The notes under the pieces were generated by a model. It had not been told where the DNA came from and searched no databases. It saw only the letters and a list, made by a program, of their open reading frames with translations. Made by a program: the position numbers and the translations under genes. Below, in pieces: positions 1 through 28,316 of a stretch of 28,316 nucleotides of DNA. The DNA lies in the IMG/VR virus record IMGVR_UViG_3300045115_000079, positions 1-28,316 of that record; one strand, written 5' to 3'. The stretch is from a virus. Within the stretch, counting starts at the first letter, position 1. Each line of letters begins with the position of its first letter.

Positions 1-53
1 CTGCGCGAGGGGGTTGGTAGAGTTACCGACCGTGCTCCCCGAGTGGGAGACAT

Positions 54-126
54 TCCCCCGTAGCTCAATTGGCAGAGCATTCGACTGTTAATCGAAGGGT
101 TATTGGTTCGAGTCCAATCGGGGGAG
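54..126 (+). tRNA. tRNA-Asn (anticodon GTT)
   Basis: A full cloverleaf can be folded. The acceptor stem pairs TCCCCCG (54-60) with CGGGGGA (119-125), with discriminator G126. The anticodon stem TTCGA/TCGAA encloses the loop CTGTTAA, with anticodon GTT at 87-89. The T arm is ATTGG-TTCGAGT-CCAAT. No CCA is encoded. Phage-type genes start just downstream and an integrase gene points towards this tRNA, so it is probably the integration target, with its 3' end restored by phage DNA. Confidence 0.97.
80..126. other. Candidate prophage attachment site (attL) in the 3' half of tRNA-Asn
   Basis: Tyrosine-integrase phages commonly integrate in the anticodon-to-3'-end part of a tRNA gene and rebuild the gene. 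Here the tRNA is intact and everything to its right looks phage-derived, including a tyrosine integrase 2.8 kb away. The core boundaries cannot be fixed because the second copy lies outside the window, so the span from the anticodon stem to the 3' end is an inference. Confidence 0.5.
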
Positions 127-145
127 CGGTTGAGGGGGTCAAGTC

Positions 146-173
146 CCCACAAATGTACCCACAAAGACACAAA
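146..173. repeat. Short direct repeats beside the tRNA (possible integrase/excisionase arm sites)
   Basis: CCCACAAA occurs at 146-153 and 158-165, 12 nt apart, and a partial copy CACAAA lies at 168-173, 10 nt further on. The spacing is about one helical turn. Tyrosine integrases and their excisionases bind short direct repeats beside the attachment core, and these repeats begin 20 nt after the tRNA end. The binding role is an inference. Confidence 0.35.
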
Positions 174-204
174 GGGCGTCCACCGCGGTGGACGCCCTTC
201 GTGT
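167..204 (-). terminator. Rho-independent terminator for the minus-strand HTH genes
   Basis: A long inverted repeat centred on CCGCGG at 183-188 has 14-bp perfect arms (172-185 with 186-199). After one mismatch, four more pairs extend it to 167/204. On the minus strand the hairpin is followed by a T-rich run (TTTGTGTCTTTG). It lies just past the stop codon of the HTH gene that ends at 211. It would isolate that gene from the tRNA and host side. Confidence 0.75.
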
Positions 205-210
205 GCCTGA

Positions 211-609
211 TCAGTTGCGGCCACGACCAGCCCACTCGTCGAGGTCGGCTCGAGCGATTCGCGAGTTGGATCCAAAGCTGCGTTGGCTTGCTTTCAGTTC
301 TCCAGATGCGCAAGCCCGCACGATGGTCGTGGGAGAGACGCCAGTGTGCTCTGCCGCTTGCCGTGTCGTGAACCAGTACCTGTAGTTGAGTGGGTCGGGA
401 TCGCCAGGTAGCCGGACCACCACCGGCTCGGCGCGAGGCGCCGGCTGAGTGCCGGCGTAAGCTTCTAGCGCTGCTGCCGCGGCCGTTAGTGCTGCTGCAG
501 CGGTTCGAGCCTGCGCGGAATCAGTGAACGTGGACGTCATGTCGATCTCGATTAGACCCTCGCGAAGCTCGATCGTGAACCCCGGCCCGCGGACGTTGAA
601 GTTGCTCAT
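211..609 (-). CDS. Excisionase-like helix-turn-helix protein (132 aa)
   Basis: The C-terminal half carries a MerR/excisionase-type HTH: a short WFTTRQAAEHTGVSP helix pair, then TTIVRACASGELKA, then a basic wing and a closing helix ending DLDEWAGR. This is the HTH_17 pattern seen in phage and plasmid excisionases and other small DNA-binding proteins. The N-terminal ~75 residues are alanine-rich and match no family I recognise; they may be an effector or oligomerisation region. It is the minus-strand gene closest to the attachment site, 11 nt downstream of another HTH gene and followed by a strong terminator. The ATG at 609 was chosen because the N-terminus reads sensibly from there; the Shine-Dalgarno match is weak. 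It could be the excisionase (directionality factor) or a transcription regulator. Family confidence is good, exact role uncertain. Confidence 0.72.
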   Translation of the reverse strand: MSNFNVRGPGFTIELREGLIEIDMTSTFTDSAQARTAAAALTAAAAALEAYAGTQPAPRAEPVVVRLPGDPDPLNYRYWFTTRQAAEHTGVSPTTIVRACASGELKASQRSFGSNSRIARADLDEWAGRGRN

Positions 610-620
610 GGGGGAGGGTC

Positions 621-857
621 TCACCGCCTCCTCGGATACCCCTCGCGGCCCCATGAGTCTGTCGCGGCGGGTCGGTGAAGCAGGAGCGCCTCGATTTCGG
701 CTACGTCCTCTGCTGTGAAGTACCAGGTCTCCGCGCGCCTCGCGTTTGGTCGGCGGTGCGGCCAACAAGGAAATCGGCCGCTGAGTCGAGCCCGAACCTC
801 TCCGTTCGTCAGGCCAGTGCGTTCGGCAAGGTCGCTGATGGAGTACCTAGGCTGCAT
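621..857 (-). CDS. Small helix-turn-helix DNA-binding protein (78 aa)
   Basis: The protein begins MQPRYSISDLAERTGLTNGE, a MerR-like first helix-turn-helix, followed by a basic segment rich in Arg/Pro and the helix TAEDVAEIEALLL. The length and layout fit a small winged-helix regulator or recombination directionality factor. The stop lies 11 nt before the start of the next HTH gene, so the two are probably co-transcribed. The ATG at 857 is preferred because it opens directly onto the HTH. Upstream in-frame sequence is open but compositionally unlike protein. No strong ribosome binding site is visible. Its DNA target cannot be named. Confidence 0.62.
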   Translation of the reverse strand: MQPRYSISDLAERTGLTNGEVRARLSGRFPCWPHRRPNARRAETWYFTAEDVAEIEALLLHRPAATDSWGREGYPRRR

Positions 858-919
858 GGTCCGATGGTGACTTGAGCAGTCGGGCGGGCACGGAAGGGGT
901 CGGGCTTCGTCTGCTCGGG

Positions 920-1210
920 TTACCCCACACGTCGGTGCCCCCGCTTCACGCGATCGACCCGTGTCGGCGGGACCTTGCGTCCGCGATATCTCGCGACGAA
1001 CCCAGCGAAGTCCTCCTCGGAGACCAGCCACTGGCGGCCCACCTTCGTCGCCGTGATGGTCTGTGCCGCGCACATGCGCCGGACAGTGTCGGGTGTGAGG
1101 CGCAGCCTGGCCGCCACCTCGGGCGTCGTGAGGAACTCCATGGGCTCGATCATCCGCCAGCCGTGCCTCGGGGTCGGCGATTCGTCGGGGACTTCCTCCG
1201 CTGCACTCAT
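920..1210 (-). CDS. Excisionase-family HTH protein (up to 96 aa)
   Basis: The core EFLTTPEVAARLRLTPDTV followed by RRMCAAQTITATKVGRQW and a wing ending SEEDFAGFVARYRGR is a classic HTH_17 excisionase-family domain. The basic tail (KVPPTRVDRVKRGHRR) would add DNA contacts. The start is uncertain. The ATG at 1210 gives a 24-residue disordered lead with no Shine-Dalgarno. ATGs at 1153 (77 aa) and 1141 (73 aa) fit the domain boundary better. The gene is divergent from the plus-strand HTH gene beginning at 1228; with the long start only 17 bp would separate the two start codons. Sequence resemblance between the two suggests an old duplication. It could be an excisionase or a small repressor. Confidence 0.7.
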   Translation of the reverse strand: MSAAEEVPDESPTPRHGWRMIEPMEFLTTPEVAARLRLTPDTVRRMCAAQTITATKVGRQWLVSEEDFAGFVARYRGRKVPPTRVDRVKRGHRRVG

Positions 1211-1227
1211 GCGCAGAAGATGAGGCA

Positions 1228-1476
1228 GTGACTATCGACTTGCCGGAACGCCTCACCGTAGAAGAGGTCGCCGCCATCACCCGCGAGTCCGCGTTCACCA
1301 TCCGCAAGCGGTGCCGCGACGGCGTCCTGCCCGCCGCGAAGCATGGTCGCTCCTGGTGGATTCTTCGCGACGACCTCAAGCTCTACATGCGACCGACCAA
1401 CACCCAGCCAGAGGATGAGGGGCGGTCCAAGTTCCTCACCGCCGACCAGAAGCGTCGCCAGCAACGGTCTCTGTAG
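1228..1476 (+). CDS. Excisionase-family HTH protein on the plus strand (82 aa)
   Basis: From the GTG at 1228 the protein reads (M)TIDLPERLTVEEVAAI, then TRESAFTIRKRCRDGVLPA, then AKHGRSWWILRDDLKLYM, the HTH_17/excisionase layout, with a charged C-terminal tail. A purine-rich stretch GAAGATGAGG lies just upstream of the GTG and can serve as ribosome binding site. It is the only plus-strand gene in this HTH cluster. It faces away from the similar gene at 920-1210 and converges on the gene ending at 1495. Divergent paired HTH genes can repress one another; here that is only an inference. Confidence 0.75.
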   Translation: MTIDLPERLTVEEVAAITRESAFTIRKRCRDGVLPAAKHGRSWWILRDDLKLYMRPTNTQPEDEGRSKFLTADQKRRQQRSL

Positions 1477-1494
1477 GCCCCAGGCGCAGAGGTG

Positions 1495-1884
1495 CTACCA
1501 GCGGTACGCCGACTCACCATGGCCTGTGTCGTCGCCGGGCGGGCGGTTCGCTGGTCCGCCCGTCGTCGCGGTGCTGTGGTGGCCGCGTCCGACGTACTCT
1601 CGCGTCTCGTCGGCGTGCACGACGACGAGCTGAGGGTCGGCGCCCGCCTCGAGCAGCAGCGCCGAGATGTGCAGGTCGCCGGGGAACTGGGTAGCGGGCC
1701 GAGCGAGGAAGTCGCCGAGCGCCCGGCCGCAAGCCAGCGCCAGGAGATCCCCGCGGCCGCCGGCGAGCTCCTGCAGCTCGGCCACGGCCACGGCTCGATC
1801 GACGTAGGCGCGCGCGAGCCGGCGCGCCGTGGTGCTGAGCCGGATCTCGAGGTGCTGGTCGTCGGTCAGCCTGCTGCGCGCCAT
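1495..1884 (-). CDS. Hypothetical protein (129 aa), mostly helical
   Basis: I do not recognise this family. The first ~65 residues look helical (RLTDDQHLEIRLSTTARRLA, then ARAYVDRAVAVAELQEL) and are followed by a Gly/Ala segment and a short strand region LHISALLLEAGADPQLVVVH. Codon third positions are strongly G/C in this frame, which favours a real gene over the overlapping frames. It ends 18 nt from the convergent HTH gene. There are no membrane segments or cysteine motifs. Position between integrase and attachment site makes it accessory phage cargo. A frame-shifted ORF ending at 1514 is a shadow. Confidence 0.5.
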   Translation of the reverse strand: MARSRLTDDQHLEIRLSTTARRLARAYVDRAVAVAELQELAGGRGDLLALACGRALGDFLARPATQFPGDLHISALLLEAGADPQLVVVHADETREYVGRGHHSTATTGGPANRPPGDDTGHGESAYRW

Positions 1885-2183
1885 CAGGACCGCCGCGCAG
1901 CAATCAGGCGCCAGCCGGCGGGCAGCTGCTGTTCGAGGAGGATCACCCGGTCGAGGCTAGGTGCGAGGTCCGACGTTGTACGCAGTCGGCGCGTCGTGAT
2001 CTGGCGAAACGTTCACGCGTGGCGGTCGCGAGCCCTACGGTTGGCGCGGCGGTTCCGTTGCGCATGGCGGTGCCGTCGCCGACGCAGGTGCGATTCCCGA
2101 GGTCGTTTCTGCTGTCGTGGATGCGGTCCGTCGTCCCGGTCAGACACTGGTGAGGCGGCGGGCCGCGCTCCGAAAATGCCGAG
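1885..2183. other. Stretch without a convincing gene
   Basis: No reading frame here has both a plausible start site and protein-like composition. A 29-codon plus-strand ORF begins at an ATG near 2066 but has no ribosome binding site. The stretch lies upstream of the 129-aa gene and downstream of the paralogous pair, so it probably holds the promoter for the former. I could not pick out a clear -35/-10 pair. Confidence 0.4.
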
Positions 2184-2462
2184 CTAGGGTGCTGCCGTGG
2201 GGTGGGGGGCCCTAGGCGCGTTGGTGTCGATGCTGCGCGCGAGCACGTGGCGCCGGTCCATCCAATGTTCCCGACAGGCGCCGGTGCGCGCGTCCCAGAA
2301 GTCGCACAACAGCAGCTCTACCGTCTCGTGTGTGGCGAAGGCCGGGACCGGTTCGTCGACCCCTTCGGACCATTGGCACAGTACCCAGACCGGCCGGGGC
2401 TGATCCAGCGCACGGACGCCGCGATCCGGTCTGGGCGACTGGTTCAGAAGGGCACTCACCAC
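2184..2462 (-). CDS. Hypothetical protein, paralogue A of a tandem pair (92 aa)
   Basis: A small soluble protein starting with GTG (VSALLNQSPRP). It shares with the next gene upstream the motifs RPVWVLCQW, VPAFATH and LLCDFWDARTG, then REHW. The conserved Trp, Cys, His and Asp residues suggest a compact beta-rich fold, perhaps with a buried Cys/His site. No known family is recognised. After residue ~78 the paralogy ends and the tail is Pro/Ala-rich. The gene is 38 nt downstream of its paralogue and lies between the integrase terminator and the 129-aa gene. It may be lysogenic-conversion cargo; the function is unknown. Confidence 0.6.
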   Translation of the reverse strand: MVSALLNQSPRPDRGVRALDQPRPVWVLCQWSEGVDEPVPAFATHETVELLLCDFWDARTGACREHWMDRRHVLARSIDTNAPRAPHPTAAP

Positions 2463-2500
2463 CGGACCCTAACCCGCCGCAGTCACCCGGTGGGGATGCC

Positions 2501-2893
2501 TCAGGCGATTGCTTCGGGCTCGGTTTCGTCTGCGAACGTCGGGCAGGCACGGGAGGCTGGCGGGAGCGGGATCACGGCTGGGGGCGCGAGCCACGCCTGC
2601 GCGGCCAGGATTGGTCGGTTGCGGACGAACTTCTTCTCCACCCAGTGCTCGCGACTCTCTCCGGAGCGGGGGTCCCAGAAGTCGCAGAGGACGAGATCGC
2701 CGGCACGGTGCGTGGCCACGGCCGGCACGACCTCCTTCACGCGACCGTCGCTGTGGTCCCACAGGCAGGCGACCCACACGGGACGCGCGCGCGGCAGCGT
2801 CAAGATGCCGGCCGTCGGCGCAGGACGCTGGTTGAGGAGCAGACTCACTGCCTCAAGGTAGGCGCCCTTCCCTGAATTCGCATCAGGACCCAT
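2501..2893 (-). CDS. Hypothetical protein, paralogue B of a tandem pair (up to 130 aa)
   Basis: It matches its neighbour through (V)SLLLNQRP, RPVWVACLW, VPAVATH and LVLCDFWDPRSG, then REHW, and adds a ~40-residue C-terminal extension rich in Ala and Pro that paralogue A lacks. The ATG at 2893 gives 130 aa with no Shine-Dalgarno. Paralogue A begins at the equivalent of the GTG at 2848 (residue 16), where TTGAGG stands just upstream though rather close, so the shorter form is a real alternative. The gene is separated from the integrase by a strong hairpin, so it probably has its own promoter. The function is unknown. Confidence 0.62.
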   Translation of the reverse strand: MGPDANSGKGAYLEAVSLLLNQRPAPTAGILTLPRARPVWVACLWDHSDGRVKEVVPAVATHRAGDLVLCDFWDPRSGESREHWVEKKFVRNRPILAAQAWLAPPAVIPLPPASRACPTFADETEPEAIA

Positions 2894-2926
2894 GGCGCCG
2901 GGTGAGAATCGTGACTATCGCCAGAA

Positions 2927-2959
2927 GCGCCCCTCCCGCCGTGCTGGCGGGAGGGGCGC
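2927..2959 (-). terminator. Hairpin terminator after the integrase
   Basis: A perfect 14-bp stem, GCGCCCCTCCCGCC at 2927-2940 with its complement at 2946-2959, encloses a 5-nt loop. It stands 11 nt past the integrase stop. On the minus strand it is followed by TTCTGG, a weak T tract. It separates the integrase transcript from the downstream paralogous pair. Confidence 0.75.
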
Positions 2960-2970
2960 GTGTGACCGTT

Positions 2971-3894
2971 CTAACGGCCTCCCCCAGCCAGGTAGGCCGA
3001 CAGGGTGTGGATGGCGTGCCGGTCGAGGTTGTGCCGGTTGCGATCGTAGCGGGCGGTCAGGCGCGGGTCGGCGTGGCGGGCGAAGGTCTGCACGTCGCGG
3101 AGGGGCACGCCGGCGTCGAGAGCGTTCGTGATGGACGCGTGCCGCAGCTCGTGCGGGAGGACGCGCCTGGCGATCCCGGCGTGGCGGGCGACCCGCTCGA
3201 CGAGCTTGCGCAAGGAGCCGGCGTTGATCGGCTGGTCGTCGTGCCAGGTGCGCAACAGCAGAGGCCCACTGGTCCGTTCTCCGGCGGCCATGTCCAGCGT
3301 GCGGAGCACGGAGACCGGGAGCGGGATGGTGGCGGCCTTGTTGCCCTTCCCGACAACTCGCAGCACGCGGTGGCCGCGGACCTCATCGGCGAAGTCCTCG
3401 ATCTGCACGGCGCACGCCTCGTGGTTGCGCAGCGCGAGCATGCCGAGCAGCTGCATCGCGGCGCCCTCGGTCGGCGACATCCGCTGCGCGGTGAACAGCA
3501 TCGCCATGAGCTCGGAGCGGTCGAGTCCGAGCCGGCGGGTGGCGTCCCTGTCGAACTTCGGGCGACGCACGTGCGCGGCGGGGCTCTTGGTGATGTAGTC
3601 GTCGATCTCCGCGAACCGGTACAGGCCGATGACGACGCCGAGGTAGTGGTCGACCGTCGAAGCCATGAGCCCGCGGTCCTCGAGCGAGCGCGCCCAAGCC
3701 TCCAGGTGGGCGCGGTGAGCGTCGAGCGGTTCGACGCCACGCTCACGCAGCCACGTGTACAGCAGGCCGATGGTGGTGGCGTAGTTGCTGGCGGTGGGCC
3801 CGGAGTAGCGGGCGAGGTAGGCCAGGGCGGCGAGGTCTGACGGTGCGAGCGTGCCGCGGTCGTCGTGGGCTGGGAAGTGGGTAGCGTGACGCAT
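2971..3894 (-). CDS. int: Tyrosine-family phage integrase (307 aa)
   Basis: A site-specific recombinase that joins phage and host attachment sites. Residues ~15-105 form a SAM-like core-binding domain (SNYATTIGLLYTWLRERG and following helices). Residues ~115-305 form the catalytic domain with R156 (LALRNHE), a lysine in GKGNK (183-186), H248 and R251 (HELRH), H274 (ARHAD) and the nucleophile Y283 (TARYDR). All core residues are present, so it should be active. The length is on the short side for phage integrases and no arm-binding domain is obvious at the N-terminus. The ATG at 3894 is preceded by GGGGGA, a usable ribosome binding site; longer upstream frames read as non-protein. It points towards the tRNA-Asn gene and is divergent from the toxin-antitoxin-like pair, with 159 bp between. 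Confidence 0.95.
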   Translation of the reverse strand: MRHATHFPAHDDRGTLAPSDLAALAYLARYSGPTASNYATTIGLLYTWLRERGVEPLDAHRAHLEAWARSLEDRGLMASTVDHYLGVVIGLYRFAEIDDYITKSPAAHVRRPKFDRDATRRLGLDRSELMAMLFTAQRMSPTEGAAMQLLGMLALRNHEACAVQIEDFADEVRGHRVLRVVGKGNKAATIPLPVSVLRTLDMAAGERTSGPLLLRTWHDDQPINAGSLRKLVERVARHAGIARRVLPHELRHASITNALDAGVPLRDVQTFARHADPRLTARYDRNRHNLDRHAIHTLSAYLAGGGR

Positions 3895-4025
3895 AGCGTC
3901 CCCCGATCGTGTGTGCGATGTGGTGGGCGTCAGGGGCCGTCTGGAGCTGCAACTCTGGGCGGCCTCGCCCGTTGGAACGACGACTGTACGGCCGCGCGGC
4001 GCTGAAGGCAACGAATCCCAGCGGT

Positions 4026-4047
4026 GTGACCCGCTCACGGATACCCT
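4026..4047 (+). promoter_or_regulatory. Candidate leaderless promoter with small inverted repeat
   Basis: TACCCT at 4042-4047 fits the actinobacterial -10 pattern TANNNT and ends 6 nt before the ATG at 4054, so transcription could start at the start codon. This agrees with the lack of a Shine-Dalgarno there. GTGA-N5-TCAC at 4026-4038 lies just upstream and could be an operator half-site pair. No good -35 is visible. The same TACCCTCG string precedes the other antisense gene at 17863. Confidence 0.45.
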
Positions 4048-4053
4048 CGTGCG

Positions 4054-4293
4054 ATGGGCAGTGGCAGGTACTGGTCGAAGCACCCCAAGAAGGAGCTTGA
4101 GGCACTTCTTGGTGAGTTTCACGACGCGGGCTGGCGCATCGAGGATCCGCCCGTCTACTATCACGTCCTGTGCCCATGTGGAAACCACCAACGGTGGATC
4201 CACCTCACGCCGAGCGGAAGCCGGTACGTGCGTAACGCGCTAGCCTGGTTGTACCGCCAGCCGTGCTACGAGGGTTCGAAGGAGGAAAAATGA
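4054..4293 (+). CDS. HicA-like small protein, candidate toxin (79 aa)
   Basis: The layout resembles the HicA mRNA-interferase fold (a small double-stranded-RNA-binding-like domain). A first helix KKELEALLGEFHDAGW (12-27) is followed by a strand, a strand with a central His (PVYYHVLCPCG, H37), a strand with QRWIHLTP, and a closing helix YVRNALAWLYRQ. H37 sits where HicA has its catalytic His. C40, C42 and C71 are extra and not typical of HicA. Family assignment rests on fold pattern, not clear identity. The gene is on the plus strand against the late operon and overlaps the next gene by ATGA. A toxin role is inferred from size, fold and pairing. Confidence 0.72.
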   Translation: MGSGRYWSKHPKKELEALLGEFHDAGWRIEDPPVYYHVLCPCGNHQRWIHLTPSGSRYVRNALAWLYRQPCYEGSKEEK

Positions 4294-4613
4294 CCACCGA
4301 GCTTGAGCTTGAAGCTCACTTCGTTCTCACTACGGTCGAGGACGTCGACACGATCCAGAAGCACGTCAGTCTTGTCATGGAAGAGCTGGTCAAGCTCAGC
4401 CACACCGACTGCGGCATCTCCGACCCCGCCGTCTCCCTCGACCTGAGCGACAACACCGTCATCATCGAGGTCATCGCCTTCGGCGACGGCTTCGACGAGA
4501 CCGTCACGATGGCCGACTCCTGCATCCGTAGCGCCATCCACTCGGCTGGCGGATCCACCCCGACCTGGAATGTGGAGAAGCGTTCCCAGCGAGCCGAGCT
4601 GGTCACCGCCTGA
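4290..4613 (+). CDS. Partner of the HicA-like protein, candidate antitoxin (107 aa)
   Basis: The ATG overlaps the stop of the upstream gene (ATGA, 4290-4293) and has a strong GGAGG at 4281-4285, so expression is coupled and probably high. The acidic protein begins MTTELELEAHFVLTTVEDVD, continues with a helix around KHVSLVMEELVKL, strands VSLDLSDNTVIIEVIAFG, and a helix MADSCIRSAIHSAGG. An alpha/beta fold is likely. It has neither the HicB partial RNase H pattern nor an obvious DNA-binding domain, so it is not a standard HicB. A strong bidirectional hairpin follows. Role as antitoxin is inferred from the coupling; an alternative is a two-protein exclusion function. Confidence 0.7.
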   Translation: MTTELELEAHFVLTTVEDVDTIQKHVSLVMEELVKLSHTDCGISDPAVSLDLSDNTVIIEVIAFGDGFDETVTMADSCIRSAIHSAGGSTPTWNVEKRSQRAELVTA

Positions 4614-4629
4614 GGTTTCCAGAAACACG

Positions 4630-4665
4630 AGAACGCCCCCGCTCCATCCGGAGCGGGGGCGTTCT
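4630..4665. terminator. Bidirectional terminator between convergent operons
   Basis: A perfect 16-bp stem (4630-4645 with 4650-4665, core GAACGCCCCCGCTCC) encloses a 4-nt loop ATCC. It lies between the plus-strand pair that ends at 4613 and the minus-strand late operon that ends at 4709. On the minus strand it is followed by CGTGTTTCTGG, moderately T-rich. It probably ends both transcripts. Confidence 0.8.
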
Positions 4666-4708
4666 GCTGTACGCGGCAGGTGTGCAGTTACGTGGTCGAG
4701 TGCTGGGG

Positions 4709-4918
4709 TCAGGTGAGCTCGACTATGAGCTGGCGGAGCATGGCGAGACGCTCTGCGCCGAACTCCGCGCCAGGGCTTACTTCCCACCAACCCTCGTCGG
4801 CGAGGTCGGGGTCGTCCACCCAGTTGTCCGACTCGAGGCAGCGATACCCGCCTTCGGTCGCGTCGATGCCGCGGGTGATCTCGTCCAGGCGCGCGAGTGC
4901 TTCTGCTCGGGTCATCAT
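4709..4918 (-). CDS. Hypothetical small protein at the end of the late operon (69 aa)
   Basis: An acidic protein starting MMTRAEALARLDEITRG, with a helix, an aromatic-rich middle (NWVDDPDLADEGWWE) and a final helix ERLAMLRQLIVELT. No family is recognised. The ATG at 4918 overlaps the stop of the upstream 52-aa gene by 4 nt and has GGAGCGA as ribosome binding site. It is the last gene of the late operon before the bidirectional terminator. Confidence 0.65.
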   Translation of the reverse strand: MMTRAEALARLDEITRGIDATEGGYRCLESDNWVDDPDLADEGWWEVSPGAEFGAERLAMLRQLIVELT

Positions 4919-5073
4919 TCGCTCCAGTCTGCACCGAGCCCGAAGGCGGTGACCTCGAGGTCGAGGTGGGACACACCGAGGGCGAGCAGTGCGTCGCGGG
5001 CGCGGTGCCAGTCGACGTCGGGGACCTGCTCGCACAGCTCCTGGATGTAGGCGACGGCGTCGGATGGGGTCAT
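4915..5073 (-). CDS. Hypothetical small protein (52 aa)
   Basis: A short protein beginning MTPSDAVAYIQELCEQVPDV with a predicted helix-turn-helix-like alpha pair (YIQELCEQ, then DWHRARDALLALG) and a short strand tail. It is too small for a family call. AGGAGAG stands 7 nt upstream of the ATG, and the stop overlaps the following start (ATGA), so it is very probably translated. It follows the SGNH hydrolase gene. Confidence 0.62.
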   Translation of the reverse strand: MTPSDAVAYIQELCEQVPDVDWHRARDALLALGVSHLDLEVTAFGLGADWSE

Positions 5074-5092
5074 GGCTCTCTCCTGGGGTTGA

Positions 5093-6601
5093 TCAGACGG
5101 TGGGGGCGGTGGCGAACTTGGGCTGGACGGCGGCGGCGACCGCGCGCTCGGCGCGGCGATCGACGGCGGCCCGCGCGAAGTGCAGGAAGTCGTTGGACAC
5201 GATCCTCGGGTCCAGGAACGGGCTCTCGGGGCTCTTCTCGAGGGCGGCCTCGAAGGAGATGAGGCCGTCGATGCCGTCGGGCCGGCCACCGAGCCACCAG
5301 TTCTGGCGACGACGTGCGCGCTCGTTCGCGGACACGACGGACTCGCCGACGGCGTGAGCGTAGGTCAGGCCAGTGCTGAGGGTGTAGGTGTACGGGCCGC
5401 TGCCGGTGGGCCCGGACGCGACGGTGACGTCCTCGGCAGAGTAGCCCGACCCGATGGTCAGCTGGTTCGTGCTGCTGAGGGTCAGCTGGCTGCTGGTGAC
5501 GAGCGTCGTCGCGCCGGCCGCGGCGGCGGTCTGCACCGTGGCGTACATGGCGCTGAGGCCGCGGGGTGGGATGTCGGTCCACAGGATGCGAGGCACCCCG
5601 AGGGCTCGGAGTCGGGAGTTGACCGAGAGCACGTCACCGACGAAGGCGTTGAAGCTGGCATCGGAGAGGCCGTTGGTGCCGACCGAGCAGAACGCTCCGT
5701 CGAACTGGATGCCCGTGAGGTCGAACCGGTTCCACAGCGTGGCGAGGTAGGCGCTGGAGCCGTACTCGCCGATGGTGGTCGAGCCGACGGCGAGGCTGGT
5801 GACGGTGAACCCACCGAGCTTGCCGGCGGCGAAGGGCCAGCTCTCGTGCGGCAGGGACCCGATGCCGGACTGAGGGAACCCGGGTGTCGGGCTGGTGGTC
5901 AGGCCCAGCGCGTTGGAGTCGCCGATGACGAGGAAGTGCCGTCCGCCGCCCTCGGTCTCGTACTCGATGGCGACGTCGAGCAGACCCTGCAGCGTGAGCG
6001 TCGCGCCCGCCATGGACGCGTCGAGAGCCTTGCCGTTGCCGGTGGCGCGATAGACCTGGAAGCTATCGCCGTAGGCGACACCGGAGCCGACAGCGGCGTT
6101 GAGGTGGCCCCAGGAGATGACCTTGCCGCCGGCGGCGGGGTCGATCTGGTCGGCCGCGGTGTAGTTCTTCGGCGCCCACACCCAAGTCCCGTTGGTGGGG
6201 ACGTTGAGGCTGCCGCCGCTGATGCTCTTGAGCGCGCCCGTGCAGTCGCCGGCCCAGCGCGCGCCCGACGCGGCGCTCGTCGCGAAGACGGGGCTGCCGA
6301 TGCCCACGTTCGTGATCTGCACGGGGGTGTCAGGGATGACGGAGGAGCGGCGGTTGGCGTTGGCGAAGCCGATGCGCCACCACACCGTGCGTCGCGGCGT
6401 CTGCACCAGGGTGCGGATCGCGTAGTCGAACGCGGCGGTGCTCGACTTGAGGTTCGGGGCAGAGAGCGGCAGGAACGCCCGCTGGTTCGGCGGGTAGGCG
6501 ACCGCGTTCATCTCGGCCAGCCGCTTGCCCGTGACGTCCTTGACCTCCTTGGGCAGGTCGAGAAGGCCGACGCGCCCGTTCAGGCGCGTGGACCGGCTCA
6601 C
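5093..6601 (-). CDS. SGNH/GDSL-type hydrolase, virion-associated (502 aa)
   Basis: Residues ~220-480 carry SGNH hydrolase blocks: HFLVIGDSNALGL (nucleophile S229), SVGTNGLSD (N310) and the late NDFLHF block (D471, H474). These enzymes remove acyl groups from glycans or lipids; on a phage tail the likely substrate is host surface glycan. Residues 1-215 form an N-terminal beta-rich region, perhaps the virion anchor. An insertion at ~357-424 (AAGATTLVTSSQLTLSS, through TYAHAVGESV) interrupts the hydrolase and looks like a small beta module. The start is GTG at 6601, overlapping the upstream stop by 4 nt. Position in the late operon, after the tail and lysis genes, supports a tail-tip or fibre role. 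Confidence 0.82.
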   Translation of the reverse strand: MSRSTRLNGRVGLLDLPKEVKDVTGKRLAEMNAVAYPPNQRAFLPLSAPNLKSSTAAFDYAIRTLVQTPRRTVWWRIGFANANRRSSVIPDTPVQITNVGIGSPVFATSAASGARWAGDCTGALKSISGGSLNVPTNGTWVWAPKNYTAADQIDPAAGGKVISWGHLNAAVGSGVAYGDSFQVYRATGNGKALDASMAGATLTLQGLLDVAIEYETEGGGRHFLVIGDSNALGLTTSPTPGFPQSGIGSLPHESWPFAAGKLGGFTVTSLAVGSTTIGEYGSSAYLATLWNRFDLTGIQFDGAFCSVGTNGLSDASFNAFVGDVLSVNSRLRALGVPRILWTDIPPRGLSAMYATVQTAAAAGATTLVTSSQLTLSSTNQLTIGSGYSAEDVTVASGPTGSGPYTYTLSTGLTYAHAVGESVVSANERARRRQNWWLGGRPDGIDGLISFEAALEKSPESPFLDPRIVSNDFLHFARAAVDRRAERAVAAAVQPKFATAPTV

Positions 6602-6951
6602 GAGTTGTCCGTTCCGGTGATGACGACCGAGATGGCCGACGCGGTCCCCGACAGGGCGCTGACCTTGTCGCCGGGGCCGAGCATGGCGCCGACGAGCTCG
6701 GTGAGGTTGGTCGAGTCGCCGGCCGCCAGGGAGTAGGCGTTGACGATCGTGACGGTTGACCCGCCAGCCTTCGTGACCGTGACGGTCAGCGTGGCCGCCG
6801 ACGCAGTCGTGTTGCAGGCGACGGCCGACTTGATGATCGCGGCTCGGTTCGTGGCCGGCGCGACGAGGTCGGACGACGCCGTCCCGAGCGACGCGGCGGC
6901 GAGCACCCGCGGCAGCATCGAAGTGGCGGCGAGAAGATCGGACGATGCCAT
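6598..6951 (-). CDS. Beta-sandwich-like virion protein (117 aa)
   Basis: After a short helix, the sequence alternates strands: RAAIIKSAVACNTTASA, TLTVTVTKAGG, VTIVNAYSLAAGDS, LGPGDKVSALSG and SAISVVITGT. This matches a common small phage structural protein with a jelly-roll-like fold that accompanies tail fibres or decorates the head. No exact family name is secure. The ATG at 6951 has GGAGG five bases upstream and lies 1 nt after the stop of the collagen-like gene. It overlaps the SGNH gene by GTGA, so the two are probably translated together. Confidence 0.62.
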   Translation of the reverse strand: MASSDLLAATSMLPRVLAAASLGTASSDLVAPATNRAAIIKSAVACNTTASAATLTVTVTKAGGSTVTIVNAYSLAAGDSTNLTELVGAMLGPGDKVSALSGTASAISVVITGTDNS

Positions 6952-6952
6952 G

Positions 6953-7690
6953 TCAGCCTCCAAGGGCGATCGAGAGAGCGACCGATCGTCCGGTCGCGAT
7001 GGACTCGACGGCCTTGCGTCGAGGATCGTCGGGCGTGGTCAGCCCGTCGAGTTCATGGGCAGAAAGTGGAGTCGCGATCGCGTCCACGAGCTGCTGTGCG
7101 GTCGGCTCGCCCTGCAGGCCGGCGACCTTGTTCACGCCGCCTGCGGGACCGGTCGCGCCCTGCGGGCCTGCGGGCCCTGGCGGGCCGACGCGCAGGTCGA
7201 CGAGGGTCGAGTCGGTCGCCGTGGCGCGGATCTGCGGGGCGAGGTTGACGACGCCGTCCGGGCCCGCCTTGTCGGCAGCGATGCGCACGTCGAACTCGAT
7301 GGTCGGCTTGGTCGTGAACAGCGCGACGTTCTTCGCGCGGACGAGCTGCACGACGAGTGTGTGGGTCTTCGCGTCGGCGCCGGTGACGTGGCCACTGAGG
7401 TCGGCGTTCGTCAGGTCGACCGTGCGCAGCGTGTTCGTCGCGCTGGCACCGTCGCCCTCCCAAGCGATCCGCCCGCCCGCCTTGATGACGCCGACCTTGG
7501 GCGCGTTGTGGAGAGTGGCCTGCTTGCCGTTCTCGTCGGTGTAGACGAGCCGGTCGACGACGGGGACGAGAAGGACGGTGCCCTCGTCGGCCCAGATGAC
7601 ATCGGGGTCGTGGTCGGTGTCGGCGGGCGTGTCGTCGGCGAGCTGGCCGACGCGCCAGTAGACGTCGATCAGGGGGAGGTTGACGGCCAT
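6953..7690 (-). CDS. Collagen-like phage tail protein (245 aa)
   Basis: Residues 1-165 form a beta-rich N-terminal domain (PLIDVYWRVGQLADDTPAD at the start). At 169-183 there are five Gly-X-Y triplets (GPPGPAGPQGATGPA), a short collagen-like stalk typical of trimeric phage fibre or baseplate proteins. The C-terminal 60 residues include PTAQQLVDAIATPLSAHELD and may form the tip. AGGAGC precedes the ATG. Placement between holin-side small genes and the SGNH hydrolase suggests a fibre or baseplate part assembled with those products. Confidence 0.7.
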   Translation of the reverse strand: MAVNLPLIDVYWRVGQLADDTPADTDHDPDVIWADEGTVLLVPVVDRLVYTDENGKQATLHNAPKVGVIKAGGRIAWEGDGASATNTLRTVDLTNADLSGHVTGADAKTHTLVVQLVRAKNVALFTTKPTIEFDVRIAADKAGPDGVVNLAPQIRATATDSTLVDLRVGPPGPAGPQGATGPAGGVNKVAGLQGEPTAQQLVDAIATPLSAHELDGLTTPDDPRRKAVESIATGRSVALSIALGG

Positions 7691-7703
7691 GGGTGCTCCT
7701 GGG

Positions 7704-7832
7704 TTAGTCCGTGCCGTCGGTCCACGGCGCGATGGGCGAGAGGTGCGGGTATCGACGCGCCAGGAACTCCTCGGGCGTCTCGTTGAGGCGGGCGCGCATC
7801 CGGGCGATGACCGCGCGCAGGACGGCGGTCAC
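7704..7832 (-). CDS. Hypothetical mini-protein (42 aa)
   Basis: Reading from GTG at 7832: (M)TAVLRAVIARMRARLNETP, then EEFLARRYPHLSPIAPWTDG, stop TAA at 7704. A single amphipathic basic helix is likely. The GTG overlaps the stop of the upstream 65-aa gene (GTGA), and the gene fills the space before the collagen-like gene. These position cues, rather than a family match, support it. Confidence 0.6.
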   Translation of the reverse strand: MTAVLRAVIARMRARLNETPEEFLARRYPHLSPIAPWTDGTD

Positions 7833-8026
7833 GGGTCAGTCCGCTCGCGGCCGTCGAGCGAGTGGTGGACGTAGTGCCAGACGTCCTGTCCATCTCGGCC
7901 GGTCAGGCATTCAGCGGCGGGTCCGCAGATGCACGCGTCGCCGTTGAGGATGTGCTCGAGCGCGTCGTCGACCGGGGCCGTGTGGATGCCGGTCGGGTCG
8001 GAGTAGCAAGCCCACTGCGTCTGCAC
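7829..8026 (-). CDS. Small Cys/His-rich phage protein (65 aa)
   Basis: The protein has CICGPAAECL in its middle and ends WHYVHHSLDGRE. This CxCGPxxE...HHSLDGRE layout is, to my knowledge, widespread in small hypothetical proteins of actinophages near lysis genes. The cysteines and histidines could bind zinc. The start is GTG at 8026, 3 nt after the holin stop. Function is unknown. Confidence 0.66.
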   Translation of the reverse strand: MQTQWACYSDPTGIHTAPVDDALEHILNGDACICGPAAECLTGRDGQDVWHYVHHSLDGRERTDP

Positions 8027-8029
8027 AGG

Positions 8030-8284
8030 TCAGCCCTTCGGCTTCTGGGCGTTGCTGATGCGCTCCACTCCGATCGCGGTGACAACGCAGGTCACCGCAG
8101 CAATACGCCACTCTGCTGCCGTCGGCAGGTCGCCGCGCAGCAGCGTGGGCGCGAGGAGCGTGAGACCCGGCAGCACGAACGCGAGCACGGCCTTGCGGCG
8201 GCGCGCGAGCCACGCGACCAGCCCGCGGATCGCGGCGATGAGCCGGTCGAGCGCGTAGGCGCCCGGCCGGCGGTGCTCGCTCAC
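8030..8284 (-). CDS. Putative holin (84 aa)
   Basis: The protein has a basic, arginine-rich N-terminus and two hydrophobic segments, ~31-49 (KAVLAFVLPGLTLLAPTLL) and ~59-73 (WRIAAVTCVVTAIGV), with a short charged tail. This is the size and topology of a two-span phage holin, which forms membrane holes to release the endolysin. The start is GTG at 8284, overlapping the endolysin stop by 4 nt (GTGA). The call rests on topology and neighbourhood, as holins share little sequence. Confidence 0.72.
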   Translation of the reverse strand: MSEHRRPGAYALDRLIAAIRGLVAWLARRRKAVLAFVLPGLTLLAPTLLRGDLPTAAEWRIAAVTCVVTAIGVERISNAQKPKG

Positions 8285-9195
8285 TTCCCGCCCCGCTCGG
8301 ACAGCGCCTCGCCGAGCTCGGTGACGACCTGGCCAGCGAGGTCGTTCGGGAGCTGGTCGAGGATCTCGCGCGCGATGGCCTTGGCGTCGACCTCGACGTC
8401 GACCTGCGGAGCCTGCTTGAGCAGCGCGCGGACGCCGTTGCGGATCTCGCGGAGCATCGCGCCGCCGGGGCCGTCGCGGCGGACGCCCTCGCGGCCGACG
8501 GCCAGGTCCTTCGTGATGTCGACCAGGGAGGCGACGTCGGTGAGGAGCTTCTTCTGCTGCTTGTCGGTGAGTGCCATCAGGAATCCGTTCTCGAGGGGGG
8601 TGATGGTGAGGTTGACGTTCTTGACGGCCGCGCGGAACGCCGACATGTCGATGACGCGGCCACCGACGCCGGGGTCCCACTTCCCGGCCGTCGAGGACTC
8701 GGCGTGCGCGACGACGGCGCCGCGCGACCAGCCGTAGTGGTCAGCGACGGCCGCGACGCCGCGGTGGTAGGCGTCGAGCTGCTCGCGCGACCAGCCCTCG
8801 CTGCCGGAGTTGATGGCCTCCCAGCCGATCGACTGCGTGTTGCCGTCCCCGGCCCGGATGAACCCGGCGTCGCGCGCGGGGCCGGCGTGGTTCGCGCGAC
8901 CGGCGGCGACGACGTAGATGACCGGCGGCCCGTCGACGGTCTGGCGGCCGAGCGCGAGCTGGCAGAGCGGGCCGGGCAGCTCCGGGGGGAAGCCGCCGAC
9001 GAGGACGCGCTTGACGTAAGCGAGCTCCTGAGCGCGGTTGCTGGTGCCGTGCGCGCCGGTGTGGTGGACGACCTGCCCTCGAGGCGCGAACGGTCGCGCG
9101 GGTCGGTTGCGGGTCTTCCAGCCGGGCACCTCGACGACGGGCAGGCCGGAGGATCGGCACGCCTTCGCGAGGTCGGTGAGGAGCAGGTCGCTCAT
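8281..9195 (-). CDS. Endolysin, N-acetylmuramoyl-L-alanine amidase (304 aa)
   Basis: Residues ~35-180 form an Amidase_2/PGRP domain: VVHHTGA (zinc ligand H44), WEAINSG (E126) and VVAHAESSTAGKWDPG (H164, K172, D174), matching the zinc site of T7-type amidases. It cuts the bond between MurNAc and the L-Ala of the peptide stem, opening the cell wall at lysis. Residues ~205-304 are helical and charged (LTDKQQKKLLTDVASLVDIT, then VDAKAIAREILDQLP) and resemble the C-terminal region of other actinophage lysins, perhaps for wall binding or multimerisation. There is no signal peptide, so export depends on the holin. The ATG at 9195 follows a clean GGAGG-like site in the upstream gap. Confidence 0.9.
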   Translation of the reverse strand: MSDLLLTDLAKACRSSGLPVVEVPGWKTRNRPARPFAPRGQVVHHTGAHGTSNRAQELAYVKRVLVGGFPPELPGPLCQLALGRQTVDGPPVIYVVAAGRANHAGPARDAGFIRAGDGNTQSIGWEAINSGSEGWSREQLDAYHRGVAAVADHYGWSRGAVVAHAESSTAGKWDPGVGGRVIDMSAFRAAVKNVNLTITPLENGFLMALTDKQQKKLLTDVASLVDITKDLAVGREGVRRDGPGGAMLREIRNGVRALLKQAPQVDVEVDAKAIAREILDQLPNDLAGQVVTELGEALSERGGK

Positions 9196-9213
9196 GGTGG
9201 TGCCCTCCTGGGG

Positions 9214-9627
9214 TCAGCTGCGGTCGATGTGGCGGTCGAAGCGGTCGGTGAGGCCGTCGAGTCGGTGGTGCAGAATCTTGAAGCCACCGGCGGTCTCGGC
9301 GCGCATGACGTCGAGGTCGTCGCGGAGGTTGGTGCCGTGGCTGTTGCGCACCTGATGCAGGACGGCGTCGATCATCTGGCGGAACTCCTCGCGCTCGGCG
9401 TTCTGCTCGGCGCGCGCCTCCTCGGCTTCGGTCTTCGCTGCGGCTGCAGAGTCGCGGGCATCTCGCAGGCGGGGCCCGAGTACCGCGGTGACGTAGGCGG
9501 CGGCGACGATGCCGAAGGCGCCCAGGATGGCGATGATGATCTGGCCGCCGAGGGTGATGTACTCGCGTGAGATTGGGTCGGCGAGCACGAGAAGGTGGAT
9601 CACGGGGTTGCCTTCCTGGGGGCTCAT
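9214..9627 (-). CDS. Membrane protein with coiled coil, DUF2746-like (137 aa)
   Basis: One membrane segment, ~26-50 (LGGQIIIAILGAFGIVAAAY), is followed by a long charged helix (~53-95, SAAAAKTEAEEARAEQNAER) and a helical C-terminus. This resembles the DUF2746 proteins found beside lysin genes in actinophages. It could be a second holin, an antiholin or a spanin-like factor. The ATG at 9627 shares one base with the stop of the large tail gene (TGATG), so translation is coupled. Confidence 0.68.
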   Translation of the reverse strand: MSPQEGNPVIHLLVLADPISREYITLGGQIIIAILGAFGIVAAAYVTAVLGPRLRDARDSAAAAKTEAEEARAEQNAEREEFRQMIDAVLHQVRNSHGTNLRDDLDVMRAETAGGFKILHHRLDGLTDRFDRHIDRS

Positions 9628-12600
9628 CACCGGGCCGCCGTCGCGGACCACGAGGCGGTGTGGGTTCGGTCGTTGGCGGCGTTGCGCTGGATGCGGAGGG
9701 TGAACCCGTCGGTGGTGACGTTGCGCCAGCAGGCGCCGACGAGGACGGGGTTGTCGACGTCTCCGATGGTGACGCTCACCTTGGGCGGGACAGAGAAAGG
9801 CGTGCTGAACAAGATGGGGAAGTCAGCCACGCCGTTGCCGGGCACTAGACCGGTGACGTCTCCAGCAAGGGGCGCGAGGCCCTTGTGGGTTCCGTTTCCC
9901 CAGATGGCCGCGCCCTCGTCGTACTTCGGGCCGTAGACGCGGGTGCGGAAGATGGCGGGATCGCCCGCCATGGTGTTGTCGGCCGGGAGTGCGGTCGAGC
10001 CGGTCGTGTCCTTGCCGGTGAGCATCATCGAGCGCCCGGCGCTGAGCGGCTCGGCCCGCTTGTAGAGGGTCGTCGCAACTGAGGACTTGGGGTCGGTGTA
10101 CCCGACCCAGACGTCGGCCCCACTCACTCCGGTGGGTGCTGCGGGGAGGGTGAGGGTGACGACGCGCCGGGCGGGGACCGCGATGGTCGCGTCCGGGGAT
10201 GCTGCGGTGCTCTGTCCGGCGTTGGTGTCGGCGTAGCGGGCCGTCCAGTTCGTGTCGTTGGCGGGCCGGTAGTTGCCCCAGCGGGTGAGGGTCTGGTCGG
10301 CGCTCGTGGAGTAGAACCGACCCGCGTTGGCGCCGGTGGACTTCCATGCCGCGCCACCGGCGTTGATGGTCGCGGCGTCGATGTCGAAGCGGTGTGCCGT
10401 GTTCTCCGTCGACAGGGGAGCGCCACCGCCTGGCGTGCTCCATCCGGGGAAGCTCGCGAAGAGGTTGAGCTGGATTCCGGCTACCCACAGCTGCGGCGTA
10501 CCGAAGTCGAAGGCGCTGATCGCGGCAGCGCGCAGGTTGATCGAGCCGGTGTAGGAGATGCGGTCAGCGAGGAAGGCACGCTCGGTGTATGTGCCGCTGG
10601 TGTCGTACCGGTAGGCGACGAGCCGACCGGGCTGAGCGACAGAGGCGTAGACGACGACGATGTCTCCGGTGGTGCCGTCCAGGCCGAGCGCGGGCGTGCC
10701 GTCGCAGCTGCCTTCCGCGACGAAGGTGGTGACCTTCAGCCGCGCGCCGGCGATGTTGTAGCGCGAGATGCGCCAGGATCGGGAGCCGGTGGAGAACGTC
10801 TCTCGCACACACAGGTACAGCGAGGAGCCGATGCGCAGGATTGAGGACACCTCGTTGACGAAGTCCAAGCCGTCGTCGGTGTTGACCCAGCTGGTCACGA
10901 CGCCGGAGGTCGAGACCTTCTGCACCGCGATCCGCTTCTGCGAGGAGTTCCACAGCAGCCGCAGCCAGGTGGAGTCGACGGTGTCCCACGTGATTCCGCG
11001 CTGCACCCAGCCGGGCGGTGGGGCCGGCCAGTCGGTGGTTGCCTCGGGCGAGACCGCGAGCGATGGCGCCTGATCGGGGTTCGGCACGCCGTTCTCGAGG
11101 ATGGTCTGCGAGCCGGTGCCGAGCAGCAGCTCGGCGACGATCCTGGCCTGGTCCATGACGGTCAGCAGGTCGGTGACGAGCTCGCCCTTGAAGCGGCAGC
11201 CGAGCGGGTGCAGTTGGACCAGAGGCGTCCCGGTGGGGTTAGCCGGGTCGCGCACGATGATCCCGCCGACCGGCTTGCCGTCCTGGTCCACCTCGGGCAC
11301 GGAGATCGTGATGAGGTCGCCGAGCTTGATGGTGGACGCCAGGACGAGGACCGCGGCGAACAGCTCGGCGGTGATGGCGCCAGCGACGATGTCCTCGAGC
11401 GCGACCTGGGACGCCTGACCGAGGACTGGCGCGGACGGTTCGGCGGCGCCGTCGGGGTCGCGGGCGACGAGACGGACGTAGTAGTCGGTGCTGTACTCCA
11501 GGGGTCCGCCGCCGGCGGTGGAGCGCACGTACAGCATCGTTCCAGCGAGCGTCCCTGCCAGGGTGTCGGCGCTGGGCTGAAAGTCGGGGACCGTCGAGGC
11601 GTGCACGTCGTAGGTGACGAGGTCGGCGTTGGGTACGGCCTGCCAGTTCACGACGAGCACGCCAATGAAGGACAGCACGGACGGCTCGGGCGAGAAGGGC
11701 GGCGGGTTGCCGTCGGTGATGTGGTCCGGGACCTGCTCGAGGATGTCGTTGGCGAGCGGCTTCCAGGGCCCGTCGGGCAGCTTGCGGACCTCGGTGACGC
11801 CGCCGTTGAGGCGGGTCTCGTAGGCCGGGCCCTGGGAGATGATCGAGCCCTGGTCCTTGACGACGATGCCGCCGGGGCGGGTCACGGTGCCGCGGTTGAG
11901 GACGCCGTGGGAGGATCGCATCTGCTGGCGCCAGGAGCGCAGCTCGTCGATGGTGCCCCACAACTGGCGTGCGCCGTCGCGGGTGGGGATGAGGGCCACG
12001 GACCCGCCGCCGACCTTGATGGTCGGCTTGAAGGTGTTCGCGCCGAAGTCGACGTCCCAGGCGAGCAGCACGCCGGTGATGGTGCCGCCGTCGGGCTCGG
12101 TCTCGTTCGGGTCGATCTCGAAGGTGACGGTGTCGCCCGCGTCGATCGACGCGACGACCTTGGGCATCTTGTCCAGCGCGCAGGTGATCTCCCAGACGGC
12201 GGTGCCGTTGGCGCGGTCAGCCAGGGTGGTCTGCCCTCGCTGGCCGAGCTCGACCTCGTCCTCGACGGTCGCGAACGACTCGCGCGACTCCCACGGCCCG
12301 GTGGTGGCGAGGTGCTCGGACTCGAAGGGGCCGACGATCGGTCGGGACTCCCCGGAGCCGTCGGTGACGGCCCACAGGCGGGTGGCTCCCTGGCCCTCGG
12401 CGTGGGACTTCTTTCGTGAGGCGTCGAGGATGGCGGACCCGTCGATGACCATGTCGGGGTCGGCGCGGCCGATCAGGTCGGTGGGTCCGACGCGGATCGT
12501 CTTGCGGACGCGTCGTCCCTCGTGGCCGGGCTCCCAGTCGACGTCGACGACGTAGTCGATCGAGGGGGTGGACGTCTTGTACTCCTCGAGCAGGGCGTCG

Positions 12601-13097
12601 AGGGTCAGGTCGACGGTGCCGTCGTAGTAGACGTCCTTGGGGGTGCCGCTGGCGGTGACGAGGACGCGGAAGTTGTGCTCGGGGCCGACGACCTGGCCGA
12701 GGATGTCTCCGCAGATGGTCGCCTCGTCGGTGTTGTACGCCTCGTAGCTGCGGACGTACACCCGGCCGAGGACGGCCGCGCCGAGCGTGGGTCCGCCGAT
12801 CGTCGGGGTGGTGCCGCCGGTGTCGACGTCGGTGACGACCCACGCCTGCACGGGCGTGCCGCGGTGGACCGCGACGACGAGCCGGCGGGCGTCGTCGGGG
12901 TCGATGAGGGTGCGCCAGTCGCCGGGCGCGTCCCCGGGCGCGAAGGACCACGACCCGGCCGACTCGCCCGCGCCGGACAGGCCCTTAGCGGCGGAGTCTC
13001 CGGCCAGGGGCATCTCGGCGAGGACATCGCCGGTGACGTGGTCGCAGATGAGCCAGAGCAGGTCGTCGTCGCCGCCGAGGATGTTCGCGTCGCTCAC
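9627..13097 (-). CDS. Large tail protein with C-terminal H-type lectin domain (1156 aa)
   Basis: The N-terminal ~370 residues resemble siphoviral tail-tip proteins (Gp37-like/Tal region), with strands such as VWEITCALDKMPKVVASIDA and GVLLAWDVDFGANTFKPTIKV. Residues ~468-556 look like a fibronectin-III-type domain (VLVVNWQAVPNADLVTYDVHA). A long beta-rich section follows, with a propeller-like part around 690-830. The last ~65 residues, including FSTPFSVPPKVSVTIGD and TTDGFTLRI, fit an H-type lectin domain that binds sugars. The protein is therefore a probable receptor-binding tail-tip component. The start is GTG at 13097, overlapping the Dit-like stop by GTGA. Upstream in-frame sequence is a shadow of the Dit-like gene. 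Confidence 0.83.
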   Translation of the reverse strand: MSDANILGGDDDLLWLICDHVTGDVLAEMPLAGDSAAKGLSGAGESAGSWSFAPGDAPGDWRTLIDPDDARRLVVAVHRGTPVQAWVVTDVDTGGTTPTIGGPTLGAAVLGRVYVRSYEAYNTDEATICGDILGQVVGPEHNFRVLVTASGTPKDVYYDGTVDLTLDALLEEYKTSTPSIDYVVDVDWEPGHEGRRVRKTIRVGPTDLIGRADPDMVIDGSAILDASRKKSHAEGQGATRLWAVTDGSGESRPIVGPFESEHLATTGPWESRESFATVEDEVELGQRGQTTLADRANGTAVWEITCALDKMPKVVASIDAGDTVTFEIDPNETEPDGGTITGVLLAWDVDFGANTFKPTIKVGGGSVALIPTRDGARQLWGTIDELRSWRQQMRSSHGVLNRGTVTRPGGIVVKDQGSIISQGPAYETRLNGGVTEVRKLPDGPWKPLANDILEQVPDHITDGNPPPFSPEPSVLSFIGVLVVNWQAVPNADLVTYDVHASTVPDFQPSADTLAGTLAGTMLYVRSTAGGGPLEYSTDYYVRLVARDPDGAAEPSAPVLGQASQVALEDIVAGAITAELFAAVLVLASTIKLGDLITISVPEVDQDGKPVGGIIVRDPANPTGTPLVQLHPLGCRFKGELVTDLLTVMDQARIVAELLLGTGSQTILENGVPNPDQAPSLAVSPEATTDWPAPPPGWVQRGITWDTVDSTWLRLLWNSSQKRIAVQKVSTSGVVTSWVNTDDGLDFVNEVSSILRIGSSLYLCVRETFSTGSRSWRISRYNIAGARLKVTTFVAEGSCDGTPALGLDGTTGDIVVVYASVAQPGRLVAYRYDTSGTYTERAFLADRISYTGSINLRAAAISAFDFGTPQLWVAGIQLNLFASFPGWSTPGGGAPLSTENTAHRFDIDAATINAGGAAWKSTGANAGRFYSTSADQTLTRWGNYRPANDTNWTARYADTNAGQSTAASPDATIAVPARRVVTLTLPAAPTGVSGADVWVGYTDPKSSVATTLYKRAEPLSAGRSMMLTGKDTTGSTALPADNTMAGDPAIFRTRVYGPKYDEGAAIWGNGTHKGLAPLAGDVTGLVPGNGVADFPILFSTPFSVPPKVSVTIGDVDNPVLVGACWRNVTTDGFTLRIQRNAANDRTHTASWSATAAR

Positions 13098-13879
13098 AGC
13101 CACGTCCCGTAGGTGGTGGCGGTCGCGCGGCCGGTGCCGGCTGTGGCGGTGAGCCGCACGGTGGTGCCTCCTTGTGGGATGGGGAACCAGTTCCCGGCGA
13201 GCACGCCCCGCAGCTGCGCGTCGGGGTCGTCGAACATGCGGATCTGGCGGTTGGCGGTGTCGACGACGGCCCACGCGTTCGCGGGCAGGTCGGCGTCCAG
13301 GCGCAGGAACCGGCCGGTGGCGTCGGTGAGCGTCGGGGAGGACAGGGGGCCGTCGAGTCGGTACGTCGGCCAGGCGTCGGTGTTGCCGATGTTGTCGATG
13401 ACGACGGTCCGGTCGCGGCCGATGGCGTACACGTCGGGCTCGACGGTGTAGCGCAGCGGGTCCAGCGCGAGCAGTGAGAGGTCGGCGTCGAACGTGTACG
13501 GGCTGGTGCGGTTGATCTGCACGTCGCCGTTGAGTCGCACGGTCGCGCGCCGCTCGACCTCCTCGTGGAAGATCAGCGTCGTGTCCTCGGCGGACGCCGC
13601 GGCGATGAGCCGCTGCTCGGCCGCCCACCGCTCCTCGGGCGTCTCGGCGTCGACCGCGAGGGCGAGGTTGTACTCCTTGGCCTTGCGGGTCCACTTCGGC
13701 GCCCACGCGCCGTTGCGGCGGGGCCGGTCGACGACCTCACCGCTCGTCGAGGCGGCCCCCCATCCGGAGACCGAGGTGAGCGTCCACTCCACCGAGTGCT
13801 CGTCGACGCGATCCAGTGCGAGGTCGCCGAGGGTGACCGGCCACGCGCCGAGGATCGTGCCGGCTGGGTAGTCGCTCAT
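13094..13879 (-). CDS. Distal-tail (Dit)-like protein (261 aa)
   Basis: The protein starts MSDYPAGTILGAWPVTLGD. It has an N-terminal beta-rich domain (DEHSVEWTLTSVSGW, then KEYNLALAVDA), a typical SYTFDADLSLLALDPLRY-like strand (here PYTFDADLSLLALDP at ~133-147) and a C-terminal galectin-like half with NTDAWPTYRLDG. That pairing is usual in Dit/minor tail proteins, which join the tail tube to the tip. It lies directly between the tape measure and the tail-tip protein, the standard Dit position. The ATG at 13879 overlaps the tape measure stop by one base (TGATG). Confidence 0.8.
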   Translation of the reverse strand: MSDYPAGTILGAWPVTLGDLALDRVDEHSVEWTLTSVSGWGAASTSGEVVDRPRRNGAWAPKWTRKAKEYNLALAVDAETPEERWAAEQRLIAAASAEDTTLIFHEEVERRATVRLNGDVQINRTSPYTFDADLSLLALDPLRYTVEPDVYAIGRDRTVVIDNIGNTDAWPTYRLDGPLSSPTLTDATGRFLRLDADLPANAWAVVDTANRQIRMFDDPDAQLRGVLAGNWFPIPQGGTTVRLTATAGTGRATATTYGTWL

Positions 13880-16800
13880 CAGGCCCCCGGTCGCGAGAGG
13901 ATGTCGACCACCTTGGTGGCGGTCTTGGTGGTGATGGAGTCGACCGTGTCGGCCGGCATGCCGCTGTAGGTGACGCTCACGGACGGGCCACTGGTGCCCG
14001 CCTGGCGGTACTTGTCGAAGTTCCGGAGCGCGGCGGTCACGTTCGACCCGGTCGACCAGGACCCGGCCGGTCCGGTGGCGCCCGCGTCGGTGTACTCCAT
14101 GCCCGCGTACACGGCGGCGTCGGTCGCAGCCTTCTTGAGCTGGTTCTGCAGGTCGTTGATGACACCGATGCCGCCGGAGGCGAGCAGGCTCTTGCCGGTG
14201 AAGATGGCGTCGGTCGACGGGCCAGCGTTGATGAACTCGCTGAGGATCGGCCCTCGCAGGCCGGCGGCGATGAGCGCCTTGACCACCGCGCCCCACTGGG
14301 TCGTCGTGGCGACGGCCTTGCGCAGGTTCGCGGTGATGCCGCCCGCGGTCTTGAAGGACGCCGAGCTGATGGACCCCAGCCCGATGCCGATGTTCTTGAC
14401 GTTCGTGGCCCGCTCGATCGCGGCGTCCTGCGCAGCCCGGTACGCCTCGGCGGCGGTCGTGGCCTTCTCCTGCGCGGCCGTCTGCGCCGCCAGGGCAGCC
14501 GTGCGGGCCTTCTCCGCGGCCGTGAGCTCCTTGGCCTGCTTGGAGGTCTCCAGGCGCTTCTTCTCGGCCTGCAGGCGGCGCACCAGCGCCAGCTCGCTCT
14601 TGAGCTCGTTGCGGTTGCGGAGCGCCTGGTCCAGGGCTCGCTTCGCGTCGCGCTTCTGGGTCGACGTCTTGGCGTTCGACAGCCGATAGCGGGCGTTCGC
14701 CACCCGGGTCTCGGCCGAGGACAGCGACGTCTTGAGCGCCTTCTCCGAGCGCCGGCCCTTGAGGGCGCGGCTGATGTCGCCGATGCGCTGCTGGCCCGTG
14801 TACGCCCGGGCGCGCGCCAGCTCCAGGCGCCGGTTCGCAGCGGCCACGTTGTTGCCGGCGCTGCTGAGCTTGGACTGCGCGGCCACGTACTGCTGGCGCA
14901 GCTGCTCGGCCGAGGCCGGGTCGGTGTTCATCTGCTGGGTCAGGAACCCGCTGGTGATCGCGGCGCCCTTGCTGAGGGTCAGGGCGGTGCTGGGTGCGAG
15001 CAGGGACTCGCGGCCCTTGCTGCTGAGCTTCGTGGCCATCTTGTTCGCGGCCGACAGCTTGCGGGCGGTGATGACGCGACGCTCGAGCGAGCGGGTACGG
15101 CGGCGCTGCTGGGTGAGCTGGCGGCGCAGGGCCGAGCGGCGTGCACGGTCCTGGCTGCGCGCGATGCGGCGCGCGAGCAGCTTCTCGCGGCGACGCGAGG
15201 CCCGCAGGCGCGAGGACAGCGACGGCGGACGCTTGGGCTTGCGCTTCCCGCCGATCCCGCCGAACGGGTTGACCTTGCTCAGCAGCGCCCGGCCACCGCG
15301 CAGGACGCCACCCTTGAGCATGCGGGTGACGTTGCCGATCGAGAACCACGAGTCCTTCGGCGCGCCGCTCAGGCCGACCTTGCCGACCAGGCCCTTGAGC
15401 CGGTCCAGCGGCGAGGGGCCCGCCTTGCCCATCTTCGCCCCGCGCAACCAGGCGAGCGTCGCCGCACGGTTCGACGGGGTGCCCGGAGCGTTGCGGGCGA
15501 TCTCGAAGTGCAGGTGGTCGCCCGTGCTGTTGCCGGTGGAGCCGACCAGGCCGAGCCTCGTGCCAGCACCGACCATCGCACCGGCGCGCGTGAGGACCTT
15601 GCTGGCGTGCCCGTAAATCTGCAGCAGCCCGTCCGCGCCGCGCACGAAGATCGCCTGGCCGAACCCGCGACCCCAGCCGGTGTACTCGACCCGGCCGCGC
15701 GAAGCCGCCATGATCGGCGTGCCGCCGGCAGCGGCGATGTCGATGCCGGAGTGGCCCGGGTAGTTGGCCGACAGGGTGCGGGTGTTCGCGGGCCACTGGC
15801 GCGACAGCTTCGTCGCCGCGCCGCCGGTGTGCCGGTGGGGGTGCGCACGGCGCGCGGTGCCACGTCCGCCCTGCCCGCCTCGGGAGGCCATGCCCCGGTC
15901 CGAGAGCTCGGCGGTGGTGTTCGTGTTCATCCGGCCGACGGGCGGGATGCGCTTCCCGCCGATCTTGGAGGTGACCGAGTTGACGGCGTTGATCAGCCGG
16001 TTCACGACGTTGTCGATGACCCAGTTCACGGGCTTGGCCATGATCGCCTTGAGGCCGTCCCAGCGGGACTTGATGCCTCGCACGACGTTGCCGATCGCGG
16101 ACGGAACCTTCGACAGCGCCCGTCCCAGCCACGGCAGAGTCCCGACGACGCCACGACCGAGGCCGACGAGCAGGTCCTTGCCCGACTGCACGAGCCACTT
16201 CCCCGAGCCGGCGTACATCCGGAAGATGCCGGTCACGAAGCCGCGCGCCCGGGCGAGGTTGCTGGTGACGCCCTTCGCGATCCAGTCGCCCGCACGGAAC
16301 AAGCCGTAGCGGAAGAGGTCGCCCAGCCGCATAGCGAACTCGGCGCCCCACCGCTTGAGCGCGGGGAACGCCCCACGGAGTGCCCCGAGAAGCCTGCTCG
16401 CGATGCTCGGCCCGAACCATCCCATGCCGTTGCGGAACCCGAGGTAGAGGTTGCGGACGAGCTCGCCTGCGAAGCCGAGCGCAGAGCGGCCGGCCGTTCG
16501 GAAGCCCTTCGCGAGCCACACGACCAGCGGGCCGACGAGCGGGATCTTGCCCACGACTCGCCCGATGGGAGCGAGGAGCTTCGAGGGGGCGAGGACAAGC
16601 GTCAGCGCGGAGATCAGCGCGATCTCCCAGTTGTCGGCCAGCACCTTGAAGAGGTCGAGCGGGTTGTACGACAGGATGCCGAGCGCCAGGCCGGTGACGA
16701 GCGGGACGGCGGCCCGTCCGAACTCGATGCCGAGCCCGGCCCAGTCGACCTTCTTGGCCACCTGGCCGAAGCGCGCGGTGAGGTCCTTCGCGAGGCCCCC

Positions 16801-17817
16801 CAGCTTGCCGAGGCCCACGCCGATGCCGGCGGCGAGCTTGGTGCCGAACGCCTCGCCGTCGAACTTGTCGGTGTCGAGGGTGAAGCCGCCGAGGCGCTTG
16901 CCGACCTTCTTGAGATTGCGCACGGCGTCGCGGGTGAAGTTCCCGAGGGCCGTGCCGACGACCATGGCCTTGTCCTCGAGCGGGCCGAGCTTGTCAGTGA
17001 TGCCCTGGATCCCGCCGCGGACCTGCGGGAAGAACCCAGACAGCAGGTTCGCGCCCACGCGGCCGAGGGCGGCCTTCATGTTGGCGAACGCGCCCGACAT
17101 CGTCTTGCCCGACTCCTGGGACGCGCCACCGAGCCCGGAGCGCATCGCCGAGGAGAACGCCTTGAAGTCGATCTGTCCCTTCTGGGACAGCTTGTAGACG
17201 TCCTCGGCGGAGATCCGCAGCTGCTTGCTGAGCAGCTGAACGATGGGGATGCCCTTGTCGTTGAGCTGGTTGATGACGTCGCCCTGCACCTTGTTCGAGG
17301 CGGCGACCTTATTGAAAACCCCTCCCATTTCCGAGAGCGGGACCTTCGCGATCGTGGCGGCGTCGGCGACGAGCTTGAGGTGTCGAGTCAGCTCGCGACC
17401 CGGCTTGATGCCGGCGGCGACGGACGAGGCGGCGATCTTGCCGGCGTCGGCCATGCCGAACGCGGTGCCCTTCACCGAGGCGAGGGCGTTGGCCATGATC
17501 TTGTCGACGGCCTTCGCGTCGTGGCCCAGGCCGGTGAGCGAGGCGCGGGCGTCCTCGATGCCCATGAGCCGGGAGATGCCGCCCTTGATCGCGAACCCGG
17601 CGGTGATCGCCGTGGCCACGCCGCCGACCTTGATGGTCTTCTTGAGCGTGGAGGTGATCCCGCTGCCGACCTTGCGCATCCCAGAGCGGGTGCTCTTGTC
17701 GAAGTTCTGGGTGAACGCTCCCCCGGACTTCGTGGCCTCGCGCCCGACGGACGTCTGGAAGCCGCGCATGTCCGGGACGACCGGCACCATCACTCGTCCC
17801 GCGGTGAATCCGGACAT
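13879..17817 (-). CDS. Tape measure protein with M23 peptidase domain (1312 aa)
   Basis: This is the longest gene, as expected of the protein that sets tail length. The first ~270 residues match the conserved tape-measure head (VSRLMGIEDA-like region, and NQLNDKGIPIVQLLSKQL). Hydrophobic stretches follow around 360-480. An M23 (LytM) zinc endopeptidase domain at ~680-775 has H689 and D693 (GHSGIDIA), H737 (YGHAS), and H768/H770 (GDHLHFE), all ligands present. It could nick peptidoglycan while the genome is injected. Residues ~825-1180 are very rich in Arg, Lys, Ala and Leu and should form long coiled coils. The ATG at 17817 is chosen by the usual N-terminus; the ribosome binding site is weak. 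Confidence 0.93.
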   Translation of the reverse strand: MSGFTAGRVMVPVVPDMRGFQTSVGREATKSGGAFTQNFDKSTRSGMRKVGSGITSTLKKTIKVGGVATAITAGFAIKGGISRLMGIEDARASLTGLGHDAKAVDKIMANALASVKGTAFGMADAGKIAASSVAAGIKPGRELTRHLKLVADAATIAKVPLSEMGGVFNKVAASNKVQGDVINQLNDKGIPIVQLLSKQLRISAEDVYKLSQKGQIDFKAFSSAMRSGLGGASQESGKTMSGAFANMKAALGRVGANLLSGFFPQVRGGIQGITDKLGPLEDKAMVVGTALGNFTRDAVRNLKKVGKRLGGFTLDTDKFDGEAFGTKLAAGIGVGLGKLGGLAKDLTARFGQVAKKVDWAGLGIEFGRAAVPLVTGLALGILSYNPLDLFKVLADNWEIALISALTLVLAPSKLLAPIGRVVGKIPLVGPLVVWLAKGFRTAGRSALGFAGELVRNLYLGFRNGMGWFGPSIASRLLGALRGAFPALKRWGAEFAMRLGDLFRYGLFRAGDWIAKGVTSNLARARGFVTGIFRMYAGSGKWLVQSGKDLLVGLGRGVVGTLPWLGRALSKVPSAIGNVVRGIKSRWDGLKAIMAKPVNWVIDNVVNRLINAVNSVTSKIGGKRIPPVGRMNTNTTAELSDRGMASRGGQGGRGTARRAHPHRHTGGAATKLSRQWPANTRTLSANYPGHSGIDIAAAGGTPIMAASRGRVEYTGWGRGFGQAIFVRGADGLLQIYGHASKVLTRAGAMVGAGTRLGLVGSTGNSTGDHLHFEIARNAPGTPSNRAATLAWLRGAKMGKAGPSPLDRLKGLVGKVGLSGAPKDSWFSIGNVTRMLKGGVLRGGRALLSKVNPFGGIGGKRKPKRPPSLSSRLRASRRREKLLARRIARSQDRARRSALRRQLTQQRRRTRSLERRVITARKLSAANKMATKLSSKGRESLLAPSTALTLSKGAAITSGFLTQQMNTDPASAEQLRQQYVAAQSKLSSAGNNVAAANRRLELARARAYTGQQRIGDISRALKGRRSEKALKTSLSSAETRVANARYRLSNAKTSTQKRDAKRALDQALRNRNELKSELALVRRLQAEKKRLETSKQAKELTAAEKARTAALAAQTAAQEKATTAAEAYRAAQDAAIERATNVKNIGIGLGSISSASFKTAGGITANLRKAVATTTQWGAVVKALIAAGLRGPILSEFINAGPSTDAIFTGKSLLASGGIGVINDLQNQLKKAATDAAVYAGMEYTDAGATGPAGSWSTGSNVTAALRNFDKYRQAGTSGPSVSVTYSGMPADTVDSITTKTATKVVDILSRPGA

Positions 17818-17850
17818 GGAGAATCACCGCCGTTCGGGCGTCGGAGGGCT

Positions 17851-17856
17851 TACCCT
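17851..17856 (+). promoter_or_regulatory. Candidate leaderless promoter for the antisense membrane protein
   Basis: TACCCT ends 6 nt before the ATG at 17863, and there is no Shine-Dalgarno. The 8-nt string TACCCTCG and its distance from the ATG are identical to those before the plus-strand gene at 4054. No clear -35 is present. The assignment is an inference from position and repetition. Confidence 0.45.
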
Positions 17857-17862
17857 CGGGGA

Positions 17863-18135
17863 ATGTTCGACTTCTTCGGGGACTGGCTGAACTGGGTCAA
17901 CGCCAACGACGACGGGTCGCCTCTGATCTGGCTTGGCTTGGTGGTGGCGTCGCTGCTCGCTGCATTCGTGGTCATCACCGTGGTGTTCGCGGTGATCGTC
18001 GTGGGCCTGACTGCGCCGTTCACCGCATGGGAGAAGCGGAAGCGTCCTGAGCGTCACGCCGCATCGCGCGCAGCCTTCGAGCGCCACATGGCCGAGCAGG
18101 CGGAGAAGAAGGCCGCGCGCCGCTCACTGGGCTAG
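17863..18135 (+). CDS. Small membrane protein, antisense within the tail operon (90 aa)
   Basis: The N-terminal 19 residues are aromatic and acidic (MFDFFGDWLNWVNANDDGS). Residues ~20-53 are very hydrophobic (WLGLVVASLLAAFVVITVVF and more), enough for one long or two short membrane spans. The C-terminal 35 residues are basic and helical (WEKRKRPERHAASRAAFERH). It runs against the surrounding operon between the tape measure and tail-assembly genes, and its 3' end overlaps the convergent gene by 12 bp. A leaderless-type promoter precedes it. Small membrane proteins with their own promoter in prophage late regions are often superinfection-exclusion factors; that role is an inference. Confidence 0.75.
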   Translation: MFDFFGDWLNWVNANDDGSPLIWLGLVVASLLAAFVVITVVFAVIVVGLTAPFTAWEKRKRPERHAASRAAFERHMAEQAEKKAARRSLG

Positions 18136-18534
18136 CTGGTTCGCGAACAGGATGCTGCTGGCGCGGGTGAGCGCCTCGTCGCTGCGGTGACGCCAGTACC
18201 GATCCGCAGCCGTGTCTGGCGGCGGGATGGGGTTGGGCTTGTACTTCTCCGCCGCGACCGCGAGGGACTGCTCGAGCGTGCTGTGGATGCGCATGAGCAG
18301 GACGTTGGTCTCGTCGAAGTGGCGGACGCTGGGTCGCCACTGGACGCTCCGCGCGGGGGCGTCCGGGTCGAACGCGTCGGGGTCGTCGGCTTGGGCCTGG
18401 CCGATGTGGCTGGCGCGCGGGAGGCCGTCGACGACGTTGAGGATGTAACGGAAGCGGCGCTCCCGCCAGAGCTGACCGAGGTCCATGCCCCGGTCGGCGA
18501 GGTCACGCTCGATGGCCTCGCCGTACCGGCGCAT
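18124..18534 (-). CDS. Tail assembly protein, second of the pair (136 aa)
   Basis: A charged, mostly helical protein starting MRRYGEAIERDLADRGMDLG, with WRERRFRYILNVVDGLP near residue 25 and a Pro-rich linker near 105. This gene stands between the first chaperone and the tape measure, the usual place of the GT-type tail assembly protein. Its reading frame is -1 relative to the first gene and is open across the junction, yet it has its own ATG at 18534 with GAGGG upstream. It may thus be made separately, by frameshift, or both. Confidence 0.72.
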   Translation of the reverse strand: MRRYGEAIERDLADRGMDLGQLWRERRFRYILNVVDGLPRASHIGQAQADDPDAFDPDAPARSVQWRPSVRHFDETNVLLMRIHSTLEQSLAVAAEKYKPNPIPPPDTAADRYWRHRSDEALTRASSILFANQLAQ

Positions 18535-18542
18535 GAGTGCCC

Positions 18543-18848
18543 TCAGTCGGCGGTAGGCCCCAGGCCGTAGTGCTGCTGCACCTTGGCGGTGAACGCCTGC
18601 ATGGCGCCGGTCTTGATGACCTTCGCGCCGAGGATCTTCTCGTGGTCCTTGGGGAACAGGAGCTTGATCATCTCGATCGTGCCGGCCTCCTCGAAGGCGC
18701 GGAAGTCGAGGTCGAGCGGGTCGACGGCCTGGTAGGGCTGGCCGCCGATGGTGGCGACGAACGGCTTGACCTCGGCCTCGCGCTCCCAGGCGTCGAAGTT
18801 GAAGTCGACGGCCAGGTCGGTGGGCGTGCTGTTGCGGGTGGTGGTCAT
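18543..18848 (-). CDS. Tail assembly chaperone (101 aa)
   Basis: The acidic protein includes FNFDAWEREAEVKPFVATIGG and the segment VDPLDLDFRAFEEAGTIEMI, matching the small tail assembly chaperones that bind the tape measure before tail tube growth. It lies two genes upstream of the tape measure, downstream of the major tail gene, as expected. AAGGAG precedes the ATG at 18848. The stop TGA is 8 nt before the next gene's ATG. Confidence 0.78.
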   Translation of the reverse strand: MTTTRNSTPTDLAVDFNFDAWEREAEVKPFVATIGGQPYQAVDPLDLDFRAFEEAGTIEMIKLLFPKDHEKILGAKVIKTGAMQAFTAKVQQHYGLGPTAD

Positions 18849-18890
18849 GGCGGGCTCCTTGAGGATGGGTGTTGCGGGTGGACGGGTGGG

Positions 18891-19166
18891 TCAGGCGTTG
18901 TCGTCGGCGACGAGCGCGGCGACGAGGTCGGCCTTGTTGCCGGTCGAGGGGATCTGGTTGTCCTCGGCGCGGGTCTTGTTGCGGTCGGCGATCTCGTCCT
19001 TGAGCTCGGCGACCGTGGCGGCCTCGTAGATGTCGGCCGGATCGTCGGCGGCCGGCGCGAGCTCGGTGAGCTCGTAGCCGTCGGCGAGGTAGTCGAACTT
19101 CACCGACTCCAGCGACGTGTACACGTCGCCCTTGCCGGGCTTGGTGAGCTTGTAGCGGTCGGACAT
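18891..19166 (-). CDS. Rho-N/SAP-like accessory protein of the tail region (91 aa)
   Basis: The C-terminal part (51-88) has the pattern VAELKDEIADRN, then a short linker and IPSTGNKADLVAALVADD, as in Rho N-terminal/SAP/HeH-like helical domains that can contact nucleic acid or protein. The N-terminal half (KLTKPGKGDVYTSLESVKF, DYLADGYE) is a small beta module. The whole layout is shared with the 100-aa gene at 21581-21883. It lies between the major tail gene and the tail assembly chaperone. CCAGGAGC precedes the ATG at 19166. Confidence 0.66.
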   Translation of the reverse strand: MSDRYKLTKPGKGDVYTSLESVKFDYLADGYELTELAPAADDPADIYEAATVAELKDEIADRNKTRAEDNQIPSTGNKADLVAALVADDNA

Positions 19167-19203
19167 GGCTGCTCCTGGGGTGACTGGCGGGCCGTGAGGT
19201 AGA

Positions 19204-19241
19204 GGGAGCGGCGGCCGGCCCGCCTGGACGCCGCCGCTCCC
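19204..19241 (-). terminator. Hairpin after the major tail gene
   Basis: A 12-bp stem, GGGAGCGGCGGC at 19204-19215 with its complement at 19230-19241, encloses a 14-nt loop. It lies 11 nt past the major tail stop. It lacks a T tract on the minus strand, so partial termination or mRNA protection is more likely than complete stop. Confidence 0.55.
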
Positions 19242-19251
19242 CGTCTGTGGG

Positions 19252-19905
19252 TCAGGCGCCCGTGCCGAAGCCGGCGGCGGCCGGGTCCCAGTTGCCGCCG
19301 ATCCACTCGGCCGTGGAGTAGCCGAGGACGGAGTCCTTGTAGGCGGTGAACGTCAGCTCGACCGACTGGGAGTCGTCCTCGTTCTGCCATGTCTCCTCGC
19401 CGGTCTCGGTGACGCGCGCACGAGCGAACTGGCGCACGCGGTACCGCTCGCCGGACGCGCCCTGGTCGACACCGATGGCGACGAGGCGCATCTGGCGCAG
19501 GCGCGGGCGGACGGGCTCGGTGAGCTCGACGATGCCGGACGCGTCGGCGGTGACCGCGGACAGGTCCATGTGCTTGATGAGGCCCAGGGTGGTCTTGTTG
19601 ACCTCCTGGACGGTGGTCGTGAGCGACTTGGTGATGGACTTGACGTCGCTGCGGCCGGGCTCGGCCTCGCCGCCGGAGCGGACCTCGCTGATCTCGAGCT
19701 CGCGGGCCCAGGACAGCATGTCCTCGGTGACCTTGCCGAGCTGGCTCCAGCCAGCCGGGAGGGCCTTGAGGCTCTTGCCGTCGGTGCTGAACACGTCGGT
19801 CTTGGTGAGCGCGGCGACGCTGGTGGGCGCGACGGCGACGATGCAGCCGAGGGCCTTCCAGAGGTTCTCGTTGCTGGCGGTGCGGAGGTCGTCGAAGGTG
19901 GGCAT
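19252..19905 (-). CDS. Major tail protein (tail tube subunit, 217 aa)
   Basis: The protein begins MPTFDDLRTASNENLWKALG, has a beta-rich middle (WSQLGKVTEDMLSWARELEI, KSITKSLTTTVQEVNKTTLG), and ends with strands QSVELTFTAYKDSVLGYST and the C-terminus DPAAAGFGTGA. Length, composition and location (after the tail terminator gene, before assembly chaperones) fit the siphoviral tail tube protein that polymerises around the tape measure. GGGGAC precedes the ATG at 19905. A hairpin follows, common after highly expressed structural genes. Confidence 0.86.
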   Translation of the reverse strand: MPTFDDLRTASNENLWKALGCIVAVAPTSVAALTKTDVFSTDGKSLKALPAGWSQLGKVTEDMLSWARELEISEVRSGGEAEPGRSDVKSITKSLTTTVQEVNKTTLGLIKHMDLSAVTADASGIVELTEPVRPRLRQMRLVAIGVDQGASGERYRVRQFARARVTETGEETWQNEDDSQSVELTFTAYKDSVLGYSTAEWIGGNWDPAAAGFGTGA

Positions 19906-19965
19906 GGGGTGTCCCCTTTCAGAGGGCGGTGAGCCCCGCAGTGGGGCGAGGAGGCGGCGGGCCGG

Positions 19966-20361
19966 TCAGGGGGCGACGGGGTCGTGGTCGTGTCGCAGGT
20001 GGTGGCGGGCGGTGAGGGTCCAGGTGGAGCTCAGGACCCGGGTGGACTCGCTGACGGCACGCTCGCTGAACAGCGACTCGCAGTTCGTGTCGTCGACGTA
20101 CACGCGCCCGATGCGGAAGTGGCCGCGGAGCAGTCGTGCGTCGATCTGCTCGGCGACGGCCCACATCTCGGCGTAGCGGGCGGCGTACACCTCGATGACG
20201 ACGCGCGGGTCGGCGCTGAGGTCGTCCTGCAGGCCGCCGGTCTGGGAGACCCGGATGACGGCGCCGCGGGCCTTCATCTCCTCCTGCAGGCCGGACCAGC
20301 CACGCGTGGTGGCGTAGCCGAGGTCGTCGAGGGAGGTGGCGAGGTCGGACTCGATGTTCAC
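19966..20361 (-). CDS. Tail terminator-like protein (131 aa)
   Basis: The protein reads (M)NIESDLATSLDDLGYATTRG, then strands GAVIRVSQTGG and PRVVIEVYAARYAEMWAVAEQI, and a C-terminal strand RVLSSTWTLTARHHLRH, an alpha/beta layout like minor tail/terminator proteins of siphoviruses that cap the tail tube. The GTG at 20361 overlaps the gp10-like stop by 4 nt. Position between neck protein and tail tube gene supports the role. Confidence 0.74.
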   Translation of the reverse strand: MNIESDLATSLDDLGYATTRGWSGLQEEMKARGAVIRVSQTGGLQDDLSADPRVVIEVYAARYAEMWAVAEQIDARLLRGHFRIGRVYVDDTNCESLFSERAVSESTRVLSSTWTLTARHHLRHDHDPVAP

Positions 20362-20678
20362 GACGACCGCTTCCGGCCGCGGGCGGCGTTGAGGTGGTCG
20401 GCGGTCTGCGCGAGCGTGTGGTGGTGGTCGAACTCGACGGCAGCGGCGTGCTCGGAGTCGTTGTAGAGCATGGCGCCTGCGGTCTCGGCGCGGCCGGTCT
20501 CCTCGGTCACGCCGAAGGAGTCGCGGTACTCGCCGGTCTCGACCGGGGCGATGGACTCGGCGTACCGCTTGCCGACGTGCGCCGTGGCGACGAGCGCGGC
20601 CTGCAGGCCGGGGTCGGTCTTGGCCCACTTGCCCAGGCCGATGCGGTCGGGACGGTAGCGCGCGCGGGGTCTGGCCAT
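20358..20678 (-). CDS. HK97 gp10-like neck protein (106 aa)
   Basis: The protein has a basic start (MARPRARYRPDRIGLGKWAK), a helix with VATAHVGKRYAESIAPVETG, and strands EYRDSFGVTEE and AGAMLYNDSEHAAAVEF, the usual core of HK97 gp10-type proteins (the PV.TG.yr.S pattern and a ND..yA..vE-like strand). It is part of the head-tail joining set. The ATG at 20678 lies 1 nt after the stop of an 18-codon ORF that contains its AGGAG ribosome binding site. Confidence 0.76.
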   Translation of the reverse strand: MARPRARYRPDRIGLGKWAKTDPGLQAALVATAHVGKRYAESIAPVETGEYRDSFGVTEETGRAETAGAMLYNDSEHAAAVEFDHHHTLAQTADHLNAARGRKRSS

Positions 20679-20679
20679 C

Positions 20680-20736
20680 TCAGTGCACTCCTGCCTGGTG
20701 GTCGCGGATCGCGCGCTCGAGCTTGATGGTGGCCAT
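20680..20736 (-). CDS. Translated mini-ORF candidate (18 aa)
   Basis: The ATG at 20736 shares one base with the stopper gene's stop (TGATG). The ORF encodes MATIKLERAIRDHQAGVH and ends with TGA one base before the next ATG. It therefore joins the stopper and gp10-like genes into a continuous reinitiation chain, and its 3' end holds the AGGAG of the next gene. It could be a real peptide, a coupling leader, or a relic of a gene start. There is no evidence for a function. Confidence 0.35.
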   Translation of the reverse strand: MATIKLERAIRDHQAGVH

Positions 20737-21089
20737 CAGGGGGTGCCGCCGCGGCGCTGGTTGAGCAGGGTGCGTGAACCGGCTTCCCATCCGGTGATGG
20801 GGTGCTTGATCTGCCAGGGTCGGCCCTGCACGAAGTAGGGGTCGGTGCGCTCGTCGTCGCTCTTGAGGTAGACCGTGTCGGTCTCCTCGATGTCGATGCC
20901 GTAGGCGCCGAGCATGACGAAGTCGGCGTCGACGGTGGTGCCGTTGATGGCCTCGTCGACGGCGGCGTCGTAGATGCAGACGCCCTCGATCTCGTGCTCG
21001 GTCTCGGCGGTGGGGTCGCCGTGCATGTCCCGGCCGCCGGGTCGCACGACCACGATGGCCTGGCCGTAGCGGAACGGGGCGATACTCAC
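20736..21089 (-). CDS. Head-tail stopper-like protein (117 aa)
   Basis: A beta-rich protein (FRYGQAIVVVRPGGRDMHGD, EIEGVCIYDAAVDE, DADFVMLGAYGIDIEETD, DPYFVQGRPWQIKHPITGW) of the SPP1 gp16/HK97-type stopper layout, which closes the head until the tail joins. The final strand with a basic tail (SRTLLNQRRGG) fits that family. The ATG at 21089 overlaps the adaptor gene's stop (ATGA). Confidence 0.73.
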   Translation of the reverse strand: MSIAPFRYGQAIVVVRPGGRDMHGDPTAETEHEIEGVCIYDAAVDEAINGTTVDADFVMLGAYGIDIEETDTVYLKSDDERTDPYFVQGRPWQIKHPITGWEAGSRTLLNQRRGGTP

Positions 21090-21562
21090 GGCTCGTCGTC
21101 CTCGAGCTCGTACAGGGGCCCGCGGTCAGCGTTCAGGTCCGAGCCGCAGGAGCAGGTGTCCGAGCCGAAGTTCCGGTCGCAGAACATTGAGTGCTGGCTG
21201 TAGCCGTCGGGCGCGGTGTTGATGGAGAACGCCTTGCCGGCGGACGGGCTCTTGCAGACCTTCTGCAGGTCGGTGATCTCCGAGGGCCACAGCGCGCCAC
21301 GACGCCCCTGGGAGGTCTGCGTGAGCGCGAAGGGGCCGGCGTTGACCTGGGTGTTCGCGCCGGTGCCGGCGTCGTTCCACCGCAGGACGATGCCGCGCAG
21401 GATGGACCGCGCGGCGGCCTTCTGTCGGTCGTCCAGTGGCTTGTTGTCGTCGAACAGGCAGCGGGCGGCCAGCCACGCCTGGGCCTCCGCGTCCTCGATC
21501 AGCTCCACGGCCGTCGCCTCGGTGAGGGTCGGGAAGTCGTCGGGGTCGAGGAAGGTGCCCAT
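21086..21562 (-). CDS. Head-tail adaptor-like protein (158 aa)
   Basis: The N-terminal part is helical (LDPDDFPTLTEATAVELIED, AEAQAWLAARCL, RQKAAARSILRGIVLRWND), as in gp6/gp15-type adaptors that sit below the portal. The middle is FALTQTSQGRRGALWPSEI, a common phrase in actinophage adaptors. The C-terminal part has four cysteines (MFCDRNFGSDTCSCGS), possibly metal-binding or disulfide-linked, with an acidic end. The ATG at 21562 comes just after the Rho-N-like gene. Confidence 0.73.
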   Translation of the reverse strand: MGTFLDPDDFPTLTEATAVELIEDAEAQAWLAARCLFDDNKPLDDRQKAAARSILRGIVLRWNDAGTGANTQVNAGPFALTQTSQGRRGALWPSEITDLQKVCKSPSAGKAFSINTAPDGYSQHSMFCDRNFGSDTCSCGSDLNADRGPLYELEDDEP

Positions 21563-21580
21563 GGCTGGCCGCCCGTCTGC

Positions 21581-21883
21581 TCAGTTGCCGCCGTCGCCGG
21601 CCGCCGCCTGCTTGGCGTCGTCGGCGTCGAGCGCCTCGATGAGGTCGGGCTTGTTGCCCTCGCTCGGGATCTTCGCGTCGTCCTCGCGGTCCGCGTTGCG
21701 CTCGGCGATCTCCTGGCGGAGCTCGTCGACCTTCTTGGACGCGTGCGGGGACGTGGGGGCGTCAGGCTTGCCCGACGTCTTCTGCTCGTCCTTGGCCGGC
21801 TTGTAGCCGGTCGACAGGAGGCGCTTGGCCTTGGCGTCGTCGACGTTCACGACGACGCCCGTGGGGCTCTTGAGGCGGGGCAT
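21581..21883 (-). CDS. Rho-N/SAP-like accessory protein next to the capsid gene (100 aa)
   Basis: The N-terminal module (LKSPTGVVVNVDDAKAKRLL, then STGYKPA) is a small beta-alpha fold that often follows major capsid genes. The C-terminal 52-90 region (VDELRQEIAERN, linker, IPSEGNKPDLIEALDADD) matches the helical Rho-N/SAP-like domain of the gene at 18891-19166 at the same residue positions. A Lys/Pro/Ser linker joins the halves. The ATG at 21883 shares a base with the capsid stop (TGATG), so it is coupled to capsid translation. Confidence 0.7.
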   Translation of the reverse strand: MPRLKSPTGVVVNVDDAKAKRLLSTGYKPAKDEQKTSGKPDAPTSPHASKKVDELRQEIAERNADREDDAKIPSEGNKPDLIEALDADDAKQAAAGDGGN

Positions 21884-22794
21884 CAGGCCGCGTCCTCGAT
21901 GACCGCGAACTGGTCCGCGAAGACGTGCCAGGCGAAGATGACCTCCGCGCGGAACAGCACCTCGTTGTGACCGGCCAGGTCGCGCCCCGTGTTGTCGGGG
22001 TCGCCGAACTCGAGCATCCGGAAGGGGAACGTGCGCTGCACGCCCCAGCGGATGCCCTGGTCGAAGTTGCCGATGATGGCGCGGACCTTGTTGTCGGCCG
22101 CGTCGCCGTCCTTGGGCTTGCCGGAGACGGTCGACGAGATCGAGGCGCCCAGCCCCTCGACGGCCGAGACGTCGACGCCGAGGCCGAGCTCGGGGTACTT
22201 CTTGCGGCCGTCGTTGTAGCGGGCCGTGGACATCGTCCAGGCGAACGAGGGGTCCAGGGCCGCACCGGTGGGCCGGAAGCCGTCGGCGATGACCAGGCCG
22301 GCGGCCTGCTCGATGAGCAGGTCGGCCTTGGGGTCGGCGCCGATCTCCACACGGTTGGTCGTGGTGTTCAGGTAGTTCGTCCACGACGTGATCGCGGTCC
22401 CGGTGCGGGGGTTGATCCGGTAGTAGGCGCCGAGGTCGAGGGCGCGGGACAGGGCCCGGGCGCACTTCTCCTCGAACTTGTCCATGACGCCGAGCTGGTA
22501 GTCCTCGTCGGCGATCAGGAACTCGTCGCTCGTGCGGAAGTTGACGACGGCCTTGTGGGGAACGGCCGTGACGTTGTCAGGCTTCGCCGAGTCGCCGCCC
22601 TTGGGTGCCTGCTGCTCGACGAACTCGGCGGTGAGGTCGTCGTCGAAGGTGACGATGGTGACGTCGCCGAACCGCATGGGCTCGGACGGGGACAGCGCCG
22701 AGATGGTGCTGCCGGTCTTCGTCTTCTCGACGATCCCGTCGACGATCTGGGGAGGCAGGGTGACGTCACCGCTGCCGATGGTCGTGGTGGCCAT
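21883..22794 (-). CDS. HK97-type major capsid protein (303 aa)
   Basis: The protein starts MATTTIGSGDVTLPPQIVDG, followed by a strand set (MRFGDVTIVTFDDDLTAEFV) and a long helix (EEKCARALSRALDLGAYYR). The region IEQAAGLVIADGF, DPSFAWTMSTARY and the C-terminal EVIFAWHVFADQFAVIED fit HK97-like capsid proteins without a large N-terminal delta domain. That agrees with a separate scaffold gene just upstream. Its place between scaffold and adaptor genes is standard. GGAGG-like bases precede the ATG at 22794. Confidence 0.9.
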   Translation of the reverse strand: MATTTIGSGDVTLPPQIVDGIVEKTKTGSTISALSPSEPMRFGDVTIVTFDDDLTAEFVEQQAPKGGDSAKPDNVTAVPHKAVVNFRTSDEFLIADEDYQLGVMDKFEEKCARALSRALDLGAYYRINPRTGTAITSWTNYLNTTTNRVEIGADPKADLLIEQAAGLVIADGFRPTGAALDPSFAWTMSTARYNDGRKKYPELGLGVDVSAVEGLGASISSTVSGKPKDGDAADNKVRAIIGNFDQGIRWGVQRTFPFRMLEFGDPDNTGRDLAGHNEVLFRAEVIFAWHVFADQFAVIEDAA

Positions 22795-22819
22795 GGGAGG
22801 TGCTCCTTGGGGTGAGGGG

Positions 22820-23350
22820 TCAGCCTCGATCGGTCAGCTGGCGCAGGAAGCTGCGCCGGCCGGAGTCGTCGGCTGTGGTGGTGGACGTCGCTGCCTCGCG
22901 GGTCACGACGTTGCTCTTCTTCTTGCGGTCGTCGGCCTCGCCCAGCAGGGCCTTCACCTGTCGGAGAAGGAGCTCGGGCTCGGTCGCGGTGAGGAACAGC
23001 TCGGCCTTGTCCTCGTCGATGCTGTGCAGCTCGATGAGGTGGTCGCGCAGGGCGGTGGCGACCTTCGCGGGGACGGTCGCGAGCTCGGCGGTCGCCTTGG
23101 CGGCCTTGTCGTTGGCCTTCTCGACCTCGGACTTGTTGGCCTCGGCGATCTTGTCGAACTCCGATGCCTTGGTCTTCATGTCGTCGTAGTCGGCGAACTG
23201 GGCGCGGATGTCCCGCTTCTGGTTCGCCAGCAGGGCGTTGACGGCCTTCTGCTGCTCGTCACTGAACTGGACCTTGGCGTCGTCGCCCGCACCGGACGTG
23301 GTGCTCTTCGTGCCGTCCGTGGTCGTCGTGTCGGTGGTCGTATCGGACAT
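22820..23350 (-). CDS. Capsid scaffolding protein (176 aa)
   Basis: The first ~25 residues are Thr/Ser/Asp-rich and disordered. Residues ~30-105 form a long charged coiled coil (VQFSDEQQKAVNALLANQKR, then EANKSEVEKANDKAAKATAE). The middle is ALRDHLIELHSIDEDKAELF. The C-terminus is basic (SGRRSFLRQLTDRG), as needed to bind capsid subunits. This is the typical scaffold layout, directly upstream of the capsid gene. AAGGAGC precedes the ATG at 23350. Confidence 0.85.
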   Translation of the reverse strand: MSDTTTDTTTTDGTKSTTSGAGDDAKVQFSDEQQKAVNALLANQKRDIRAQFADYDDMKTKASEFDKIAEANKSEVEKANDKAAKATAELATVPAKVATALRDHLIELHSIDEDKAELFLTATEPELLLRQVKALLGEADDRKKKSNVVTREAATSTTTADDSGRRSFLRQLTDRG

Positions 23351-23400
23351 GAGTGCTGCTCCTTGATGGGCCGCTCATTGACCGCTGAGCGTGGGCGTAG

Positions 23401-23418
23401 ACCCGGCCGTTGCCGGGT
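23401..23418 (-). terminator. Small hairpin between MuF-like and scaffold genes
   Basis: ACCCGGC (23401-23407) pairs with GCCGGGT (23412-23418) around a 4-nt loop; flanking AGA/TCT could extend it. It lies in the 80-nt gap after the MuF-like stop. No T tract follows on the minus strand, so it may only modulate transcription or shield the scaffold-capsid message. Confidence 0.35.
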
Positions 23419-23430
23419 GGTCTGTGGGCG

Positions 23431-24258
23431 TCAGGTCAGCTGACGCAGGCGTTCGCGCAGCCGGTCGAGCTGCTTGGTGCGCCAGTCCGAGTCGGGCAGG
23501 CCCTCGGTGATGGTGAGCTGCTTGCGGATCTGCTCGACCGTCATGGACTCGAAGCCGTTCGCGCCCGGCTTCGATGGGCTCGTCGACGGGGCGAGGCTGG
23601 CGCCGGCTGCGCGGTTCGCGAGGTACTCATCGAGCAGCGGTGCGGGGTCGTAGGGCAGCTCGTCGTCGTTCCAGACGACGACGGCCTGGCAGTCGCACTC
23701 GTCGTGGTACTTGGCGCCGTCGGCGCGGTAGAGGGCCTTGTCGCGGGAGGTGTACGCGGCGCCGCGTGAGGCGAGCATCCGGCACCAGCGGCACGTCTCG
23801 CCGACCGGCATGCGTGCCCACCCGGGGCGTGAGGGGTCGCGCTCGGCGTTGTCGAGGATGGTGTCTCGCCCGACCTGTTCGACGTGTCGCTGCAGGCTCC
23901 CGTCGAGGCGGTCCAGCGCGCCGACGGTGTCGCCGTCGAACAGCGGTTGCACGGCCCACTCTGCGGACTTCGCGACCTGCTCGACGTTCACGTTCGTGCT
24001 GGCTCGGGCCCTGTACCGCTCGGTGGGGATGTCGGAGTCGGCACGCAGCTCGTCGTAGAAGTCGGCGGCGACCACGGCTGCCATGGGCCCGTAGGTCTGC
24101 ACGAGCGCGGGGAGCAGCTCGGCCATGACCGTCTTGACGGCCACGGGATCGTTCAGGTCGACGCTCTTCCATGCCTCGCGCAGGTCTCGCTGCGCGAGCG
24201 TCGCCACGCGACGCATGTCTGCGGAGTAGTCGCGCGCTCGCTGCTCGGCAACCATCAC
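23431..24258 (-). CDS. MuF-like head morphogenesis protein (275 aa)
   Basis: The helical N-terminal ~120 residues (DMRRVATLAQRDLREAWKSV, then YGPMAAVVAADFYDELRAD) are followed by the MuF-type zinc-like core: ETCRWCRMLASRGAAYTSRD with a CxxC pair, and KYHDECDCQAVVVW with His and Cys residues. The C-terminus has a linker and a final charged helix (LDRLRERLRQLT). These proteins enter the head during assembly. Two starts are possible: GTG at 24258, overlapping the portal stop as GTGA, or the adjacent ATG at 24255, overlapping as TGATG. Confidence 0.82.
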   Translation of the reverse strand: MMVAEQRARDYSADMRRVATLAQRDLREAWKSVDLNDPVAVKTVMAELLPALVQTYGPMAAVVAADFYDELRADSDIPTERYRARASTNVNVEQVAKSAEWAVQPLFDGDTVGALDRLDGSLQRHVEQVGRDTILDNAERDPSRPGWARMPVGETCRWCRMLASRGAAYTSRDKALYRADGAKYHDECDCQAVVVWNDDELPYDPAPLLDEYLANRAAGASLAPSTSPSKPGANGFESMTVEQIRKQLTITEGLPDSDWRTKQLDRLRERLRQLT

Positions 24259-25661
24259 TCACCCTGCGCGGGCACGGCCTGACGCAGGGCGGCGAGGCGG
24301 CGAGCGGCGTCCAGGCGGGTCTTCTCGTCCATCGCACGGTCGATGAAGTCGCGGTCGAACCCCATCAGCTCGAGGCCGAGCTCGGACTCTGCGAGCCAGG
24401 GGAACTTGTCGAGCGTCTTGGAGCCGGCGTCGGCCTGCGCGGCGGACACCTGCCGGCGGACCTCGCCGAAGTCGGCGCGGATCTTGCGCCACTCGGGACG
24501 CAGCTCGGTCTCCTGGTTCTTCATCCGCAGCGCGTGCTGCATGGTCCGCTGCCAGGCCGGCGACCAGCCAGCGGCCGTCCGGCGGGCGACGCGCGACAGG
24601 TTCTTCGCGCCCTTGTCGCGCGAGCCTTCCGACGTCGGGTTCGCCTCTGGCGACAGGCCGAGGTCCTCGAGCGAGATCGACGTCTCTCCGGCGAACAGCA
24701 CGGCCTGCTGACGCAGCTGGGACATGTGCGGCTCCTGGGAGCCGGCGGAGAACTCCTTGACGTCGGCGCGCGGGTTCTCCGCGTCCTCGTCGTCGGGAAT
24801 GGCCCAGACCTCATCGAGCGCGGCCTGCCACATCGGCTTGGGCGTGCCGTCCTCGTTCTGGAAGACGGTGGAGTCTGCGCCGAGCAAGACCCGCTGGGCG
24901 AGGCTGTACCGCTCGGCGGTCACCTCGCTGCGGATGACGGTGCGCACGGCGGCCGCGGAGTGGGAGATGACGGCGCGGGAGATCCGCGACGTGCCGAACT
25001 CGCGTCCGAGGCGGGGCGAGTAGACCAGCGGTTCGACGGTCAGGCCGTAGGAGTGGGCCCGGCGATCGACGACCCACTTCTCACCGCCCTTGGTCATCGT
25101 CACGTTCAGGTTCGGCAGGTAGAGGACCATCTCGGTCGGCGTGCCGTCGGGCTTGGAGTTGATGATCGAGAGGAACGAGTCGAGCGCGCGGCGGCGCTTG
25201 TTCCACTCGCCGGTTCCGTTGAGGGCGTCCTTGGCGGTGATGAGCACGTCGGGCTCACCGGACTGCTCGTCTCCTTGGGTGGCGATGAGGAACGAGCAGG
25301 CGTGGACCAGCGACGAGAGACCAGCCTGGGGAGCCTCGTTCGCGAGGTAGTTGTCGTCCCAGATTTCCGTGATGCCCAGGCTGTCCGCTGACGTGCCGGA
25401 CGGGGTGATGAACCCGTCGAGGCCGCACTGGTCGTTGAGGACGTCGCACGCCTTGGCGGGCCACCCGAGCACGATGGGGATGCGGCGCAGGTACGGCGGG
25501 AGCTTGATGCCGACGTCGCGCTGGGCGTTCTTCCCGTCGTAGAGGGCCGCGCGCTTGAGGTTGCGGGGCCGCTTCGCGTTGAGCTGCACGAGCAGCTGGT
25601 CGAGGGTGTTCTGCTCGTCGTGGGTCAGGTCGGGGACCCGGATGGTCTTGGCGCGACTCAT
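24255..25661 (-). CDS. Portal protein (468 aa)
   Basis: An SPP1/HK97-like portal that forms the dodecameric DNA channel at one head vertex. It starts MSRAKTIRVPDLTHDEQNTL, includes LKRAALYDGKNAQRDVGIKL (the conserved YYdGk-like motif), RIPIVLGWPAKACDVL, and the later HMSQLRQQAVLFAGETSISL and EDLGLSPEANPTS, all typical of actinophage portals. The C-terminal helix is charged. The ATG at 25661 overlaps the terminase stop by ATGA. Longer in-frame upstream sequence is a shadow of the terminase gene. Confidence 0.92.
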   Translation of the reverse strand: MSRAKTIRVPDLTHDEQNTLDQLLVQLNAKRPRNLKRAALYDGKNAQRDVGIKLPPYLRRIPIVLGWPAKACDVLNDQCGLDGFITPSGTSADSLGITEIWDDNYLANEAPQAGLSSLVHACSFLIATQGDEQSGEPDVLITAKDALNGTGEWNKRRRALDSFLSIINSKPDGTPTEMVLYLPNLNVTMTKGGEKWVVDRRAHSYGLTVEPLVYSPRLGREFGTSRISRAVISHSAAAVRTVIRSEVTAERYSLAQRVLLGADSTVFQNEDGTPKPMWQAALDEVWAIPDDEDAENPRADVKEFSAGSQEPHMSQLRQQAVLFAGETSISLEDLGLSPEANPTSEGSRDKGAKNLSRVARRTAAGWSPAWQRTMQHALRMKNQETELRPEWRKIRADFGEVRRQVSAAQADAGSKTLDKFPWLAESELGLELMGFDRDFIDRAMDEKTRLDAARRLAALRQAVPAQGE

Positions 25662-27181
25662 GCGGACACCGCCCTTCTGCCACTGGTGCGTCGGCCGTCG
25701 CCTGACGGCTGCTTCTTGAGGGTGAGCCCGAACCGGGCGAGGGTGATGGCGCGGACCGCGGTGACCCCGTCGGAGTCGTCCTGCGGGTCCCACTCCCACT
25801 GGCCGGCCTTGCCGACCAGCTTCTTGCGGGCCACGGTGAGGCCGTCCTCGATGACCTTCTGCCCGAAGTGGGTGACCGTCCTGGACTGGACGTCGTTGTA
25901 GAGCCCGCCGCACGCGCGGGCGCTGTCGGACTGGCTGATGACGTTGACGAGGATCTTGTTGGCGCGCAGCTCGTTGACGAGCGCCGCGGCCGGGTCGCGG
26001 GAGTCGATCGCGACGCGCACCTTGCGGCCGTTGCGCTTGCGGGCGACGAACCAGTCGATGATCTTGCGGGAGTCGTCCATCCGGCCGTAGCCGTCGGCGG
26101 GCAGGTCGAGGAACCGCTTCTCGCCGTCGGCGATGGCGACGCCGATGAACGCCATGCGCTCGGGCGAGACGGCCAGGGAGTAGTAGCCGACGAACCCGGT
26201 CGGCGGCGCGTCGACCGCGAGGTCGCGCCACGCGTCGAGCGGGATGACGGCCATGGTCTCGGCGCTGGCCCACATGCCGAGGCGCTCCCGGCTGAACCCT
26301 GCCTCGGACAGGCCGTCGGGCGGCAGCTCGTCCTCGATGACGCTGCGCTGCAGCCGGAGGCCGAGGGAGGGGTTGGTGGACGCCCACGTCGCCGGGGCGT
26401 ACAGGTCGAACACGGCGCGCTCGTCGACCGACCACTCGATCCACGACAGGCGCTTGTTCTTGCCGCTGACGCCACCGGCGCGCACGCGGGAGAAAACCTC
26501 GCCTGGCGAGGTTGGGCCAGGTGGGGTGCCGGTCAGGATCGTCTGCGGGTTGCCCAAAGGGGCGGAGGAGATCGTCGACTGTAGGGCCTCGAGCTGCTCG
26601 TCGGTGAGCTCCTGCGCCTCGTCGAGGACCAGGACGTCGACAGTGTAGCCACGTCCGGAGCCGCGGGAGCGGGCGACGAACTCGATCGCGCCGCCCGCGC
26701 GGACAAAGCGGCCGTCCTCGTCGTAGCTGTCCTTGAGCACGATGGCCTCTTGGCCGTTCGTGTTGCGGACTTCCTTGACGAGCGCATTGAGGTCGGGGTA
26801 CTTCGCGGCGGGGTCGTTGGCAGACTCGCCGAAGAAGTGCTTGAGCCGCTGGAACGCCTTGCGCGCCGTCTTGACCTCGTGCGCGGTATGCAGGAAGCGC
26901 TCACCGAGCGCGACCATGCCGTACAGCTCACGGACCTCGATGACGCCGTTCTTGCCGTTCTGGCGAGGCACCGAGAGACCGCAGCGGCCGGCCGCCCACT
27001 TCCCGTCGACCTTGCGGCCGAGCCAGTCGTGCAGGACGAGGATCTGCCACGGGTCCGGCGTCAGGCCGTAGGAGGTGGCCAGGAACGCGGCGTCGTCAGC
27101 CTCAGACCACTTGATCGTCTTCGGCTGCAGGTGGACCCTAGGTTCCTGACTCCCTGTCAGCACGGCGGCGCGCGAGCTCAT
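25658..27181 (-). CDS. Terminase large subunit (507 aa)
   Basis: The DNA-packaging motor. The N-terminal ATPase has the Walker A-type SVPRQNGKN (70-78) and Walker B VDVLVLDEAQE (D187, E188), with a coupling-type TILTGTPPGP (~214-223). The C-terminal nuclease region (~330-485) keeps candidate acidic sites D393 (VAIDSRD) and D471 (DDSDGVTA). However, the first site, usually an Asp in a DVSP-type strand, reads LAVSP here with A337. The length is normal. The ATG at 27181 gives a 44-nt overlap with the small terminase gene and has only a weak ribosome binding site. Confidence 0.94.
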   Translation of the reverse strand: MSSRAAVLTGSQEPRVHLQPKTIKWSEADDAAFLATSYGLTPDPWQILVLHDWLGRKVDGKWAAGRCGLSVPRQNGKNGVIEVRELYGMVALGERFLHTAHEVKTARKAFQRLKHFFGESANDPAAKYPDLNALVKEVRNTNGQEAIVLKDSYDEDGRFVRAGGAIEFVARSRGSGRGYTVDVLVLDEAQELTDEQLEALQSTISSAPLGNPQTILTGTPPGPTSPGEVFSRVRAGGVSGKNKRLSWIEWSVDERAVFDLYAPATWASTNPSLGLRLQRSVIEDELPPDGLSEAGFSRERLGMWASAETMAVIPLDAWRDLAVDAPPTGFVGYYSLAVSPERMAFIGVAIADGEKRFLDLPADGYGRMDDSRKIIDWFVARKRNGRKVRVAIDSRDPAAALVNELRANKILVNVISQSDSARACGGLYNDVQSRTVTHFGQKVIEDGLTVARKKLVGKAGQWEWDPQDDSDGVTAVRAITLARFGLTLKKQPSGDGRRTSGRRAVSA

Positions 27182-27566
27182 CGAGTGGCGAACCCTTCTT
27201 CTCGGCGGGCTGACCCGCAGCGGCCGGCGAGCCCTTCGCGGGCTTCGCGGCGCTCGTCTTGGCCAGCGACTCGAGCAGGGTCTTGAAGGTGGTCTGCTGC
27301 TGGCGGGCCTCGGAGAGGACGGAGGAGAACTCGACCTTGGCGTGGATGTTCCGGTCGCCGGTCACCTCGTCCTCCAGGTCGAGGCTGAGGCGGAAGGACA
27401 TCAGGTTGAGCACGCCCTTGCCGGCGATGATCGAGTCCAGCTCATCGAGCCGGTCGGCGAGGCGGCACGCCTCCAGCGCGAGCACTCCGTCGGCTGTGGT
27501 GAGGTCGCGGCCGAGGGCCTTCCAGAGGCTCGCGCCGCGCTCGTGCAGGCCGTCGGGAGTCGTCAC
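27138..27566 (-). CDS. Terminase small subunit (142 aa)
   Basis: A helical protein starting (M)TTPDGLHERGASLWKALGR, with VLALEACRLADRLDELDSII and a coiled-coil region (AKVEFSSVLSEARQQQTTFK), followed by a disordered Ala/Pro/Lys linker and a charged end. This fits the actinophage small terminase that recognises the packaging site. It overlaps the large subunit gene by 44 nt. The GTG at 27566 overlaps the stop of the zinc-ribbon gene (GTGA). Confidence 0.8.
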   Translation of the reverse strand: MTTPDGLHERGASLWKALGRDLTTADGVLALEACRLADRLDELDSIIAGKGVLNLMSFRLSLDLEDEVTGDRNIHAKVEFSSVLSEARQQQTTFKTLLESLAKTSAAKPAKGSPAAAGQPAEKKGSPLDELARRRADRESGT

Positions 27567-27769
27567 GGCTTCTGCACCTTCGCGATGTCGACCGGGATGA
27601 ACCGCCGGTACTCGACCGACGCGGCGACCTGACATCCAGACGCCTGACACTCGAAACGGATGACCGTGATCTCGTAGTCGCCCTCCCATGTGGCGCGAGT
27701 CCCACGCCACTGCATCGGGCTGTGGCACTCGGCGCAAGGAAGCGCGTGCAGGGCATCGCTGACGTCCAT
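27563..27769 (-). CDS. Small zinc-ribbon-like protein (68 aa)
   Basis: The protein has CAECHSPMQW near residue 12 and CQASGCQVAA near residue 41, a CxxC...CxxxxC set that can hold one zinc ion, with strands ITVIRFE and ASVEYRRFIPV. GGAGGG stands just before the ATG at 27769, a strong ribosome binding site. It comes between the HNH gene and the small terminase. It might assist packaging or bind DNA; that is only inferred from position. Confidence 0.68.
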   Translation of the reverse strand: MDVSDALHALPCAECHSPMQWRGTRATWEGDYEITVIRFECQASGCQVAASVEYRRFIPVDIAKVQKP

Positions 27770-27914
27770 CGCGCCCTCCTGACGAGCTCGGGGGGATATA
27801 GGCCCTATGCGCGGAGAGGGCCCCGCGTGGGGTGGGTGGGGGACCCTCCCCCTGGTGGCCTGCGGTCGCGCTGGGCGGGCCGTGGTGGGGCCTGTGGTGG
27901 CCGTGAGCCGGTGC
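27770..27914. other. Gene-free gap between HNH and terminase genes; candidate cos region
   Basis: 145 bp without a convincing gene. It contains ATAGG-C-CCTAT (27797-27807), a near-perfect palindrome, and GGGGGA-CCC-TCCCCC around 27840-27854, in an otherwise very G-rich strand. HK97-like phages that carry an HNH gene next to the terminase genes usually have their cos site close by. The exact cut site cannot be placed from one sequence. Confidence 0.4.
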
Positions 27915-28250
27915 TCAGTAGTCGCGGGCCTTGCGGACCTGCGGGGGGCCTGTGAGCGTCTTGCCGCGGCTGCCGTCGCCCCGCTGGATATTGCATCGCC
28001 TGTGCGCGAGCCTGCAGTTCGATCGCAGGGTGGCTGAGCCGCCCTTGGTGACCGGGATGATCTCGTCGACGCTCTTGGCCCATGGGTGCGGCTTGCCGGT
28101 TGATGGGTCGATGTAGGGAATGCTCTTGTCGACCTCTACGCCGCAGATCGCGCAGTGCGTCTCTTCGGCGTACACCTGGGCGGTGACCTGGCGTCGTCGG
28201 TGGCCGTTGCTCTTGCGGGGGTTGGCCTTGGGGTTGGGGTTCCTGGCCAT
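27915..28250 (-). CDS. HNH endonuclease (111 aa)
   Basis: The basic N-terminus (MARNPNPKANPRKSNGHRRR) precedes a zinc pair CAIC (C33, C36), the catalytic SVDEIIPVTKGGS block (D62, E63) and SNCRLAHRRCNIQRG (N78, H83, C86, N87). The first position reads DE instead of the more usual DH, a variant I know from actinophage HNH proteins. Such enzymes next to terminase genes help the large terminase cut cos DNA. GGAG stands about 8 nt before the ATG at 28250. The remaining 66 bases of the window upstream show no gene. Confidence 0.88.
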   Translation of the reverse strand: MARNPNPKANPRKSNGHRRRQVTAQVYAEETHCAICGVEVDKSIPYIDPSTGKPHPWAKSVDEIIPVTKGGSATLRSNCRLAHRRCNIQRGDGSRGKTLTGPPQVRKARDY

Positions 28251-28316
28251 GCGCGGGCTCCGACGTGGCGGCGGCGGTGGGTGCTGGGCCCGACGGCTGG
28301 TCGACCTGCGCCGTGG

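Follow-up and report, generated by a model that had tools for sequence, protein, structure and literature searches.

Why does a small reading frame run backwards through the tail operon of a temperate phage, immediately ahead of the gene for its tape measure protein (tmp)? The window, by which we mean the whole stretch of DNA that was analysed, is a 28,316-base IMG/VR record of a temperate siphovirus, and the host of this phage is an actinobacterium. Its minus strand carries the terminase, head, tail and endolysin genes, and the presence of an integrase gene identifies the phage as temperate. The original prediction described a 90-aa ORF with a hydrophobic stretch and a basic tail, antisense to the tail genes and placed between the tail assembly chaperone (TAC) gene and tmp, and both the coordinates and the translation confirmed this arrangement.

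2971..4203, minus strand: integrase (phrog_1, 2.8e-31)
8281-9195, minus strand: endolysin
13879..17817, minus strand: tape measure protein (tmp), 1312 aa (PHROGs, 2e-48 and others)
17843..17856, plus strand: inverted repeat GAGGG-CTTA-CCCTC with 5-bp arms, over the -10 box (from sequence)
17851..17856, plus strand: predicted -10 box TACCCT, 6 nt ahead of the ATG (from sequence; the arrangement recurs in other genes of this slot)
17863..18135, plus strand: gene for a 90-aa single-span membrane protein, an orphan (reverse moron; from the ORF, codon signature, HMM and shuffles)
18124..18135, no strand assigned: tail-to-tail overlap of 12 bp with the TAC 3′ end (from the two stop-codon coordinates)
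18124..18534, minus strand: T-type TAC (phrog_2624, 4.8e-8; relatives of annotated TACs)
18543..18848, minus strand: G-type TAC, assigned by position (synteny; weak phrog_22068)

The frames of the G-type (18543-18848) and T-type (18124-18534) TAC genes have the -1 offset expected for programmed frameshifting. The tape measure protein contains an internal metallo-endopeptidase/endolysin-like domain at about residues 688-802 (PHROGs to 6.5e-20).

The reverse gene and its predicted promoter

The ATG of the ORF lies 45 bp from the tmp start (17817, minus strand), and the product of 17863-18135 is MFDFFGDWLNWVNANDDGSPLIWLGLVVASLLAAFVVITVVFAVIVVGLTAPFTAWEKRKRPERHAASRAAFERHMAEQAEKKAARRSLG. Codon-position GC was 0.65/0.45/0.87 in the frame of the ORF and 0.93/0.49/0.63 in the same frame directly upstream of the ATG, where the DNA is antisense to tmp. 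This codon signature switches exactly at the ATG, which argues that the ORF is a gene and did not arise by chance. A 7-state codon HMM trained on tmp independently called 17863-18132. The null model consisted of 4000 dinucleotide shuffles of the 318-bp gap; an ORF of at least 90 aa arose in 359 of them (9%), so the length of the ORF is by itself uninformative, but none of the 4000 attained its coding score and none its hydrophobicity. In this GC-rich DNA the frame stays open far into the tmp antisense strand, and extension of the ORF to its maximum of 875 aa, starting at 15508, was dismissed because the codon signature of the added upstream portion is wrong. The reverse ORF at 17863-18135 is well supported as a gene with its own promoter.

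The hexamer TACCCT matches TANNNT, with its T at 17851, 12 bp before the ATG at 17863. In Actinobacteria, TANNNT about 12 bp upstream is a signature of leaderless transcription (PMC3160421; PMC3898074), and a leaderless mRNA starting at about 17863 is predicted for the 90-aa gene. TACCCT-N6-ATG would thus provide the promoter of its own by which a moron is recognised. No convincing -35 box was seen in this promoter, and standard sigma-70 and terminator scans, which are poorly suited to actinobacterial promoters, returned nothing near the gene. Nor did an intrinsic-terminator scan find terminator-like sites within or after the insert, which overlaps the convergent gene by 12 bp. An own terminator is usual for morons and not obligatory. 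The 5-bp inverted repeat over the -10 box is a possible operator that could equally be due to chance; this 14-bp palindrome had no above-chance repeats within the window.

Occupants of the slot upstream of tmp

The original prediction held that this position is normally uninterrupted, and in agreement, no gene was inserted between the TAC or pre-tmp gene and tmp in any of 10 annotated actinophage relatives. No relative close enough to the window phage to provide a direct empty site was found. The slot was also scanned across 250 actinobacterial phage loci, which formed 188 clusters; the non-redundant set comprised the 183 with at least 1.5 kb of upstream sequence, and gene gaps were called by the codon HMM, because frameshifted TAC ORFs lack start codons. 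An unrelated reverse gene lay directly 5′ of tmp in 11 of the 183 clusters (6%), the window included. Eight of these 11 occupants have TANNNT-N6-ATG and eight encode membrane or lipoproteins. Those other than the 90-aa gene are:

L141 (Leucobacter prophage): reverse, leaderless gene of Ltp type (PF07553, 2e-46; PHROG superinfection exclusion, 3.7e-62)
L166: TM2
L150 and L188: DUF2510 with a membrane segment
L205: membrane-anchored protein
L061 and L103: putative lipoproteins
L118 and L060/L048: DUF4429
L117: 55-aa soluble protein

An uncertain twelfth case is L033, in which the reverse ORF is HTH-like and 61 aa long. TAC and the insert are separated by one small additional gene in the Leucobacter loci.

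Occupied and empty slots also occur within one group of phages: L150 and L188 are occupied, and in L143, L167, L182 and L183 the TAC stop is followed by tmp after a short gap. The insert is thus missing from relatives at a compact junction, as a moron should be, both in the 10 relatives and through the polymorphism of the L150/L188 group. Together, the empty slot in relatives, the different reverse genes elsewhere and the comparison of occupied with empty members lend good support to the original view of the gene as inserted cargo. The gene itself is not conserved, being an orphan with no homologue in the collections searched. The absence of a conserved ORF at this position from all relatives, which had been proposed as evidence against the prediction, is literally what we found, but it does not refute a moron, since the slot holds different cargo in different phages. 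Antisense overlap of the gene with TAC, also part of the prediction, is real; it looks like a by-product of tight packing and does not speak for a regulatory RNA. Convergent overlaps of slot occupants range from 4 to 12 bp by ORF coordinates (12 in L118, 8 in L103 and 4 in L141).

The spacing of the -10 box was counted by locus cluster for reverse ORFs of at least 50 aa without overlap with sense genes. TANNNT stood six bases before the ATG in 11 clusters, and spacings of 5, 7, 8, 9 and 10 were each found in 0-2; the Ltp case L141 was dropped by the overlap cut-off, and its inclusion brings the spacing-6 clusters to 12. The background frequency is 0.05-0.2%: TANNNT-N6 was found before a single one of 1915 sense starts and before 0.17% of reverse-strand ATG/GTG codons overall. 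The boxes are TATGAT (L166), TAAGCT (L118), TATGCT (L141), TAAGAT (L150 and L188), TACGAT (L117 and L130), TAAGTT (L060/L048) and TAATGT (L125). Over the roughly 4 kb upstream of tmp there were 12 such leaderless reverse genes, 8 of which occupy the slot directly 5′ of tmp; L125 and L130 have theirs between the major tail protein and TAC, and those of L057 and L175 lie farther upstream. The L057 gene (L057:1578-2198, minus strand), upstream of the major tail protein, encodes an HNH endonuclease (PF13392, 5e-9).

Kin of two other slot families were found in reverse-strand lysogeny-type blocks, beside an integrase gene in ACFishhook and beside an HTH gene in TaylorSipht, a setting consistent with lysogen expression.

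Several further observations concern the same region. In L048, a sense-strand HNH-like endonuclease gene (L048:3021-3812, read by eye) shares the slot with the reverse DUF4429 gene, and the near-identical phage L060 retains what appears to be a C-terminal remnant of it (L060:3590-3840); homing may help cargo to enter the slot. Just ahead of tmp, the tail strand of L166 (3809-3850), L141 (3815-3870), L060 and L048 carries hairpins with T-runs that resemble intrinsic terminators, similar to the putative terminator following HK97 gp15. Between the major tail protein and TAC, small reverse HMM calls (e.g. L025, L095 and L120) contained no sensible ORF and were discarded as noise. Three related prophages (L083, L085 and L090:2842-2967, minus strand) have in that interval a reverse ORF whose codon scores are good and whose 41-aa product is very hydrophobic.

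Topology and possible roles of the 90-aa protein

The protein has a hydrophobic stretch of about 33 residues (20-52) followed by a K/R-rich tail (57-90). Its 19-residue hydropathy maximum is 3.14, and values of at least 3.1 occurred in just 11 of 11151 ORFs of at least 60 aa. A one-sequence AlphaFold model has helices at residues 3-14, 20-60 and 62-87, with a mean pLDDT of 75.8 and a pLDDT of 95 over residues 31-40. Hydropathy and the predicted helix thus indicate a membrane anchor, as would be expected of a superinfection-exclusion protein, which should be membrane-anchored or surface-exposed. By positive-inside reasoning, the basic tail would be in the cytoplasm. Most likely, a long helix of the protein spans the cytoplasmic membrane, its short acidic N-terminus faces outwards and its basic helical tail is inside.

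No homologues were found in phages, IMG/VR, GTDB contigs or 395 genomes of one actinobacterial class; two marginal matches (E about 5e-5) covered the hydrophobic segment alone. Weak family matches (phrog_6558, 0.009; DUF7426, 0.0059; EccE, 0.0056) were below cut-offs, are typical of hydrophobic segments and were rejected. PADLOC returned no match, PF07553 (Ltp repeats) did not match the protein, and BLASTP against HK97 gp15 gave no alignment. Without a homologue, no function could be transferred.

The original prediction named superinfection exclusion as the likely job of the gene. Exclusion is still the best functional guess, on the indirect grounds of the Ltp-type gene in L141, the slot shared with HK97 gp15 and the topology, and the lack of a homologue counts against it. 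With an Ltp protein encoded in reverse in this very slot of another prophage, we favour exclusion at the stage of DNA entry. We consider it somewhat better than an even chance that the 90-aa gene is a lysogen-expressed moron that probably excludes superinfecting phages at DNA entry, a role judged from its location, topology and analogues. A cargo gene would have been inserted backwards between TAC and tmp of a temperate actinobacterial siphophage, and its own sigma-A-type promoter would start transcription at the A of the ATG. The resulting mRNA would be leaderless, and its production in the lysogen would not require an active tail operon; its membrane product would most likely keep the DNA of superinfecting long-tailed phages from entering, plausibly through an action on the incoming tape measure protein, as do HK97 gp15 and TP-J34 Ltp. 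Transcription of the late operon converges on the gene and would cross it in the antisense direction, which could silence it during lytic growth. The results directly support the gene with its codon signature, the -10 box with its spacing, and the insertion slot with its recurrent use, whereas expression in the lysogen, topology, exclusion and the tape measure target are inferred. Exclusion genes do not have the slot to themselves, since nothing about its DUF4429 and 55-aa soluble occupants clearly marks them as membrane or exclusion proteins.

That diversity bears on a second reading, in which the gene is again a lysogen-expressed moron and its membrane product serves another purpose, such as altering the envelope or fitness of the lysogen. 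Several slot families (DUF2510, DUF4429 and TM2) are of unknown function, and the relatives in the lysogeny-type blocks of ACFishhook and TaylorSipht would suit such a role. In contrast, the only occupant to which a function has been assigned is an exclusion protein, and the position beside tmp matches that of HK97 gp15; we regard a non-exclusion role as a possible but clearly less favoured account. The cytoplasmic basic tail might instead bind the tape measure protein of competitors late, stopping tail assembly. There is precedent in Pseudomonas aeruginosa Tab of phage JBD26, an 83-aa constitutively expressed moron that targets the tape measure protein (PMC10884400), but Tab sits between terminase genes and requires anti-Tab, and the 90-aa protein is dominated by a membrane helix better suited to blocking entry. 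Such a late block therefore seems improbable.

Two other readings are weaker still. If the ORF were spurious, the DNA would be only a spacer or the source of an antisense RNA against the tail operon. The ease with which ORFs of this length arise in shuffles and the lack of a homologue would be expected in that case, but the coding score and hydrophobicity matched by no shuffle, the frame switch at the ATG and a promoter positioned for leaderless translation make this very unlikely. A holin or holin regulator could be similarly small, with a single hydrophobic helix and a basic C-terminus. However, the endolysin gene (8281-9195, minus strand) is about 8.6 kb away, so the 90-aa gene is neither in nor beside a lysis cassette, and it has its own promoter on the strand opposite all late genes, from which expression of a holin in the lysogen would be lethal. 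We give this explanation the least credence.

Returning to exclusion, we propose, tentatively and expecting that it may well fail as a whole, that temperate siphophages of actinobacteria repeatedly exchange reverse, leaderless genes at the slot directly 5′ of tmp, and that these genes are expressed in the lysogen and are often directed against superinfection. Adjacency to tmp would link an entry blocker to the component it targets, and antisense late tail transcription would shut the cargo off in the lytic cycle. The rule of a reverse ORF directly 5′ of tmp with TANNNT six bases before its ATG finds prophage cargo genes that automatic annotation may easily overlook or label as antisense noise. 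If the occupants are exclusion genes, the rule would yield a list of new actinobacterial anti-phage proteins and test whether entry-blocking proteins travel with the tape measure gene.

Comparison with known systems

One close parallel is HK97 gp15, a moron in the same slot between TAC and tmp. Both are small proteins in which a single hydrophobic segment near the N-terminus is combined with a charged cytoplasmic tail that is probably helical. Unlike the 90-aa gene, gp15 is on the tail-gene strand, is followed by a putative terminator and belongs to a Gram-negative coliphage, and the two have no sequence similarity; exclusion is experimentally proven for gp15 and proposed by analogy for the 90-aa protein. 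HK97 (NC_002167) also has a gene annotated 'reverse moron product', gp23, between tail genes I and J (14715-14975). Both gp15 and TP-J34 Ltp block DNA injection, with targets that map to the tail tube or tape measure (PMC10883804). The Ltp family (PF07553) has a member in the identical reverse, leaderless slot arrangement in Leucobacter L141, although the 90-aa protein lacks Ltp repeats and a lipobox, and ltp of TP-J34 is located in the lysogeny module, not beside tmp.

Reverse genes in structural operons have been described in Cluster O mycobacteriophages, where Corndog 53 and YungJamal 60 are leftward genes in a rightward operon (PMC4351075). Corndog 53, predicted to be a DNA-binding protein, has a SigA promoter that gives a leaderless mRNA; YungJamal 60, of no known function, is an insertion missing from relatives. 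Placement directly 5′ of tmp is not reported for either in the passages that describe them. An independent annotation of a reverse gene in the position just ahead of tmp is gp57 of the Microbacterium prophage vB_MoxS-R1, which has been shown to be inducible (PMC9030533); CATCAT stands six bases ahead of its start. A text search of the paper on this prophage found no mention of gp57/ORF57, and the gp57 product differs from the 90-aa protein in being a DUF4429-type relative and not a membrane protein. In the open-access literature we found no account of this slot being used repeatedly for reverse, leaderless genes. Morons, exclusion genes adjacent to tmp (as in HK97, with gp15) and leaderless genes that run backwards in the structural operons of actinophages (as in Cluster O, PMC4351075) are already known kinds, and the orphan 90-aa protein is new within the kind of morons and reverse leaderless tail-operon genes.
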